Below are positions 1 through 64,000 of a stretch of DNA of 64,000 nucleotides, one piece after another. The stretch comes from Geothrix terrae (lineage in GTDB: Bacteria > Acidobacteriota > Holophagae > Holophagales > Holophagaceae). The stretch lies in contig NZ_JAKZLA010000005.1 of the NCBI RefSeq assembly GCF_022808775.1, forward strand, positions 186,001 through 250,000, written 5' to 3'. The translations under genes were made by a program, and so were the position numbers. The number at the start of each line of letters is the position of its first letter. Within the stretch, counting starts at the first letter, position 1. The notes under the pieces are model-generated. The model saw only the letters and a program-made list of their open reading frames with translations, did not search any database and was not told where the DNA came from.

Positions 1-530
1 CGGTCCAGCTGGGCCTCGGGCAGCGGGTAGGTCCCCTCCTGCTCGATGGGGTTCTGCGTGGCCAGCACCATGAAGGGCGCCTCCACGGGCAGGGTGCGGC
101 CCTCCAGGCTCACCTGCTGCTCCTGCATGACCTCCAGCAGCGCCGCCTGGGTCTTGGCCGGAGCGCGGTTCACTTCGTCCGCCAGGAGGAGGTTTGTGAA
201 GACCGGGCCGCGGCGGAGGTGGAACTGCTCGCTCTTCATGTCCCACATGGCGTGGCCGGTCACATCGCTCGGCATGAGGTCCGGCGTGAACTGGATGCGG
301 GCGAAGGCGCCCTGGAAGGTGGTGGCCAGGGCCCGCACGAGAAGGGTCTTCCCCAGGCCGGGCACGCCCTCCAGCAGCACGTGACCGCCGGCGAGGAAGG
401 CGGCCAGCACCTGGCCCACCACCGGTCCCTGGCCGACCAGGGCGCGGTGGATCTCGGTCCGGAGGGCTTCGGCCTGCTCGGCGGCCCAAGGGATGCGGGC
501 GGGATCGGGGGAGGCGGAGGGCGTCGTCAT
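1..530 (-). CDS. MoxR family AAA+ ATPase (3' end outside window)
   Basis: Reads from ATG at 530 toward the left edge; 176 codons are visible of a family usually near 320 residues. Walker A GVPGLGKT lies at residues 55-62, Walker B LLLADEVN at 114-121 and sensor-1 ATQNP at 157-161, the arrangement of MoxR ATPases. These are thought to act as chaperones maturing metal- or membrane-associated complexes with VWA/DUF58 partners. It is the last visible member of the minus-strand operon that begins near 5489, 31 nt downstream of the DUF4350 gene; a DUF58 gene would be expected beyond the window. Family assignment is firm, substrate unknown. Confidence 0.93.
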
Positions 531-561
531 GGGGAGTCCTGGGATGGAAGGGGAAGACGGT

Positions 562-1722
562 TCAGAGGCGCTGGCGGAGCCGCTCGAGGGTGACCAGATC
601 CTGGGCGAGCTGATGGGCGGAGGCGCCGGGGCGGTCATCGAGGGCGGCGCCGATGGCGTCGGGGCTGGCGCCCGTGGCCTGGGCCAGCCACTCGGCCTTC
701 GCCCCGAGGTCCAGGGAGCCGAAGGCGGGATTCCGGCGCTGCGCCTGCTTCACGAGGGCCTCCCGGGTCCGCGCCACCAGGACCTCCCCCGCCCCTCCCC
801 GCCATACCAGCCGCGCACTGGCGGCCAGGTGTTCGAGCAGGGAGCGACGCTGGGGCAGAGGCTCCGGCAGCAGTGGCCCGAAGCGCGGCCAGCCCCGCCA
901 GACCCAGGCTCCCACCAGGAGGAGCAGAGCCAGCATGGGTTCCTTGGCGTGGGACCACAGCCAGGTGAAGAGGGAGAGCTCGACGGGACGGGACCAGACC
1001 ACCACCGTCCCCCGGCCCGGCTGGAGTGCGAGGAGCCGCTGCAGGTAGGCGGCGTGGTCGAGGTCCGCCAAGGAGCGCCGGTAGAGGAAGTTCAGGTCCG
1101 GAGTGAGGGAGAGACGCCCCTGGCCCTCCTCACGCGTGAGCAGCACGTACTGACCCTCATGGCCCAGGGTGTAGCTCCACGCCTCCGGGTGATCCGGCAC
1201 CAGGCGCCAGCGTGCGGTCCGCCGCAGCCGGTAGGGCACTTCGCCCTTGTGGAACGTGTCGGTGCCGATCTGCTGGCCCGGGGCCAGGATATCGAGGCCA
1301 TCCGGGCTCGCGTCCCGGAGGGTGACCCCGATGGCCTTGTGGAAGGCCGCCAGGCCGCGGGCGTCGTTGAAGGGCCCGGCCGTGCCATCGGTCAGCAGGT
1401 GGCCGCCGCGCCGGACCCAGGCCAGCACCGTCTCGACTTCCGCGGCCGTCATGGGCTGGCTGAGCTGCAGGAGGATGAGCACGCCGTGTTCCGGCAGCTC
1501 GGTCGCCATCAGCTCCCCGCCCTTGCGGACCACCGGCCCGCCCCCGGCCTCCAGCCACTTCTGGAGCAGCAGGGTGGGATTCTCCAGGGCCTCTCCGCGG
1601 AGCCCCACTTCGATCTCCTTCGGGACGCGCCGGAAGGAATGGCGGCTCATCCAGGCGATGACCAGCCCACCGGCCACAACGAGCGCCAGAAGCCCGAGCA
1701 GGACGCGGCCAGCCGCCTTCAT
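562..1722 (-). CDS. DUF4350 domain membrane protein
   Basis: 386 residues from ATG 1722, chosen because it overlaps the upstream stop by ATGA; an in-frame ATG at 1749 would give nine more residues. A hydrophobic segment at about residues 4-25 anchors the N-terminus, a predicted extracytoplasmic part follows (it includes the stretch [15 protein letters not shown]), and a second hydrophobic segment occurs near residues 255-275. DUF4350 proteins are regular members of MoxR-DUF58-DUF4129 clusters. No catalytic motif is recognised; function unknown. Confidence 0.8.
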
Positions 1723-3329
1723 GGCCTTCCCCCAAAGGCGGCGGGCCACGCGTCGCAGAGGGCTTCGAAGGCATCGCGGGTGGGGGCTTCGTTTTTGTAG
1801 GCCAGCCGCTGCCAGGTGCCGGTCAGGAGGTGGAACGCGCCCGCAGGGCCCTCCTCGAGGTGGCCCTCGGCGGCCCTCAGACAGTCCCCCTCGGTGGCGC
1901 TGGCGGGGATCTCCATGGCCCGGCGGTGCACGAGCTCGGCCAGGGCTCCCCGGTAGAGAAGGGCCAGGGCCGCCCGGGCTTCACCCCGGAGGAACAGGTT
2001 CCGAGCTGCTTCCGGCACATCGGGCGGAAGGCTCTCGGGACGGATGTCCAGGCCGGCGACGGCCTCGGGCGCCTCCCAGGCCTTCGCTTCGACGAGCGGC
2101 AGGCCCAGACGGTGGCGGAACCGGTACACCAGCCAGAGGACGAAGGCGAGGAGGCCGCCCACCACCACCACCTTGCCCACCAGCGCCAGCAGGTCCCACA
2201 TCCGCTTCAGGAAATCGAGGTTCTGGGGCTTTGATGGTTGGGCCGGCTCCTCTTTCGCGAAGAGGTAGTCGAGGAGGCTCCGGAGCCACCGGGGTTCCCG
2301 GCCCGTGGGTTCGTAGCTCAGGGTGCGGACCTCCTTGGTGTGCTTGAAGGCGGGATCCTGCTCAAGAATTCGCTGGGCGCGCTGGCGCGCCTCCTCGTCG
2401 GGGCGGAGCGGGCCATCAGCCGGCCGAGGAGCGGGTTGGGGCTCGGGTTGGGGCCCGGGTTGCGGCCCAGTTTGCGGAGTGGGCTGCGGCGCGTCGTCAG
2501 ACGCCTCGGGAGCCGGGACCTGGGCGGTCGGTTCCTGAACGGGCGCCTGGGCGGCCAGTCGAAGGGGCATGGCCCAGGCCAACAGCAGCACCAAGGCCAG
2601 ACGTGCGGCCAGACGCCGGAAGGCCAGCTCCAGGTCCCACCCCTCCAGGTGGGTCCGGCGGTTGAGGTAGAGGCCGAAGCCCCCCGCCACGAAGAGCGGC
2701 TCCGTCAGGGTGAGCGCCAGCAGGCCGACGCCCAGCAGGAACCACTGGAATCCCGGTCCCGGGTTGTTGAACCCATCCCACACCTGCACGCGGCTCCCCG
2801 CGGGCATCATGGCCTGGACCAGGGCGATGAACCCCACCGCGGTGAGGAGGGTGAAGGCCCAACCCGAACAGGTAAGAAGGAAGCCCGTGCCGCCGCCCTT
2901 CCGGGTGAGCACCCGGGCCCGACGGCGGTACCCGGCGCCCCGGAGCCCCTCCAGCTGGGAGACGGGCAGGACGTAGCTGCGCATGGGGGAGAGGCGCCGC
3001 CAGAGCAGGCCCGCCACCAGCCCCCGCCGGTGGACGCTCCGCCATTCCCCGAGGAAGTCCCACACGGAAGCGGGCTGGCCAAACACCGCCCGGCTGAGGA
3101 CGAACAGGACGCCCCGGTCCAACCAGGGTTTCAGCCACCAGAGAACCGCGAGGACCCAGAGGGGCGTTTGGTGCAGGAAGGGCAGGAGCAGTGCCAGGAG
3201 GAAGCCCAGCTGCAGCCCCCACACCCTCGCCACGGGCCTCCAGTGGGCCTGGAGGAGGCTCAGGCCGAGATCCGCCGCCTCCATGGCCGCGCGCGTCCTG
3301 GGGATGAAGCCCATGGTGCCCGGCTTCAT
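1719..3329 (-). CDS. DUF4129 domain multi-pass membrane protein
   Basis: 536 residues from ATG 3329, which overlaps the preceding stop by 4 nt. The N-terminal half has several hydrophobic segments (for example FLLALLLPFLHQT and FTLLTAVGFIALVQAM). A proline/glutamine-rich linker (repeated PQPGPQPE-type units) follows, then a further membrane segment (VGKVVVVGGLLAFVLWLVY) and a cytoplasmic tail with the DUF4129-type helical region (NLFLRGEARAALALLYRGAL). A role alongside MoxR in envelope or protein maturation is inferred only from context. The low-complexity linker is the one odd feature. Confidence 0.82.
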   Translation of the reverse strand: MKPGTMGFIPRTRAAMEAADLGLSLLQAHWRPVARVWGLQLGFLLALLLPFLHQTPLWVLAVLWWLKPWLDRGVLFVLSRAVFGQPASVWDFLGEWRSVHRRGLVAGLLWRRLSPMRSYVLPVSQLEGLRGAGYRRRARVLTRKGGGTGFLLTCSGWAFTLLTAVGFIALVQAMMPAGSRVQVWDGFNNPGPGFQWFLLGVGLLALTLTEPLFVAGGFGLYLNRRTHLEGWDLELAFRRLAARLALVLLLAWAMPLRLAAQAPVQEPTAQVPAPEASDDAPQPTPQTGPQPGPQPEPQPAPRPADGPLRPDEEARQRAQRILEQDPAFKHTKEVRTLSYEPTGREPRWLRSLLDYLFAKEEPAQPSKPQNLDFLKRMWDLLALVGKVVVVGGLLAFVLWLVYRFRHRLGLPLVEAKAWEAPEAVAGLDIRPESLPPDVPEAARNLFLRGEARAALALLYRGALAELVHRRAMEIPASATEGDCLRAAEGHLEEGPAGAFHLLTGTWQRLAYKNEAPTRDAFEALCDAWPAAFGGRP

Positions 3330-4273
3330 TCGCCCCTCCGCCCGGCCAGCACGAACCATGAGGAGAGGAGGATCCAGAACAGGATGCCCACGCCCACCTT
3401 GGCCTTCCAGGGCACGAGGGTGTTCGCGGACCAGAATCCCTCGAAGCAGGCGGCCAGGAAGGTGAGCGCGACGGCGCCGAACAGGAGGCGGGAGCCCTGC
3501 CGGGCGCCCTCCCGCAGGGCCGCGAGACGGGACCGGCGCCCAGGATGCATCAGGGCGAAGCCCATCCGCAGGCCCCCCGCCCCGCTGAGCACGGCGCCCA
3601 TCAGCTCGAAGGAGCTGTGTCCGCTGATGAAGCCGTAGAAGGTGGCGGTCAGGCCCTGGTTGGTGAGGTGGGCCATCACCGTGCCTCCGTGGAGGCCATT
3701 GAAGGGCAGGAAGAAGAGGGGCCCGACGCCCGCCAGCAGCCCCGATGCGAAGGTCTGGAAGTCGATGCCGATGTTGTTGAGGATGTAGAAGCCGAACATC
3801 ATGACGTCGCGCGTGGCGCCGGTGGCCCCGGCGACGGGGGTTTTTGGATCGTACATCTGCACGTACTTGGCTGCCTCCTCGGGGCTCAGCATCAGGTGCA
3901 CGAGGTTGGGCTGGGCTCGCACGATCAGGAAGGCCGCGATCCAGGGGCCGAAGAACAGCAGGCTCGACACGGCGACCAGCCGCCACTCCGCCCGCACCTG
4001 CCGGGGCAGTCCGCCCCAGAGGAAGCGGAGCGCCGCCGGCACCCCCTCGCCACGTTCGCCGTAGATCCGCTGGTGGAGGCGGAGGGCGAGCTGCTGCAGC
4101 CGCTCGACGAGGGCCGGGCTGTAGTGGCGTTCCCGCGCCACGGACAGGTGGTGGCACAGCCGGCGGTAGGCCGAGGGGACCTCCTCCATGCCCAGGGTGG
4201 CCCGCTCGTCGAGCCAGCCCCGCAGATCCTCCCAGAGGGGCCGGTTCTCCTGCTCGAAGCGCTGCTGCCTCAT
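3326..4273 (-). CDS. SpoIIM-like (stage II sporulation protein M family) membrane protein
   Basis: 315 residues from ATG 4273, which overlaps the stop of the RDD gene by ATGA; an in-frame ATG at 4285 is less likely. A soluble helical N-terminal third is followed by about five hydrophobic segments. The core stretch with NNIGIDFQTFASGLLAG and the HGHSSFE-like motif SGHSSFELMGAVLSGAGG is typical of the SpoIIM family, which is widespread in non-sporulating bacteria. In this kind of cluster it neighbours RDD, DUF4129 and MoxR genes. Nothing here indicates sporulation. Confidence 0.85.
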   Translation of the reverse strand: MRQQRFEQENRPLWEDLRGWLDERATLGMEEVPSAYRRLCHHLSVARERHYSPALVERLQQLALRLHQRIYGERGEGVPAALRFLWGGLPRQVRAEWRLVAVSSLLFFGPWIAAFLIVRAQPNLVHLMLSPEEAAKYVQMYDPKTPVAGATGATRDVMMFGFYILNNIGIDFQTFASGLLAGVGPLFFLPFNGLHGGTVMAHLTNQGLTATFYGFISGHSSFELMGAVLSGAGGLRMGFALMHPGRRSRLAALREGARQGSRLLFGAVALTFLAACFEGFWSANTLVPWKAKVGVGILFWILLSSWFVLAGRRGE

Positions 4274-4956
4274 CGGCCGCCCCACAGGTAGCGGGCCATG
4301 CCGAGCACGGCCTTGACGCCGCCCGCCCCCCGGCTCCCCGTGAGGGGGCCCAGCACGTCCGCGAGCTCCTCGCTCCGGGCCACCGTCAGGCCAGGGCTCC
4401 GCTCGGCGAACGCGAGGATCGCCGACTGCTCCTCGAGGGTCAGCGCCCGGGTGGGCGCCAGCGGCTCGGCCGCCGGAAGGTGGGGAGCCTGGACGCCGGC
4501 CTCCTCGTGCACCACGAGGGTGCCGGCCACGATGTCGCCGATGCGCTGGAAGTCGCGGGTGAGGAGGATGCTCACCAGGCCGACCGTGTAGGCCCCGGGC
4601 AGGCCGTCCACGACCCGCAGCAGGTTCCGGATGAGGCTGGGGCCCCAGCCGATGGGGCGCCCATCCGACCGGAGGACCCGCAGGTTCAGCCAGCGCTTGC
4701 CGAGGGTGCGGCCGCCCCCCAGGACTTCAAAGAAGACGGGGTAGAGCCACTGGGCCAGGAAGACCAGGATGAACCAGAGCCCCAGTCCCAGCGGTCCCAG
4801 GAAGGCGAGGGCGATCCCCGCGAACATCAGGCCCATCCATACCACGGCCTGGTCCACGAAAAAGGCCCAGAAGCGGGCCACAGGGCCCGCCGGACGGAGG
4901 TGCAGCTCGATGCCCTCGGGTGTCTCGATGGTCCGGACGGTGTCGACGGGCTGCAA
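4270..4956 (-). CDS. RDD family membrane protein (first copy)
   Basis: 228 residues. The N-terminal region carries the RDD signature (RFWAFFVDQAVVWMG, with conserved R and D), followed by hydrophobic segments and the second conserved block (GRTLGKRWLNLRVLRSDG). A soluble C-terminal extension of about 90 residues ends with GGR at the 4-nt overlap with the SpoIIM-like gene. RDD proteins are small integral membrane proteins, some implicated in ion transport. The start lies 2 nt downstream of the second RDD gene, so the two are co-transcribed. Confidence 0.88.
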   Translation of the reverse strand: MQPVDTVRTIETPEGIELHLRPAGPVARFWAFFVDQAVVWMGLMFAGIALAFLGPLGLGLWFILVFLAQWLYPVFFEVLGGGRTLGKRWLNLRVLRSDGRPIGWGPSLIRNLLRVVDGLPGAYTVGLVSILLTRDFQRIGDIVAGTLVVHEEAGVQAPHLPAAEPLAPTRALTLEEQSAILAFAERSPGLTVARSEELADVLGPLTGSRGAGGVKAVLGMARYLWGGR

Positions 4957-4958
4957 GG

Positions 4959-5489
4959 CTAGTCGGCCACCTTGACCACGATGGTGTCGGCGATGAGGTC
5001 GTGGATGCAGCGCCGGTCATCCCGGAAGATGAAGCAGGCGTTGACCAGCGAGAACAAGGGCCCCAACAGCGGAATCGACTCGAGCACCCACATGAGGATG
5101 ATCCGGAGCCCCAGCAGTCGTCCCATGCCCACGGGTTCGCCATCGCTCCGGACGATCCGGATGCGGAGGATGCGCTTGGCGATGGTCTGGCCGTAGCGGC
5201 TGAGCCAGATGAGGTTCCAGATCATCAGGGCCAGGAGCAGGCCTCCCCCCAGCACGCCGAACACGATGAAGAACGCCGTGGGAGGCGCGCCGCCGGTCCG
5301 CCGGGACAGGAAGGCCGGAATGAAGATGGCGGCCAGGATCCCGATGATGGCGAATCCCCCGCCCATGATGAGGCCGTCCAGGAACTTGGCGCCGAGGCGC
5401 GTGCCGCGGTCGGCCAGCTCCAGAGTTTCCGGATCGACAAGATCCGCGACGACCGCGGACGGAGCCTCGTACGGATTGAATTCGGTCAT
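4959..5489 (-). CDS. RDD family membrane protein (second copy)
   Basis: 176 residues from ATG 5489, the first gene of the operon. The RDD block is ADRGTRLGAKFLDGLIMGGG, followed by a long hydrophobic hairpin and the second block GQTIAKRILRIRIVRSDGEP. An in-frame ATG at 5585 would add a hydrophilic leader unlike the family. It differs from the first copy by lacking the C-terminal extension, so this is an old paralogous pair. The promoter must lie in the 199 nt shared divergently with pepD. Confidence 0.86.
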   Translation of the reverse strand: MTEFNPYEAPSAVVADLVDPETLELADRGTRLGAKFLDGLIMGGGFAIIGILAAIFIPAFLSRRTGGAPPTAFFIVFGVLGGGLLLALMIWNLIWLSRYGQTIAKRILRIRIVRSDGEPVGMGRLLGLRIILMWVLESIPLLGPLFSLVNACFIFRDDRRCIHDLIADTIVVKVAD

Positions 5490-5688
5490 ATCGCTCTCAC
5501 TCGGAGGGGTCCCTAAGGCTATCCAATATCCCCGGTGAATGCCTTCCAAAAACCGCCTGTGCTGCGCGGAATCCCGCCTGACCATTCCGATCCGGAGCTG
5601 GCCCAGGGGAACGCCCGTGAAGTGACCGTCGTCACGGGGGACCGGTGGAGGCCACCTGTACTCTGGGTGGGCACCCCTTGGAGGCTCT

Positions 5689-7137
5689 GTGGACGCGTTG
5701 CTCGAATCCCTCGAACCGAAAACGATCTGGTCCTACTTCCTGGGGCTGTCGAAGATCCCCCGCGGGTCCAAGAACGAAGCCGCGGCCGCCGCCTGGGTGG
5801 CGGACCAGGCGAAGGCCCTGGGCTGCGAGGTGGAGCGCGACGAGGTCGGCAACGTCATCATCCGCAAGAAGGCCACCCCCGGGAAGGAGGGCCGCCCCAC
5901 CACCTGCCTGCAGGCTCACGTGGACATGGTGTGCGAGCAGAACGAAGGCACGGGCCATGACTTCCTCAAGGATCCCATCAAGGTCCGTCTTGACGGCGAC
6001 CTCCTCCGCGCCACGGGCACCACCCTCGGCGCCGACAATGGCATCGGCGTGAGCGCCGCCCTGGCGGTCCTCGCCAGCAAGGACATCGCCCACGGCCCCC
6101 TGGAGGTCCTCATCACCATCGACGAGGAGACGGGCCTGACCGGTGCCAACGGCCTCCAGCCCGGCCGCCTCAAGGCCAAGTACCTCCTCAACCTCGACAG
6201 CGAGGAGGAGGGCTACCTCACCATCGGCTGCGCCGGCGGCGAGGACACCATCGCCACCCGCAAGCTCACCCGCACGGCCCCGCCTGCCGGCGCCCGCGCG
6301 TTCCGCCTGAAGGTCTTCGGCCTCAAGGGCGGCCACTCCGGCATCGACATCCACGCCGGGCGCGGCAATGCCATCCGCATCCTCGCCCAGGTCCTGGGCG
6401 CCCTGAGGGCGGACTTCAGCTTCGCCCTGGCCGGCATCAAGGGCGGCAACAAGCGCAACGCCATTCCCCGCGAGGCCTCGGCGCAGATCTTCCTGGACCC
6501 CGCCCAGGAGCAGGCCTTCAAGAAGGCCCTGGCGGCCCACGAGGCCCACTGGCAGGCCGCCCTGGGCGCCTTCGATCCGGGCCTGCACCTGGCCCTGGAG
6601 GCCGGCGAAGGCACCCAGGTCATGTCCGGCGCCGACACCGAGGCCCTGATCCGCCTGCTACTGGCCCTGCCCCACGGCGTCGAGGCCATGAGCCCCGACA
6701 TCCCCGGGCTGGTGCAGACCTCCACCAACATGGGCGTGATCGAGACGCGCGAGAACGAGGTGGAAGTGAACCTCCTCACCCGCAGTTCCATCAACGCCTC
6801 CAAGACCGCGCTCTCCGAGCGCATCGCGGCCACCTGCGCCCTGGGCGGGTTCGAGTCCCACGTCACCGGCGGCTACCCCGGCTGGAAGCCCGAACCCAAG
6901 GCCTCGCTGGTGAGGATCGTCAACGAGACCAACCAGAAGGTCTTCGGCAAGACCCTGGAGATCATGGCCATCCACGCCGGCCTGGAGTGCGGCCTCATCG
7001 GCGAGAAGTACACCGAGATGGAGATGGTGTCCTTCGGCCCCAGCATGTGGGACGTCCACACCCCCGACGAGCATGTGAGCGTGCCCTCCGTGGGCAACTT
7101 CTGGAAGCTGCTCATCGCCGTCCTCGAGACCGTGTAG
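5689..7137 (+). CDS. pepD: Aminoacyl-histidine dipeptidase (M20 family, PepD)
   Basis: 482 residues with a GTG start preceded by GGAGG at 5680. The M20 zinc ligands are visible: H77 and D79 in AHVDMV, D116 in GADNGIG, the catalytic/ligand acidic pair in TIDEETG (about 146-147), D170 in LNLDSEEEG, and the C-terminal His in IHAGLECGL. The lid-domain motif KGGHSGIDIHAGRGNA is typical of PepD. The length is that of cytosolic PepD, which hydrolyses Xaa-His and other dipeptides. There is no signal peptide. It stands alone, divergent from the RDD operon and upstream of tRNA-Ser. Confidence 0.95.
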   Translation: MDALLESLEPKTIWSYFLGLSKIPRGSKNEAAAAAWVADQAKALGCEVERDEVGNVIIRKKATPGKEGRPTTCLQAHVDMVCEQNEGTGHDFLKDPIKVRLDGDLLRATGTTLGADNGIGVSAALAVLASKDIAHGPLEVLITIDEETGLTGANGLQPGRLKAKYLLNLDSEEEGYLTIGCAGGEDTIATRKLTRTAPPAGARAFRLKVFGLKGGHSGIDIHAGRGNAIRILAQVLGALRADFSFALAGIKGGNKRNAIPREASAQIFLDPAQEQAFKKALAAHEAHWQAALGAFDPGLHLALEAGEGTQVMSGADTEALIRLLLALPHGVEAMSPDIPGLVQTSTNMGVIETRENEVEVNLLTRSSINASKTALSERIAATCALGGFESHVTGGYPGWKPEPKASLVRIVNETNQKVFGKTLEIMAIHAGLECGLIGEKYTEMEMVSFGPSMWDVHTPDEHVSVPSVGNFWKLLIAVLETV

Positions 7138-7213
7138 CCCGGCCATTCATGGCCCTTGGCTCAGGCCAAGGGCCATGATAATCTTGCTGCTTCCGCCCAT
7201 CAGCGGAGCCACG

Positions 7214-7304
7214 GGAGAGTTGTCCGAGTGGCTGAAGGAGCACGATTGGAAATCGTGTAACGGTCAAAAGCCGTTCGGGGGTTCGAATCCCCCACTCTCC
7301 GCCA
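7214..7304 (+). tRNA. tRNA-Ser (GGA anticodon)
   Basis: Cloverleaf of 91 nt with encoded CCA. The acceptor stem GGAGAGT pairs with ACTCTCC, the discriminator is G, the T-arm is GGGGG-TTCGAAT-CCCCC, and the anticodon loop is TTGGAAA with anticodon GGA. A long variable arm typical of serine tRNAs lies at about 7256-7276. The last 23 nt (7282-7304) recur in inverted form three times downstream. Confidence 0.97.
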
Positions 7305-7305
7305 A

Positions 7306-7338
7306 AAGCGCCCCGCAAAGCGGGGCGCACCTTTTTTT
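7306..7338 (+). terminator. Intrinsic terminator of tRNA-Ser
   Basis: Perfect 9-bp stem GCGCCCCGC/GCGGGGCGC with an AAA loop, followed after ACC by a run of seven T. The A-run before and the T-run after can also pair, extending the stem into the flanking tRNA tail and its inverted copy. Confidence 0.9.
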
Positions 7339-7535
7339 GGCGGAGAGTGGGGGATTCGAAGTCACAGAAATGCTGGCAGGTAGCGGCCCCTGGAGACAGC
7401 CCGGGGGGCTGTCGGAAGGGATCAGCCGCGTGCCAGCATTTCGTGCGGCCGGAGGGGACGCCGCGCAGCGGTGGCCCCGAAGGGAATCCCCCCAGGATCA
7501 TCCTGCCTCGACGCTCGGCGGGGCGCACCTTTTTT
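7338..7535 (+). repeat. tRNA-tail tandem repeat, unit 1 (198 bp)
   Basis: Begins with a perfect 23-nt reverse complement of the tRNA-Ser 3' end (7338-7360). It contains a 12-bp inverted repeat (GAAATGCTGGCA / TGCCAGCATTTC) enclosing a hairpin GACAGCCC/GGGCTGTC, then further GC hairpins, and ends with a second copy of the GGCGGGGCGCACC-T-run that follows the tRNA. No protein is called here; frames are open mainly because 198 is a multiple of three. Confidence 0.93.
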
Positions 7536-7731
7536 TGGCGGAGAGTGGGGGATTCGAAGTCACAGAAATGCTGGCAGGTAGCGGCCCCTGGAGACAGCCC
7601 GGGGGCTGTCGGAAGGGATCAGCCGCGTGCCAGCATTTCGTGCGGCCGGAGGGGACGCCGCACAGCGGTGGCCCCGAAGGGAATCCCCCCAGGATCATCC
7701 TGCCTCGACGCTCGGCGGGGCGCACGTTTTT
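7536..7731 (+). repeat. tRNA-tail tandem repeat, unit 2 (196 bp)
   Basis: Nearly identical to unit 1, differing by one G missing in the central hairpin, a G-to-A change, and a shorter T-run after CGCACG. It begins with the same perfect 23-nt inverted tRNA tail (7536-7558). Confidence 0.93.
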
Positions 7732-7925
7732 TGGCGGAGAGTGGGGGATTCGAAGTCACAGAAATGCTGGCAGGTAGCGGCCCCTGGAGACAGCCCGGGG
7801 GGCTGTCGAAAGGGATCAGCCGCGTGCCAGCATTTCGTGCGGCCGGAGGGGACGCCGCGCAGCGGTGGCCCCGGAGGGAATCCCCCAGGATCATCCCGCC
7901 CCGACGCTCGGCGGACGCGCTTGAT
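7732..7925 (+). repeat. tRNA-tail tandem repeat, unit 3 (194 bp)
   Basis: Third copy, starting with the inverted tRNA tail at 7732-7754. A few substitutions cluster toward its right end, where the terminator-like GGCGGGGCGCACC-T motif has decayed to GGCGGACGCGCTTGAT. Confidence 0.92.
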
Positions 7926-7964
7926 TGGCGGGGTGTGGGATTCGAACTCGCAAAATCCCCGCCA
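7926..7964 (+). repeat. Degenerate fourth inverted tRNA-tail copy
   Basis: Starts TGGCGGGGTGTGGGATTCGAA, a diverged version of the 23-nt inverted tail, exactly one period after unit 3. It ends with CCCCGCCA, which pairs with its own first eight bases. The array stops here, 34 nt before mobB. Confidence 0.7.
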
Positions 7965-7998
7965 CGAACGCGCCATCATGGAGGCGGAGGGCTTCGCC

Positions 7999-8514
7999 AT
8001 GAAGGTCATGGGCATCGTCGGCTGGAGCGGCAGCGGGAAGACCAGCCTGGTGGTCGAGGTGCTGCCGCTCCTCAGGAAGGCGGGGTTGAAGGTCTCGACC
8101 ATGAAGCATGCGCACCACCGCTTCGACGTGGACAAGCCCGGGAAGGATTCCTTCCGGCACCGGGAGGCCGGCGCCTCAGAGGTCCTGGTGGTGACCTCCT
8201 CACGCTGGGTGCTGATGCATGAATCCAGGGAGGAGCCCGAGCCCAGCATCGAGTCCCTGATCGAGCGCATGACGCCCGTGGACCTGCTTCTCATCGAGGG
8301 CTTCAAGACCCACCCGCACCCCAAGCTGGAGATCCACCGGGAATCCGAAGGCAAGCCCCTGCTCTGCCCCGAGGACCCGGGGATCGTGGCCGTGGCCAGC
8401 GATCGCCCCCTACCCGGGCTGAAGATTCCAGTGCTGGACCTGAACGATCCCGGTGCCGTCGCCGAGTTCATCCTCGCCCACACGGGCCTGCGGACGCCTC
8501 GTCAGGCCATGTAG
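7999..8514 (+). CDS. mobB: Molybdopterin-guanine dinucleotide biosynthesis protein B
   Basis: 171 residues. ATG 7999 is chosen for its upstream GGAGG; an in-frame ATG at 7978 lies against the repeat. Walker A GWSGSGKTS spans residues 8-16. KHAHHRFDVDKPGKDSFRHREAGA and LLLIEGFK are the typical MobB blocks. MobB is a GTP-binding accessory factor that helps MobA attach GMP to molybdopterin. No mobA or other molybdenum cofactor gene is nearby. The 3' end overlaps the convergent TSUP gene by 13 nt. Confidence 0.92.
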   Translation: MKVMGIVGWSGSGKTSLVVEVLPLLRKAGLKVSTMKHAHHRFDVDKPGKDSFRHREAGASEVLVVTSSRWVLMHESREEPEPSIESLIERMTPVDLLLIEGFKTHPHPKLEIHRESEGKPLLCPEDPGIVAVASDRPLPGLKIPVLDLNDPGAVAEFILAHTGLRTPRQAM

Positions 8515-9290
8515 TGCTTGTAGAAGTACCAGGCCGAGAGGATGAAGCCGATGGACACGACGCCGACGCGCACGGTCCTGCGGCCGACGCGATGGGCCAT
8601 GTGGGAGCCGAAGAGGCCGCCCAGGCCCGCGGCCACGGCCATGATGCCGACGAGGGCCCACTGGACGTTGCCGGGATGCCGCAGGAACTCCATGGCCAGG
8701 AAGGCGAAGATGGCGATGCCGTTGATGCACAGGGCCAGCAGGTTCTTGAGGCCGTTCATCTGATGGATGTCCGTGAGGCCCAGCAGGCTCAGCGCCGCCA
8801 GCATGAGGATGCCGATGCCCGCGCCGAAGTAGCCGCCGTATATGCCCACGATGAACTGGAAGATCATGGCGCCCACCCACCAGCCCGGCGTGCGGTTGTG
8901 GCTCCCCATCTTCTTCAGGAGCTTGTTGACCGGATCATTGGCCGCCAGCAGGATCGTGGCCACCAGGATCAGCCAGGGCACGAGGTTGTCGAAGACCTTC
9001 TGGGGCGTGACCAGCATGAGCCAGGCGCCCAGCGCGCCGCCCAGCAGGGAGGGCGGCATCAGCCGGATGGCGAATTCCCGGATGCCGACCAGATCCTCGC
9101 GGTGGCCCCAGAAGCCGCCGATGGAGCCGGGCCAGAGCGCGAGGGTGCTCGTCACATTGGCCTGCTGGCCCGTGAGCCCGATCCCCAGAAGCGAGGGGAA
9201 GGACACCAGCGTGCCGCCCCCCGCGATGGAGTTGATGGCGCCAGCGGCGAAGGCGGCGGCCATGACGGTGAGCGCGTGTCCGATGTGCAT
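8502..9290 (-). CDS. Sulfite exporter TauE/SafE (TSUP) family permease
   Basis: 262 residues from ATG 9290. About eight hydrophobic segments are arranged as two repeats. The first repeat has AGAINSIAGGGTLVSFPSLL and the second VGIYGGYFGAGIGILMLAAL, the duplicated glycine-rich signatures of TSUP transporters. The family moves small anions such as sulfite or organosulfonates across the inner membrane. The substrate cannot be told from sequence. The gene is convergent with mobB. Confidence 0.9.
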   Translation of the reverse strand: MHIGHALTVMAAAFAAGAINSIAGGGTLVSFPSLLGIGLTGQQANVTSTLALWPGSIGGFWGHREDLVGIREFAIRLMPPSLLGGALGAWLMLVTPQKVFDNLVPWLILVATILLAANDPVNKLLKKMGSHNRTPGWWVGAMIFQFIVGIYGGYFGAGIGILMLAALSLLGLTDIHQMNGLKNLLALCINGIAIFAFLAMEFLRHPGNVQWALVGIMAVAAGLGGLFGSHMAHRVGRRTVRVGVVSIGFILSAWYFYKHYMA

Positions 9291-9314
9291 ACAACCTACG
9301 ATGACAGGCGCCAC

Positions 9315-9368
9315 AGAGCCTGTCACACACTCCCTGGGACCGGCAGAAAGGGGTGTGCGACAGGCTCT
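9315..9368. terminator. Inverted repeat between binding-protein and TSUP genes
   Basis: Arms AGAGCCTGTCACACACTCC (9315-9333) and its complement at 9350-9368 form a 19-bp stem with one mismatch and one G-U pair around a 16-nt loop. It lies 20 nt downstream of the binding-protein stop. There is no T-run on the minus strand, so it may be an RNA-stabilising or attenuating hairpin rather than a classical terminator. Confidence 0.55.
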
Positions 9369-9388
9369 GGGAGCGCGTCAAGCGGCGG

Positions 9389-10537
9389 TTACTTCCACTT
9401 GAATGGATAGATCGGTTTCTTCGTGGCGTACTGGGGGGGCCACACCGTTTCGTGCTTGCCGTTCTGGATCTGCTCCACCAGCATCTGGTGCTTGTTCTGG
9501 TTCGTGTAGCCGCTGTAGTCGATGAACCGGACGTCGCCCATGATGCCGTCCCAGTGGCCGCCGCGCAGCTCGGCGCGCAGCTTCTCGCGGTCGCCGCCCA
9601 CCTTGGCCGCGGCCTCCGCCATGACCATCATCGACGCGTAGGCATTGGCGGCATGGTAGGGCACCTCGGCCTTGCCGAACTTGGCCTTGTAGCGCGCCCC
9701 GAAGTCCTTGGCGCCGGGCCAGTTCACATCGGTGGTCCACTGGGTGCTGGAGAATACCCCGTGGGAGATGGCCTGCTCCCGCGCGAACTCGGAGGACGCG
9801 AAACCCGCGCCCGCGCCCAGGAAGGCCTGGGGCTGGAGGCCCACCTCCCGCGCCTGGCGCATGAGCAGGATGCCGTCGGCCACGTAGGACACCATGAAGA
9901 CCAGGTCGGGCCTGGCGGCCTTGACCTTGGCGAGGGTGGAGCGGTAGTCGGGCGACCCGGCCGCGTAGGCCTCCTCCATCACCACCTGGATGCCCACCTG
10001 GGCGGCATAGGCCTTGGCGGACTTGGCGCCGGAGGTGCCGAAGTCGGTGTTCTCGTTCAGGATGGCCATGGTCTTGGGCTTGCCCAGCTTCTGGGCCATG
10101 GAGATGAGGATGGAGGCGTAGTCCTCGGTGGTGGCGCTGAGGCGGAAGACGTACTTCTGGTTCTGACGGGTGATGTCCTCCTTGGAGGCCACGGGCACCA
10201 GGAGCGGCACCTTGTACTTCTCGGCCAGTTTGGACACGGCGTTGGCGCAGGCGGAGCTGTAGGGCCCCACCACGGCGGCCACGCGGTCGCGGGTCACCAG
10301 CTTCTCCATGGCCGACATGGAGACCTGGGGCTTGCCCGTGTCGTCCTCGGTGACCAGCTCGACCTTGATGCCCTTCTTCTGGAGGTCCTCCATGGCCAGC
10401 TTGTAGCCGTTGCTCATGTATTCGCCGATGGGCGCCTGGGTGCCCGTGGCGCAGTTGATGACGCCGATCTTCACGGGCGTCTGCGCCTGCAGGGCGAGTC
10501 CGAGCACGAATAGGGAAGTCAGGACTCTCGCTTTCAT
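9389..10537 (-). CDS. ABC transporter periplasmic substrate-binding protein, branched-chain amino acid (LivJ) type
   Basis: 382 residues from ATG 10537, preceded by GAGGAG. The N-terminus is a Sec signal peptide (hydrophobic stretch VLTSLFVLGLALQAQ). The mature protein opens with VKIGVINCATGTQAPIGEYM and contains VTEDDTGKPQVSMSAMEKLV and VAAVVGPYSSACANAV, the type I periplasmic-binding fold of Leu/Ile/Val-like receptors. No permease or ATPase gene flanks it, so it is an orphan receptor. Substrate may be an amino acid, amide or aromatic acid. Confidence 0.92.
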   Translation of the reverse strand: MKARVLTSLFVLGLALQAQTPVKIGVINCATGTQAPIGEYMSNGYKLAMEDLQKKGIKVELVTEDDTGKPQVSMSAMEKLVTRDRVAAVVGPYSSACANAVSKLAEKYKVPLLVPVASKEDITRQNQKYVFRLSATTEDYASILISMAQKLGKPKTMAILNENTDFGTSGAKSAKAYAAQVGIQVVMEEAYAAGSPDYRSTLAKVKAARPDLVFMVSYVADGILLMRQAREVGLQPQAFLGAGAGFASSEFAREQAISHGVFSSTQWTTDVNWPGAKDFGARYKAKFGKAEVPYHAANAYASMMVMAEAAAKVGGDREKLRAELRGGHWDGIMGDVRFIDYSGYTNQNKHQMLVEQIQNGKHETVWPPQYATKKPIYPFKWK

Positions 10538-10633
10538 GCGGGCTCCTCGGGTGTCGGTGGATGGTTGGATGCTGGCCGGGAGAGTAACATGCCTGTGCCT
10601 CGCTTTGCGTGGCGACCCATCCCCGAGGCCACC

Positions 10634-11656
10634 ATGCGCGTTTTCCTCGCTCCGCTCCTCGCCCTCAACCTCCTGGCGGCCGCGCCCGGCTCCGGCTTCC
10701 ACACGCAGAAGACCCTGCCCATCGGCGGGCCCGGCGGATGGGACTACGTGACCCTCGACAGCTCGGCCCGACGCCTCTACGTGCCCAGGTCCGACCGGGT
10801 GCTGGTCCTGGATCTGGACGGCAAGCCGGTGGGGGAGATCCAGGGCACCGACGGAGTCCATGGTGTGGCCCTGGCCCCTGCCCTGGACCGCGGGTTCACC
10901 AGCAACGGCCGGAGCAGCACGATCACCATCTTCCGCCTGTCGACCTTGGAGGCCTTGGGCCAGGCCAAGGCCACCGGCGAAGGACCCGACGCCATCCTCT
11001 TCGAGCCTTCCACCCAGCGGGTGTTCAGCTTTAACGGCCGGGGGAAGAACGCCACGGTCTTCGACGCCGCCACGGGGAATGCCGTGGGGACGATCCCTTT
11101 CGGTCACAAACCGGAGTTTGCCGTCACGGACGGCAAGGGCCATGTGTTCGTGAACCTGGAAGATTCGGCTGAAGTGGCCGTGATCGATGCGAAGAAGCTC
11201 ACGGTGGTGCAGCGCTGGTCCCTGGCACCTCTCCAGGATCCCACCGGCATGGCCATCGACCGGACCCACCACCGGCTCTTCATCGTCGGGGGCAACAAGC
11301 TGATGGTGGTGCTGGACGCGATCACTGGCAAGGTGCTGGCCACCCCGGCCATCGGGGCCGGCGCCGACGGGGCCGCCTACGATCCCGAGCTGGGCCTGGC
11401 CTTCAGCTCGAACGGGGAAGGCACCCTCTCCGTCATCCGCCAGGAGGGGCCGGATCAGTACACCGTCCTGGAACAGGTCCCCACCAAGCGGGGCGCCCGC
11501 ACCATGGCCCTGGACGAGAAGACCCATCGGATCTACCTGCCCACGGCCGAGTTCGGCCCCGCGCCCGCGTCCACCCCCGCGACCGCGGCGGAGGCCCCCA
11601 AGCCCCGCCCCGCCCTGGTGCCCGGCAGCTTCCAGATCCTGGTGGTGGGGCGCTAG
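10634..11656 (+). CDS. Secreted YVTN/YncE-like beta-propeller protein
   Basis: 340 residues from ATG 10634, preceded by GAGG. A signal peptide (FLAPLLALNLLAAAPGSG) is followed by repeated units of about 40 residues of the type 'RLYVPRSDRVLVLDLDGKPV', 'GFTSNGRSSTITIFRLSTLE' and 'VFVNLEDSAEVAVIDAKKL', indicating a beta-propeller. A Pro/Ala-rich insertion lies near residues 305-325. Such periplasmic propellers have varied binding roles; no enzyme motif is seen. It is divergent from the binding-protein gene and overlaps the convergent hutD-like gene by 4 nt. Confidence 0.85.
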   Translation: MRVFLAPLLALNLLAAAPGSGFHTQKTLPIGGPGGWDYVTLDSSARRLYVPRSDRVLVLDLDGKPVGEIQGTDGVHGVALAPALDRGFTSNGRSSTITIFRLSTLEALGQAKATGEGPDAILFEPSTQRVFSFNGRGKNATVFDAATGNAVGTIPFGHKPEFAVTDGKGHVFVNLEDSAEVAVIDAKKLTVVQRWSLAPLQDPTGMAIDRTHHRLFIVGGNKLMVVLDAITGKVLATPAIGAGADGAAYDPELGLAFSSNGEGTLSVIRQEGPDQYTVLEQVPTKRGARTMALDEKTHRIYLPTAEFGPAPASTPATAAEAPKPRPALVPGSFQILVVGR

Positions 11657-12240
11657 CAGTCCGAGATCCCGACCACGACCAGCGTGGCGCCGCCATAGCC
11701 CGGGATCAGCTGGAGCGCGCCCGGTCCGTCTTCCGCCCGCAGCGCGTGGCGCTGGCCCAGGTGGAGATCCGCCTCGGGCACGTACAGGGTCCCCCCGGCG
11801 ATGAAGAGCCACTGCGTTGAGCCCGCGGGCACCGGGACTGCACGGGGGAAGGCCAGGCGTAAGGCCTCCACCCGCGCCTGGCAGCGCCGGGGATCCACCA
11901 TCACGTTGAAGTCCGTGCAGGGCCCCTCCACCAGGCTGGCGCTTGCGGGCCAGTCTCCCGGGAAGCGGATGGGCACGAGGGGGTTCCTGAGTTCCACCTG
12001 GCCGTGGGGCCCGAAGTCGAGGTCGAACCCGGCGCCATCCAGGAGGAGCAGCCATCGTTCCAGGCCCGGGAACGCGGAGAAGGGCCCGGAGGCGGCCACC
12101 TCGGCCGAACTGAGCCGCACCCGGAAACCGGTCTCGAGCGTGGCCCCGGGCGGGTCCACGGCCACCTCCAGCGTCGTGCCCCCGCCATTCCGCCAGGGCA
12201 TGCGCCGGACCTCGGAAGGCTTGATTCCTTGGCATCTCAT
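11653..12240 (-). CDS. HutD/Ves family protein
   Basis: 195 residues from ATG 12240, with GGGAG seven bases upstream. The diagnostic MPWRNGGGTTLEVAV motif is near the N-terminus, with FRVRLSSAEV and FPGLERWLLLLDG following, as in the cupin-like HutD/Ves family. HutD is linked to histidine utilisation and Ves to cold response, but the biochemical role is unclear. No other hut gene is near. It is divergent from psd. Confidence 0.88.
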   Translation of the reverse strand: MRCQGIKPSEVRRMPWRNGGGTTLEVAVDPPGATLETGFRVRLSSAEVAASGPFSAFPGLERWLLLLDGAGFDLDFGPHGQVELRNPLVPIRFPGDWPASASLVEGPCTDFNVMVDPRRCQARVEALRLAFPRAVPVPAGSTQWLFIAGGTLYVPEADLHLGQRHALRAEDGPGALQLIPGYGGATLVVVGISDC

Positions 12241-12373
12241 CGCGTTTCTCCCAACCTCGCCGCGTCTGCCCGTCCCAGGCGCCTCCAGGGGCGAGGCATC
12301 GCCTCGGAACCCATGGAAGGATTGTGGGACACCGCCCCTCCAGGACCAAGGGATGCCGGGGTATCCTTGGGGC

Positions 12374-13306
12374 ATGCACCTTTCATGGCCCCCACCGGCG
12401 CGCCTGGCGCTTGTCCTCGTCCTGGTCTGGGCGGTCTATGCGCTGGTCTGGACCCCGGGGCCCCCGTCCCTGCGGATCCTGGGCCTCTACCCCAAGAAGC
12501 TGGGATCGAAGGTCGTCGGGTGGGCCGCCACGCGCGCCCTGCCAGCCTCCTGGCGCGAACCCTTGCTGGGACGTTTCGCGGGCCACTACGGCATCGACCT
12601 GGCCGAGGCCGAGCGGCCCCTGGCGAGCTATCCCAGCCTGCAGGCCCTGTTCACGCGGCGCCTGAAGCCGGGCCTCCGGCCCCAGGATGCGGCCATCCCA
12701 GGATTCCTGAACAGCCCCGTGGACGCCCGCATCATCGCCAGCGGCCGCATCACTTCCGGCACGGCCATCCAGGCCAAGGGCCTCACCTACCGCGTGGCGG
12801 AGCTCCTGAAGCACGAGCGTGGCGCGGAGCGCTTCGAGGGCGGCCACTACCTCACGCTCTACCTATCGCCCAAGGACTACCATCGCATCCACGTGCCGCT
12901 GGAGGGCCGGGTCACGGCCGTCAGCCGCGTGGAGGGCGAGCTCTGGCCCGTGAACGACGCCAGCACCGCCAGCGTTCCCCGCCTCTACGAACGCAACCGC
13001 CGGGCCGTGTGGACGGCCCTGGGCGCGGGCGCCTGCGAGGGGCTGGAGGTGGCCGCGGTGCTGGTGGGCGCCACCCACGTGGGCGGCGTGGTCATCGACG
13101 ACCGCTGGCTTGGGGGCCGGGCCTTGCCGAGGGACGGCGGATTCCCCGTGAGCCTGCTGCCCTGCGCGCCGGGCGACGACCTCGGCACCTTCGAGTTCGG
13201 CTCCACCGTGGTGCTGCTCGTGGGCGGCCCCAGAGCCAAGGATTGGGCGCCGCTCTGCGCGGAAGGGGCGGTGAAGGTGGGACAACGATTGGGAGCCTAT
13301 CGGTGA
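12374..13306 (+). CDS. psd: Phosphatidylserine decarboxylase
   Basis: 310 residues. An N-terminal membrane segment (LALVLVLVWAVYALVW) precedes the catalytic domain: SPVDARI with the conserved Asp, LSPKDYHRIHVP with the catalytic His, and FEFGSTVVLL carrying the GST site where the proenzyme cleaves itself to form the pyruvoyl cofactor. It makes phosphatidylethanolamine from phosphatidylserine at the inner membrane. The stop overlaps the GTG of scpB by 4 nt, so the two are co-translated. A phosphatidylserine synthase is not in the window. Confidence 0.94.
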   Translation: MHLSWPPPARLALVLVLVWAVYALVWTPGPPSLRILGLYPKKLGSKVVGWAATRALPASWREPLLGRFAGHYGIDLAEAERPLASYPSLQALFTRRLKPGLRPQDAAIPGFLNSPVDARIIASGRITSGTAIQAKGLTYRVAELLKHERGAERFEGGHYLTLYLSPKDYHRIHVPLEGRVTAVSRVEGELWPVNDASTASVPRLYERNRRAVWTALGAGACEGLEVAAVLVGATHVGGVVIDDRWLGGRALPRDGGFPVSLLPCAPGDDLGTFEFGSTVVLLVGGPRAKDWAPLCAEGAVKVGQRLGAYR

Positions 13307-13977
13307 ACGAATCCGACCTCTTCCACCAGGACCCCCTCTGGGAGGAGGGCGGCGACCTGCCGGGCGCCCTGGAGGCCCTGTTCACCGCCGCCGGCGAGGT
13401 GCTGGACCTGCCCCGCCTGCGCGAGCTGACGGGCCTGGGCGACGGCGCCCTCCAGCAGGGCATCGAGAAGCTGCAGGAGCGGCTGAGCGGCGCCAGCGGC
13501 CTGCGCCTCCTGGAGGTCGGCGGCGGCTGGCGCATGGCCACCAGCCCGCTCTACAAGGAGATGGTCGCGCGGCTGGTGACCACCACCCGCAGCGGCAAGC
13601 TCACGCCGGCGCAGATCGAGGCGCTGGCCATCATCGCCTACCGCCAGCCCGTCACCATCACGGAGCTGAACGCCATCCGCGGCGTCACCAGCAGCGCCAA
13701 TCAGGTGAAGAGCCTCATGGAGCGGCAGCTCATCACGCCGGCGGGACGCAAGCCCGTGGTGGGCCGGCCCATGATGTACGCCACCACCCAGGCCTTCCTG
13801 CTCCACTTCGGGCTGAAGAGCCTGCACGACCTGCCGCAGCTGGAGGACTTCGGGGAAGCCCGCCTGGAGGCCCAGGCCCTGGCCTCGCTGGAACCCCCGC
13901 TTCCCGAGGACGGCCTCTTCGGCGGAGGGGCCATGGAGGTGATCGAGGAACTGCCGGATGAAGGGGCCGAACCATGA
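13303..13977 (+). CDS. scpB: Segregation and condensation protein B
   Basis: 224 residues with a GTG start overlapping the psd stop. ScpB blocks are clear: KLTPAQIEALAIIAYRQPVT, ITELNAIRGVTSSANQVKSL and GRPMMYATTQAFLLHFGL, forming two winged helices. ScpB bridges ScpA and the SMC ATPase during chromosome condensation in the cytoplasm. Usually scpA lies just upstream; here its place is taken by psd. A C-terminal acidic tail runs into the next gene by ATGA overlap. Confidence 0.95.
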   Translation: MNESDLFHQDPLWEEGGDLPGALEALFTAAGEVLDLPRLRELTGLGDGALQQGIEKLQERLSGASGLRLLEVGGGWRMATSPLYKEMVARLVTTTRSGKLTPAQIEALAIIAYRQPVTITELNAIRGVTSSANQVKSLMERQLITPAGRKPVVGRPMMYATTQAFLLHFGLKSLHDLPQLEDFGEARLEAQALASLEPPLPEDGLFGGGAMEVIEELPDEGAEP

Positions 13978-14225
13978 GCCAGCCCACCACCCTCAGCCTC
14001 CAGGAGCACCCGGAGAAGCCGAAGGTCGAAAGCCCCACGGGCTTCGTGCTCCAGTCCTGGCAGAAGGGCTGCCTGCTGATCGTGCTCCTCGGCGTCCTCT
14101 ACCTGCGCATCTGGCGCCGCAAACGGGCCCAGATCCTCGTGTGCAGCCACTGCGGGAAGAAGAACCCGCCGCACCAGAGCAACTGCCAGAAGTGCGCCGC
14201 CCCGCTGATGCGGATTCATGGGTAG
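13974..14225 (+). CDS. Small single-pass membrane protein with zinc ribbon
   Basis: 83 residues, ATGA overlap with scpB. Residues 30-47 are hydrophobic (GCLLIVLLGVLYLRIW), followed by a basic RRKR stop-transfer. The cytosolic C-terminus has CSHCGKKN and CQKCAAP, two CxxC pairs 13 residues apart (C-to-C between the pairs), which should bind one zinc ion. Function unknown; co-translation suggests a link to ScpB or to Psd. Confidence 0.78.
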   Translation: MSQPTTLSLQEHPEKPKVESPTGFVLQSWQKGCLLIVLLGVLYLRIWRRKRAQILVCSHCGKKNPPHQSNCQKCAAPLMRIHG

Positions 14226-14256
14226 CGATCAGCTATCAGTAACCGAGAGCTGACAG

Positions 14257-14487
14257 CTAGAACTCGATGTCGATGGACTCTTCGGCGAGGTCGTTCTCTT
14301 CGCCCAGCACTTCGCAGGCGGCACCGTACATCTGGAGCACGGCGGTCTTGCGGTTGCTCAGGCTGGTGAGCAGGTCCTTCACGCGCTGCACTTCGGAGGC
14401 GATGGTGTTGTTGATCTGGGACACCTCGGAGCGGCAGCGCTCGCGGGTGGTCTCGTAAAAGGCCTTCTGATCCTGGCTCAGATCCAT
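14257..14487 (-). CDS. Hypothetical small coiled-coil protein
   Basis: 76 residues from ATG 14487, with GGGAG five bases upstream; an earlier in-frame ATG (14508) lacks a site. It is almost wholly helical, with heptad-like spacing (EVSQINNTIASEVQRVKDLL) and an acidic C-terminus ending ESIDIEF. There is one Cys in the helix start and one in AACEVL. Not recognised. It lies convergent to the zinc-ribbon gene and downstream of the kinase gene on the same strand. Confidence 0.65.
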   Translation of the reverse strand: MDLSQDQKAFYETTRERCRSEVSQINNTIASEVQRVKDLLTSLSNRKTAVLQMYGAACEVLGEENDLAEESIDIEF

Positions 14488-14560
14488 GGGTACTCCCGGG
14501 GGCTTCAAGTCTGTTCGGAAAAGCTGATCTTATCCGGGTCCAGGGTCCAGAGCCACCGGC

Positions 14561-16516
14561 TCAGGACCAGCGGGCGATGGCCAGCAGGATCACCAGGATC
14601 ACCGCGAGCCCCAGGATCACCGGCAGCATCCAGCGGGGCCGGGAGGACATCTCTTCGATGGGTTCGAGGGCCTCCAGAGGCTCCAGAGGCTCCAGGACCG
14701 GTTCGAACACCTCACCGGCTCCAGGGGCAGGGGCCATCCGGACGGCGGTCTCCGTCCTGAGACCCAGGGCCTGCTGCATGCCGCTTGTGGAGCCAGCGGG
14801 GCGCGGGAACCGCGTCGCCAGTAGGCTTTCCAGGCGCTCGAGGGGGCCGTTGAGCAGGGCCTGCATGTACTCCGCGACATCGTGCTCGGTGATGGGCGGT
14901 CCCTGTTGCTGGAGGTAGTCGCGCAGGTCGCGCTCCATGAAGCGGGCCGAAGGGTAGCGGTGGTCGACGCTCTTCTGGAGCGCGCGGTTCACGATGGCCA
15001 CCATCTCCTTCGACACGTTCGGATTCAGCGTGTGCAGGTCGGACACCCGGCCGAGCCGCACTTTCTCGAGAACGCCCAGTTCCGAATCCGCCTGGAAGCA
15101 GCGCTCACCAGTGAGCAGCTCGAAGAGCACCAGGCCGAGGGAGTAGAGGTCCGAGCGGTTGTCGAGGACCTGGCCCGTGGCCTGCTCCGGGCTCATGTAA
15201 AGCAGCTTGCCCTTGAGCGCCCCGGCCACGGTGTGGCTGGCCTTGCTGGCCGCCTTGGCGATGCCGAAATCCACCAGTTTCACCGCGCCTTCGGTGGAGA
15301 GGATCACGTTCTGCGGGCTGATGTCCCGGTGGACCAGCTTCAGCTCCCGATCGTCGAACCCCCGCTTCCGATGGGCGTAGTCGAGGGCCGCGGCCACCTT
15401 CATCACCACGAAGGCCGCCACCTGCTCCGGAAAGGGGTGGCCGCATTCCCGCACCTTCCGGAGCAGGGTCCGGAGGTCGCGGCCATTCACGTACTCCATG
15501 GCGATGTAGTAGGAGTTCCCGGCCTTCCCCAGGTCGAAGATCTGCGCGATGTTCGGATGGGTCAGCTGAGCCGCCAGCTTGGCCTCGTCGATGAACATCG
15601 TGACGAAGTCCTCGTTGTCGCTGAAGTGCGGCAGGATGCGCTTGATGGCCACGATCTTCTGGAAGCCCTGCACACCCCGCTGCTGGGCCTTGAACAGTTC
15701 TGCCATGCCGCCGATGGCGATCTTCTCCAGCAGGAAGTAGTTCCCGTACTCCTCCAGGACCTCCGGCGTTCCCACGGCTGCCGGTTTGGCCTCCTGCGAG
15801 AGAGGAGGCTCGGGGGCGCCAGCCGGGCCGCCGGACCAGGCGAAGGGATCATGGACTCCGGAGATGCCGCTGAGCGTGAACTCCGACGGTCCCAAGGGGC
15901 CATCGGCCGGAGCCGGGGACCGGGAGGGGCCAGACGCCGAGGTCATGGCCGGGACCACGCGCACCAGGTTTCTCCCCTGGACGGGTTCCGGGGGGGCCTC
16001 CACCTCCTCGATGACGCGGCCGAAGATCTCCGCGGCGCTGAGCGGGGGGTGGGCCGTCTGGACCTTCGGTTCCGCTTCCGGGGAAGCCGGTCCCGGCCCC
16101 TCTTCCAGATCGGCCAGCAGATCGCCGAAGATGTCGCTGGTCGTGAGCTTCGCGACCTCCGGGCGGTAGCGGCGGAGGATGGCGGCGATCTCGCCGTCGG
16201 GGCGGGTCCGTTCCAGGTATTCCTGCACCCCCGCCTCGGCCATGCCGCCGCTTCCGGAGCCTTCGGTCAGCACCAGCACCGGCAGGCGCGGATTCTGGGC
16301 GCGCAGGTGCTGGACCAGGTCGCCGTCCGCCCCCCCGGGCGCTGCGGAGTCCAGCAGCAGCAGGTCCGGTTCCTGGCCACTCTGCAGGAAGGCAGTGGTC
16401 CCATCGTGACGGATCCACTGGACTTCCCAGCCGTCGCCTTCCATGGCAGACACCAAGCCGGGAGTCCGCAGGGACTCGCCGTCCACGATGAGAAGGAGGG
16501 GGCGCGGCATGGGCAT
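14561..16516 (-). CDS. Receiver-like domain fused to membrane-anchored Ser/Thr protein kinase
   Basis: 651 residues from ATG 16516 (or 16510). Residues 5-120 look like a response-regulator receiver: LLLIVDGES, then LLLLDSAAPGG with D56 at the phosphorylation position; the conserved Lys appears replaced (YLERTRP). A Pro-rich linker leads to a PknB-type kinase at about 257-520: GGMAELF loop, K292 in VAIKRIL, HRD at 396-398, DFG at 416-418, YMSPEQATG activation segment. A C-terminal membrane segment (about 627-650) implies the kinase is cytosolic and tail-anchored. Divergent from rpsU. Confidence 0.9.
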   Translation of the reverse strand: MPMPRPLLLIVDGESLRTPGLVSAMEGDGWEVQWIRHDGTTAFLQSGQEPDLLLLDSAAPGGADGDLVQHLRAQNPRLPVLVLTEGSGSGGMAEAGVQEYLERTRPDGEIAAILRRYRPEVAKLTTSDIFGDLLADLEEGPGPASPEAEPKVQTAHPPLSAAEIFGRVIEEVEAPPEPVQGRNLVRVVPAMTSASGPSRSPAPADGPLGPSEFTLSGISGVHDPFAWSGGPAGAPEPPLSQEAKPAAVGTPEVLEEYGNYFLLEKIAIGGMAELFKAQQRGVQGFQKIVAIKRILPHFSDNEDFVTMFIDEAKLAAQLTHPNIAQIFDLGKAGNSYYIAMEYVNGRDLRTLLRKVRECGHPFPEQVAAFVVMKVAAALDYAHRKRGFDDRELKLVHRDISPQNVILSTEGAVKLVDFGIAKAASKASHTVAGALKGKLLYMSPEQATGQVLDNRSDLYSLGLVLFELLTGERCFQADSELGVLEKVRLGRVSDLHTLNPNVSKEMVAIVNRALQKSVDHRYPSARFMERDLRDYLQQQGPPITEHDVAEYMQALLNGPLERLESLLATRFPRPAGSTSGMQQALGLRTETAVRMAPAPGAGEVFEPVLEPLEPLEALEPIEEMSSRPRWMLPVILGLAVILVILLAIARWS

Positions 16517-16655
16517 CCGGAAGAAGCAGTGAGGATTAAGGGTAGCTGGACGGATTCCGCCTCGCCATAACCCCAGTGCTGAGGTAGACTTTTCGTTCGG
16601 TCCGGTCCTGCCTGGCAGTCCCGCTCCAAATCCACGGGAAAGGAGGTGCATCCAC

Positions 16656-16862
16656 ATGCCTTTGGTCAAGGTCAAAGAAGACGAAACCTTCGAGTTCGCC
16701 CTTCGCCGCTTCAAGCGGAAGTGCGAGAAGTCCGGCATCCTCAGCGAGCTGAAGAAGCGCCAGCACTACGAGAAGCCCAGCACCAAGCGCAAGCGCAAGA
16801 TGCTCGCCGCCCGCAAGAAGACCCTGAAGCGCCTGGCTCAGGAGCGCCGCATGATCGGATGA
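16656..16862 (+). CDS. rpsU: 30S ribosomal protein bS21
   Basis: 68 residues, very basic; AAGGAGG lies 12 nt before [23 protein letters not shown] is the family N-terminus, and the C-terminal [16 protein letters not shown] helix fits bS21. It binds the 30S platform near the anti-Shine-Dalgarno region. It is slightly longer at the C-terminus than the E. coli protein. Followed at once by two hairpins, so it is likely monocistronic. Confidence 0.97.
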
Positions 16863-16916
16863 GATGAAGCTCCGCTTCATCTCGAAAAAGGCCCGCGGAA
16901 GCGGGCCTTTTGTTTT
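16861..16916 (+). terminator. Tandem hairpins ending rpsU
   Basis: A perfect 10-bp hairpin (GAGATGAAGC / GCTTCATCTC, 16861-16883) overlaps the stop codon. It is followed by a second stem AAAAAGGCCCGC / GCGGGCCTTTT (16885-16911) with a T-rich tail. The second is a standard intrinsic terminator. Confidence 0.88.
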
Positions 16917-16930
16917 ACTGAAGGCTGAAG

Positions 16931-19372
16931 ATGTCGCCCATGAACCCTGAACTCCATGCCCTTGAATTCCCCGATGCGGTGCGCCTGATCCAGTCGGGAG
17001 CCCGCACGGCGCCGGCCCGCGCGGCGTTGGGCGCCATGCAACCCTGGGACGGGCTCGCGGGCCTCCGTCGGCTGCACCAGATGGAGCTGCAGGATCTCTG
17101 GATGCAGTCGCCGGACCTGCTCCCCGTGTTCCCCATGGACGAGGCCCTGGACGAGCTGCTCAATCCCGCGGGCTGGCTGCAGCCGGAGCACTGGCGGCAG
17201 CTGCGGGAGGGCCTCCGGGCCATGGCCCGCCTGCTGCAGAGCCTCGCCGCCCAGCCCTGGCCCGAGGCCCACCCCGCCCCGGCGGGCACCCATCTGGGCA
17301 TCGACCGCCTCCAGGTGACGGCGGTCCTGCTGCCCGACCCCGCGCCCATCGCGGAGCGCCTGGCCAAGAGCTTCGACGCCGACGGCCGCCTGGATCCCCT
17401 GCGCATCCCCGCCCTGGCCAGCCTCCACCGGCACCGCCAGGACGCCTTCCAGGCCGTGCAGGCCAAGCTCCAGAAGCTGCTGCGGGCCACGCCCGACGCC
17501 TTCAACGAAGCCACCATCGTCGAGCGCAATGGGCGCTACTGCCTGCCGGTGCGCCAGGAGCGGCGCAGCCTCGTCCCCGGCCTGGTGCTGGACCGCAGCG
17601 GCAGCGGCGCGACGGTCTTCATCGAGCCCATGGAGGCCGTGCCCCTCAACAATGCCTTCGTGGAGGCCGACCGCGACTACGCCCAGGCCGTGCAGGCCTT
17701 CCTGAGGGACCTGCTGGTGGAGCTGCGGGGCCGCCGGGAGGACTTCACCCGCTGGCGGGCCCTCCAGGCCCAGGCGGACCAGGGCCTCGCCCTCCTGCGC
17801 TGGGCGGCGCTCTGCGACGGCCGCCTGCCGGATGTGGAGACAGATCCCAAGCAGGGCCGCCTCTGCCTGCTGGACGCCCGCCACCCCATGCTGCTGCCCG
17901 CCGTTCGGGAGGCCATGGGCCTGGAACCCCTGCCCCACCCCGTCGTGCCCCTCAACCTGGTGCTGGAAGCGGAGAAGCCGGGGCTCGTCATCTCGGGCTC
18001 GAACACCGGCGGCAAGACCGTGGTACTGAAGACCGTGGGCCTGCTCTCGGTGCTGGCGGCCTGCGGCTGCGCCGTGCCCGCCAAGGAAGGCTCCAGCTTC
18101 CCCGCCCTGCCCAGCCTTCATGCCGACATCGGCGACCACCAGACCATCACGGGAAGCCTCTCGACCTTCAGCAGCCATGTCCTGCATCTGAAGAAGATCC
18201 TGGAAAACGTCCATGATGGCGGCCTGGTGCTTCTGGACGAGCTGGGCACGGGCACGGATCCCAAAGAGGGCGCCGCCCTGGGCATCGCCCTGCTCCAGAC
18301 CCTCTCCCGCCGCCGCTGCTGGATCCTCTGCTCCACCCACCTGGGCGAGATCAGCCAGTGGGCCCTGCGGCACACGCGGTTCCAGAACGCCTCCGTGCAG
18401 TTCGACGAGGACCGCCTGGCCCCCACCTACCGTCTGCTGGTGGGTCAGCCTGGCCAGAGCCGCGCCCTCACCATCGCCGCCAAGCTGGGCCTGCCCAAGG
18501 CCGTGCTGGACCACGCGGACAAGGTGCTGGGCAAGCGGGAGCAGGACTGGCGGGACTTCCTGCGGGAGCTGGAGGCCGAGCGCACCCGCCTGCTGGAGGA
18601 GGCCGAGACCCTGCGCCAGCAGACGGTCGCCGCCGAGAAGGACCGGGAGATCCTCCGCCAGCGGGAGGAGAAGTTGCGCGCCGAGCGGGAGGCCTTCCAG
18701 AGGGAATCGAAGGAGAAGGTGGCTCGGGTGCTGGACTTCCTGGACCACGAGGGCAAGCGGCTGGTGAAAGAGCTGAAGGAGCGGCAGAAGGCCGCTGACG
18801 TGAACGCCGACCGCCTGGGCACCGAGGCCCACGAACGGGTGAAGCAGCTCACGCGCCTGGCGGAGGCCGAGCTGGTGCCGCGGGGCGCGAGGACGCAGGC
18901 CGCAAGCCAAGCATCCGGACCCCTGGAGGTCCGGGAGGGCGGGTACGCCCGCCACCGCGGCCTGGGCGTGGAAGGCAAGGTCGTCTCCCTCAAGGGCGAC
19001 CGGGCCACGCTGGAGACACCCCAGGGCCGCCGCCTGGCGTGCCGCCTGGGCGAGCTGGAGCCCATCGGGGCCCGGGAGGCCGCACCCAAACCCACGGGCA
19101 GGGTGCGCGTGCGGACCGAGGCCCTGGACATCGAGTCCGAGATCAACCTCATCGGCCGGGCCAGCGATGATGTGGACAGCGAGATCTACCGCTTCGTGGA
19201 GGAGGCCCTGGCCGCGGGCCGGCGCTTCGTCCGCATCGTCCACGGCCACGGCACCGGGAAGCTGAAGGCCGCCGTCCGCGAGGCCCTGCGCGGCCATCCC
19301 GGCATCGCCCGGGTGGAGGACGCCCCCCAGAACCAGGGCGGTGCCGGCGCCACGGTGATCACGCTGCGCTGA
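16931..19372 (+). CDS. mutS2: Endonuclease MutS2
   Basis: 813 residues. MutS core and ATPase: Walker A GSNTGGKT at 356-363, Walker B VLLDELGTGTDPKEGAALG, and the STHLGEISQWAL switch region. A long coiled coil follows (about 505-640), then a KOW-like segment (about 675-700) and a C-terminal Smr domain with IVHGHGTGKLKAAV, the nuclease-type motif. MutS2 lacks the mismatch-recognition domain; it is linked to suppression of recombination and to collided-ribosome rescue. Length and order match the family. Confidence 0.95.
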   Translation: MSPMNPELHALEFPDAVRLIQSGARTAPARAALGAMQPWDGLAGLRRLHQMELQDLWMQSPDLLPVFPMDEALDELLNPAGWLQPEHWRQLREGLRAMARLLQSLAAQPWPEAHPAPAGTHLGIDRLQVTAVLLPDPAPIAERLAKSFDADGRLDPLRIPALASLHRHRQDAFQAVQAKLQKLLRATPDAFNEATIVERNGRYCLPVRQERRSLVPGLVLDRSGSGATVFIEPMEAVPLNNAFVEADRDYAQAVQAFLRDLLVELRGRREDFTRWRALQAQADQGLALLRWAALCDGRLPDVETDPKQGRLCLLDARHPMLLPAVREAMGLEPLPHPVVPLNLVLEAEKPGLVISGSNTGGKTVVLKTVGLLSVLAACGCAVPAKEGSSFPALPSLHADIGDHQTITGSLSTFSSHVLHLKKILENVHDGGLVLLDELGTGTDPKEGAALGIALLQTLSRRRCWILCSTHLGEISQWALRHTRFQNASVQFDEDRLAPTYRLLVGQPGQSRALTIAAKLGLPKAVLDHADKVLGKREQDWRDFLRELEAERTRLLEEAETLRQQTVAAEKDREILRQREEKLRAEREAFQRESKEKVARVLDFLDHEGKRLVKELKERQKAADVNADRLGTEAHERVKQLTRLAEAELVPRGARTQAASQASGPLEVREGGYARHRGLGVEGKVVSLKGDRATLETPQGRRLACRLGELEPIGAREAAPKPTGRVRVRTEALDIESEINLIGRASDDVDSEIYRFVEEALAAGRRFVRIVHGHGTGKLKAAVREALRGHPGIARVEDAPQNQGGAGATVITLR

Positions 19373-19384
19373 ATCCGGCACGAA

Positions 19385-19410
19385 GAAGGCCCCGCCAGCG
19401 CGGGGCCTTC
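19385..19410. terminator. Bidirectional hairpin between mutS2 and TonB receptor
   Basis: Perfect 11-bp stem GAAGGCCCCGC / GCGGGGCCTTC with a CAGC loop, centred between the two convergent stop codons. The T content is modest on either side. Confidence 0.75.
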
Positions 19411-19428
19411 CCATTCAAGCGGCGAAGA

Positions 19429-22400
19429 TCAGAACTTGGCGCGAACGCCCAGCTGGACCTCGCGGGTCTTGTCCTTGGCCACCGTTCCGAGCTGGCCGAA
19501 CTCGGCATTCGAGAGGATGTAGCCATTCGGGGAGCGGACGCTGTAGTCGGCCTTGTTCAGGACGTTGTAGATGTCGAGGATGCCCTCGATCTCGAACTTG
19601 CCGTAGATCTTGAAGTTCCGGCTCAGGCGGAGGTCGAACTGAGTGTAGCCGGGCTGGCGCAGGTCGCCGCGGGTGTGATCAGGGGCGAAGTGGTTGGCCA
19701 TGCCGTCCCCGTTGATGTCCCCAGCGAGGTAGGCGGAATAGGGGAGGCCGCTCTGGTAGAGGCCGCGAACGGAGCCCTCCACGCCCCACCAGATGGGGAA
19801 GTAGGCCACGACATTGACCACCCAGCGCCGGTCGCTGTCCCCGTAACCGTAGTTGGAGGCGGGATCCTGGGGGTCCGGCGTGAGGGAGGCGCCCAGCTCG
19901 CTGCTGAAGTTCGGGCCGGAGGATGTGTAGGTGCCGCGCTCGAAGGAGCCGGTGTCCTGGGCCTTGGACCAGGTCACGTTCCCGATGACGCCGGTCTTCT
20001 CGTCCCAGGTCTTCTTCAGGTTGAAGCTCAGGCCGCGGTAGTGGCCCCAACCATCGGTCTTGACCAGGTAGACATCGCTGAATCCGCCGACGGGATTGCC
20101 GGCAGCCAGGCTACCCGGGCGGAAGTCCACCCGGTGACCCCGGATGATGGCGTAGCCGGGACGGTTGGCTGTGACGTTGGACCAGTAGTTCGTGCCGGCG
20201 CTGTAGCCGTCCTCATAGTGGCCGCCGGCCACCAGGGGTCCGCCGGCCCCGGTCAGCTGGCCCAGGTTGATGTTCTCGAACCGCTGGAGATTCTCGTACT
20301 TCACGTAGGTGGCCGTGAAGCCCATGGTCAGGTTGTTGCCGAAGTCATGCTCGATGCCCAGGCTGGCCTTCTTGGAACGGCTCAGCTTGTTGTCGGGGTC
20401 CCACAGGGAGGTGGATGAAGTGACCGCGGGCAGCGCGGCCAGCTCGGTGTCCGTCAGGTGGCGCATGGAGCTGCCGCTGATCAGGTTGCCGGCGCTGAGG
20501 AGGCCTCCGGGATTGAAGGTGGCCAGGTTGGTGGCCCGGTTCAGGCTGAGGCTGTAGTTGGTGATGATCTGGCCGTTGCCCGTCATGGTGTTGGAGTGCA
20601 GCAGCAAGGGCGTCGGGCTGCTGAAGGAGCCGTAGCCTCCGCGGATCACGGTCTTGCCCCGGCCGTCCAGGTCGAAGCTGAAGGCGAGACGGGGATCGAC
20701 CGCATGGGCGCTGGTGGCCTGGTCCAGTCCCTGGAAGTTGGGATTGGGGGCGGGGTTGTCCGAGAAGGACTGGCTGAGCGTGCGGAGGCCGGCCGTCAGG
20801 GTCAGGCGCCGGTCGAACAGGCCGGAGTACTGGGCCTGGCCGAAGAAGCTGCTGGTTTTCGTCCACATCTGGATGCGGCCGTTGTACGGGCTGACCGCTC
20901 CGCTGTAGGTGATGGCGCCGCCGGGATCGGAGGTGGTGCCGAGCGTCCCGTTGGCCCAGGCGGCAGCCGCCCCGTAGGTGCCGAACTGGAAGCGGCCGGC
21001 GTTGTTCTGGAAGAACTGGTTGTCCACGTCGACCTTCATGAGGTCGAGCCCGCCCTTCAGCTGGAGGTCACCGTGGTTCCAGGTGGTGGCGCTGTAGAAC
21101 TGGTTGGTGATCTCGTTGCTCTCGCGGGGCGTGGAGGTCTTGGTGCCGAAGGCCATGAAGCTGGCGCTGGTGGGCACCTCGATGGAGGGGACGCCGACCA
21201 CGGAGTTGTTCCGCATGGGCCGGGCCTCCCGGGCGATCTGGAGGCGGCTTTCCGTGAACAGCTCGCTGGTCCAGATGTCGTTCGCCTCGAGCACCCAGCT
21301 GATGGACTGGGTCTTGGTGGGAATGTTGTTGCTCTCGGCGTTGTTGGGATTCGCACTGGTGTTGTTCAGCGTGTCATCCATGGTCTGGAAGTTCATCCGC
21401 AGGACGAAGCGGTGGTTCTCGTTCATCGCGTAGTCCAGGCGCCCGAAGTACACCGTGTTGGTGTTCTCCATGGGATAGGCGTGGGGTGGGATGCCAGCGC
21501 CAGGATTCCCGAACTCCTGCGCGAGCGTCAGGCCGCCCAGGTTCGTCACCACGCCGCCCAGGGGGCTCGCCACCAGGTTGTTGAAATCCGTCTGGGTCAT
21601 CCCGGCCGCGCCACTGATCGTCGTCGGATTGGGATTGGCCGTGATGCTCTTGTTGTAGCGCTCCACCCCGACGAAGTACCAGAGCTTGTCTTTGAGGATG
21701 GGCCCGCCGACGTTGAAGTTCACGTTGGTGGAGTCGTTGAACCGCTGGAGGTTGGTGGGCGTGTTGAAGGTGTGGTTGGGATCGAAGGGAACCGGCTTGG
21801 GGCGGGCGCTCCAGCTGGTGCGGCGGATCTGGTAGAGGGCACTCCCTGTGAAGTCGTTGGTGCCGCTCTTCGTCACGGCGTTGACCGTGGCGCCGGCCTG
21901 GCCGTACTGGACGTCATAGCCGTTGGTGACGATCTGGAGTTCCTTGATGGTGTCCGCGCCGAAGATGAAGGGCGTGTAGACCCCGCCGCGCTGCTCGTTG
22001 AAGAAGGCCGAGTTGGTGCTGGCGCCATCGATCTGGATGGCATTGAAGATCTGGCGGCCGCCCTCCACCACGAGGCGGTTGTTGCTTCCGGATACGACCC
22101 CCGGCGACAGCTTGGCCATGTCGGTGAAGTTGCGGCTCACCAAGGGGACGGCCTCGATCACCGTGGCGTCCACACTGCTCATGACGTTGACTTCCTTGGT
22201 GTCCACCCCGCCCGAGGTCCCCACGATCTCGACCATGGCCTCGGCCTCGGCCTTGTCCAGGCTGAAGTTCGCGACGGTCGCCTGGCCCAGGGACACCACG
22301 ACATTGGCATCCTTGAGGCTCCGCATGCTCGGGGCGGTCACGGTGAGCTCGTAGGCGCCCACGGGGAGGAGCCCGATCTGGTACTCACCCTGGGCGCCGG

Positions 22401-22584
22401 AGACGGCGCTCCGCGTGAGCCCCGTCTCCCGGTTCCGCAGGGAGAGGGCGGCCCCCACGACGGGCTTTCCCGCCTTGTCTCTGACGGCGCCACGCACGGC
22501 GCCGGCCGTGGACGTGGTCTGGGCGGAGGCGACCGTGGCACAGGCCAGGGCCGTCAGGATGAGGGGGGTCCAGCGTCGGGTCAT
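19429..22584 (-). CDS. TonB-dependent receptor with N-terminal carboxypeptidase-regulatory-like domain
   Basis: 1051 residues from ATG 22584, preceded by AGGAG. Signal peptide (PLILTALACATVASAQ), then a CarboxypepD_reg-like domain (AVRGAVRDKAGKPVVGAALS, about 30-110), a plug (VSSVDATVIEAVPLVSRNFT) and a large barrel ending VQLGVRAKF with the terminal Phe of outer-membrane proteins. This Oar-like architecture is expanded in Acidobacteriota and generally imports large ligands such as glycans, peptides or siderophores. No partner transporter is adjacent. Regulation is probably from the AT-rich upstream stretch near 22700-22735. Confidence 0.92.
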   Translation of the reverse strand: MTRRWTPLILTALACATVASAQTTSTAGAVRGAVRDKAGKPVVGAALSLRNRETGLTRSAVSGAQGEYQIGLLPVGAYELTVTAPSMRSLKDANVVVSLGQATVANFSLDKAEAEAMVEIVGTSGGVDTKEVNVMSSVDATVIEAVPLVSRNFTDMAKLSPGVVSGSNNRLVVEGGRQIFNAIQIDGASTNSAFFNEQRGGVYTPFIFGADTIKELQIVTNGYDVQYGQAGATVNAVTKSGTNDFTGSALYQIRRTSWSARPKPVPFDPNHTFNTPTNLQRFNDSTNVNFNVGGPILKDKLWYFVGVERYNKSITANPNPTTISGAAGMTQTDFNNLVASPLGGVVTNLGGLTLAQEFGNPGAGIPPHAYPMENTNTVYFGRLDYAMNENHRFVLRMNFQTMDDTLNNTSANPNNAESNNIPTKTQSISWVLEANDIWTSELFTESRLQIAREARPMRNNSVVGVPSIEVPTSASFMAFGTKTSTPRESNEITNQFYSATTWNHGDLQLKGGLDLMKVDVDNQFFQNNAGRFQFGTYGAAAAWANGTLGTTSDPGGAITYSGAVSPYNGRIQMWTKTSSFFGQAQYSGLFDRRLTLTAGLRTLSQSFSDNPAPNPNFQGLDQATSAHAVDPRLAFSFDLDGRGKTVIRGGYGSFSSPTPLLLHSNTMTGNGQIITNYSLSLNRATNLATFNPGGLLSAGNLISGSSMRHLTDTELAALPAVTSSTSLWDPDNKLSRSKKASLGIEHDFGNNLTMGFTATYVKYENLQRFENINLGQLTGAGGPLVAGGHYEDGYSAGTNYWSNVTANRPGYAIIRGHRVDFRPGSLAAGNPVGGFSDVYLVKTDGWGHYRGLSFNLKKTWDEKTGVIGNVTWSKAQDTGSFERGTYTSSGPNFSSELGASLTPDPQDPASNYGYGDSDRRWVVNVVAYFPIWWGVEGSVRGLYQSGLPYSAYLAGDINGDGMANHFAPDHTRGDLRQPGYTQFDLRLSRNFKIYGKFEIEGILDIYNVLNKADYSVRSPNGYILSNAEFGQLGTVAKDKTREVQLGVRAKF

Positions 22585-22699
22585 CGTCGCTCCTGGGGCC
22601 GGATGTCCGGCCATCTTGGGGTCCCCATGGTCGATGGGCTTCCGGCCACGGGTCATCGGGGAATCCCCAAGGATCGTCTGTGTTGCCCCAGAGACTCAA

Positions 22700-22735
22700 G
22701 CACCTTTTTTAGGTAAAAAACGGTTACATTCCTGC
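22700..22735 (-). promoter_or_regulatory. AT-rich segment upstream of the TonB receptor
   Basis: A short A/T-rich island containing CCTAAAAAAGG-like and TAAAAAAC runs sits about 120-150 nt before the receptor start, in otherwise GC-rich DNA. No confident -35/-10 pair can be assigned. The rest of the 270-nt gap shows nothing else recognisable. Confidence 0.3.
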
Positions 22736-22854
22736 TCCCCACCCATTTCAGGGGCCATGGACAGGGCGAACAGGGCGGCCCCCCCGCGAAGGATCCACCA
22801 CGTCCCGCCCCGGTCCGGCATCAGCAGGTCTCCGCCAGGCTGGCGACCGGTCGC

Positions 22855-23259
22855 TCAGGCCAGATTCCGCGACTTCAGGAAGGTCACGAACCCGAAATCA
22901 CCGTCACTGATGTGGTGCTTCAGCCAGCCTTCCATGAAGGTCGGCACCATCAGGGCCAGGGCGTGGGGGCTCTCCTGGAACTTGCTGAGCAGCTCGTGGA
23001 GGCTCGTGAGCATGGACGCGTGCTCGGCCACGTGCTGGGTCAGGTCCGGGTAGGCGTACCGCGCCATGAAGGATTCCTCCGTGGCGAAGTGGCGCTCGGA
23101 ATGGCTGACCAGCGTGGCCAGGAGCCCCTCCACCTCCGTGCGGTCAGCACCGGATTGGACGGAACTCCTGAGGCGATCCACGGTGGAGAAGAGTTCCTGG
23201 TGCTGCTCGTCGATGATCTGGATGCCCGTGTTGTAGCGGGTGTTCCAAACAACATCCAT
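22855..23259 (-). CDS. Bacteriohemerythrin
   Basis: 134 residues. The di-iron O2-binding pattern is complete: NTGIQIIDEQHQELF, HSERHFATEESFM, HVAEHASMLTSLHELL and WLKHHISDGDFGF give the His/Glu/Asp ligands of hemerythrin. It is a single-domain cytosolic form, likely storing or sensing oxygen in a microaerobic or anaerobic lifestyle. It follows the TonB receptor on the same strand but 270 nt away, so it probably has its own promoter. Confidence 0.95.
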   Translation of the reverse strand: MDVVWNTRYNTGIQIIDEQHQELFSTVDRLRSSVQSGADRTEVEGLLATLVSHSERHFATEESFMARYAYPDLTQHVAEHASMLTSLHELLSKFQESPHALALMVPTFMEGWLKHHISDGDFGFVTFLKSRNLA

Positions 23260-23452
23260 GGGCCAGATCCTTTTCGCGGCGACGGGGTTTTGGATCCGGT
23301 CAGAGGCCGACGCGAGCAGGCATGCACCACACGGATCTTTCCTCAGAGGACTTCCAGGTGAATGTAGTCTTCCACGACATCCAGATCAAGAAGATTGTGA
23401 TTTCCCACCTGATGCCAGGCAGCACAGGGGAAAGGGCCCCACTGGGGCCTTC

Positions 23453-23475
23453 GGGTGGTACCGGTGGTCGGACTC
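23453..23475 (-). repeat. Direct copy of the tRNA-Leu(CAA) 3' end
   Basis: These 23 nt are identical to 23580-23602, which hold CCA, the 3' acceptor strand and part of the T-arm of tRNA-Leu. An adjacent hairpin, GGCCCC-ACT-GGGGCC (about 23436-23450), mirrors the tRNA terminator, so tail plus terminator have both been copied. Confidence 0.85.
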
Positions 23476-23533
23476 CGGTTCCCGCCGCGCCTGAGGCGTT
23501 CCCGGCGGCGCCTACCTGGCCGCCATCCGCGAC

Positions 23534-23551
23534 TTCGAGCCCGACCACCGG
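23534..23551 (+). repeat. Inverted copy of the tRNA-Leu(CAA) 3' end
   Basis: TTCGAGCCCGACCACCGG matches the tRNA tail with one mismatch in 18, but on the opposite strand to the tRNA. The terminator hairpin 23561-23577 sits between it and the real tRNA, giving a tail-terminator-inverted tail arrangement. The remainder of 23260-23582 shows only GC-rich hairpins and no gene. Confidence 0.8.
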
Positions 23552-23560
23552 ATACGAGAA

Positions 23561-23577
23561 GGGCCCCGTCGGGGCCC
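23561..23577 (-). terminator. Terminator hairpin of tRNA-Leu(CAA)
   Basis: Seven-bp stem GGGCCCC / GGGGCCC with a 3-nt loop, just downstream of the tRNA on the minus strand, followed by TTCTCGTAT. The T-run is weak. Confidence 0.65.
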
Positions 23578-23582
23578 ATGGG

Positions 23583-23669
<87 letters not shown>

Positions 23670-23816
23670 ACGAAGGGTCAGGATAGCGCGGCGGCGCGGG
23701 TTCGCGATAGCTCCAGTCCAGGGGCATCCATGCCCTTTCAGGAGCCCGTCAGCGGCGCCCGGCTTGGCGGTGCACCGCGCGGGGATCCGGGGGTGTGGCG
23801 CAGCGTGACCCCAGAT

Positions 23817-23840
23817 CCTCGCAACGCATGCGTTGCGAGG
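23817..23840. repeat. 24-bp perfect palindrome downstream of nadE
   Basis: CCTCGCAACGCA followed directly by its exact reverse complement, with no loop. It lies 16 nt beyond the nadE stop. There is no T-run in either direction, so it is more like a protein-binding or cruciform site than a terminator. Confidence 0.7.
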
Positions 23841-23855
23841 GGACCCCCCAGACCA

Positions 23856-25565
23856 TCAAAGGGCCGTGAGGGGGATCCTCCGTCCGGCACCAAACGCCTT
23901 GGGGCTCACCTTGAAGGCGAAGGGAAGCTGGCGCCGCTTGAACTCGCTGCGGCGCAGGAGGCCGAGGATGCGGGGCAGCGCGGCCCGCGCCTGGCCCAGA
24001 GCCGGGCCGTCCAGCAGCAGGGCCAGGTCATCGGCGAGGCCTTCCTCGGGGCGCTGGGCCTCGAGGGCCGCGCCCAGGATGGCATCCAGCTGGGCGTAGG
24101 GCAGCAGACTGGCCTCGTCCGTCTGGTCCGGACGCAGCTCCGCCGTGGGGGGGCGCTCCAGCACGCCGCGGGGCACGGCCTCGCCGAGTTCCCGCGCCAC
24201 CGCGTACACCCGGGCCTTGAGGCAGTCGCCCAGCGGCGCGAAAGCCCCGATGCCGTCGCCGTAGAGGGTGAAGTACCCTGTGGCCGCCTCGCTCTTGTTG
24301 CCCGTGTTCAGCACGGCCACCCGGCCGGTGCCGAGACGGCGGTGGACCTCCGGCTCCGACGTCAGCGCCATGAGCAGGCTGCCGCGGCAACGGCTCTGCA
24401 GGTTCTCGTCCGTGAGGCTGAAGGGGCGACCGGGAAGCGCCTGTTCCAGTGCGGCGGTGAACCCTGCGAACGGCGCGTCCACATCGATGTGCAGGAAACC
24501 CATGCCGAGCTGCCGGGCCTGCTGCTCCGCCAGGGCCGAGCTCTCCCCGCTGCTGAAGCGCGTGGGCAGGGCCACGCCCAGCACGCGGCCCGGACCCAGG
24601 GCCTCCACCGCGAGCGCCGCGGCCACGGCGCTGTCGATGCCGCCGGACAGTCCCATCACCAGGGCCTCGAGCCCCTGCTTGGCCAGGTTCTCGCGGATCC
24701 CCAGCACCAGGGCGGTCCGCAGCCAGGATCCCTCCTCGACGGGCCGCCAGGCCCCGCCGGGTTGCCCCGTGTCCACCATGAACAGGCCCTGGTGGAACGG
24801 CTCGCAGCCCTGCCAGCGCCCATCGGGAAGGGCGAGACCCGATCCACCATCGAAGAGCAGCCAGCTCTCCGCGCCCACCCGGCTGGCGTAGGCGATGGGA
24901 ACCGCGTGCTTCTGGGCGAGCCCCGGCAGCAGGCGCTGGCGTTGGGCGTCCTTCGAGGGGATGGCCCAGGGGGTGGTGCGCCCCTGCGGCAGCCAGCTCC
25001 CGAGGGCACTGGGGCTCGCGCTGGCGTTGAGGATCAGCGTGGCGCCCGAGGCGGCCAGGTCCGCGATGGGATCAAGGCCGTAGTCCACCGGCGCATTGCC
25101 CAATTGCGGATCCGCCCAGAGGTCTTCGCAGATGGACAGGCCGATGCGGTGGCCACCGAAGGCCACCAGGGGCTGGGGCGAGAGGTCCGGCTCGAAGTAG
25201 CGGTGCTCGTCGAAGATGTCGTAGCTGGGCAGCACGCGCTTGTGGGCGCAGTGGCGCAGGCTGCCGCCCTCGCACCACCACAGCTCGTTCCAGAGGCGGC
25301 CCGAGGGCGCGGGCCGCGCCGTGCCAAAGAGCAGCGGCACGGCGCCCGTCAGGGCGGCCAGGCGATGGGATTCGCGCTCGATCCGGTGGCGCAGCCCCTG
25401 CTCCCAGAGCCGGTCCTCGGCCAGGTATCCGGGGATGGCGAGCTCCGGCGCCAGGACCAGCTCCGCCCCCGCGGCCACGGCCTCCGCATAGGCGGCCTCC
25501 AGGACCCGGCCGTTGCCTTCGGGATCCCCCAGGCGGGCGTTGAGCTGGAGCAGGGCGATGCGCAT
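23856..25565 (-). CDS. nadE: Glutamine-dependent NAD+ synthetase
   Basis: 569 residues from ATG 25565. The N-terminal nitrilase-type glutaminase domain has its triad: E41 in APELAIPGY, K109 in CAHKRVLPS and C146 in LSICEDLW. The synthetase domain has the SGGIDS P-loop at 307-312 and NTGNKSEAATGYFTLYGDG. It converts nicotinic acid adenine dinucleotide to NAD+ with ammonia channelled from glutamine. The gene lies 10 nt downstream of the histidine kinase and is likely co-transcribed with it. Confidence 0.96.
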   Translation of the reverse strand: MRIALLQLNARLGDPEGNGRVLEAAYAEAVAAGAELVLAPELAIPGYLAEDRLWEQGLRHRIERESHRLAALTGAVPLLFGTARPAPSGRLWNELWWCEGGSLRHCAHKRVLPSYDIFDEHRYFEPDLSPQPLVAFGGHRIGLSICEDLWADPQLGNAPVDYGLDPIADLAASGATLILNASASPSALGSWLPQGRTTPWAIPSKDAQRQRLLPGLAQKHAVPIAYASRVGAESWLLFDGGSGLALPDGRWQGCEPFHQGLFMVDTGQPGGAWRPVEEGSWLRTALVLGIRENLAKQGLEALVMGLSGGIDSAVAAALAVEALGPGRVLGVALPTRFSSGESSALAEQQARQLGMGFLHIDVDAPFAGFTAALEQALPGRPFSLTDENLQSRCRGSLLMALTSEPEVHRRLGTGRVAVLNTGNKSEAATGYFTLYGDGIGAFAPLGDCLKARVYAVARELGEAVPRGVLERPPTAELRPDQTDEASLLPYAQLDAILGAALEAQRPEEGLADDLALLLDGPALGQARAALPRILGLLRRSEFKRRQLPFAFKVSPKAFGAGRRIPLTAL

Positions 25566-25575
25566 GGCTAACAAC

Positions 25576-26718
25576 TTACCAGCGGATCTCCGCGCAGGTG
25601 CCACGCCCCTCGCGGGGCGCCAGACGCAGGTCCGCCCCCTGGGCGTTCAGCCATTTCAGCGCCAGGGGGAGCCCGAGCCCGGTCCCGTCCGGCCGGCCGC
25701 TCTCGAAGGGCCGGAGCATGCGGATGGCGGTGTCTTCGGACAGCCCGGGGCCGTCGTCCAGAATATCGATCCGCCCCTGGGCCACCCTCACCAGGATCCG
25801 CCCGCCCAGGGGCGTGGCCTGGCAGGCGTTCTCCAGCAGGTTCACCAGGGCCTGATGGAGCAGCAGCGGGTCGCCCGTGGCCTCCCCTTCCCCCTCCACC
25901 GCCAGGACGCGGCCCTGGCTCACCGGCCGGCGCTTCAATTCCACCACCGCCTGGGCGACCGTCTCCTCCAGGCGGAGCGGTTCCGCGGCCGGATCCAGCG
26001 GCTTCGCCCACTGGAGGAACCGCTGGACGAGCCGTTCCAGATCCTCGGTCTCCTCCAGCAGGGCCTCCGCGGCCTCGCCGTGGCCGCTTCGCTTCAGCAT
26101 CTGGCCCCGGCCCTTGAGGACCGCCAGCCCGTTCTTCAGCTGATGGGCCACGCCCGCGGTCATCTCGCCCAGGTCCGCGAAGCGCTCTCGCAGCTGCCGG
26201 CGATGCGCCTCCGCCTCGGCCTCGGTGACATCCTCGAACTGCACGAGCGCGCCGATGCGATCCGGGGCTTCGATGCGCTGGAGCCGCCAGCGGCGCCCGC
26301 CGGCGGCGCACCGCCAGGGAGGTCCGGGATCCCGTCCCAGGGCCTCCCGCAGCCAGGGGAAGGGCTCCAGCACGAACGCCGCCTCCAGGCCCACCACACC
26401 TGGCCGCACCCCCAGGAGGTCGCAGCCCCTCTGGTTCAGCGCCGCCAGCCGCTGGCGCTGATCCACCCAGAGCACGCCCATGGGCAGCGCGTCCAGCAGC
26501 CGCTCGTGGACGGTCCGGAGTTCTCCGAGGGAGTTCGCCAGCTCGCCCCGCTCCCGCAGGCTGCCGGACACCGCCGAGAGCAGGAGGGCTTCGGGATCCG
26601 CCTTCGCGCGGCGGTGCAGGCGCGCCAGACGCACCAAGACGAGGGCCAGGCCGCCGAGGGCCACTCCCGCGGGAAGGGCCAGCGCGAGCCACACGATGGT
26701 ACGGGACAGCGGTTCCAT
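25576..26718 (-). CDS. PAS-containing sensor histidine kinase (NtrB/NtrY-like)
   Basis: 380 residues. One membrane segment (about 8-30), a PAS-like region (VHERLLDALPMGVLWVDQRQ, about 70-165), phosphoacceptor H192 in AGVAHQLKNGLAVL, N-box VNLLENACQA, G1 ILDDGPGLSED and G2 GTGLGLPLAL. All catalytic boxes are intact. There is no response regulator beside it; the downstream gene is nadE. The single N-terminal anchor and short periplasmic part suggest it senses a cytosolic signal. Confidence 0.92.
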   Translation of the reverse strand: MEPLSRTIVWLALALPAGVALGGLALVLVRLARLHRRAKADPEALLLSAVSGSLRERGELANSLGELRTVHERLLDALPMGVLWVDQRQRLAALNQRGCDLLGVRPGVVGLEAAFVLEPFPWLREALGRDPGPPWRCAAGGRRWRLQRIEAPDRIGALVQFEDVTEAEAEAHRRQLRERFADLGEMTAGVAHQLKNGLAVLKGRGQMLKRSGHGEAAEALLEETEDLERLVQRFLQWAKPLDPAAEPLRLEETVAQAVVELKRRPVSQGRVLAVEGEGEATGDPLLLHQALVNLLENACQATPLGGRILVRVAQGRIDILDDGPGLSEDTAIRMLRPFESGRPDGTGLGLPLALKWLNAQGADLRLAPREGRGTCAEIRW

Positions 26719-26741
26719 CGCCCCAGGGTATGCTCATTCCC

Positions 26742-27569
26742 ATGGACAGACAGCCCATCTACGTGGTGTCCGGAGGTTCCGGCGAGACCGCCATGCGGAT
26801 GGTGCAAGCGGCGCTGACCCAATTCGCCAAGGGGGAGGGCTCCGCCCTGGTCCGGAGGTTCCAGAACGTGCGGTCCAGGGAGGACATGGACCGGGTGCTC
26901 CAGCTGGCCGCGGACAAGCGGGCGGTGATCATCCACACCACGGTGTCGCGGGAGATGAGGTTCTACCTCGCGGACCGCTGCGCGGAGCTGAGGCTCACCC
27001 AGGTGGACCTCTTCGGCAACCTGCTGGACACCCTGGCCCTCTACCTCCGGGAACGCCCGGAGGAGCGCCCGGGCAGCTTCCACGCGGTGGGCGACAAGTA
27101 TTTCCGCCGCATCGAGGCCATCGAGTTCGCGCTGAAGTTCGACGACGGCATCGACATGGCCGGCCTGCCGGACGCCGACATCGTGCTGGTGGGCATCAGC
27201 CGCACCAGCAAGACGCCGCTCTCCATGTACCTCGCCATGGAGGGCTACAAAGTGCTCAATGTGCCGCTGGTGCCCGGCGTGCCGCCGCCCCCCGAGCTCG
27301 ATTCCATCCCCCAGGGCCGCATCGTGGGGCTCACCATCCAGCCGGACCGGCTCCAGGAGATCCGCGCCTACCGCCTCAAGCGCCTGGGCGCCTCCGGCAG
27401 CGCCGACAGCTACAGCGATCTGGGGCGCATCCTGGAAGAGCTGGTCTACGCCGACGAAATCTTCAAGCAGCACCGCCGATGGCCCATCCTCGACGTCACC
27501 GGCCGCAGCATCGAGGAGACCGCCGGCCTGGTGCTGGACCGGGTGTTCGGCAAGGAACGGGCGGTTTAG
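26742..27569 (+). CDS. ppsR: Pyruvate,phosphate dikinase / PEP synthase regulatory protein (DUF299)
   Basis: 275 residues from ATG 26742 (26730 is also in frame; neither has a clear ribosome site). N-terminus YVVSGGSGETAMRMVQAAL, central HTTVSREMRFYL and the P-loop GISRTSKTPLSMYLA are the hallmarks of the bifunctional kinase/pyrophosphorylase that inactivates and reactivates PEP synthase or PPDK by Thr phosphorylation using ADP. Its target enzyme is not in the window. Divergent from the histidine kinase with only 23 nt between. Confidence 0.93.
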   Translation: MDRQPIYVVSGGSGETAMRMVQAALTQFAKGEGSALVRRFQNVRSREDMDRVLQLAADKRAVIIHTTVSREMRFYLADRCAELRLTQVDLFGNLLDTLALYLRERPEERPGSFHAVGDKYFRRIEAIEFALKFDDGIDMAGLPDADIVLVGISRTSKTPLSMYLAMEGYKVLNVPLVPGVPPPPELDSIPQGRIVGLTIQPDRLQEIRAYRLKRLGASGSADSYSDLGRILEELVYADEIFKQHRRWPILDVTGRSIEETAGLVLDRVFGKERAV

Positions 27570-27574
27570 AGTTC

Positions 27575-27632
27575 TCAGCTCTCAGTAAAGGCGGCTGTCA
27601 GCCTCTTTAACCGACAGCTGAGAGCTGACATC
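27575..27632. repeat. AGCTGA-type interrupted palindrome in a convergent gap
   Basis: CAGCTCTCAG pairs with CTGAGAGCTG, with GCTGTC / GACAGC inside. It fills the gap between the stops of ppsR and pap. Related motifs occur at 14228-14262 and 37900-37918. Confidence 0.6.
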
Positions 27633-27635
27633 CTC

Positions 27636-29111
27636 CTAAAGCTCCTCCTCCAGCCGCTTCACAATGGTCCGGAGGATCTTGATCCGGCCGTAGTACTTGT
27701 CCTCGCTCTCCACCAGGGTCCAGGGGGCGATCTCGGTGCTGGTGCGGTCGAGCATGTCGCAGATGGCCGTCTCATAGGTCGGCCACTTCTCGCGGTTGCG
27801 CCAGTCCTCCTCCGTGATCTTGAAGCGCTTGAAGGGGGTCGTCTCGCGCTCCTGGAAGCGGCGGAGCTGCTCCTCCTGGCTGATGGAGAGCCAGAACTTG
27901 AGGAGGAGGCTCCGGCTGCGGACGATCTGGTCCTCGAACTCGTTGATCTCGCTGTAGGCCCGCTGCCAGTCCGTCTCGGAGCAGAATCCCTCCACCCGCT
28001 CCACCAGCACCCGGCCGTACCAGCTGCGGTCGAAGATGGCCACCCGGCCGCGGCGCGGCAGGTGGCGCCAGAACCGCCAGAGGTAGGGCTGGGCCCGCTC
28101 CTCCTCCGTGGGCGCCGCGATGGGATGGATCTGGTACAGCCGGGCATCCAGGGCCTGGGTGACGCGGCGGATGCCGCCCCCCTTCCCCGCCGCGTCCACG
28201 CCCTCGAAGGCCAGCACCACGGCGTGTTTCCGGAAATTCCGGTGGCGGGTGAGCAGGTTCAGCTTCCCCTGCAGCGTGAGGAGTTCGTCCTCGTAGTCCT
28301 TCTTGTCCATCCGCCGGGTCAGGTCCAGGGCACGCAGGATGTTGACTTCATCGATGGGCCTGCGGGGCGGGTGGCTCGGCAGGACCGGCGCCACGGGCGC
28401 CGGCTGGTCGAGCCGGGCCCGCAGCCTCTCGAGCAGGATCTTCCCCACCGTGAGCCGCTGGTAGCGGGGATCGGTGGCCTCCACCACGATCCAGGGGGCA
28501 TCCCCCGTGCTGGTGGATCGGAGGGCCCGTTCGGACACCTCCCGGAAGGTGTCGTACATCTCGAAGCGCTTCCAATCCCCCGGCGTCACCCGCCAGCGGG
28601 TCTTGGGATCCTTCTCCAGCCCTTTCAGGCGCTTCTTCTGCACGTCCTTCCCCAGGTGCATCCAGAACTTCAGCACCAGGGCGCCTTCGTGGATGAGCAT
28701 CTGCTCGAAGCGCGCCACCCGGGTCATGTCCTGGTCCAGATCCGAGGTCTTGATCCGCCCGTAGGCCCGCTCCAGGATGGGCCAGGTGTACCAGGAGCCG
28801 TCGAAGATGCCGATCTTGCCCTTGGGCGGCAGCAGGCGCCAGTAGCGGTACATGTGGGGCCGCTCGCGTTCCTCGTCGGAGGGCTCCGCGAGGCCGTGAG
28901 TCTGGATGTGCCGCGGGTCCATCCACTCGTTGAGGGTGTTCACGGTCTCGCTCTTGCCGGCCCCGTCCACGCCCGCCACCAGGATGATGACGGGGAACTT
29001 CGCCGAGGACAGGTCGTACTGGGCGTCCAGCAGCGCCTCCCGCAGGAGGGGAACCTCGCGCTCCCACACCTCCTTCTCGATCCTGTGGCCGAGCTCCGCG
29101 GATTCGAACAT
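27636..29111 (-). CDS. pap: Polyphosphate:AMP phosphotransferase (tandem PPK2, class II)
   Basis: 491 residues containing two PPK2 domains. The first (about 1-230) has GVDGAGKSETVN and DGSWYTWPILERA; the second (about 265-490) has GVDAAGKGGGIRR and DRSWYGRVLVERV. This two-domain form phosphorylates AMP to ADP with polyphosphate as donor. GGAGGAG sits just upstream of the ATG. The N-terminal copy diverges (WYTWP rather than WYGRV), as in known Pap proteins where the C-terminal domain is the main catalyst. Confidence 0.94.
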   Translation of the reverse strand: MFESAELGHRIEKEVWEREVPLLREALLDAQYDLSSAKFPVIILVAGVDGAGKSETVNTLNEWMDPRHIQTHGLAEPSDEERERPHMYRYWRLLPPKGKIGIFDGSWYTWPILERAYGRIKTSDLDQDMTRVARFEQMLIHEGALVLKFWMHLGKDVQKKRLKGLEKDPKTRWRVTPGDWKRFEMYDTFREVSERALRSTSTGDAPWIVVEATDPRYQRLTVGKILLERLRARLDQPAPVAPVLPSHPPRRPIDEVNILRALDLTRRMDKKDYEDELLTLQGKLNLLTRHRNFRKHAVVLAFEGVDAAGKGGGIRRVTQALDARLYQIHPIAAPTEEERAQPYLWRFWRHLPRRGRVAIFDRSWYGRVLVERVEGFCSETDWQRAYSEINEFEDQIVRSRSLLLKFWLSISQEEQLRRFQERETTPFKRFKITEEDWRNREKWPTYETAICDMLDRTSTEIAPWTLVESEDKYYGRIKILRTIVKRLEEEL

Positions 29112-29204
29112 GGCTCCTCCGGGGCGGATGGTCCGCGCGTCGGGCCGACAGCGCGATGGGTGATTCTAGGCCGCTTCCTGGGATCATGGGGGCCTGGAGC
29201 CCTC

Positions 29205-30074
29205 ATGATCCGACCCGCCGCCCTCCTGATCCCCGCCTGTCTGGTCTCCCCCTGCCTGATCGGCGCCCAGGCGCCCGGGACGCCGCAGGAGGCCCCCCAC
29301 GCTCCGGTCCGGGCCATCGCCCTCGCCCTCGCCCTCAAGGGGACCGCATCCAGCCTGGATCTCCCGGGCATCCAAGCGGAGCTCACCGGTCTCCTCAGGA
29401 CCGGAGGCATCGCCGTAGTCCCCACCTCGGAGGCCTCGAATGCCCAGGGGGCGTACCGGCTGGATCTCTCCCTGGAGGTCACGGACTTCCCGGAGGGATC
29501 CCATCTCGTGGCCGTCCAGGGGGCCCTGGAGCGGCTCACGGATCTGGATGGGCTCGCCAAGGGCGAGGAGTTCCGATGGGTGGGCTATTCCACCTCCGCC
29601 CACGCCGCGGGAGAGGCTTTCCCCCTGGAGGCGCGGCGCCTCGCATTCCTCGTGGCCGCCTCCCTCATCAGCAAGGCCGCGGCGGCACACGACCTTGCCA
29701 CCTCCTCGGCCCCGAGCGCAGCCGCACCTGCCGCCATGCCCTTCCCCATCCCGGCCTCACCCTTCCCGAAGGCGGTGGAGGTGCCCTTCAGCAAGGAGCG
29801 GATCAAGCACCAGCCGCCGGCTCCCGCCTACGCCTCGGCCGCCAAGGGGGTGGGGATCCAGGGCACGGTCCACGTGATCGTCACCGTGAACCCCGAGGGT
29901 CGTCCCGTCCGAGTCCTGGCCGAATCCGGGCCGCAGGAGCTCAAGGCCGCGGCCCTGCGGTACGCCCTCCAGTGGCGGTTCGAGCCGGTGGTCCGGGACG
30001 GGACCCCGCGGTGGGCCTGGTTCAGGCTGCCCATCCCCCTCAAGCTCGGGCAGCCCGTTCCCTCGGCGAACTAG
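29205..30074 (+). CDS. Exported protein with C-terminal TonB domain
   Basis: 289 residues from ATG 29205 with GGAG six bases upstream. An N-terminal signal peptide (ALLIPACLVSPCLIGAQ) lacks a long membrane anchor. Residues about 35-165 form an unassigned domain, then a Pro/Ala-rich linker, then a TonB C-terminal fold (IQGTVHVIVTVNPEGRPVRV ... AALRYALQWRFEPVVRDG). Proteins like this are common in Acidobacteriota and may not all energise transport. Not in an operon with ExbB/ExbD. Confidence 0.82.
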   Translation: MIRPAALLIPACLVSPCLIGAQAPGTPQEAPHAPVRAIALALALKGTASSLDLPGIQAELTGLLRTGGIAVVPTSEASNAQGAYRLDLSLEVTDFPEGSHLVAVQGALERLTDLDGLAKGEEFRWVGYSTSAHAAGEAFPLEARRLAFLVAASLISKAAAAHDLATSSAPSAAAPAAMPFPIPASPFPKAVEVPFSKERIKHQPPAPAYASAAKGVGIQGTVHVIVTVNPEGRPVRVLAESGPQELKAAALRYALQWRFEPVVRDGTPRWAWFRLPIPLKLGQPVPSAN

Positions 30075-30118
30075 GTTCGGCCTGGGGGCTTCCCCGGCCG
30101 GCTCCGAGATCCGCCCGC

Positions 30119-31762
30119 TCAGTATTCGTTCGCCAGGTCTCCCACCCGCACCTGCTTCTCGAAGGGCTGGAACACCGGCGCGCCCGCGGCCTGGGCGATC
30201 CACTCGGCCACGCGGATGCCGTCCACGGCGGCACTGGTGATGCCGCCCGCGAAGCCGGCGCCCTCGCCGCAAGGATAGAGGCCAGGGTGGGTCACGGACT
30301 GTCCGTCCTCCCCCCGCAGGAGCTGGATGGGGCTGCTGGTGCGGCTCTCGATGGCCAGCAGGATGGCCTGGCTGCTGGCGAAGCCGTGGATCTTCCTGTC
30401 GAAGGTGGGTAGCGCGCCCGCCAGCTGCTCACGCACGAAGTCCGGCAGGCAGGTGCGCAGGTCCGCGGCCACGGCGAAGGGCTTGAAGCTGGTGCGGGGG
30501 AGGCGGCCCGTGGCGCGGCCCTTGAGGAAATCCAGCACCGACATGGCCGGGGCGCCGTAGGTATCGCCCGCGGCGCGGAACGCCGCCTGTTCCCACCTCC
30601 GCTGGAAGTACATGCCGCCCAGGAGGTGGTCGCTGCCGAAATCCGCCGTGTTCACCTTGGCCACCAGGCCCGAGTTGGCGAAGCCCGAGTCGCGCTTCTC
30701 GTTGCTCATGCCGTTCACCACCACGCCGCCTTCTTCGCTGCTGCACTGGATGACCTCACCTCCGGGGCACATGCAGAAGCTGTAGGCGGCGCGGTTCAGC
30801 CCAAAGTTGCAGACCAGCTTGTAGTCCGCCGCGGGCAGCGAGGGATGACCGGCGCTGGGGCCGTACTGGGAGCGGTCGATGAGGTCCTGGGGATGCTCCA
30901 CCCGCACGCCCATGGCGAAGGGCTTCTGGCGCATGGCGACGCCATGGCCGTGCAGCATCTCGAAGGTGTCCCGGGCGCTGTGGCCCGGCGCCAGCACCAG
31001 GGCCTCGCAGGGGATCTCCTCGCCGCCGGCCAGCACGGCGGCGCGGACGCGGCCCTGGTCATCGAAGCGGACATCCGCCAGCCGGGCCCGGAAGCGGTAC
31101 TGCGCCCCCCGGGCCTGGGCCTCCTTCCGGATGAGCACCGCGCAGCGGCGGATGACATCCGTGCCCACGTGGGGCTTGGCCAGGTAGAGGATCCGCGGAT
31201 TCGCGCCGAAGCGCACGAAGGCCTCCAGCACGTATCGGGTGGCCGGATGGCCGATGCGCGTCGTGAGCTTGCCGTCGCTGAAGGTGCCCGCGCCGCCTTC
31301 GCCGAACTGGGCGTTGGCCTCGGGATCCAGCACCGCGTCCTTCCACAGGCCCGCGATGGCCTGCACGCGCTCGCCCATGGCCGGGCCGCGCTCGAGCACG
31401 ATGGGCTCGATGCCGTAGTCCAGCAGGCGCAGGGCGCAGAAGGTGCCGGCGGGGCCGCTGCCCACCACCACCACCCGGGGCCGGCGCGGCGGCGCGGCCA
31501 CCGCATAGGGCGCCGGGGCCGGGGCCACGTCCAGCTTGAGGCCACCGGGCAGCGCCCCCGGTTCCAGCCTCCGGTCCGTGTCGAAGCTGACCGTCGCCAG
31601 GAAGCGGATGGCCCCCTTGTGACGGGCGTCAAGACTGCGGCGCTCGAGGGTGACGGCCTGGTACTCCTCCGGCTTCCCCCCCAGGGCATGGGCCAGGGGA
31701 ATGGCCAGGTCGAGCGCCTCTTCCCCCAGGTTGAGCGGCAGGTTGGAAAAAAGGTAGCGCAT
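30119..31762 (-). CDS. Uncharacterised FAD-dependent dehydrogenase (COG2509-like)
   Basis: 547 residues from ATG 31762, preceded by GAGG. A short N-terminal RNA-binding-like domain (residues 1-90) precedes the Rossmann dinucleotide motif VVVVGSGPAGTFCALRLL. Further FAD-family blocks are QFGEGGAGTFSDGKL, FCMCPGGEVIQCSSE and the C-terminal PCGEGAGFAGGITSAAVDG. The family is a conserved flavoprotein of unknown substrate. It stands alone, divergent from the mini-cytochrome gene. Confidence 0.88.
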   Translation of the reverse strand: MRYLFSNLPLNLGEEALDLAIPLAHALGGKPEEYQAVTLERRSLDARHKGAIRFLATVSFDTDRRLEPGALPGGLKLDVAPAPAPYAVAAPPRRPRVVVVGSGPAGTFCALRLLDYGIEPIVLERGPAMGERVQAIAGLWKDAVLDPEANAQFGEGGAGTFSDGKLTTRIGHPATRYVLEAFVRFGANPRILYLAKPHVGTDVIRRCAVLIRKEAQARGAQYRFRARLADVRFDDQGRVRAAVLAGGEEIPCEALVLAPGHSARDTFEMLHGHGVAMRQKPFAMGVRVEHPQDLIDRSQYGPSAGHPSLPAADYKLVCNFGLNRAAYSFCMCPGGEVIQCSSEEGGVVVNGMSNEKRDSGFANSGLVAKVNTADFGSDHLLGGMYFQRRWEQAAFRAAGDTYGAPAMSVLDFLKGRATGRLPRTSFKPFAVAADLRTCLPDFVREQLAGALPTFDRKIHGFASSQAILLAIESRTSSPIQLLRGEDGQSVTHPGLYPCGEGAGFAGGITSAAVDGIRVAEWIAQAAGAPVFQPFEKQVRVGDLANEY

Positions 31763-31928
31763 GAGGCCTCGGCAGGGGGGCCACCGGGGCCCAAAGCCAG
31801 GTACCAGCCTAGCGGTCAGCCTCACGAATCGAGACAGAATCTCTTGGATACAAACCCGTGACACTCGATGCAGAATGGGGGCATCCCCTTACCGCCGCGC
31901 ACTGCGGCCCACCCCCCCAGGAGATTCC

Positions 31929-32159
31929 ATGCGCCGTTCCATCCTCCTCCTCGCCGCTGCCGCCTTCCTGTGCACCGTGCCCGCCATGGCCAAGCCCACC
32001 ACCGTGAAGGGCGCCAAGTGCACCACCTGCCACGAGGGTGCCCCCAAGGACAAGAAGTTCAATGCCGCCGCCGCCAAGATGGTCGCGAAGTACAAGGAAG
32101 CCCAGTGCAAGGATTGCCATGGCTGGGCGGACGGCAAGTTCACCACCAAGAAGAAGTAG
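31929..32159 (+). CDS. Small exported diheme c-type cytochrome
   Basis: 76 residues from ATG 31929, preceded by AGGAG. Signal peptide (SILLLAAAAFLCTVPAMA), then CTTCH and CKDCH, two heme-attachment sites 31 residues apart in a Lys-rich protein of about 54 mature residues. It resembles miniature multiheme electron carriers found in metal-respiring bacteria. Axial ligands beyond the motif His are unclear: there is no other His in the mature chain and one Met (KMVAKY). Followed by a strong terminator, so monocistronic. Confidence 0.87.
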   Translation: MRRSILLLAAAAFLCTVPAMAKPTTVKGAKCTTCHEGAPKDKKFNAAAAKMVAKYKEAQCKDCHGWADGKFTTKKK

Positions 32160-32177
32160 CCTTCCCCGATCTCTGGA

Positions 32178-32209
32178 AGCGGCGCGGAAACCTTCCGCGC
32201 CGCTTTTTT
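32178..32209 (+). terminator. Intrinsic terminator of the diheme cytochrome gene
   Basis: Perfect 12-bp stem AGCGGCGCGGAA / TTCCGCGCCGCT with ACC loop and a run of six T. Confidence 0.92.
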
Positions 32210-32286
32210 ATGGATCGACCGGAGCGCCCCGCTCATCCGATCGTCTTTCCATGGACAATCGAGTCGGTGTTTCCCCGGGAGGCGCT

Positions 32287-33204
32287 GTGGAATCGAAGGC
32301 TCTGAATCGGGTGGTGGTCGCCGGTGGGACAGGATTGGTGGGCCGGCCGCTCGTCCGCGACCTTCTGGACCTGGGGGCCCAGGTGCATGTGCTGACCCGT
32401 CGCGCGGCGCCTCCGGATCTGCCCGCGGGCGCTCATGCCCACGGATGGGAGGACCTCCCTGCTCTGCTGGATGGCGCGGACGCGGTGATCAACCTGGCGG
32501 GCGAGGGCATCGCCGACCACCGCTGGACCGTGGCCCGCAAGGCCGCCATCCGGGAGAGCCGGATCCAGGCGACCCGCCGGCTCGTGGAGGCCATGCGGGA
32601 CTGCCAGAAGCCCCCCAGGGCCTTGGTGAACGCCTCGGCCATCGGCTATTACGGGGCCCGCGACAGGATCCCCGTGGACGAAGGCGCCGCGCCGGGGACC
32701 GGATTCCTCGCCGAGACCTGCCGGGATTGGGAGGCGGAGGCCATGGACGCCTCGACGATCGGGGTGCGCGTGGTCCGCATCCGCACCGGGGTCGTGCTGG
32801 CCCGGGAGGGCGGCGCCCTTCCGAAGATGGCGCTGCCGGTGCGGTACTACCTCGGCTGCGCGCTCGGGTCGGGAAAGCAGGGCTTCAGCTGGATCCACCG
32901 GGACGACCTCGTGGCCATGTTCCTGGAGGCGGCGGCGAACGACGCCTGGGAAGGCCCCTTCAACGGTACGGCACCGGGATTCCTGGACAACGAGGCCTTC
33001 ACCGATCTCCTGGCGCGCCAACTGCACCGCCCTCTCCTTCCGATCCCCGGACGCCTCACCGCGGCCGCCATGAAGGTGGTGCTGGGCGACATGGCCGACG
33101 CCCTGCTGCTCCAGGGCGCCTTCGTGGTTCCGGCCCGGGCCAGGGCCCTGGGCTTCGAGTTCCGGTTCGCCGAGGCGGCCGTGGCGTTGGCGGATCTGCT
33201 GTGA
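32287..33204 (+). CDS. TIGR01777-type NAD-dependent epimerase/dehydratase family protein
   Basis: 305 residues. GTG 32287 is chosen because GGGAGG lies five bases upstream; an in-frame ATG at 32251 has no site. Rossmann motif VVVAGGTGLVGRPLVRDL, then AVINLAGEGIADHRW, NASAIGYYG with the short-chain YxxxK-like tyrosine region, and FSWIHRDDLVAMFLEAA. The family (E. coli YfcH-like) has no firmly known substrate. Its stop lies 6 nt from that of the convergent helicase gene. Confidence 0.9.
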   Translation: MESKALNRVVVAGGTGLVGRPLVRDLLDLGAQVHVLTRRAAPPDLPAGAHAHGWEDLPALLDGADAVINLAGEGIADHRWTVARKAAIRESRIQATRRLVEAMRDCQKPPRALVNASAIGYYGARDRIPVDEGAAPGTGFLAETCRDWEAEAMDASTIGVRVVRIRTGVVLAREGGALPKMALPVRYYLGCALGSGKQGFSWIHRDDLVAMFLEAAANDAWEGPFNGTAPGFLDNEAFTDLLARQLHRPLLPIPGRLTAAAMKVVLGDMADALLLQGAFVVPARARALGFEFRFAEAAVALADLL

Positions 33205-33210
33205 TCGTGC

Positions 33211-35502
33211 TCAGGCCCTTGCCAGTCCCCCGAAGCGGGCCATGATGCGCTTGTCCCCACCCTGGTCGAAGCGAACGGTGTAGGTGAGTCCTTCGCCGCG
33301 GCCGGTGGCGGCTAGCACGGTGCCCTCGCCGAAGCGCGGGCTCCGCACCCGGGTGCCCGGCTCGAACGCATTCGGATCCTTCGTTTCGGCAGGTTCGGAG
33401 AACGTACCGCCATCCGGCTCCGATGGCGGCACCTCTTTGACGCGGTCGAAGAAGCTGCGGATGCGCTGGAGCTCCGTCGCCACCGAGGACCCGCCGGCGC
33501 CCCGGCTGAAGGAGCTGCCGGGCCGCACGCCCTCGCCGGACTGGTAGAGCTCGGTGCCCCAGCGGATGGGCGCGGCCAGCGTCTCCGCCGGGATCTCCCG
33601 CAGGAAGCGGCTGGGCATGGAGAGCATCTCGGTTCCCATGATGCGCCTCCGCCGGGCCGCGCTCAGCGTGAGGCGCTTCTGGGCGCGGGTGATGGCCACG
33701 TAGAAGAGCCGGCGCTCCTCCTCCAGCCCCTCCGGCGTCTCCCGGGCGTTTCGGTTGGGGAAGACGTCCTCCTCCATGCCGATGACGAAGACGTAGGGGA
33801 ACTCCAAACCCTTGGCGCAGTGGATGGTCATGAGGCTGAGCTGGGCGGATTCCTCCACTTGATCGGCGTCCGCGGCGAGGGTGATGCGGTCCAGGAACTC
33901 CGACAGGCGCAGGCCCAGCGACTCGGATTCCGCCGCGGCGCTGAGGAATTCCTCCAGGTTGCGGATGCGGCCCTCGGCCTCCAGGGTGGCCTCGTCCTCC
34001 AGGCTCTGGAGGTAGCCGCTCTCCTGCAGCACCCACTTCACCAGGCCCGAGAGGCCCTGGGCCTCCCGCTCGGCGGCGGCGCGGTGGAACAGCTCCAGGA
34101 ACTTGCCCATCTCCCGCTGGGCGCGGCCCTTCAGCTCGCCCGACCGCAACAGCACCGCAAGCCCCTCGAGGGGCGTGCCGCCTTCGGGAATGGCGCCCTC
34201 GATCTTCCCCAGCGTGGTGGGCCCCACACCGCGGGTGGGCGCGTTCACGCAGCGGCGGAAGCTCACCAGATCGAAGGGGTTCGAGATGAGGCGCAGGTAC
34301 GAGATGAGGTCCTTCACTTCCTGGCGCTCGTAGAACTTCACGCCGCCCACCAGCCGGTAGGACAGGTTCTGGGCCCGCAGGGCCTCTTCCATCTGCCGGG
34401 ACTGCCAGTTGGCGCGGTAGAGCACGGCCACCTTGGCCTCGGGATCCCGGTAGCGCAGCTCCTGGATGCGCTGCACCACCCACTCCGCCTCCTGCCGCCC
34501 CTCGTCCGCCAGCTTGAAGGTGATGGTCTCGCCGTCCCCCAGGTCGGTCTTCAGCGCGCCCTTGCCCTCCACGCGCTGGGAGTTGTTGGAGATCACCTCC
34601 GAGGCCGCGTCGAGGATCTTCTTCGTGGAGCGGTAGTTCTGCAGCAGCTCGATGCGCACGGCCTCGGGGAAGTCCTGCTGGAAGTCGAGGATGTTGCGGA
34701 TGTCGGCGCCGCGCCATCCATAGATCGACTGGTCTTCATCACCCACCACGCACAGGTTGTGGTGCCGCTTGGCCAGGTGCTGCACCAGCAGGTACTGGGC
34801 GCGGTTGGTGTCCTGGTACTCGTCCACCAGGATGAACTTGAAGCGCTCCCCGTAGGCCGCCTGCACCACGGGATCGCGGAAGAGCCGCTCGGTGTAGAGC
34901 AGCAGGTCGTCGAAGTCACAGGCCCGGTGGTTCCGGAGGCCCTTCTGGTAGAGGTCGTAGGCGTCCAGCACCCGGCGGGTCCAGGGGTCCAGCGCTTCTT
35001 CCCGGGCCTCCTCGGGCAGCAGGCAGCGGTTCTTGAAGTCGGAGATCAGCTCCAGCACCCGCTTCGGGTGGTACTGCTTCTCCGGCAGTTTCAGCTCCGC
35101 CAGCACCTGCTTCATGAGGCTCTTCTGGTCCGCCGGGTCGAAGATGACGAAGTCGCGGCCCACGGGCGTGCGCTCGCCCTCGCGCCGGAGGATGCGGGTG
35201 CAGAAGCTGTGGAAGGTGCTCACCCACATCTGCGCAGCGGGCACGGAGACGAGCCGCTGCACGCGCTCCCGCATCTCCTCGGCGGCCTTGTTGGTGAAGG
35301 TCATGGCCAGGATGGAGCCGGGGTGGACGCCCTCCTCTTCGATGAGCCAGGCGATGCGGCGCGTGATCACCGTGGTCTTGCCCGACCCCGCCCCCGCCAG
35401 GAGAAGCAGGGGTCCGTGGGCGTGGCAGACTGCCTCCCGCTGGGGCGCGTTCAGGTTGCGGAGCAGGGGGTGGTCGGATGGGTGGCGGGACGCATCGGGC
35501 AT
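33211..35502 (-). CDS. ATP-dependent DNA helicase, UvrD/PcrA type
   Basis: 763 residues with all SF1A motifs: Q-motif LNAPQREAV, Walker A AGAGSGKTT at 36-44, FTNKAAEEMRERV, VDEYQDTN, GDEDQSIYGWRGA, LLQNYRST, MTIHCAKGLEFPYVFV and VAITRAQKRL. The C-terminus carries a Tudor-like tail (VRSPRFGEGTVLAATGRGE), which in PcrA/UvrD binds RNA polymerase. It unwinds DNA 3'-5' in nucleotide-excision and mismatch repair and removes stalled polymerase. The two small cytochrome genes lie upstream on the same strand. Confidence 0.95.
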   Translation of the reverse strand: MPDASRHPSDHPLLRNLNAPQREAVCHAHGPLLLLAGAGSGKTTVITRRIAWLIEEEGVHPGSILAMTFTNKAAEEMRERVQRLVSVPAAQMWVSTFHSFCTRILRREGERTPVGRDFVIFDPADQKSLMKQVLAELKLPEKQYHPKRVLELISDFKNRCLLPEEAREEALDPWTRRVLDAYDLYQKGLRNHRACDFDDLLLYTERLFRDPVVQAAYGERFKFILVDEYQDTNRAQYLLVQHLAKRHHNLCVVGDEDQSIYGWRGADIRNILDFQQDFPEAVRIELLQNYRSTKKILDAASEVISNNSQRVEGKGALKTDLGDGETITFKLADEGRQEAEWVVQRIQELRYRDPEAKVAVLYRANWQSRQMEEALRAQNLSYRLVGGVKFYERQEVKDLISYLRLISNPFDLVSFRRCVNAPTRGVGPTTLGKIEGAIPEGGTPLEGLAVLLRSGELKGRAQREMGKFLELFHRAAAEREAQGLSGLVKWVLQESGYLQSLEDEATLEAEGRIRNLEEFLSAAAESESLGLRLSEFLDRITLAADADQVEESAQLSLMTIHCAKGLEFPYVFVIGMEEDVFPNRNARETPEGLEEERRLFYVAITRAQKRLTLSAARRRRIMGTEMLSMPSRFLREIPAETLAAPIRWGTELYQSGEGVRPGSSFSRGAGGSSVATELQRIRSFFDRVKEVPPSEPDGGTFSEPAETKDPNAFEPGTRVRSPRFGEGTVLAATGRGEGLTYTVRFDQGGDKRIMARFGGLARA

Positions 35503-35511
35503 CCCTTCATC

Positions 35512-35886
35512 CTATCGGCCCGTCCCTGCCTTCGGCGCGATGGCTTTGCCCTTCTCGGCCTTCCTGAGGACCTCCTTCACCAGGAGTCCGGCATCATCTT
35601 CCGTCAGCTTGGCTTTGAAGGAGGGCATGACGAGGCCGAAGAAGATGCCTTTGCGGATGGTCTTGATCATGTCCGCGTCGGTCTCCTTCGCGGCCTTCTT
35701 CGCATCCGTGAAATCGAAACCACCCAGCTTCTTCCCCTCTGCGCTGTGGGCGGAACCATCGGGCCCGTGGCACTTGACGCAGTTCTCGGCGAAGAAGGCC
35801 CGCAATTCGTCCACGGATTTCGTGGGCGCCTGGGCCGTCAGGCCAATTGGGATCAGAAGGGCGAGGATCATCACACCGACCCGCAT
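35512..35886 (-). CDS. Exported monoheme cytochrome c
   Basis: 124 residues from ATG 35886 (GAGGTG upstream). Signal peptide (MILALLIPIGLTAQA), heme site CVKCH, and a distal Met in FGLVMPSFKAKL as likely sixth ligand, typical of class I cytochromes such as those next to oxidases. The C-terminus is basic. It lies 67 nt downstream of another monoheme cytochrome with similar organisation, so they are probably co-transcribed paralogs. Confidence 0.92.
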   Translation of the reverse strand: MRVGVMILALLIPIGLTAQAPTKSVDELRAFFAENCVKCHGPDGSAHSAEGKKLGGFDFTDAKKAAKETDADMIKTIRKGIFFGLVMPSFKAKLTEDDAGLLVKEVLRKAEKGKAIAPKAGTGR

Positions 35887-35953
35887 GGTCACCTCGATGA
35901 ATGTTGAAACACGTGCCCAGCATGGGCCGGAAGCTGGCCTCCGCAAGGGCCCC

Positions 35954-36286
35954 TCAGGGTTTTTTGTGCGCCGCCAGGGGCCGCAGCACGTCAGCCACCA
36001 GGCGCCGGGCGTCCTCCTCCGAGAGCTGGCGCCCGAATCCCGGCATCGCTCCCCGGCCCTTGAGAACGGAGGCCGCCAGCGCAGCGTCCTCCTGGCGGAC
36101 GAGCCAGCGACTGTCCGCCAGGTTCCGGCCTCCCAGCCGGGCCCCGTTGGGCCCTCGTCCCGTGCCATCCGCTCCGTGACAGACCAGGCAGCGTTCCCGG
36201 TAGAACTCCCGGAGATCCCTCGCCTGGGCGGCCGAGGGGGCAGACAGGGCCACCAGGAGCGGCAGCGCGATGGAACGGATCCCCAT
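35954..36286 (-). CDS. Exported monoheme cytochrome c (second copy)
   Basis: 110 residues. Signal peptide (RSIALPLLVALSAPSAAQA), heme site CLVCH followed by GADGTGRGPNGARLGG, and distal Met in GRGAMPGFGRQLSEEDA. The spacing and the LSEEDA/LTEDDA tail motif match its neighbour, supporting a tandem duplication. It probably shuttles electrons in the periplasm. Confidence 0.92.
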   Translation of the reverse strand: MGIRSIALPLLVALSAPSAAQARDLREFYRERCLVCHGADGTGRGPNGARLGGRNLADSRWLVRQEDAALAASVLKGRGAMPGFGRQLSEEDARRLVADVLRPLAAHKKP

Positions 36287-36333
36287 GGCTCGACGCTACC
36301 ATGGGCCCGCGGGCCCCGTTAGGCTGGAACGGC

Positions 36334-36419
36334 GCGCCCGTGGCGGAATGGCAGACGCCGCGGACTTAAAATCCGCTTCCGGAAACGGAGTACCAGTTCG
36401 AGTCTGGTCGGGCGCACCA
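36334..36419 (+). tRNA. tRNA-Leu (TAA anticodon)
   Basis: 86 nt with encoded CCA. Acceptor GCGCCCG pairs with CGGGCGC, the anticodon loop CTTAAAA gives TAA, and there is a long variable arm. The T-loop is TTCGAGT. No tail repeats occur near it, unlike the other two tRNAs in the window. Confidence 0.97.
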
Positions 36420-36429
36420 AGTCCAGGAC

Positions 36430-36972
36430 TTAGCCCTGCTCGGACATCAGCTTCAGCAGGGGGATGAGGATCCCGTTGAACCGCTTCCAGCCGGAGAGGT
36501 CGCCACGCACCAGGCGGTGGACCTTCACCCAGTCGCCCTCGGCGGCGGCCTTGGGGACTTCCTTGAGCATGAAGTCGTAGGCCAGGATCCGGGCCGCCAG
36601 AGCCGGCTCCAGGGCCCGTTCCGGATCTTCCACCAGATCGGCGCCCACCAGCTTCCCGAACCGGGCGTACTCGGCCCGGCCCCGCACGGGAATGAAGCCC
36701 CTGCCGCAGAACCTGGCGCCGTCGCCTGGCTCCGTGTTGCCCAGGGCACGCTTGAACTCGTACATGCGCCGGAAGTAGGCCTCACTGCCCGGCTCCCGCT
36801 CCGGGGCGAACAGGTAGCTCTCCGCCCCGATGGTGGCGATGGCCGCCACCTCCGTGGCCGGCTCCAGGATCTGGAGGGAGGCCAGGGCATCGACCACCAG
36901 TGGCCAGTGCGTCTCCACGCTCGCGAGGGGCGCGTGAAGGGTCGTCGCGATGACGTCCGCCTTGAACACCAT
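36430..36972 (-). CDS. GH19-like (chitinase class I / endolysin fold) hydrolase
   Basis: 180 residues. The segment ATIGAESYLF with Glu, followed by YEFKRALGNTEPGDGARFCGRGFIPVRGRAEYARFG, matches the GH19/phage endolysin pattern (GRGFIQxxGRxNY). No signal peptide or membrane segment is visible, as in phage lysins that rely on a holin. It ends 11 nt from tRNA-Leu, tail to tail. It may be a domesticated or stranded prophage lysin, or a chromosomal peptidoglycan hydrolase. Confidence 0.75.
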   Translation of the reverse strand: MVFKADVIATTLHAPLASVETHWPLVVDALASLQILEPATEVAAIATIGAESYLFAPEREPGSEAYFRRMYEFKRALGNTEPGDGARFCGRGFIPVRGRAEYARFGKLVGADLVEDPERALEPALAARILAYDFMLKEVPKAAAEGDWVKVHRLVRGDLSGWKRFNGILIPLLKLMSEQG

Positions 36973-37035
36973 GACTGGCTCCCGGAGGAATGCAGGCTAG
37001 GCGGGCAATCTACCACGGTCCGGTAATCTGGCGGC

Positions 37036-37914
37036 ATGGACATCCACCGATTGCACACCGGCGAAGCCGAGGCCCTCATCGCCGCGACGGGCGCCGAGCT
37101 CCAGGCCCTGCGCCTGGGCGGACACGATCTCCTATGGGAGGCGGGCCCCCTCTGGCCCCGGCACGCCCCCCTGCTCTTCCCCATCGTGGGGCGGGTCAAG
37201 GACGACACCCTGCGACACGCAGGAAAGGTGTTCCCCATCTCCCGCCACGGCTTCGCCCGGGACCGGGACTTCACCTTGATCGAGGGCACCGCCACCACCT
37301 GCACGGCCGAGCTGCGGGACGACGAGGCCACCCGCGCGGCCTATCCGTTCCCCTTCCTCCTGCGCGCGGCCTACACGCTGACTGCCACCTCGCTGCGCAT
37401 GGACCTCACGCTCCGCAATCCGGGCGAGGCGCCCCTGCCCGCCAGCCTGGGCCTGCACCCGGCCTTCCGCTGGCCCCTGGGCTCGAACGCTCCCAAGGCC
37501 GCGCATCGGCTGGTCTTCGAGGCGGACGAGCCCGGCGCCCTGCACCGCCTGGGCGCCGATGGCCTGCTGGATCCCGCGCCGCGCCCCACTCCGATCCAAG
37601 ATCGGGTGCTGCCTCTGGACGAGGGGCTGTTCCGGGAGGATGCCCTGATCTTCCTCGAGCCCAGGAGCCGCAGGGTGCGCTTCGAGGCCGAGAGCGGCCC
37701 CGGCCTGGAGCTTCGCTGGGAGGGCTTCCCCCACCTCGGGATCTGGGCCAAGCCGGAACCCGGCCCCGCCTTCCTCTGCATCGAGCCCTGGGAAGGCCAT
37801 GCCAGCCCCGCGGACTGGGACGGCGACATCAGCGCCAAGCCCGGGGGCTTCCTGCTGGCGCCCGGCACCACCCGCCGCTGGAACCTCACCCTGAAGCTGA
37901 CGGCTGATAGCTGA
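37036..37914 (+). CDS. Aldose 1-epimerase (galactose mutarotase-like) family protein
   Basis: 292 residues. LLFPIVGRVKDDTLRHAGK, HGFARDRDFTLIEG and LGLHPAFRWPL are conserved blocks of the mutarotase-like superfamily (LacX/YeaD group), with the His of HGFARD and LHPAF and an acidic residue near the C-terminus as likely catalytic groups. It is cytosolic. The stop lies inside a small repeat (AGCTGACGGCTGATAGCTGA). The sugar substrate is unknown. Confidence 0.87.
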   Translation: MDIHRLHTGEAEALIAATGAELQALRLGGHDLLWEAGPLWPRHAPLLFPIVGRVKDDTLRHAGKVFPISRHGFARDRDFTLIEGTATTCTAELRDDEATRAAYPFPFLLRAAYTLTATSLRMDLTLRNPGEAPLPASLGLHPAFRWPLGSNAPKAAHRLVFEADEPGALHRLGADGLLDPAPRPTPIQDRVLPLDEGLFREDALIFLEPRSRRVRFEAESGPGLELRWEGFPHLGIWAKPEPGPAFLCIEPWEGHASPADWDGDISAKPGGFLLAPGTTRRWNLTLKLTADS

Positions 37915-37921
37915 CGGCTTC

Positions 37922-39226
37922 CTAAACCAGCTCCGCGCCCAGGAAGTGCGGGCTGGCCAAGGTGATCCTCGCCTGCACCAGCTCGCCGAAGGGCAGCTCC
38001 CGGCCGGGGCCGACGGCCAGGTGCACAGTCTTCCACTCGCCGCTGCGGGCCAGCCACCAGCCCTGCTCCGTGGGGCCGTGGGTCTCGACGCGAACAGGGA
38101 TCTCACGGCCCACGAAGCGCTGGTTGCTGGCCCGGGTCAGCTCCGTCTGGCGCTTCTGGAGGCGGGCCAGGCGATCGGACTTCACGGCCATGGGCAGGTC
38201 GTCCTTGAGGCGCAGGGAGGGTGTGCCGGGGCGCGGCGAGTAGATGAAGCTGAAGGAGGCGTCGAAGGCCACCTGGTCCAGCACCCGCAGGGTGTCCTCG
38301 AAGTCCTCGTCCGTCTCGCCGGGGAAGCCCACGATGAAGTCCGTGCTGAGGGCGATGCGCCCGCGGGCCTCGCCCAGGTAGCCCAGGCGCTCCAGGTACT
38401 CGGCCACGGTGTATTCCCGCAGCATGCGGCGCAGCACGCGGTCGCTGCCGCTCTGCAGGGGAAGATGGAGGAAGGGCGCCACTTTGGGGTTGGCCGCCAG
38501 GACGTGGGCCAGTTCCTTCGTGAAGTTCATGGGATGGCTGGTGGTGAAGCGGATCCACTCCAGGCCCTCCACCTCGGAGACGCGCTCCAGCAGCTCAGCG
38601 AAGGTGCAGCCGCCGGCGTAGCTGTTCACGTTCTGGCCCAGCAGCTCCACCTCGCGGTAGCCGCGCTCGACCAGCCCCCGCACCTCGGCCACCACATCCG
38701 CGAAGGGGCGGTGGCGCTCGGCCCCGCGCGTGGTGGGCACGATGCAGTAGGTGCATGCGTGGTTGCAGCCCTCGGTGATGGTCACCAGCGCCTTGGCCGT
38801 GTCGCGGCGCCGGGCCACCGAGGGCGGGAACAGGTGGTTGTCCGGGTACTCGCCTGTGTCCATGACGCGGGCCTTGCCGGATCGGGCCTCGGCCACCAGG
38901 CGCGGCAGCTGCTTGAGGGCCATGGTGCCCAGCACGAAGTCGATGTGGGGGGCGCGCTTGAAGAGGGCGGCCTGCTCCTGCTGGGCCAGGCAGCCCGTGA
39001 CGCCCACCAACAGCGGGCGCCGCTGCTTCTCCTCCCGCAACCGGCCCAGCTCCGAGTAGACCTTGTGGACGGCCTTCTCGCGGATGGAGCAGGTGTTCAG
39101 CAACACCAGCTCCGCGTCCTCCGCGGCGTCCACCGCCTCGAAGCCCTCCGCCGACAGCAGCCCCGACAGCTTCTCGCCGTCGTGGTCGTTCATCTGGCAG
39201 CCCCAGGTCTCGATGTGGAACTTCAT
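37922..39226 (-). CDS. miaB: tRNA-2-methylthio-N6-dimethylallyladenosine synthase
   Basis: 434 residues from ATG 39226. The methylthiotransferase N-terminal domain provides C10, C46 and C79 for the auxiliary 4Fe-4S cluster; the radical-SAM motif CNHACTYC has C154, C158 and C161; the C-terminal TRAM domain covers about 370-434. It adds the methylthio group to i6A37 of tRNAs reading UNN codons, which include the Leu and Ser tRNAs here. A near-copy of its first 32 nt lies upstream at 39341-39372. Confidence 0.96.
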   Translation of the reverse strand: MKFHIETWGCQMNDHDGEKLSGLLSAEGFEAVDAAEDAELVLLNTCSIREKAVHKVYSELGRLREEKQRRPLLVGVTGCLAQQEQAALFKRAPHIDFVLGTMALKQLPRLVAEARSGKARVMDTGEYPDNHLFPPSVARRRDTAKALVTITEGCNHACTYCIVPTTRGAERHRPFADVVAEVRGLVERGYREVELLGQNVNSYAGGCTFAELLERVSEVEGLEWIRFTTSHPMNFTKELAHVLAANPKVAPFLHLPLQSGSDRVLRRMLREYTVAEYLERLGYLGEARGRIALSTDFIVGFPGETDEDFEDTLRVLDQVAFDASFSFIYSPRPGTPSLRLKDDLPMAVKSDRLARLQKRQTELTRASNQRFVGREIPVRVETHGPTEQGWWLARSGEWKTVHLAVGPGRELPFGELVQARITLASPHFLGAELV

Positions 39227-39340
39227 GCAAGGCCTCGGTCCTGGGGCTGCTGGATGAAGGGGACTACCCCCCGATCGCACGGCGCCTCGCGCCGTGCTCC
39301 CGCTCCCCGGCTGCGCCGGCTCGTGGAGGGGGCCCCGTTC

Positions 39341-39372
39341 TGGCAGCCCCGGGTCTCGATGTGGAATTTCAT
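39341..39372 (-). pseudogene. Duplicated 5' end of miaB (32 nt)
   Basis: 30 of 32 positions match miaB positions 39195-39226 in the same orientation, including the ATG (MKFHIETRGC when translated). The frame then runs into unrelated GC-rich sequence. The 114 nt between copy and gene (39227-39340) contain hairpins ACGGCGC/GCGCCGT and CCGGC/GCCGG. Confidence 0.85.
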
Positions 39373-39427
39373 CGGTACGCCCAAACCTTCGATTCTACTA
39401 GGAAGCCTGTCGGAACGCCTTCCTGCG

Positions 39428-41479
39428 TCAGAACCGGCATCGGGCGCTCAGGTCCACCCGGCGCCCGGGCAGGAGGTAGTACTGGCTGTCGCCCAGCTCG
39501 CTCTCGGCCACGGGCGGGCGCCGGTCCGTGAGGTTGCGGCCGTCCAGGCGGAGTTCCCAGGCCTTCGCGCGCCAGCCGAGGCTCGCCGCGAAGGTGGCGT
39601 AGCCGCCGTAGGGCGCGGTGTTGCGCTGGTTGAGGAAGACGCCGCCGGTGTAGGCCATCTCCACGGAGGCCGTGAAGCCGCGGGCCGGGGCGTAGGAGAT
39701 GCCCAAGCCGCCGAGGTGGTAGGGGGACATCTCCAGGCGTTTCCCAGCCAGCTGCGTGAGGGTGCCGTCGCCGAAGTCCTTGGCGTAGTCCCGGAACCGG
39801 GCGTCGTGGTAGCTGTAGGCCAGGCGGGCCGCCAGGTCGCTGGTGAAGCGCCAGGAGGCCGACGCCTCCACGCCCTGGAAGCGCTCGGTCCCCGCATTGG
39901 CGAGCACCGGCGATGCCGTCCCGGTGGCCGGGTCGATGACGCTCTGGGACACCACCAGGTTCTCGAAGTCCATGAGGAAGCAGCTGACCTCCAGGGCCAG
40001 GCGGCGTCCCAGGAGGTCAGCCTTGGCGCCCAGGTCATAGCTGGTGGCGGTCTCGGGCTTGAGGATCTGCGCGGCGCTGTCCAGGCCGAAGTCGATGGCC
40101 GCGGGCTTGAAGGTGCTGCGAAGGCCTGCGAAGAGGTTCACGCGATCTTCGCCGGCCTGCCAGGCGGTCCAGGTGGCCCCCGCGCTGCCGCCCAGGCGGG
40201 TGGTGGTGCGGGCATCCACGCCGGTGTCGAGGGCTCCGCTGGCAAAGTCCAGCGTGGCGGCCCGACGGGTCTCCTCGGCCCGGGTGAGGCGCAGGCCCGC
40301 CTCGAGCGTCAGGCGCGGCGCGGCTTGCCACTGGGCGAAGGCGTAGAGGCCCGTGAAGTCCCGCCGGTCGTCGATGCGGATGTCCGCCTGGCTGGGCGTG
40401 GCGGAGGCGTCCGGGGCGCCGGAGCCGTCGAGGTTCACAGCGTAGTCGAAGTCCCCACCCCGACCCCGGCCCTGCCCATGCAGGTGATCCAGGCCCGCCA
40501 CCACCTTGAGGCTGGTTCCAGCGGTCCACGTGAGGTGCGTATCCAGGTAGAGGTCCGTGAGGTCGATGCGCTCGCGGAAGCCATGCGCGTTGGGGGCGGT
40601 GGTGGTCACGTCCGTGAGGAAGCCTCGGAAGGCATCCTGGCGCGCCCGGGAGGCCGACCACGTGGTGGACCAGAGCACGGCGGCATCCAGGGCCCGATCG
40701 TAGCCCATGGTGAGGGTGACGCGCCGGTCGTTCAGGAAGGCCCCGCCGGGGTTGTGGTTGGCGTCCAGCGGCACTTGATCCGTCAACGCCCGGCCCACCC
40801 GGGGGAAGGGGCTCGCGGGCTGCTGGTCCACGGCCGCACCCTCCAGGTCGAACCGGACCACCCCATCCAGGGCCTGGACGCGGTTCCGCCACAGGAGGTG
40901 GTTGCGCTTGAAGCCGGTGCGCGGATCTTCGAAGCCCCGCGTGTCGTGGTCCACCGTGAGGGTGCTGTCCGTGGCAGACCCGACGGGCAGGTGCAGATTG
41001 ACGGCGCCTCCGAAGGTCCCATGGGCTCCGGCGGACAGCCGGCCGGAACCCTTCGCATCCAGCGGCAGGCCACGGATGACATGGATGACGCCCACGAAGG
41101 AGGTGGCGCCGTACATCACCGGAGCGGCCCCCCGCTGGACTTCGATGCGCTCGACGCCCTCGAGGCTCAGGGTGGCGAGGGCCGGGTTGAAGGCGCCGCC
41201 CCAGGGCACGCCATCCACCACGAGCAGGAAGGCGTCGAACTCCTTCAGCCCCCAGAACTCCGGCACGCTCCCGGCCGGGCCGCCGTCGCCGCCGGGAGCG
41301 ATGAACACCCCGGCCAGCAGCGCCAGAGCCTCGCGCAGATCCGTGGCGCCGCGATCGGCAAGCTCCCGGGCGGTGAGCACGGTGATGGAAGCCGGCACCT
41401 TGGCCGGATCCTCGGGAAAGCGCGTGGCGGTGACCTCCACCACGGCCGCGGGTGGAACGGGAGGGAGGGATTGCAACAT
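39428..41479 (-). CDS. TonB-dependent outer-membrane receptor
   Basis: 683 residues. Plug domain (about 13-125): VEVTATRFPEDPAKVPASIT, FLLVVDGVPW, LEGVERIEVQRGAAPVMYG. The barrel ends in RVDLSARCRF with terminal Phe. The plug begins almost at residue 13, so from ATG 41479 no signal peptide is visible, which is odd for an outer-membrane protein. The start overlaps the upstream stop (TGATG), so it is translationally coupled. Ligand could be a metal chelate or cobalamin; no riboswitch is seen. Confidence 0.88.
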   Translation of the reverse strand: MLQSLPPVPPAAVVEVTATRFPEDPAKVPASITVLTARELADRGATDLREALALLAGVFIAPGGDGGPAGSVPEFWGLKEFDAFLLVVDGVPWGGAFNPALATLSLEGVERIEVQRGAAPVMYGATSFVGVIHVIRGLPLDAKGSGRLSAGAHGTFGGAVNLHLPVGSATDSTLTVDHDTRGFEDPRTGFKRNHLLWRNRVQALDGVVRFDLEGAAVDQQPASPFPRVGRALTDQVPLDANHNPGGAFLNDRRVTLTMGYDRALDAAVLWSTTWSASRARQDAFRGFLTDVTTTAPNAHGFRERIDLTDLYLDTHLTWTAGTSLKVVAGLDHLHGQGRGRGGDFDYAVNLDGSGAPDASATPSQADIRIDDRRDFTGLYAFAQWQAAPRLTLEAGLRLTRAEETRRAATLDFASGALDTGVDARTTTRLGGSAGATWTAWQAGEDRVNLFAGLRSTFKPAAIDFGLDSAAQILKPETATSYDLGAKADLLGRRLALEVSCFLMDFENLVVSQSVIDPATGTASPVLANAGTERFQGVEASASWRFTSDLAARLAYSYHDARFRDYAKDFGDGTLTQLAGKRLEMSPYHLGGLGISYAPARGFTASVEMAYTGGVFLNQRNTAPYGGYATFAASLGWRAKAWELRLDGRNLTDRRPPVAESELGDSQYYLLPGRRVDLSARCRF

Positions 41480-42105
41480 CAGGATTCCTTGTGCTCGGGG
41501 GTCGAAGGATCGGCCTGTGGCATGCGGACCCGAAGGGATCCGTCCAAGGCTTCGACGGCCAGGTTCATGTGATCAGCCATGCCTCGCAGCCAGAGCCCGG
41601 CGAGGCTGCGAGGCGCCTCCGGGGGCCACTCAGCCTCCAGGGGCCGCGGGAGCGGGGAGTCCGTGACCCAGCGCAGGATCCAGGCCCCTGGAACGGCTTC
41701 CGCCTCCAGGCGCAAGGGGCCGGGCGCGGCCCAGGGGAGGATCTGCCGGGTGAACGCCACGACCCAGTCCTGCAGCAGGGGGGCCGGCCAGGATGCCTGC
41801 CCGGCGCCCGCATCCACGAGGTTCACGGGACACCGGAAAAGGGCGCCTGCGGCTTCGAGCCGCTTCCCCAACCCCGCCTCCCAATCCTTCCAGGGGATGG
41901 GCTCCGTATAGGGGAGCCGCCCCAGGGCCACGGCACGGGCCATGGAGATGAGAACCTTCCCATCCTCCAGAAGCGTCTCCAGCCGCGCGTGGTTCTGGGG
42001 ATCGAAGGGGAGGGCCGGATCGCCCAGATCCGCCACACCCTGGAGGCCCGTCAGCAGATTGTTGAAATCATGCAGGGTCGCCCGCCAGAGTTCCTCAGGA
42101 TCCAT
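41479..42105 (-). CDS. Degenerate histidine-kinase / ChpT-like histidine phosphotransfer protein
   Basis: 208 residues from ATG 42105 (GGGAGG upstream). The N-terminus LWRATLHDFNNLLTGLQG places His12 in the HDFNNLL phosphoacceptor motif of dimerising kinase helices. The remaining part has the size of a kinase ATP-binding domain but lacks N, G1 and G2 boxes, resembling ChpT-type phosphotransferases. No membrane segment. Coupled to the TonB receptor gene by TGATG. Function as a phosphorelay or regulator is inference. Confidence 0.6.
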   Translation of the reverse strand: MDPEELWRATLHDFNNLLTGLQGVADLGDPALPFDPQNHARLETLLEDGKVLISMARAVALGRLPYTEPIPWKDWEAGLGKRLEAAGALFRCPVNLVDAGAGQASWPAPLLQDWVVAFTRQILPWAAPGPLRLEAEAVPGAWILRWVTDSPLPRPLEAEWPPEAPRSLAGLWLRGMADHMNLAVEALDGSLRVRMPQADPSTPEHKES

Positions 42106-42198
42106 GCACCCTCCCGGCCACAAAAGCCTTGAATGACGTTACCTTGGGGACCACCCTCTGTGCATCACCGTGAAGACCGACGTCCCCAGGACTCCCTC

Positions 42199-43062
42199 AT
42201 GCAGCAACCGATCAAGCGGCTTGGCGAACTGCTCGTGGAATCCGGGCTCATCACCCCGGCCCAGCTTCAGAGCGCCATCACCCACCAGAAGATCGCCCGG
42301 GGACGCCTGGGCAGCAACCTCGTGGCCCTCGGCTACATCAGCGAGGAGGTCCTCATGGACTTCCTCAGCCAGCAGGCCGGCGTGCCCCGGATGGACGTGC
42401 GGAATCTCGCGGTGCCGCCCGAGGTGCTGAAGCTGGTCCCCCACCGGCTGGCGGACCAGTTCACCGTGCTCCCCGTGGCCACCCGGGAGCCGAAATCGCT
42501 GGTGCTGGCCATGTCCGATCCGTCGGACCTGAATGCCATGGACAGCGCCCGGTTCGCGTCGGGGCTGCACATCCAGCCCGTGGTGGCTTCGCACAGCGCG
42601 CTGCGCAAGGCCATCGGTGAGCTCTACCGGAACCTCGAGACACCCTCTCCCGGGGCCCCCGTCACGGTGGAAGTGGGCGCCTCCCACGACGAGGACGAGG
42701 CGCTCCCGGTCACCTTCAGCCTCAGCCCGCTGCCCGTGCCCACACCCGGCCCCGTTGCGGAACAGGCCTTCCCGCGGGATCCCTTCTTCGACGCCACCGG
42801 CGCTCCGTCCTACGACACCACGGATCTCGATCCGTTCCGGTTCTTCGAGAAGGCGGACCCGCCTCCGGCTCCGCCCGACCTCATCCCCGGCCGCACCCTC
42901 CGCGAGTCGGTGCCCACCCTGGAATCCTACGAGACCCGCGCCATCCTCCTGGGCATGATCCGCCTCTTCCAGCGGCGCGGCATCCTTGGCGAGGACGAGC
43001 TCCAGCGCCTGCTCGCCAATCTCGTGGAATCCGGCGAGATCAAGAACACGAAGACGGACTGA
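42199..43062 (+). CDS. Stand-alone MshEN (GspE N-terminal) domain protein
   Basis: 287 residues. Residues 6-60 contain two tandem motifs, RLGELLVESGLITPAQLQ and RLGSNLVALGYISEEVLM, matching the MshEN pattern that in MshE-type ATPases binds cyclic di-GMP. The rest of the T2SSE_N fold continues to about 150; no ATPase domain follows. A Pro-rich linker leads to a helical C-terminus (AILLGMIRLFQRRGILGEDE). Probably a c-di-GMP or type II/IV secretion adaptor; partner unknown. Confidence 0.8.
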   Translation: MQQPIKRLGELLVESGLITPAQLQSAITHQKIARGRLGSNLVALGYISEEVLMDFLSQQAGVPRMDVRNLAVPPEVLKLVPHRLADQFTVLPVATREPKSLVLAMSDPSDLNAMDSARFASGLHIQPVVASHSALRKAIGELYRNLETPSPGAPVTVEVGASHDEDEALPVTFSLSPLPVPTPGPVAEQAFPRDPFFDATGAPSYDTTDLDPFRFFEKADPPPAPPDLIPGRTLRESVPTLESYETRAILLGMIRLFQRRGILGEDELQRLLANLVESGEIKNTKTD

Positions 43063-43063
43063 G

Positions 43064-43195
43064 GTCAGCCCTCGACTTTCATGATCGCCAGGAAACCTCG
43101 CCTCGCCGGGTGCCGGCTCGAGGCAGGGCATTCAGCCCTACCTGCTCGCCACCCGGCTGAGGCTCGGCCTGCGGGATCTCCACGTTGCCAATGGC
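43064..43195 (-). pseudogene. Duplicated lepA 3' end interrupted by a hairpin insert
   Basis: 43064-43094 matches lepA 43219-43249 at 30 of 31 positions (including FLAI-KVEG and the stop); 43168-43195 matches 43255-43282 at 26 of 28. Between the halves 73 nt replace 5 nt. The insert is bounded by GCCTCGCCGGGTG (43100-43112) and CACCCGGCTGAGGC (43150-43163), which pair, with AGGGC/GCCCT at the tip. Confidence 0.85.
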
Positions 43196-43219
43196 AGGCC
43201 ATCGGGGCCGCCCAGGACG

Positions 43220-45037
<1,818 letters not shown>

Positions 45038-45173
45038 TGAGGAACCTCGAACTGGTCATTGTACTGTTGGAAACCCTCACTGTCTGCGGGGTTTTACCTA
45101 CTGGGGCCTCAAGCCGTGGTTGATCCGAGCCGATGGGACCTTTAACCTCAAGGCCGAGAGCCAAGGAGTCCGC

Positions 45174-45989
45174 TTGTCCCACTTCGCGTCTCCCATGACC
45201 ATCCTGATGGTAGAGGACAATGCCCTGCAGCGGCGGCTGCTGGAGGCGCAGATCCAGCCGCTGGGGCACCACCTGATCGTGGCGGCGAACGGCGAAGAGG
45301 CCCTGGCGCGCCTCCGGTCGGACCGGCCCGAGCCCGACATGGTGATCATGGACGTGGTGATGCCGTCCATGGACGGCTTCAAGGCCTGCGAAGCCATCAA
45401 GTCCGACCCCGCCACGGCGGACATCCCCGTGCTGGTGCTGACGGCCCTGAGCCGGGACGCCAAGGACCGCAGCTATACCGCCGGGGCGGATGACTTCATC
45501 CGCAAGCCCGCCAGCAACCTGCTCCTCCAGATGCGCATCCAGACCCACCTCCGCGTCCGGGCCCTGTCGCTCCGCACAGGTCCGCTGCCCCCCGCCCGCC
45601 CCAAGGTGCTGGTGGCGTCGGCCAGTTCCATGGTGCTCACCCAGGTCCAGAACCACTTCGGCAAGGACCAGGCGATCTTCATCGAAGCCCAGGGCGAAAC
45701 CCAGGCCCGGGCCCAGATCTTCGCCGAATCCCCCGATGTGCTGGTGCTCGACACGGATCTGGCCGATGGCAGCGCCCTGGACCTGGTGGCGACCCTGGGC
45801 CAGTCACAGGATCTGAAGGACCTGCCCATCCTCCTCCTGCACGATCCCGGCGAGCTCGAGGCCTGGTCCCGCCTCCGCGGGCCCGTGTGCGACGCGCTGG
45901 AGAAACCCCTGGCGGCCCCTGAAACCCGCCGCCGGGTGGCCCTGCTGGCCCGGCTGGCCCACCTCCAGAAACGCGTCGGTCAGGCATGA
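45174..45989 (+). CDS. Double receiver-domain response regulator
   Basis: 271 residues using TTG 45174, which has AAGGAG five bases upstream; ATG 45195 has none. Receiver 1 (about 9-125): acidic VEDN, D60 in VIMDVVMPSMDG, T90, K111 in IRKPAS. Receiver 2 (about 140-260): VLVLDTDLADG, LEKPLA. No output domain is present, so it likely acts by protein contact or relay. The stop overlaps the next gene by ATGA. Confidence 0.85.
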   Translation: MSHFASPMTILMVEDNALQRRLLEAQIQPLGHHLIVAANGEEALARLRSDRPEPDMVIMDVVMPSMDGFKACEAIKSDPATADIPVLVLTALSRDAKDRSYTAGADDFIRKPASNLLLQMRIQTHLRVRALSLRTGPLPPARPKVLVASASSMVLTQVQNHFGKDQAIFIEAQGETQARAQIFAESPDVLVLDTDLADGSALDLVATLGQSQDLKDLPILLLHDPGELEAWSRLRGPVCDALEKPLAAPETRRRVALLARLAHLQKRVGQA

Positions 45990-47524
45990 AGGCACGCCAT
46001 GGCCGAACGAGGGGGGCCGCCTTCGGACTCCTGGTGGCCCTCGCCGCCTCCGCCTCCGCGGCCTCCGTGGAAGGCCGCGTCACGGATGGCCACCGGGGCC
46101 TGGCCGGCGTCCGCGTCTACCCGGACCGGCAGCCGAGAGTGTCCCCCGCGGGGGATCCCCCCCTGGCGCTGACGGACGCGGAGGGCCGCTTCCACCTGGA
46201 CCTGGAACCCGAGGATGCGGTCCTGGCCGTGGAGAAGGACGGCTGGCGCCGCGACCTGGTGCCGGCCGCCGAGTGGCGCGGTGACATCGCCCTCAGCCCG
46301 GAGCCCAGATTCCGAAAGGAGGCCATCTTCATCGTCCGCCTCGACTTCACGGACGAAGCCTCCAAGCTGCCGGACGGCGCCCTGCGGGAGCTGATCTTCT
46401 CGCGCCGCCCCGGGGTGGCCAGCGCGGCCAACTACTTGTACGAGGTCAGCAAGGGGGCCGTGTCCCTCGTCGAGGGCCGCTTCCTCAAGCTGCGGAGCGC
46501 CGATTTCCCCGCCCCGAGGACCGATGACCGCAAGATGGCCATGGCCGGCTGGGTGCTGGAGCGCCTGCAGGGCGAGGATCTCGGCGACTGCGACCGCCTC
46601 GACAACCGCACCGGCGCGGTCCGCCCGGACGGCAAGCCCGACCACCTCTGGGTCATCACGCCCGGCAAGCCCCAGTCGCTGACCGCCGACGAGGCCGATC
46701 TCAAGGCCGTGAGCCTTCTCCTGCCCCTGCCCTGGGACAAGACCCGGCGCTGGCCCCTGATCTTCATGACCGAGGAAGTCCCGCTGGGGAACATCGTCCA
46801 CGAGGCCTTCCACTCCATGGGCGAGCACCGCGTGGACGACCTCTACCTGGACTGCGGCGATCCCCTCACGGCCGGCATCTGGGATCTCATGGACGCGGGC
46901 CAGTATCGCGGCTGGGACCGCTCCCACCCCGAAGAGGGCCCCTGGGTGGAGGACACGGGCTACAGCCCCTCCCATCCCACCGCCTGGGTGCGTTCCGAAC
47001 TCTGGTACCGCGGCTGGTTCCGCGGCCTGATCAACCGGCTCTCCGTGAAAGGTCCGTCCTGGGAGGGCTGGATCGCGCCGGTCTCCCGCGCCCCCGGCGC
47101 CGATCCCCAGTGGGTGACCTTGCCCGATCCCCGGAAGAAGGGCCGCTTCTTCAGCCTGGAAGTGCGCCGCCCCTGGGGCTTCGAGCGCGGCCGCGTAGGC
47201 GGGCGCTTCGGGCCGGGCCACGAAGGCCTGGTGGTGGCCACCATCGATCCCTCCCTGCTCAGCCCCGACGAACCACAGGGCCCCGTGCGCGTGGTGGACG
47301 CCCACCCCGGCAGCCCCGAGCCGCCCAAGCCCCGCTTCCCCTGCGGCCGCTGGGAGCTGGATGACGCGGCCTTCAACCTGGGCCCCGGCGAAACCCCCCG
47401 GGGCCGCAGCGGACCCCTGTCCTGGGAGGTTCTCGACACCGATGCCAGCGGCCGCATGCGAGTCCGGGTGAGCCTGGCCCGGCCCTTGGCAAAAAAATCC
47501 CGCGCCCGGGCGTCTGCCAAGTAA
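45986..47524 (+). CDS. Secreted M6-like zinc metalloprotease
   Basis: 512 residues, ATGA overlap with the response regulator. A signal peptide (AAFGLLVALAASASA) is followed by a carboxypeptidase-regulatory-like beta-sandwich (about 27-95) and a peptidase region (about 112-400). The zinc motif HEAFH is at 272-276, with further family-like features GIWDLMDAG downstream, as in M6 (immune inhibitor A-type) enzymes. The C-terminus is Lys/Arg-rich. Coupling to a double-receiver protein suggests regulated secretion. Confidence 0.78.
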   Translation: MKARHGRTRGAAFGLLVALAASASAASVEGRVTDGHRGLAGVRVYPDRQPRVSPAGDPPLALTDAEGRFHLDLEPEDAVLAVEKDGWRRDLVPAAEWRGDIALSPEPRFRKEAIFIVRLDFTDEASKLPDGALRELIFSRRPGVASAANYLYEVSKGAVSLVEGRFLKLRSADFPAPRTDDRKMAMAGWVLERLQGEDLGDCDRLDNRTGAVRPDGKPDHLWVITPGKPQSLTADEADLKAVSLLLPLPWDKTRRWPLIFMTEEVPLGNIVHEAFHSMGEHRVDDLYLDCGDPLTAGIWDLMDAGQYRGWDRSHPEEGPWVEDTGYSPSHPTAWVRSELWYRGWFRGLINRLSVKGPSWEGWIAPVSRAPGADPQWVTLPDPRKKGRFFSLEVRRPWGFERGRVGGRFGPGHEGLVVATIDPSLLSPDEPQGPVRVVDAHPGSPEPPKPRFPCGRWELDDAAFNLGPGETPRGRSGPLSWEVLDTDASGRMRVRVSLARPLAKKSRARASAK

Positions 47525-47532
47525 GATGAGGC

Positions 47533-48927
47533 ATGAAATCAGCTCGCTGCCTCCTCTTCCTAGCCGCTGCCTGCCTGGGTGCCCAGACGTCGCCCCAGAC
47601 GCTGCCCCAGGCACCCTCCCAGACCGCCCAGGCCACGGCCGAACGCCTCCGCGTCGAGGCCTTCCGGACCCACGGCGCCTACACGGACCTCGTCTGGCTC
47701 TGTGACCGCATCGGGAACCGGCTGAGCGGCTCGCCCCAGCTGGACCAGGCCATCGACTGGGCCCAGGGGCGGCTGAAGGCGGCGGGGTTCGTCAATGTCC
47801 ATGCGGAAAAAGTCATGGTGCCCCACTGGGTGCGCGGAAGGGAATCCGCCGAGCTGCTGCTCCCCACCCCCCAGCGGGTGAACCTGCTGGGCCTCGGCGG
47901 CAGCGTGGGCACCCCCGAGGGCGGCCTCACGGCGGATGTCGTCGTGGTGGGCTCTTTCGATGAGCTCGACAAACTCGGCGAAGCCGTGAAGGGGAAGATC
48001 GTCCTCTACGACGTGCCCTTCCAAGGCTACGGCCGCACGGTGGCCTACCGCCACGACGGCGCCTCCCGGGCCGCCAAGTACGGCGCGGTGGCCGCCCTGG
48101 TGCGGTCTGTGGGCCCCGTGAGCCTGGACACCCCGCACACCGGCGTCATGGGCTACGATCCCGCCTACCCGAAGATCCCCACCGCCGCCGTCACCATCGA
48201 GGCATCCACCCAGATGCGGCGCATGCAGGACCGGGGCGAGCGCATCCGCCTGAAGCTCGAGATGGGCGCGAAGATGCTTCCCGACGCCCCCTCCGCCAAC
48301 GTGGTGGCCGAGATCCGCGGCACCGAGAAGCCCGACGAGGTGGTCATCCTCAGCGGCCACCTGGACAGCTGGGATGTGGGCCAGGGCGCCCAGGACGACG
48401 GCGCGGGCACCGTCACCGCCATGGAGGCCGCGCGGCTCCTCCAGTCCCTGGGCCTGAAGCCCCGCCGCACCATCCGCGTGGTGCTCTGGACCAACGAGGA
48501 GAACGGCCTGCGCGGCGGCCTGGGCTACCGCGACGCCCACCGCGCGGAGCTGCGCAACATCGTGGCCGCCTTCGAGACCGACTCCGGCAGCGAGCGCATC
48601 AAGGGCTTCGGCCTGGATCTGCGCACGGCCTCGCCGGAGGCCAAGGCTGCCGCTTTGACCTCCCTGAAGAAGATCGGGAAGGACGCGCTCGAGAGCTTCG
48701 GCACCATCGACCTGCGGCTGGGCGGCTCCGGCGCGGACGTGGGCCCCATGGTGGCCGAAGGCGTCCCCGGCCTCGGCGTCGGCCACGCCGCCACCCACTA
48801 CTTCGACATCCACCACACCCAGGCCGACACCGTGGACAAGGTCAACCCCGACGACTTGGCCTGGAACGCCGCCGCCCTCGCCAGCTTCGCCTACGCCCTG
48901 GCCCAGTCGGATGTGCGGTTCAACTAG
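47533..48927 (+). CDS. Secreted M28 family peptidase (carboxypeptidase Q-like)
   Basis: 464 residues. Signal peptide (CLLFLAAACLGAQT). The di-zinc set is visible: H in LSGHLDSWD, D in QDDGAGTV, EE in WTNEENGLRGG, D in FETDSGSE and H in FDIHHTQADTVDK. A PA-like insert (about 120-215) lies before the catalytic part, as in plasma glutamate carboxypeptidase relatives. It probably releases amino acids from peptides in the periplasm or outside. It is 8 nt after the M6-like gene, so co-transcribed. Confidence 0.93.
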   Translation: MKSARCLLFLAAACLGAQTSPQTLPQAPSQTAQATAERLRVEAFRTHGAYTDLVWLCDRIGNRLSGSPQLDQAIDWAQGRLKAAGFVNVHAEKVMVPHWVRGRESAELLLPTPQRVNLLGLGGSVGTPEGGLTADVVVVGSFDELDKLGEAVKGKIVLYDVPFQGYGRTVAYRHDGASRAAKYGAVAALVRSVGPVSLDTPHTGVMGYDPAYPKIPTAAVTIEASTQMRRMQDRGERIRLKLEMGAKMLPDAPSANVVAEIRGTEKPDEVVILSGHLDSWDVGQGAQDDGAGTVTAMEAARLLQSLGLKPRRTIRVVLWTNEENGLRGGLGYRDAHRAELRNIVAAFETDSGSERIKGFGLDLRTASPEAKAAALTSLKKIGKDALESFGTIDLRLGGSGADVGPMVAEGVPGLGVGHAATHYFDIHHTQADTVDKVNPDDLAWNAAALASFAYALAQSDVRFN

Positions 48928-48962
48928 GCCAGCCAACCCAGCGAGTCAGGGTCACCTGCCGA

Positions 48963-49742
48963 TCACTGGCTGATCCGCACCAACTCCACATCGAAGACCA
49001 GCATGCCCGGCGGCATTCCCCGGGCACCCCGGTAGGCCAGCTTCTCGGGAATCCAGAATCGCCTACGCTCGCCTTCCACCATGAGCTGGAGTCCCTCGAC
49101 CCAGCCCGGGATGGTGCCCTTCAGCTGCAACGGCACTGAGACACCTTTTGTCAGCGAGCTGTCGAACATCTTCCCGTCCGTGGTCCAACCCGTGTAGTGG
49201 ACGGAGACCCAGCTGGCCGGAACGGGATGCGCCTTTCCCGTTCCGGGCCTGAGGACCTTGAAGGCCAGGCCGGAACGCAGCACCGTCGCGTCCGCTGGCG
49301 GGGCCGCCACCTCCGCCGGCGCCTGCGCGGGAGGTGGCATCGTATCCAGAAGTTCCAGGTCCATCACCACCGCCCCGGCCGGCCGGCCCTTGGCGCCCCC
49401 GAAGGCCTGGGCCTCCGGAAGCCACACCCGCCGCTGCTCGCCCACCGCCATGGCCAGCAGCATCTCCCGCATGCCCGGCATCAGCCGGTCCAGGCCCAGG
49501 TATGGCGCCTCATCCAGCGCCCGGGTGTTGGCGAAGACCGCTCCGTCCGCGCCCCACCCCGTGAAATGCACCCGAACGACTCCCCCGGGCGCGGGGCGGG
49601 CATCCCCCTTCCCGGCCTGGATCACCCGGTAGGTCACGCCGCTGGGGGTGCGAAGGGCATCCGCAGGAGGGACCACCAGATCCGGTGGCGCGGCTTGGAG
49701 GCAGAGCGCGGAGAGCAGGACAGGGATGGGGCGCAGGGTCAT
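48963..49742 (-). CDS. Exported tandem FKBP-type peptidyl-prolyl isomerase
   Basis: 259 residues. Signal peptide (IPVLLSALCLQAAP), then two FKBP domains, about 32-135 (VVRVHFTGWGADGAVFANT) and 150-259 (WVSVHYTGWTTDGKMFDSS ... IPGWVEGLQLMVEGERRRFW). The second retains more of the isomerase pocket (YTGW, FDSS, IPGW); the first is more divergent. It probably assists folding of exported proteins. Single gene, convergent with the M28 gene. Confidence 0.92.
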   Translation of the reverse strand: MTLRPIPVLLSALCLQAAPPDLVVPPADALRTPSGVTYRVIQAGKGDARPAPGGVVRVHFTGWGADGAVFANTRALDEAPYLGLDRLMPGMREMLLAMAVGEQRRVWLPEAQAFGGAKGRPAGAVVMDLELLDTMPPPAQAPAEVAAPPADATVLRSGLAFKVLRPGTGKAHPVPASWVSVHYTGWTTDGKMFDSSLTKGVSVPLQLKGTIPGWVEGLQLMVEGERRRFWIPEKLAYRGARGMPPGMLVFDVELVRISQ

Positions 49743-49802
49743 GGTGGCGTTCCAGGGGGATCAGGATGAGCCAGATCCAGGATAGATAAGGGGCGCGGCG
49801 CG

Positions 49803-50663
49803 TCACAGCCCCGGCGGGAACCCCACGGCCAGCCTCACGCCGGCGATGGCGGGGTCCACGCTGCCATCGGCGCGGCGGATGAGGATGGGGGGCTCGACCT
49901 CGGGGCACTGGGCGCGGGTTTCGAAATCCCCGGGGTAGTCCTGGCGGCGGCCGGCGGCGAAGACATCCAGGCCGTAGGGCTCACCCTCCTTGAAGACGAT
50001 CTCTCGGCGATGGAGGCAGAGCAGGCCGGCCTCCCTCAGGGCCGCCAGGGCGCGGTCGCGCTGGTCGTTGGGGAAGACGCAGGCGAAGATCCCTCCCGGG
50101 GCCAGGATCCGGGCCGCGGCCTTGGCGTAGTCCGCGATGCTGCCTCGCACTTCCAGGCGGGCGGGCACGGACTGGGGATGGGTCGCGGGCAGGCGGTGGC
50201 CCTCGGGCCAGTAGGGCGGCGTGCCCGTCACCAGGTCGAAGGGGGCTTCGCCTTCGAACAGGGCGGGATCGCGGAGGTCGCCCATGTGCGGGATGATGCG
50301 GGCCTCCTGCCCGTTGTAGCGGATGCTCTTCCGGGCCAGGCGCAGGCTCGCCTCCTGGGCCTCGACCGTGTGCACCACGGCGCCGGGACAGCGCCAGGCG
50401 GCCATGAGGGCCACGCTGCCGATCCCCGAGCCCAGGTCCGCGATGCGGCCCGCCCGGGGGCACCAGGTGGTGCCGTACCAGGCGGTCACCAGGTCGTCCG
50501 TGCTGAAGCGGTTGCCCTTCTCCAGCTGGAAGATCCGCCAGCGCCCGCAGAGACCGTCCAGGGTCTCGCCAGGCTCCGCCTCCACCCCGCCCGGAGGCAC
50601 AGGCCCGGGCCGGGTCCAGCCCTTGTAGGCGGAGGCATCGTCGGGGGCGGAGCGGCGCGGCAT
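49803..50663 (-). CDS. TrmN6-like class I methyltransferase
   Basis: 286 residues from ATG 50663. SAM-binding motif I is IADLGSGIGSVALMAA and motif IV is TGTPPYWPEG, a TPPY variant of the NPPY motif of N6-adenine methyltransferases. GRWRIFQLEKGNRFSTDDLV upstream resembles the tRNA1(Val) A37 N6-methyltransferase family. The acceptor could be tRNA or another nucleic acid. Longer than E. coli TrmN6, with added N-terminal and C-terminal segments. Divergent from rel. Confidence 0.83.
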   Translation of the reverse strand: MPRRSAPDDASAYKGWTRPGPVPPGGVEAEPGETLDGLCGRWRIFQLEKGNRFSTDDLVTAWYGTTWCPRAGRIADLGSGIGSVALMAAWRCPGAVVHTVEAQEASLRLARKSIRYNGQEARIIPHMGDLRDPALFEGEAPFDLVTGTPPYWPEGHRLPATHPQSVPARLEVRGSIADYAKAAARILAPGGIFACVFPNDQRDRALAALREAGLLCLHRREIVFKEGEPYGLDVFAAGRRQDYPGDFETRAQCPEVEPPILIRRADGSVDPAIAGVRLAVGFPPGL

Positions 50664-50721
50664 CCCACGAGTGTCCGATAAACCGCCTGGATTCAGAAGC
50701 GCCCCTGCGCGACACTCAACC

Positions 50722-52947
50722 ATGGCCGTGCCTGGGAAAACCCTGGAGCCCGTCCTCCGCGAGGGGGAAGGCTCGGCCTGCGAAGGGGACAGTTGCCTCA
50801 CCCTGGATGGGGCCTTCGACCGCGTGAAGGCGGCCTTCCTCCAGCACCATCCCAAGGGGGACGTGGCCCTGCTCCGCCGGGCCTTCACCGTGGGCCGGGA
50901 CATGCACGCCACCCAGCTCCGGAAGAGCGGCGAGCCCTACTTCTTCCACCCCCTGGCCGTGGCCCAGAGCCTGGCGGACTGGCGGCTGGACGCTGTGAGC
51001 GTGGCCTGCGGCCTCCTGCATGACGTGGTGGAAGACACCCTCATGACCCTGCCCCAGGTGAAGGCGCAGTTCGGGGACGAGATCGGCGAGATCGTGGACG
51101 GTCTCACCAAGATGAGCAAGCTGGCCTTCACGGACAAGCACCTGCTCAACGCGGAGAATGTCCGCAAGCTGCTGGTGGCCATGGGCAAGGATGTGCGCGT
51201 GCTGCTGGTGAAGCTGGCAGACCGCCTGCACAACATGAAGACCCTGGGCGTCATGGAGGAGGAGAAGCGGCGCCGCATCTCCCGCGAGACCCTGGAGCTC
51301 TACGCGCCCCTGGCCAACCGCCTGGGCATGGGCGTGGTGCGCCTGGAGCTGGAGGACCTGGCCTTCCGCCAGCTGGAGCCCGAGCAGTACGAATACCTGA
51401 AGAACGCGGTGGAATCCAAGCGCGCCAAGCTGTCCGGCACCATCCAGGAGATCCACGGCTCGCTCCAGGCCATCCTCCGCCAGCAGGGCATCAACGCCCA
51501 CGTCACCGGCCGGGTCAAGCACCTCTACGGCATCTGGAAGAAGATGGGCGCCCAGGCCAAGGGCTTCGAGGACATCCACGACTGGCTGGCCTACCGCATC
51601 ATCTGCCCGGACCGCGCCAGCTGCTACACGGCCCTGGGCCTGGTGCACGGCCTCTACCGGCCCGTGCCCGGCAAGTTCAAGGACTACATCAGCCTGCCCA
51701 AGGAGAATGGCTACCAGAGCATCCACACCACGGTGCTGATGAGCTCCGGCGACATCTTCGAGGTGCAGATCCGCACGGAGGAGATGCACCTCCACGCCGA
51801 GGCCGGCATCGCCAGCCACTGGACCTACAAGGACGGCCGCATCGCCAACCGCCTGGAGATCAACCAGGTGGCCTTCCTCCGCCGCATGGTGGAGCTGCAC
51901 CAGGACGCCCAGGACAGCCGGGACCTGGTGGCCAACCTGCGCGGCGAGCTGACCTTCAACCGCATCCAGGTCTTCACGCCCAAGGGCGACCTCCGCAGCC
52001 TGGTGGAGGGGAGCACGCCTGTGGACTTCGCCTACGCCATCCACACCCAGGTGGGCCACCGCTGCGTGGGCGCCAAGGTAAACGGGCGCATGGTGCCGCT
52101 GAAGCACACGCTCCAGAACGGCGACCGCGTGGAGATCCTCACCCGGCCCGACCACAAGCCCAGCCGCGATTGGCTGGGCTTCGTCAAGTCCGCCGGCGCC
52201 AAGAGCCGCATCCAGGCCTTCATCCGCGAGGAGGAGCGCGCCCACGCCGTCACCCTCGGCCGGGAACGGCTCGAGCGGGAGGCCCGCGTCCTGGGTGTGC
52301 GCCTGGACGATCCCGAGTCCCAGGCCAAGCTCGAGGCGCGGCTGGTGGAACTGAAGCTGGCGAACTGGGACGCGGCCCATGCCGCCCTGGGCTTCGGCCG
52401 CATCACGGTCCACAAGCTCCTCGAGCCCCTGATCCCCGAACCCGAGCGCGCCAAGCCCAAGGAGAACGTCTCCAACCTCATGGATTCGGTGGTGGTGGGC
52501 GACACCGCCGGCATCCTCTATGCCCTGGCCGCCTGCTGCAAGCCCATCTGGGGCGACGAAGTGGTGGGCTACATCACCCGCACCCGCGGCACCGCCATCC
52601 ACCGGGCCGACTGCCCCCAGCTCACCAAAGGCACCATGCACCCCGAGCGCCGCGTCAACGTGGCCTGGGGCAAGCACGGGACGGAACTCTACGACACGGA
52701 GATCGCCCTCACCACCGAGGACCGTCCCGGCATGGTGGCCGCCATCTCCGAGGGCATCCAGCGCGTGGGCATCAACGTGCAGCGCTTCCACGGCTCGGCC
52801 ACGGAGGAGGGCGCCGGCCTCTTCCACATCGCCCTGCGGGTGCGGGACCGGACCCACCTGGTGGAGCTCATGGCCGGCCTGCGCCGCATCCGCGGCGTCT
52901 ACACCGTGGAGCGGGTGAAGGGATCCGTGTTCGGGAAGGTGAAATGA
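50722..52947 (+). CDS. rel: Bifunctional (p)ppGpp synthetase/hydrolase Rel
   Basis: 741 residues from ATG 50722 (an in-frame ATG at 50671 is less likely). HD hydrolase domain with HD at 100-101 (LLHDVVEDT); synthetase domain with KFKDYISLPKENGYQSIHT, whose basic KFKD is the form found in bifunctional enzymes rather than the acidic RelA type; TGS domain (VFTPKGDLRSLVEGSTPVDF); zinc-finger-like ACCKPI; ACT domain at the C-terminus. It sets the stringent-response alarmone level. Stop overlaps the Nudix gene by ATGA. Confidence 0.96.
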   Translation: MAVPGKTLEPVLREGEGSACEGDSCLTLDGAFDRVKAAFLQHHPKGDVALLRRAFTVGRDMHATQLRKSGEPYFFHPLAVAQSLADWRLDAVSVACGLLHDVVEDTLMTLPQVKAQFGDEIGEIVDGLTKMSKLAFTDKHLLNAENVRKLLVAMGKDVRVLLVKLADRLHNMKTLGVMEEEKRRRISRETLELYAPLANRLGMGVVRLELEDLAFRQLEPEQYEYLKNAVESKRAKLSGTIQEIHGSLQAILRQQGINAHVTGRVKHLYGIWKKMGAQAKGFEDIHDWLAYRIICPDRASCYTALGLVHGLYRPVPGKFKDYISLPKENGYQSIHTTVLMSSGDIFEVQIRTEEMHLHAEAGIASHWTYKDGRIANRLEINQVAFLRRMVELHQDAQDSRDLVANLRGELTFNRIQVFTPKGDLRSLVEGSTPVDFAYAIHTQVGHRCVGAKVNGRMVPLKHTLQNGDRVEILTRPDHKPSRDWLGFVKSAGAKSRIQAFIREEERAHAVTLGRERLEREARVLGVRLDDPESQAKLEARLVELKLANWDAAHAALGFGRITVHKLLEPLIPEPERAKPKENVSNLMDSVVVGDTAGILYALAACCKPIWGDEVVGYITRTRGTAIHRADCPQLTKGTMHPERRVNVAWGKHGTELYDTEIALTTEDRPGMVAAISEGIQRVGINVQRFHGSATEEGAGLFHIALRVRDRTHLVELMAGLRRIRGVYTVERVKGSVFGKVK

Positions 52948-53585
52948 GCGCCTGGCGTCCCCCCGACGAAGCCCCACCGGTCCCCTGGGCCCGCATCGCC
53001 GAGAGCCTGCGGCGGCCCCAGCTCGGGCCCGATCCGCACAAAATCAGCGCCCGCATCCCCGAGGATCCGCGCCGGGCGGCGGTCGGGGTCATCCTCTGGG
53101 GGGATGTCGCGGGCGCGCGCAAGATCATCCTGGTCCAGCGGGGCTATGGCGCGCCGCATCACCCCGGCGAGATCGCCTTCCCGGGGGGCATGGTGGAACT
53201 GCGGGACCGGGACCTGCCCGCCACCGCCCGGCGGGAGGTGGCCGAGGAGATCGGCGTGTCCACGGGCCTCTGGGAACTGGGCTGCTTCCCCGACGGCGTG
53301 GCCAAGGCCCGGGTCCGGTTCACCCCGGTCTTCTTCCGCTGGGAGGAGCCGAAGCCCAGCTTCCGCCTGGACCACGAGCTCGAACAGGTCCTCCTGCTCC
53401 CCCTGGTGCCCCTCATGGAAGCGCCCTGGACCATCGAGCGCCTCGAACGGCACGGACTGGCGCTCGACGTGCCCAGGCTCGAGCTGCCCCAGGCACCGCT
53501 CTGGGGGGCGACCGCCTTCGTGCTGAAGGCCTGGCTGGATGTGCTGAAGGCCTGCGCCGACCCGGTGAAGCCGGCGCAGGCCTAA
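52944..53585 (+). CDS. Nudix hydrolase, CoA pyrophosphatase-like
   Basis: 213 residues. APHHPGEIAFPGGMVELRDRD followed by ATARREVAEEIGV is the CoA pyrophosphatase version of the Nudix box, with catalytic Glu residues in REVAEE. The family (NudL/NUDT7-8) splits CoA to 3',5'-ADP and phosphopantetheine. Co-translated with rel by a 4-nt overlap, which may hint at a nucleotide or alarmone substrate, but that is inference. Confidence 0.9.
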   Translation: MSAWRPPDEAPPVPWARIAESLRRPQLGPDPHKISARIPEDPRRAAVGVILWGDVAGARKIILVQRGYGAPHHPGEIAFPGGMVELRDRDLPATARREVAEEIGVSTGLWELGCFPDGVAKARVRFTPVFFRWEEPKPSFRLDHELEQVLLLPLVPLMEAPWTIERLERHGLALDVPRLELPQAPLWGATAFVLKAWLDVLKACADPVKPAQA

Positions 53586-53950
53586 GAGTGCCTAACAAAC
53601 CCCCCACGGGGCCGCGCGGGGGCCGCCGGGCGAGCGAGGCGAGGAACGCGAGGGAGGCTCCGGCTCCACAAGCCGCAGGCGAGTGGGAGGCACGCAAAGC
53701 GTGCCGTCAGGCGGAGGGCGTAGCGGCATCGCCCTCCACCTGACGGGCCCTGCCCCGCAGGGCCCTCCCACTCGCAAGCTCGCGGAGGTGGAGCCTCCCC
53801 GCCGGCCCTCGCCCGGAGGGAGAAAGCCAGGTGGGCGCCCCGCGGCGTCAGGGCCCTTGAACGATGTCCCGCATCGCCCCGCGGGCCCTTCCTTGCGGTG
53901 CATCCCACCTGGCTTTCTCGCGGCCTCGTCGGGGTTTTGTTAGGCACTCT
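53585..53950. mobile_element. MITE-like element of nested palindromes with 15-bp terminal inverted repeats
   Basis: AGAGTGCCTAACAAA at 53585-53599 is repeated inverted at the right end (53936-53950). Inside are two large cruciforms. The left is built from GGAGGCTCC/GGAGCCTCC (53653, 53790), GCGAGTGGGAGG/CCTCCCACTCGC (53679, 53764) and three inner hairpins (53689-53705, 53705-53745, 53745-53765). The right is a perfect 15-bp arm pair AGAAAGCCAGGTGGG (53821-53835) / 53904-53918. No transposase is encoded; open frames here are by-products of the palindromes. It fills the whole gap between two convergent genes. Confidence 0.75.
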
Positions 53951-53956
53951 AAGCGG

Positions 53957-55600
53957 CTACTTCACGTTCACGGCCAGCCAGGCGGTGTTCACGGTGGCGT
54001 ACTCGGTGGAGGAGGCTCCATAGAGGTCCGCGGCCGCGCTCAGGGTCGCCACGCGCGCGCCGGCATAGTCCGTGCGCTTGGTCATGTAGACGGTGAGGGC
54101 CCGGTACCAGATGCGGCCGGCCTTGTCGTTGCCGAGGCCGGTGATCCCGGTGACGTCATTGGTCATGGGCGAGGCGATGTTGCCGGAGAGGTCATCCACC
54201 TGGCTGCCATGGGCCAGGAGGAAGAAGAAGTGGTTGGCCACGCCGGAGCTGTAGTGGACATCCAGCCGGCCGAGCGTCTTGCTGTAGAAGTCCGGGCTGC
54301 GGCCGTCGAGGCTGGGCTTGTACATCCAGCGCAGGGGCGTGCCGCCATGGCCCCAGCTGTTCTCGAACAGCTTGTAGTTGGCGGTGATGGGGCCGGGGCC
54401 CGCCGTGCTGGGGATGAAGCTGCCGGTGGCGTTGTTGAGGGTGTAGAACTCCACCAGGGTGCCGAAGATGTCCGAGTTGGCCTCGTTGAGGCCCCCGGAC
54501 TCCTTCCGGTAGATGAGGTTGGCGGTGGCGGAACATACGCCGTGGCTCATCTCGTGGCCGGCCGTGTCCAGATCCGCCTCGCCCACGGAGCCGCCCACCT
54601 GGCCGTCCCCGTAGGTCATGCAGAAGCAGCTGTCGGACCAGAAGGCGTTGTCGTACTGGCTGCTGTAGTGCATGCGGCTGAAGGTGGCCCGGCCGGCATC
54701 GTCGATGCCGTCCCGGCTGAAGGCGTTCAGGTAGAAGTCCCAGGTGGCCTGCATGCCCCGGTGGCCGTCCACCCCCGCGGTCTGGGCGTTCGCGCTCATG
54801 CCCGCCGTGCCGTTGTACTGCAGCCCATCGCCCCAGGCGTTGTCGGCGTCGGTGAAGATCGAGCCCGTGCCGGAGGTGCCATTGAGCAGGTTGGTGGTCA
54901 CGTTGTTGCCGAAGGTGCCGCCCGTGCCCCGGGTCATATCCCGCAGTTCGTAGCCGGTGGCGGTGCTGTTGGTGCTGAGGCTCACGGTCCCGTACCACTG
55001 GGACTGGCCGGTGCCGGTGGTCCCGGCGGTCCGGAGAGTGTCCCAGGATTCCAGGATCCGGCCCGTGTGGGCATCCACCAGGAAGTCGGTGTGCTTGGTC
55101 TCCTGGGCCCCGTTCTCGAGCTCCGTGTGGACGTGGTAGGCCAGGACGTACCGCGTGGCCCGGCCGGGACCGTCCGGCTCGAGGCCCGCCACGACCAGGG
55201 TGGCGGTCGGCTCGTAGGCGTAGGCGCCGCGGGGGGCCAGGGCCCTGTGGGCCGCCGCCAGGACCTCGGCCCGGCCCAGGGTGGGCTCCACGCTGAGAGC
55301 CAGGCCGCGCACCAGGTCGTCGGTCAACGCCCGCACCCGGCCGTTCCGGAAGTGGACGATGGCCTCGCCCTCGAACACGGGCACGCCCTTGTAGGTCTGG
55401 TCGAGCCGGACGTGGTCCTCGCCAAGGGCGTCGGAGACGAGGTTCCGGAAGGTGAAGCCGGCCTGCGGGCCCAGGCCCATCTGATGGGCCCGCGCCGTCA
55501 GGTGCCCCCGGGCCTCGCGGACCAGGGCATCGGTGCGGGCCTGGTCCGCGGGCGCGGCCAGCAGGCAGGCGGGGAGGAGGAAGGGGACCACGGAGCGCAT
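53957..55600 (-). CDS. Secreted M4 family (thermolysin-like) metallopeptidase
   Basis: 547 residues from ATG 55600, with GGAGGT upstream. Signal peptide (VPFLLPACLLAAPA), an FTP/PepSY-like propeptide (about 40-190), then the catalytic domain: HEMSH at 349-353, third ligand E373 in GGLNEANSD, and the substrate/catalytic His in DVHYSSGVANHFFFLL. The domain order equals that of thermolysin precursors; mature size is about 350 residues. It likely degrades extracellular protein. The AT-rich stretch 55670-55740 is the likely promoter. Confidence 0.95.
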   Translation of the reverse strand: MRSVVPFLLPACLLAAPADQARTDALVREARGHLTARAHQMGLGPQAGFTFRNLVSDALGEDHVRLDQTYKGVPVFEGEAIVHFRNGRVRALTDDLVRGLALSVEPTLGRAEVLAAAHRALAPRGAYAYEPTATLVVAGLEPDGPGRATRYVLAYHVHTELENGAQETKHTDFLVDAHTGRILESWDTLRTAGTTGTGQSQWYGTVSLSTNSTATGYELRDMTRGTGGTFGNNVTTNLLNGTSGTGSIFTDADNAWGDGLQYNGTAGMSANAQTAGVDGHRGMQATWDFYLNAFSRDGIDDAGRATFSRMHYSSQYDNAFWSDSCFCMTYGDGQVGGSVGEADLDTAGHEMSHGVCSATANLIYRKESGGLNEANSDIFGTLVEFYTLNNATGSFIPSTAGPGPITANYKLFENSWGHGGTPLRWMYKPSLDGRSPDFYSKTLGRLDVHYSSGVANHFFFLLAHGSQVDDLSGNIASPMTNDVTGITGLGNDKAGRIWYRALTVYMTKRTDYAGARVATLSAAADLYGASSTEYATVNTAWLAVNVK

Positions 55601-55669
55601 GGGACCTCCAGGCGAAAGGAGGGTCGGGGTGTCCAACCGACCTGGGGCCACGATGCTACTCCCGGTGGT

Positions 55670-55740
55670 TAAGTTGTGTTAATTTTTCGACTATTTTTGT
55701 TTTGCTTGACCAATTATTACCGACACAGCACTTGTGCAGC
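55670..55740 (-). promoter_or_regulatory. AT-rich promoter region of the M4 peptidase
   Basis: An island rich in A/T (for example TTAATTTTTCGACTATTTTTG) 70-140 nt upstream of the start, in sharp contrast to the surrounding GC-rich DNA. Exact -10 and -35 boxes are not certain. Confidence 0.45.
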
Positions 55741-55743
55741 CAC

Positions 55744-55779
55744 GAAAAGGCCCGGGCGCGCACTTGCGCGTCCGGGCCC
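55744..55779 (-). terminator. Intrinsic terminator downstream of the first YHS gene
   Basis: On the minus strand GGCCCGG-CGCGC pairs with GCGCGCCCGGGCC around AAGT, followed by TTTTCG. It separates the YHS gene from the M4 peptidase promoter. Confidence 0.8.
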
Positions 55780-55797
55780 TCCGGGTCGAGATTGGGA

Positions 55798-56037
55798 CTA
55801 CTTCTTCTCGGCCTTCACCGAGCCGTCCTTGTCCAGGTACTTGTCGGGATCTTTCAGGAGGGCCTCGCCGCAGTACTTGCTGCACACGCGGTACTCGCGG
55901 CCCCGGACGGCGACGGCGGCGGACTTCGCATCCACCGTCATCTTGCAGACGGGATCCTTGGTGTTGACGGCGGGCTTGGCCTTCTGGGGCGCGGGGGCGG
56001 CCAGGACGGCGAGGGTGAGCAGGGCGGCATGGATCAT
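55798..56037 (-). CDS. Small exported YHS-domain protein (first copy)
   Basis: 79 residues. Signal peptide (MIHAALLTLAVLAAPA), then DPVCKMTVDAKSAAVAVRG and YRVCSKYCGEALLKDPDKYL, a YHS/TRASH-like metal-binding unit with Cys in DPVCKM and CxxxC. YHS domains accompany copper and other heavy-metal handling proteins. The C-terminal KDPDKYLDKDG is shared with a second copy near 59 kb. Likely a periplasmic metal-binding protein; the metal is not known. Confidence 0.85.
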   Translation of the reverse strand: MIHAALLTLAVLAAPAPQKAKPAVNTKDPVCKMTVDAKSAAVAVRGREYRVCSKYCGEALLKDPDKYLDKDGSVKAEKK

Positions 56038-56078
56038 GGAACCTCCAGTGGATCGGCCTTCAGTCTAATCCGCCCGGC

Positions 56079-57527
56079 TCATCCGCGCGCGGATGCCAGC
56101 TGTTCCCTGGCCAATCGACCCAGAGTCGAGAGCGCCCGCGTGAATGGACCTTCCAGCGAGTAGCAGGCGGAAAGGCGGAGGTAGCGGTCGTAGCGTCCGG
56201 ACGGGGAAAAGAGGTTGCCGGGGGTCACGGTGATCATCTCAGCCAGGGCTTTCTGGAAAAGGCCCTGGGCTGAGCAGCCTTCCGGCAATTCGACCCAAAG
56301 GAGGTACCCGCCCGCGGGCGAGGTGGCCCGGGTGCCCGCGGGGAGGTGATCGGCGACCAGCCCGCGCAGCCGGTCCATCTGGATCGCATAGGCGCGGCGC
56401 AAATGCCGCAGGTGCGCTTCGTAACCGCCTGATTCCAGGAACACGCCAACGGCCTCGGCCAGGAGGGCCGGCTGCGCCACCGACGATGCGAACTTGATCT
56501 GGGCCAGCTCCCGGTGGAAGCGGCCTCCCTCCAGCCACCCCAGGCGGAATCCCGGCGCCAGCGTCTTGCTGAAGGAGGAGCAGACGATCACCCAGCCATC
56601 CGCATCGAAGGCCCTTACCGCGGGTTCCAGCGGGGCGCGGAACTGCAGCTCTGCGTAGATCGCATCCTCGATGAGCGGCACCTTGTGGAGGTTCACCAGC
56701 GCCGCGAGCCGTTTCTTCGCGGCCAGGGGCATGATGCTGCCCATGGGGTTGTGGATGTTCGGCATGGCTATGACAGCGGCGAGACGCTTCTCGCAGAGGA
56801 GCGCCTCAAGCGTGCCCAGGACGAGGCCGGTCTCGGGGTGGGTGGGGAGTTCCCGGGCCTTGAGTCCCAGTTCCGCAAGGAGCGGGAGAAGGCTGAAGTA
56901 GGTGGGCGACTCGATGCCGACGGTGTCGCCCGGCCGGGTGACCCCGCGGAGGGCGATCTGGAGGGCCTCCAGGCAGCCGTTGGTGAGCACGACACGATCC
57001 GGGTCCAGCTTCATCCCGAGGGTTTGCGCGTGCCGCGCGATCTGATCCCGCACGAGCGGAGGCCCCGGCGGCAGCGAATAGGTGGTGATCAGCTCGGGAC
57101 GCTGCTGGAGGAGCCTGCTGGTGATCCTCCCGAGCTTCTCGCCGGGGTACCAGGGACCCAGCCGGGGGCACGCCAAGGAAAGATCCACAGTGCCGGGAAG
57201 GGCCTGGGCCGTGATGACGGCGGTGATCTGATCCAAGACGGCCAGTTCGGTTTCCCGGGCACGTCCCGCCTGCCGCAGCGGCCTCCCTTCCGTGATGGGG
57301 AGTTGTGCCTTCACGAAGTACCCGGAGTGGGGCTTGGCCTCGACCAGTCCCCGGGTTTCCAGGAGGCGGTAGGCCGCGAGCACGGTGTTCATGCTGAGCC
57401 GGCGCATGGTCGCGGTCTCCCGGATGGACGGCAGGCGGGCGCCGGGTGCGAGCCGCCCCTCCTCCATGGCAGACCGCAATTCCGACGCCAGGGCGAGATA
57501 GAGGGGATCGCCGGTGTGAAGCGCCAT
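56079..57527 (-). CDS. MocR/GntR family regulator with PLP aminotransferase domain
   Basis: 482 residues. Winged helix of GntR type at about 8-72 (LRSAMEEGRLAPGARLPSIR, then LSMNTVLAAYRLLETRGLV). The aminotransferase fold occupies 110-480, with D288 in LIEDAIYAEL and the PLP lysine K321 in SSFSKTLAPGFRLGW. MocR proteins are transcription regulators that sense PLP or amino acids. It is divergent from the M20 gene, with an inverted repeat in the shared 159-nt region, so regulation of that gene and itself is likely. Confidence 0.93.
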   Translation of the reverse strand: MALHTGDPLYLALASELRSAMEEGRLAPGARLPSIRETATMRRLSMNTVLAAYRLLETRGLVEAKPHSGYFVKAQLPITEGRPLRQAGRARETELAVLDQITAVITAQALPGTVDLSLACPRLGPWYPGEKLGRITSRLLQQRPELITTYSLPPGPPLVRDQIARHAQTLGMKLDPDRVVLTNGCLEALQIALRGVTRPGDTVGIESPTYFSLLPLLAELGLKARELPTHPETGLVLGTLEALLCEKRLAAVIAMPNIHNPMGSIMPLAAKKRLAALVNLHKVPLIEDAIYAELQFRAPLEPAVRAFDADGWVIVCSSFSKTLAPGFRLGWLEGGRFHRELAQIKFASSVAQPALLAEAVGVFLESGGYEAHLRHLRRAYAIQMDRLRGLVADHLPAGTRATSPAGGYLLWVELPEGCSAQGLFQKALAEMITVTPGNLFSPSGRYDRYLRLSACYSLEGPFTRALSTLGRLAREQLASARG

Positions 57528-57608
57528 GGAAAGCCTTCCTGTTCATCCGCCAAAGCTGCGCTGGGAGGAAGCCGCATGGAGGCCGGCCCAGACCTTGGAA
57601 AGTGTACC

Positions 57609-57627
57609 CAACATATTTTCAATGTTG
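57609..57627. promoter_or_regulatory. Candidate MocR operator in the divergent intergenic region
   Basis: CAACAT-N7-ATGTTG inverted repeat in an AT-rich patch, flanked by the direct repeat TGTATCTGTATC. It lies 60 nt before the M20 start and 82 nt before the regulator start. Assignment to the MocR protein is by position only. Confidence 0.45.
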
Positions 57628-57686
57628 TGTATCTGTATCCACCCCTTCTCGCTCCGTTAGGATCGCCTCGCATCCATGGAGGAGAG

Positions 57687-58874
57687 ATGCCCTTGAACCC
57701 GTCGGACTTTACGATCACCTCGATCAAAGATGACTTGGTCGGCACCCGCAAGGCTCTGCACCGGATTCCGGAAGTCGGGTTCCAGGAAACCAAGACGGCC
57801 TCGTACGTGGCCGACTACCTGGAAAACCTGGGCCTGGACGTCACCAGGGGCGTCGCGGGAACGGGCGTCGTCGCCCTGCTTCGAGGAGAGCAGGCAGGAC
57901 CGACCCTCGCCCTGCGTGCCTGCCTGGATGCCCTGGCCATGACGGAGTGCTCGGGTGTGGATTACGCATCCGAGCATCCGGGCGTGTTCCACGGCTGCGG
58001 CCACGACGGCAACATGACCTTCGTGCTGGGGGCGGCCACCGTGCTGTCCAAGCACAGGGACCGGCTGCATGGAAACGTGAAATTCATCTTTCAGCCCTCG
58101 GAGGAGGAAACCGGCGGGGCGGCTGCCATCATCCGGGCCGGGGGCCTGAAGAATCCCGACGTGGACGCGATCATACACCTGCACAACTGGCATGACCTCG
58201 AGGAGGGAGTCATCGCCATCAAGGCGGGCCCCGTGCTCGCCTCCAGCGACACCTTCCGCGTCGAAATCATCGGAAGCCCCGGGCACGGCGCCTGGCCGCA
58301 CCTGGCGGTGGATCCCGTGGTGATCGCCGCGGAGGTGATCACCGGACTCCAGAAGATCCTGAGCCGCGAGATCGACCCCTTGAAGCCGGCCCTGCTGACC
58401 ATCGGCCGGATCCACGGTGGCACGGCCGTGAACATCATTCCGAAGTCCGTCGTCATCGAAGGGCTGGTGAGGGCCTACCACCCCGACGTGCGGGACCACC
58501 TCCAGGCCCGCATCGAGGAAGTCGTGCAGGGGATCACCCGCGCGGCCCGGGCGACCCATCAGATCACCTACCACCGGATCATGCCTCCCGTGAACAACGA
58601 TGAAACCCTCGCGGCCTGGGCAGCCCAGGTCCTGGGCAGACTGGCCGAGCCGCCGATCACGCTCACCGATGCCACGCCGGGTGGAATGGGGGCGGAGGAT
58701 TTCTCCCTGTACCAGCAGGACATTCCCGGGCTCTTCCTCTTCATCGGCAAGGACCAGCCTGGGCACGATGTCGTCCCGATCCATGCGCCCAACTACGTCT
58801 TCAACGACGAGACCCTCGTGGTGGGGGTGAATGCCCTCTGCGCCCTGGCGCTGGATTTCTGCCAGAAACCATGA
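57687..58874 (+). CDS. M20 family metallo-amidohydrolase (hippurate/N-acyl amino acid hydrolase type)
   Basis: 395 residues from ATG 57687, preceded by GGAGGA. D81 in RACLDALAM, C104 and H106 in HGCGHDGN, EE at 140-141 in QPSEEETGG, HNWHD and the C-terminal IHAPNYVFND give the Cys/His/Glu metal set of the M20D subfamily. These release amino acids from N-acyl conjugates. Cytosolic. Divergently paired with a MocR regulator, suggesting an amino-acid-derived substrate. Confidence 0.93.
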   Translation: MPLNPSDFTITSIKDDLVGTRKALHRIPEVGFQETKTASYVADYLENLGLDVTRGVAGTGVVALLRGEQAGPTLALRACLDALAMTECSGVDYASEHPGVFHGCGHDGNMTFVLGAATVLSKHRDRLHGNVKFIFQPSEEETGGAAAIIRAGGLKNPDVDAIIHLHNWHDLEEGVIAIKAGPVLASSDTFRVEIIGSPGHGAWPHLAVDPVVIAAEVITGLQKILSREIDPLKPALLTIGRIHGGTAVNIIPKSVVIEGLVRAYHPDVRDHLQARIEEVVQGITRAARATHQITYHRIMPPVNNDETLAAWAAQVLGRLAEPPITLTDATPGGMGAEDFSLYQQDIPGLFLFIGKDQPGHDVVPIHAPNYVFNDETLVVGVNALCALALDFCQKP

Positions 58875-58901
58875 ATCCGTCCATCCGTCCCGATCAGGGC
58901 G

Positions 58902-58934
58902 GGCGCCCCCGCGGCGGCCTGTCGCGGGGGCGCC
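58902..58934. terminator. GC-rich hairpin between the M20 and YHS genes
   Basis: Perfect 12-bp stem GGCGCCCCCGCG / CGCGGGGGCGCC with a 9-nt loop, placed between convergent stops. No T-run. Confidence 0.65.
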
Positions 58935-58944
58935 GGGTCCGCGC

Positions 58945-59175
58945 CTAGGGCTTCTTCGCATTCTTCGGGGTGCCGTCCTTCTCGAGGTACTTGTCGGGAT
59001 CCTTGAGCAGCTGGGCGTCGCAGCCGCCGCAGCAGAGGCGGTATTCCTGGCCGCGAACAGCCACGGTCTTGGATTTCTCGGTCACCTTGCCGCCGAGGAC
59101 GGGGCACTTGGTGTTGGTGGCGGGCTTGGCGTGCGGCGCGGCCGCGACGGCCAGGGTGAGCAGGAGGTTGAGCAT
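58945..59175 (-). CDS. Small exported YHS-domain protein (second copy)
   Basis: 76 residues from ATG 59175. Signal peptide (MLNLLLTLAVAAAP), then NTKCPVLGGKVTEKSKTVAVRG and YRLCCGGCDAQLLKDPDKYL. It is a clear paralog of the 55.8-kb protein but has an extra Cys (CCGGC) and a CPVLGG motif in place of DPVCKM. It lies downstream of cusBA on the same strand, supporting a role in metal binding alongside the efflux pump. Confidence 0.85.
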   Translation of the reverse strand: MLNLLLTLAVAAAPHAKPATNTKCPVLGGKVTEKSKTVAVRGQEYRLCCGGCDAQLLKDPDKYLEKDGTPKNAKKP

Positions 59176-59451
59176 GGGAAGGTCCTTGTTCGGATGATGG
59201 CCCATTCAGGACCGGCGGAACCTGGGCCGTTCGCGGGGCCGCCGGGGAGGGAGATGGAGGAAAGGAAGGCGGAGCCTCCCCAAGGCCGGCGCCGGCGGCG
59301 CCCTGAACCCTCCAGAACGGGGCGGCGCCGGTGCCGGTGGCGTCCCGCGGGACGCCATCCCCTCCGGCCCGGAGCCGGCGCCAGGAGCTCGGCGCCGGAT
59401 TCTCTGGCAGGAAGGAGAGTCGGGGTTGGATAAGGGACCTGCTTCATGGGC
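59176..59451 (-). other. Gene-free GC-rich segment between cusA and the YHS gene
   Basis: 276 nt without a credible gene. It holds an 18-nt perfect palindrome GGCGTCCCGCGGGACGCC (59339-59356) and several GGCGCC motifs within 59285-59400. One or more may form transcription-attenuating hairpins after cusA. Confidence 0.5.
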
Positions 59452-62400
59452 TCAGGCCAGTTGCGGCGCGGGCGCGGGCGTGACGGGCCCTTCCACCACC
59501 TCCCTGCGCTTCCAGAGGTAGTAGATGGCCGGATAGACCAGCAGCTCCAGCAGGAAGCTGGTGGCCAGTCCGCCCACCATGGGCGCGGCGATGCGCTTCA
59601 TGACGTCGGCGCCGGTGCCCGTGCTCCACATGATGGGCAGCAAGCCCATGAACGCCGCGAAGACCGTCATGGCCTTGGGCCGCACGCGCTTCACGGCCCC
59701 GTGGATGATGGCCTCCACCAGGTCGCCGGTGGTGTTCAGGCGGCCCTCCCGTTTCGCCTCGTCGTGGCTGAGGTCCAGGAAGAGCAGCATGAACACGCCG
59801 GTTTCCGCATCGAGTCCCATGAGGGCGATGAGGCCCACCCACACGGCGATGCTCATGTTGTAGCCCAGGGCCCACAGCAGCCAGAAGGCGCCGATGGCGC
59901 TGAAGGGCACGGCCAGCATCACCACCGAGGCCTTGAAGGCGCTCTTGGTGTTGGCGTAGAGCAGGCCGAAGATCAGCACCAGCGTGATGGGCAGGATGAC
60001 CTTCAGCCGCTCCTTCACGCGGATCATGTTCTCGTACTGCCCCGACCAGGTGAGGCTGTAGCCCGGCGGGAGCTTGAGGTCCTTCTCCACGGCGGCCTTG
60101 GCGTGGTGGACGTAGGTGCCCACGTCGAACTTCGACGTGTCGAAGTCCACCAGCACGTAGCCGTTCATCTGGCCGTTCTCGTCGCGGATCATGGCGGGGC
60201 CGTTGGCCCAGGTGAGGTCCGCGATTTCCTCCATGGGGATCATGGCGCCGCTGGGCGTGGGGATGAGCACCCGCTTCAGGGCGTCGGGGCTCTCGCGGAA
60301 GTCGCGCGCGTAGCGGACGTTCACGGGGTAGCGGGCCCGGCCGTCGAAGACCGTGCTCTGGTTGTCGCCGCCGATGGCGGTCATCACCAGCATGTTGGCC
60401 TGCTCGACGCTGAGCCCGTAGCGGGCGAGCTGCTCGCGCTTGAGCACGAAGTCCAGGAAGTAGCCCTGGGCCGTGCGCTCCGCGAAGGCGCTGCGAGTGC
60501 CCGGCACGCCGGCGAGGATGCGCTCGGCGTCCACGGCCACCTTCTCGATGGTCGCCAGGTCCGCGCCGTTGATCTTGAGGCCCACGGGCGTGCGGATGCC
60601 CGTGGAGAGCATGTCCTGGCGGGCCTTGATGGGCATGGTCCAGGCGTTGGGGATGGCCGGGAGCCGCACCACGCGGTCCAGGTCCGCCACGATCTCCTCC
60701 TCGGTGATGCGGTCCCGCCAGATGGGACGCAGGGCGGCCTTGAGGAAGTCGGGCGCCCAGGCGCTGAACCAGCGGGGCTTGGCGCGCCACTGCTCTTCGG
60801 GCTTGAGGACGATCACCGTCTCCATCATGGAGAAGGGCGCCGGATCCGTGGCCGTATCGGCGCGGCCGGCCTTGCCGAAGACGCGCTCCACCTCGGGCAC
60901 GGTGCGGATGAGGCGGTCCTGCACCTGGAGGATGCGCTGGGCCTCGGTCTGGCTGAGGCCCGGCAGGGTCGAGGGCATGTAGAGGATCGTGCCCTCGTTG
61001 AGGGGAGGCATGAACTCGCTGCCCAGGCTCATGAAAGCGGGAATGGTGGCCGCCACCATCAGGACGGCCACGGCGATGGTGGCCTTGGCGTGCTTCACCA
61101 CGAAGCGGCAGGGCCCTTCGTAGATCCGGTGGAGGAAGACGCTGATAGGGTGCTTCTCCTCGGCGTAGTACTTGCCCACGGCGAGCTGGGTGAAGGTCCA
61201 GGCCAGCCACTTCGGCTTGAACATGAAGGGCTCCACCCGCGCGAAGAGCATGCGCATGGCGGGGTCCAGCGTGAGCGCCAGGATGGCGGCGATGGCCATG
61301 GCCAGGTTCTTGGAGTAGGCCAGGGGCTTGAAGAGGCGGCCCTCCTGGTCCAGCAGGGTGAAGATGGGCATGAAGCTCACCGCCACCACCAGCAGGGAGA
61401 AGAAGACGGAGGGGCCCACCTCCATCAGGGCCTCCAACCGCACGTGGTGGAAGCTGCCGGGTTTTCCGGCCTCGATCCACTTCTCGATCTTCTTGTAGGC
61501 ATTCTCCACCTCCACGATGGCGCCGTCCACCAGCACGCCGATGGAGATGGCGATGCCGGCCAGGCTCATGAGGTTGGCGTTCTGCCCGATGCCGTACATC
61601 GGGATGAAGGCCAGCGCCACGCTCACGGGGATGGTGATGATGGGCACGATGGCCGAGGGCACGTGCCACAGGAAGATGAGGATGATGATGGAGACGACGA
61701 TCATCTCCTCGATGAGCTTGTGCTTCACAGTCTTGATGGCGTTGTGGATCAGCTCAGAGCGGTCGTAGACCGTGATCACGTCCACGCCTTCGGGCAGGCC
61801 CTGCTTCAGCTCGACGATCCGGGCCTTCACGCGCTCGATGACGTTGAGGGCGTTCTCGCCCTGGCGCATGACCACGATGCCGCCCACCACGTCGCCCTGG
61901 CCGTCCAGGTCCGCGAGGCCCCGACGCATCTCGGGCCCCAGGGTCACGGTGGCCACGTCGCCCAGGCGCACGGGGGTGCCGTTCTCGGCCTTGAGCACCG
62001 CCGACTCCAGGTCCTTCGTGGCCTTCACGTAGCCCCGGCCCCGGACCATGTACTCGCGGCCGCTGTATTCGACGAGGCGCCCGCCCACTTCCGCGTTGGC
62101 CCCCTTCACCGCCCCGATGACGGACTCGATGGGGATGCGGTAGGCCGCCAGCTTGTTGGGATCGACCTGCACCTGAAACTGCCGGGCCTGGCCGCCCACG
62201 GTGGCCACCTCGGCCACGCCGGGCGTGCTCTGGAGGCCGTAGCGGAGGAACCAGTCCTGGAGGGAGCGCAGCTCGTCCGAGCTGTGCTTCCCGCTGCGGT
62301 CCACCAGGGCGTACTGGTAGACCCAGCCCACGGAGGTGGCGTCGGGGCCGAGGGAGGTCTGCACCCCCGGCGGCAGGTTGGCGGTGATCTTGGAGAGGTA

Positions 62401-62772
62401 CTCCATCACCCGGCTGCGGGCCCAGTAGATGTCCGTGCCGTCCTCGAAGATCACGTAGACATAGGAGAACCCGAAGTCCGAGAGGCCTCGCACGGCCTTC
62501 ACCTTCGGGGCCCCCAGCAGGCTGGTGACGATGGGGTAGGTGACCTGGTCCTCGACGATGTCGGGGCTCCGGTCCCACTTGCTGTAGACGATGACCTGGG
62601 TGTCGCTGAGGTCCGGCAGCGCGTCCAGGGGGATGTTCCGCATGGTCCAGAAGGACATGGCCAGCAGCACCGCCGAGGCGGCGATGACCAGCCAGCGGTT
62701 CTCCGCCGAGAAGCGGATGATCCGCTGGAGGAAGGTCGGGTGTTCGGGATCGTAGGCCGTGGTTCCGCTCAT
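59452..62772 (-). CDS. cusA: Heavy-metal efflux RND transporter permease, CusA/CzcA family
   Basis: 1106 residues, about 12 membrane segments and two large periplasmic loops. The N-terminal helix is followed by IPLDALPDLSDTQVIVYSKW. The TM4 segment GIAISIGVLVDGAIVEVEN resembles the copper/silver subfamily (HME4: GIAIAIGAMVDAAIVMIEN) more than the Zn/Co one (DFGxxxDGA). GSEFMPPLNEGTILYMPSTL is the usual porter-domain block. It forms a tripartite proton-driven pump with the adjacent CusB-like adaptor. Cu/Ag specificity is inferred. Confidence 0.92.
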   Translation of the reverse strand: MSGTTAYDPEHPTFLQRIIRFSAENRWLVIAASAVLLAMSFWTMRNIPLDALPDLSDTQVIVYSKWDRSPDIVEDQVTYPIVTSLLGAPKVKAVRGLSDFGFSYVYVIFEDGTDIYWARSRVMEYLSKITANLPPGVQTSLGPDATSVGWVYQYALVDRSGKHSSDELRSLQDWFLRYGLQSTPGVAEVATVGGQARQFQVQVDPNKLAAYRIPIESVIGAVKGANAEVGGRLVEYSGREYMVRGRGYVKATKDLESAVLKAENGTPVRLGDVATVTLGPEMRRGLADLDGQGDVVGGIVVMRQGENALNVIERVKARIVELKQGLPEGVDVITVYDRSELIHNAIKTVKHKLIEEMIVVSIIILIFLWHVPSAIVPIITIPVSVALAFIPMYGIGQNANLMSLAGIAISIGVLVDGAIVEVENAYKKIEKWIEAGKPGSFHHVRLEALMEVGPSVFFSLLVVAVSFMPIFTLLDQEGRLFKPLAYSKNLAMAIAAILALTLDPAMRMLFARVEPFMFKPKWLAWTFTQLAVGKYYAEEKHPISVFLHRIYEGPCRFVVKHAKATIAVAVLMVAATIPAFMSLGSEFMPPLNEGTILYMPSTLPGLSQTEAQRILQVQDRLIRTVPEVERVFGKAGRADTATDPAPFSMMETVIVLKPEEQWRAKPRWFSAWAPDFLKAALRPIWRDRITEEEIVADLDRVVRLPAIPNAWTMPIKARQDMLSTGIRTPVGLKINGADLATIEKVAVDAERILAGVPGTRSAFAERTAQGYFLDFVLKREQLARYGLSVEQANMLVMTAIGGDNQSTVFDGRARYPVNVRYARDFRESPDALKRVLIPTPSGAMIPMEEIADLTWANGPAMIRDENGQMNGYVLVDFDTSKFDVGTYVHHAKAAVEKDLKLPPGYSLTWSGQYENMIRVKERLKVILPITLVLIFGLLYANTKSAFKASVVMLAVPFSAIGAFWLLWALGYNMSIAVWVGLIALMGLDAETGVFMLLFLDLSHDEAKREGRLNTTGDLVEAIIHGAVKRVRPKAMTVFAAFMGLLPIMWSTGTGADVMKRIAAPMVGGLATSFLLELLVYPAIYYLWKRREVVEGPVTPAPAPQLA

Positions 62773-62782
62773 CTCGGCCCCC

Positions 62783-64000
62783 TCAGTGCTGGTGGCCGGA
62801 CGGGGCCGGCTGGGAGGCGCCCGCGGGGGCCCCGGGTTGGGCGTTCTTCTGGCTCATGTGGGCCAGGGCGGCCTTGAGGCGGGATTCGGAATCCACCAGG
62901 AAGTTGGCGCGGACGACGACCTCGTCCCCGGCCGCCAGGCCGGAGCGGATCTCCACCTGCTCCCCCACCGTGGCGCCGGTGGTGACTTCGCGGGGCTCGA
63001 ACTTGCCGTCCCCCAGCGACACGAACGCCACCTTAGTGGTGCCCGCGTCCAGCACCGCATCCAGGGGGATGAGCAGGCCCTTGCGGCCCGGGCCGTGGAT
63101 CACCACGTCGCCGAACATCTCCGGCTTGAGGAGGCCGCCGGGGTTGGGGAACTCCAGGCGGGCCCGGGCGGTGCGGGTCTTGGGATCCATGACGGGATCC
63201 ACGAAGGCGATGCGCCCCTTGAGGGTCTTGCCCGGGGCGGCCTGGACGGTGAGCTCGGCGGGAAGGCCCACCTTCACGCGGCCCAGCTCGGCCTCGTAGA
63301 CGTCCACCTGCACCCAGACGCGGCTCAGGTCCGTGATCTCGAAGGGGATGTCCGCCGGCGTGAGCCGCGCGCCCTCCACCACGTTCTTCGCGGTCACGAT
63401 GCCGGAGATGGGGCTGCGCAGCGTCAGGGCCCGCTGGACTTCGCCCGTCTTCTCCAGGCGGTCGATGGCCTCGGCGGGCACGTCCCAGAGCAGGAGGCGC
63501 CGCCTGGCGGACTCCAGCAGGTCGCCGCCACTGGCCTGCAGCGAACCACCGGACAGGGCCTTCTGGGTCTTCAGGGCCAGCAGGTACTCCCGCTGGGCGC
63601 TGACGAACTCGGGGGCATAGAGGCTGAACAGGGGCTGGCCCTTGGCCACGGGCTTGCCGACGAAGTCCACGAAGAGCCTCTCCACGAAGCCCTCCACCTT
63701 CACGTTCACCTTGCGGACGCGGGTCTCGTCGATAACCACGCGGCCCAGGGCCCGCAGCTCGCCGCTGACGGTCCCCTCCACCACCTTCTCGGTGCGGAGG
63801 CCGATGAGCTGCTGGCGCTCGTGGTCGATCTTCACCGTGGCGTGGGACTCGATCCCCGCGCCTTCGCCCTTCAGATCGCCTTCGTAGACGGGGACATAGT
63901 CCATCCCCATCTCGTCTTTCGTGGGCACCGGGGAGGTCTGGCTCGGATTCATGGGCGAGCGGTAGTAGACGATCTTGCCCCTGTCCTTGGGGGCCTCGCC
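62783..64000 (-). CDS. cusB: CusB-like membrane fusion protein (5' end outside window)
   Basis: At least 405 residues; the frame is open to the right edge. It begins in view with a heavy-metal-binding-like segment (YYRSPMNPS ... KDEMGMDYVPVYEGD), then the lipoyl/hairpin region (ETRVRKVNVKVEGFVERLFV ... LFSLYAPEFVSAQREYLLAL) and beta-barrel/membrane-proximal domains (GLLIPLDAVLDAGTTKVAFV). The C-terminus is His-containing (SGHQH). The typical Cys and His of the metal-binding motif are absent, as in E. coli CusB. Stop is 10 nt before cusA. Confidence 0.9.
   Translation of the reverse strand, partial: GEAPKDRGKIVYYRSPMNPSQTSPVPTKDEMGMDYVPVYEGDLKGEGAGIESHATVKIDHERQQLIGLRTEKVVEGTVSGELRALGRVVIDETRVRKVNVKVEGFVERLFVDFVGKPVAKGQPLFSLYAPEFVSAQREYLLALKTQKALSGGSLQASGGDLLESARRRLLLWDVPAEAIDRLEKTGEVQRALTLRSPISGIVTAKNVVEGARLTPADIPFEITDLSRVWVQVDVYEAELGRVKVGLPAELTVQAAPGKTLKGRIAFVDPVMDPKTRTARARLEFPNPGGLLKPEMFGDVVIHGPGRKGLLIPLDAVLDAGTTKVAFVSLGDGKFEPREVTTGATVGEQVEIRSGLAAGDEVVVRANFLVDSESRLKAALAHMSQKNAQPGAPAGASQPAPSGHQH

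Follow-up and report, generated by a model that had tools for sequence, protein, structure and literature searches.

A putatively mobile family of non-coding palindromic repeats at tRNA and tmRNA 3′ ends in Geothrix and related Holophagaceae

INTRODUCTION

The gene for tRNA-Ser(GGA) in Geothrix terrae is followed by three tandem repeats, each of which opens with a reverse-complementary copy of the 3′ end of that tRNA. How does the tail of a tRNA gene come to be copied, inverted, into the DNA behind it, and what is the repeat that carries the copy? The original prediction offered two answers: a regulatory RNA locus resembling rtT, its RNA antisense to the tRNA tail, or a fast-evolving repeat generator. 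The rtT repeats behind E. coli tyrT occupy one locus and carry direct copies of the tRNA 3′ end. Bacterial mobile DNA also integrates preferentially at the 3′ ends of tRNA genes, and the elements that do so generally bring a fixed attachment sequence of their own.

We analysed a stretch of 64,000 nucleotides containing the array (called the window here), together with related genomes. The reading that we favour, with a probability of roughly 0.6 and on the basis of sequence comparison, is that the array represents one locus of a non-coding, non-autonomous family of mobile palindromic repeats, which Geothrix and related Holophagaceae carry where tRNA and tmRNA genes end. A search of the open-access literature found no paper describing this tRNA-tail repeat family.

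RESULTS

The array behind tRNA-Ser(GGA)

The tRNA-Ser(GGA) gene lies at 7214–7304 on the forward strand (identified by ARAGORN and as Rfam tRNA), with a peptidase M20 gene (5689–7137) before it and a MobB gene (7999–8514) after the array, both assigned by Pfam. The part of the gene that is copied is the 3′ tail, from the T-loop to CCA (7282–7304, forward strand), and the tRNA terminator, a hairpin followed by a T-run (7308–7338, forward strand), stands between this tail and the first inverted copy. Unit starts (GGCGGAGAG..) are found at 7339, 7537 and 7733, with a degenerate start at 7927, giving periods of 198, 196 and 194 bp; both the three tandem units and the fourth start one period on are as originally predicted. 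Identity to unit 1 is 99% for unit 2 and 97% for unit 3.

The order within a unit is inverted tail, core of about 120 bp, direct tail remnant GAATCCCCC, and finally the 3′ arm of the terminator with its T-run. The inverted copies (7335–7360, 7533–7558, and 7729–7754, all on the reverse strand) span the T-loop sequence TTCGAA to CCA plus the first trailer bases. Copy 1 is complementary to 7282–7307 at 26 of 26 positions, and the perfect 23-nt reverse complement that had been described for each unit is therefore present and is part of a longer exact match of 26 nt. The cores (7361–7481, 7559–7678, and 7755–7875, forward strand) are matched by a covariance model, R1, at 7336–7499 (E 7.1e-39, this unit being itself in the R1 alignment), 7534–7696 (E 1.1e-37), and 7730–7893 (E 1.3e-39). 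Core 1 opens with GTCAC.. and contains the stem GAAATGCTGGCA/TGCCAGCATTTC (7367–7378/7431–7442), which is the 12-bp inverted repeat noted previously and is present in every unit; the motif GGTAG (7379–7383); an inner hairpin (7395–7413); the motifs GATCAG (7420–7425) and GTGCGGCC (7443–7450); and a third hairpin.

The direct tail remnant had been overlooked. It is 9 nt long in each unit of the window (7484–7492, 7681–7689, and 7878–7886, forward strand) and pairs with the inverted copy in the predicted fold. The units had also been said to carry a copy of the terminator, which holds for the 3′ arm and T-run, both exact, and not for the 5′ arm, which is altered; a weaker terminator-like hairpin (7 pairs vs. 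9) is still detected ahead of units 2 and 3. The array is closed by a degenerate terminal inverted tail (7927–7946, reverse strand; 83%). Misassembly does not explain such repeats in general, since genomes assembled as one contig also contain tandem units of this family (two in G032 and three in G019), the window's own assembly being in 14 contigs.

A second, shorter unit of the same plan is found at 23460–23558 on the reverse strand, behind tRNA-Leu(CAA) (23583–23669, reverse strand). It is matched weakly by R1 (E 0.0027), and has its own inverted tail together with a complete direct tail (tail scores of 15.5 inverted and 20 direct). Further weak R1 matches in the window (at 56891, 49901, 40225 and others; E 0.038–0.6) were treated as chance.

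Related units at other tRNA genes of the genome

With one unit as query, the window's own genome (3.43 Mb in 14 contigs) gave 12 matches. Three are the units of the window and one is the tail of the tRNA; the remaining eight lie behind tmRNA and the tRNAs Ser(GCT), Ser(TGA), Gly(CCC), Glu(CTC), and Gln(TTG). All 12 are at the 3′ ends of tRNA or tmRNA genes.

A survey that makes no use of the core recorded whether the final 26 nt of a tRNA reappear within 600 nt of it, downstream or upstream. Tail copies, inverted, direct or both, were found downstream of 21/47 host genes and upstream of 3/47; the former count was corrected to 20/46 host tRNA and tmRNA genes, “Ser(ACT)” in L138 being an antisense false call at a Met gene. 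The corresponding downstream and upstream counts were 2/32 and 2/32 for a tRNA cluster on contig 14 of the same genome, 3/32 and 0/32 for another genus of the same family (G152), and 1/33 and 0/33 for a genome of another family (G053); for each of the last two, 30 loci were fetched from 45 tRNA matches, giving the 32 and 33 genes counted. The region G000:C14:157281–163603 (L144; G000 is the window's genome) is a dense cluster of about 30 tRNA genes, many of them low-scoring, which double host isoacceptors and have no inverted tails. It looks phage-like.

Reading of individual loci showed additional kinds of core downstream of Cys, Arg, Phe, Asp, Asn, His, Pro, Val, Met, Ala, and Leu tRNAs. Two types of junction are seen: the inverted copy either stops in the T-loop (TTCGAA|GTCRC) or covers the whole T-arm (..CCGA|GTGG). 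Direct tail copies that are complete to CCA bound the core in several units, at Ser(GCT), Cys, Glu, Leu, Asn, and Val(GAC).

Several variants were met with. The first unit typically starts 31–48 nt past the gene, and behind tmRNA a second, shorter unit type can precede it; examples are L013 1938–2060 and L066 1176–1300, which follow a GGCAGGTAG..hairpin..GGATCAG plan with a different sequence. Units behind tRNA-Met and tRNA-Arg(CCG) (L091, L097) share little with the window units except the inner hairpin GACAGCC..GGCTGTC, and inner hairpins may be exchanged between units as modules. Two genomes encode tRNA-Gln(TTG) without CCA (..CCCAACG; L017 1713–1796 and L102). The inverted copy next to it in L017 follows this CCA-less form, and the right-hand direct copy there reads CCA. 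Behind the tmRNA of G009 (L066 1800–3580), three open reading frames lie between two partial units; the first is a PemK/MazF-type toxin (Pfam, E 5.8e-19) and the other two have no Pfam match. Arrays can thus carry cargo.

Flanks follow the host tRNA while cores are shared between tRNAs

A folded core of about 90–120 bp recurs behind different tRNAs and in different species. To its left is an inverted copy, and to its right a complete or incomplete direct copy, of the tail of the local tRNA. Among 152 core matches in the fetched loci, 107 are downstream of a tRNA or tmRNA in the orientation of the gene (67 starting within 120 nt of it and 40 further downstream), two are on the opposite strand and overlap a forward match, as a palindrome may, and 43 have no gene in reach. 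Fourteen stretches from this last group were read, together with two variant units: L044, L054, L056, and L088 hold a displaced tRNA or tmRNA tail, L078 a partial tRNA, and L086 and L092 no tRNA tail. The arrangement in L054, L056, L078, and L088, where displaced or partial tails accompany units and no complete tRNA adjoins, is that seen at the far end of tRNA-integrated islands.

The correspondence between flank and host was measured in first units (E below 1e-6) whose start is no more than 60 nt from a tRNA. In 58/59 cases no tRNA for another amino acid fits the inverted copy as well as its own tRNA does, the exception being a Gly unit, with mean match scores of 16.5 for the own tRNA and 7.5 for the others. 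The match resolves Ser isoacceptors, and several units (Gly and some Ser) match in the T-arm part only.

The cores, by contrast, cross from one tRNA to another. Identity is 97.8% between the window core behind Ser(GGA) and a core behind Ser(TGA) in G012, 91.1% for a Ser/Gln pair, 90.0% for Gln/Gly, and 88.9% for tmRNA/Ser. Of 1085 cross-tRNA pairs, restricted to those differing in length by at most 6, 20 reach 90% and four reach 95%.

Copy number at the pepD–tRNA–mobB locus

All 47 genomes of the genus that were searched matched a query combining pepD with tRNA-Ser(GGA), some by the tRNA or part of the gene only. In the four genomes where mobB directly follows, the number of units is 0 (G007), 1 (G025), 2 (G006), and 3 (the window). 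The phrase “fast-evolving repeat generator” comes near to this result. The zero-unit site (L152) retains tail, terminator, inverted tail and GTCACTGA, comparable to the terminal half that closes the window array. This is the state expected after recombination between flanking blocks, and the site may be a deletion product. Several more distant genomes have no unit or trace of an inverted tail behind tRNA-Ser(GGA). No near-identical pair of genomes with a truly empty and a filled site was present among those compared, L152 already having the terminal half.

Core identity does not follow that of pepD (45 pairs of 10 genomes; Spearman rho 0.06, p 0.68). For example, G000 and G024 have cores 97.9% identical and pepD 90.8% identical, while for G025 and G028 the figures are 59.2% and 86.9%. 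This comparison used 15 of 30 loci, of which 10 gave a core; G007 has no core, G008 and G036 are cut by contig ends, and G009 and G021 were missed by the search expression.

Distribution

A first search of 60 genomes, including the window's own, matched 31, which is 31/37 from the same genus and 0/23 from outside it; both unit homologs and variable copy number in relatives, which the original prediction had proposed looking for, are therefore found. Many of the relatives are draft MAGs, whose contigs are broken at arrays. Scanning named genomes for the pattern gave 112 stretches, of which 80 were examined. The matches listed include Geothrix fermentans, campi, rubra, limicola, paludis, fuzhouensis, and sp. 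SG200, as well as Holophagaceae MAGs and three contigs of two Acidobacteria MAGs; rows with neither an upstream tRNA nor a core-profile match (Methylobacterium, Prevotella, and others) were treated as chance.

R1 was run against 297 Acidobacteriota genomes, with E up to 1e-5 and stricter filters. It matched 23, all of the same family, and the 274 genomes without a match comprise four of the family and all 270 outside it. In a family-wide draw, 43/61 genomes were positive (31/31 Geothrix and 12/30 others), covering 9/11 genera. R1 understates the spread, given that G152 is R1-negative and nevertheless carries similarly organized units behind Pro(CGG) and Asn. The presence of units in all 31 Geothrix genomes of the draw could also be read as old inheritance with gene conversion.

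The unit had no match in 50,697 phage records or 72,556 plasmid records, and carriage by phage or plasmid was rejected on this ground; four pattern matches in viral contigs were not matched by the core profile at E 0.01 and are probably chance.

Predicted fold and covariation

Folded as a single strand, the unit is predicted to form a three-way junction closed by the inverted tail against the direct tail. The folding z-score is −5.55 as DNA and −5.15 as RNA, with none of 200 shuffles as stable. Covariation was assessed in an alignment (A2) of 53 of the 67 non-redundant units; the other 14, which were at contig ends, had deletions or insertions, or were in some cases second units, were left out by judgement and not by a fixed rule. 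Over the 53 units a structure of 33 pairs is paired in 94.5% of cells, compared with 34.5–49.3% when the partner is slid by 1–3 columns. Two-sided changes occur in 22/33 pairs, and none of 500 shuffles reaches the observed values, a significance that is overstated because structure and counts come from the same related sequences, the slid control being less affected.

Such covariation need not mean RNA. The stem mismatches in the units are 43 G·T, 37 A·C, and 58 others (24, 17, and 32 in the core helices only), compared with 13, 0, and 1 in the acceptor stems of the host tRNAs (Fisher p 0.0013, on 80 G·T and A·C cells from related sequences). An RNA formed from one strand would tolerate G·U but not A·C, and the near-equal counts therefore imply that pairing is kept about equally on both strands, pointing to a fold that is maintained at the level of DNA rather than RNA. 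Strand-symmetric pairing of this kind is expected of DNA palindromes whose arms are matched by template switching or which are read as folded DNA, and it would follow that copying at the DNA level can resemble a conserved RNA fold. The unpaired motifs GTCAC–TGA, GGTAG, GATCAG, and GTGCGGCC are conserved, the last three in most units, suggesting that a protein reads the folded structure.

The terminator hairpin precedes the first unit, and an Rfam scan of 7306–7975 found no family at threshold; in the Rfam search that identified the tRNA, sub-threshold matches such as sX4 (35.6 bits vs. 70) overlap the tRNA. A promoter scan found nothing at the array, which carries little weight given that it also missed the promoter of the tRNA itself. 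An additional transcript from the array region may exist, and would be compatible with our data.

DISCUSSION

A possible route to the observed arrays

Mobility of the family could be achieved as follows. The core would reach a new tRNA by recombination with junctions at or beside the T-loop (GTGAC|TTCGAATCC), using an enzyme presumably supplied in trans, and would leave the target's block of tail, terminator and inverted tail on both sides of the core, that is, a long copy of the target. Template switching between the arms of the palindrome during DNA replication would then keep the copies matched to the local tRNA, which would explain why they follow it. Recombination between the identical flanking blocks would finally expand the array or delete a core, leaving a terminal half. 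One locus (L255) has about 80 bp of tail–terminator–inverted tail–GTCACTGGATCGC on both sides of a single core, and with flanking blocks of this kind tandem growth and loss can be explained by ordinary recombination. Template switching has been reported to create, maintain, and repair hairpin arms (PMC8794818).

No mobilizing gene was identified among the families searched (Y1, RT, Phage_integrase, and IntI). The Y1 transposase PF01797 and the reverse transcriptase PF00078 each have 0 matches in the window's genome; as controls they were positive in 5/14 and 3/14 genomes, respectively. Tyrosine recombinase (integrase) domains occur at seven places in the window's genome, none of them within 90 kb, by coordinates, of the units that the one-unit query found there. 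A retro-mechanism with the inverted tail as primer-binding site was attractive in that the inverted tail copy starts with TGG, as do retroviral primer-binding sites; it was rejected, there being no reverse transcriptase in this genome.

The stronger proposal that this is a new class of bacterial mobile DNA is tentative, and we would put its chances somewhat below even. The element would be a folded palindrome without genes, directed to the conserved T-loop of tRNAs, and would make direct and inverted copies of the tail on insertion, such that one core fits any tRNA without damage. If so, an undescribed mechanism of recombination or fold-back replication would be supplied in trans. One small core is shared by Ser, Gly, Gln, Glu, and tmRNA genes, and units of related architecture follow Cys, Leu, Pro, Asn, Asp, Val, Met, and other tRNAs. 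The flanks of this core match whichever gene hosts it, unlike those of the usual elements with a fixed attachment sequence. Confirmation would provide a natural system for studying the way in which palindromes copy their surroundings, possibly a recombinase of a new kind that acts in trans, and a cause of variability where islands and phages integrate.

Alternative explanations

The units might instead be scars, or minimal satellites, of elements that integrate into tRNA genes. A tyrosine recombinase would then have inserted a short circle at the T-loop or 3′ end, with the direct tails as attL and attR and the core as an arm-binding region. Direct tail copies are the usual signature of integration in tRNA genes (PMC9897764), and the CCA-complete direct tails bounding cores at Ser(GCT), Cys, Glu, Leu, Asn, and Val(GAC), the seven integrase-domain places, and the displaced tails with units at L054, L056, and L088 would all fit. 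This leaves unexplained, however, both the inverted tail and the presence of one core with the right tail at many tRNAs, and the distance of all seven integrase places from the units in the window's genome and the absence of matches in phage and plasmid records also count against it; we consider it unlikely. Less probable still is a regulatory RNA with a defined structure, whether of the rtT kind or antisense to the tail of the tRNA. It would account for the strong fold with covariation, the fixed orientation behind the tRNA, and the conserved unpaired GGTAG, GATCAG, and GTGCGGCC, but one unit family stands behind many different tRNAs, and it is further weakened by 0–3 units at one orthologous locus among species, the terminator ahead of the first unit, the lack of an Rfam match at threshold, and mismatches that are nearly symmetric between strands, in contrast to those of the tRNA stems. 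This part of the original prediction is unsupported.

Local tandem duplication with template switching, the core being immobile, is very improbable. The near-identity of units 2 and 3 to unit 1, the perfect arms running from the terminator into the tRNA end at L013, L015, and L017, and the reported capacity of template switching to create and maintain hairpins (PMC8794818) would be natural consequences of it, but the same core occurs behind many unrelated tRNAs and in many species. The cross-tRNA identity of up to 97.8% requires movement of the core or long-range conversion. The units could, lastly, be atypical attC sites moved by a resident integron integrase, with the GTT of the tRNA T-loop as a secondary site. 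IntI cuts G|TT, and the junction falls between G53 and T54 of GTTCGAA; an integrase (TIGR02249 over cut-off) is present in 40/61 genomes of the family, including the window's, and outside Geothrix in 9/12 unit-positive and 8/18 unit-negative genomes, a weak trend. Against this, the genuine attC found in these genomes (GCCTAAC..GTTAGGC) is unrelated to the units, the best core-profile match in seven integron stretches has E 1.6, and 11/43 unit-positive genomes have no integrase over cut-off, so that we give this explanation hardly any credence.

Comparison with known systems

The Geothrix family resembles rtT in that a tRNA gene is followed by tandem units of 150–200 bp, each of which includes a portion of the gene's 3′ end. 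It differs in being dispersed rather than at one locus, in having inverted as well as direct copies, and in its covarying stems. Assignment to the rtT type was rejected as the main reading; the principal copy is inverted and the direct remnant is 9 nt per window unit. Among small dispersed repeats, MITEs are likewise short, gene-free, bounded by inverted repeats, and spread through the genome, but the “ends” of a Geothrix unit are copies of the target tRNA that differ at each site, and no parent was found among the Y1, RT, Phage_integrase, and IntI families. As for a target-site duplication, the duplicated block in L255 is long and tRNA-specific.

REP and REPIN sequences with RAYT transposase (PMC3116915) are also short, non-coding, palindromic, dispersed, non-autonomous, and partly clustered. 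The Geothrix units differ in lying at tRNA 3′ ends with target-matched flanks, in a genome with no Y1 transposase. REPs carry GTAG beside the hairpin, and there is a likeness here to the GTAG next to the Geothrix hairpin. REPIN was rejected as a classification, given the missing Y1 transposase and that 12/12 matches in the window's genome are at tRNA or tmRNA ends and not in scattered extragenic pairs.

Islands and phages integrated at tRNA genes have direct tail copies on both sides (PMC9897764). Such tails at both ends are present at the six tRNAs where they are complete to CCA, and the window has only its 9-nt remnant. The units differ from islands and phages in being 150–200 bp long and without genes (an integrase gene of their own would find no room in this length), in the extra inverted tail, and in the use of one core at many tRNAs.

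Integron attC sites are, like the units, folded structures in arrays. The ends of the units, however, have no GTTRRRY-type boxes, the RYYYAAC..GTTRRRY pair characteristic of attC was not found, and the core profile has no significant match in the seven integron stretches, the units being unrelated to the attC of the genus itself. Geothrix genomes do carry genuine chromosomal integrons with an integron integrase (L300, at G032:C1:566000–585500; L301, L302, and L304; and G000:C9:374660–375604, reverse strand), and L300 contains about 20 attC sites of about 124 bp (GCCTAAC..GTTAGGC).
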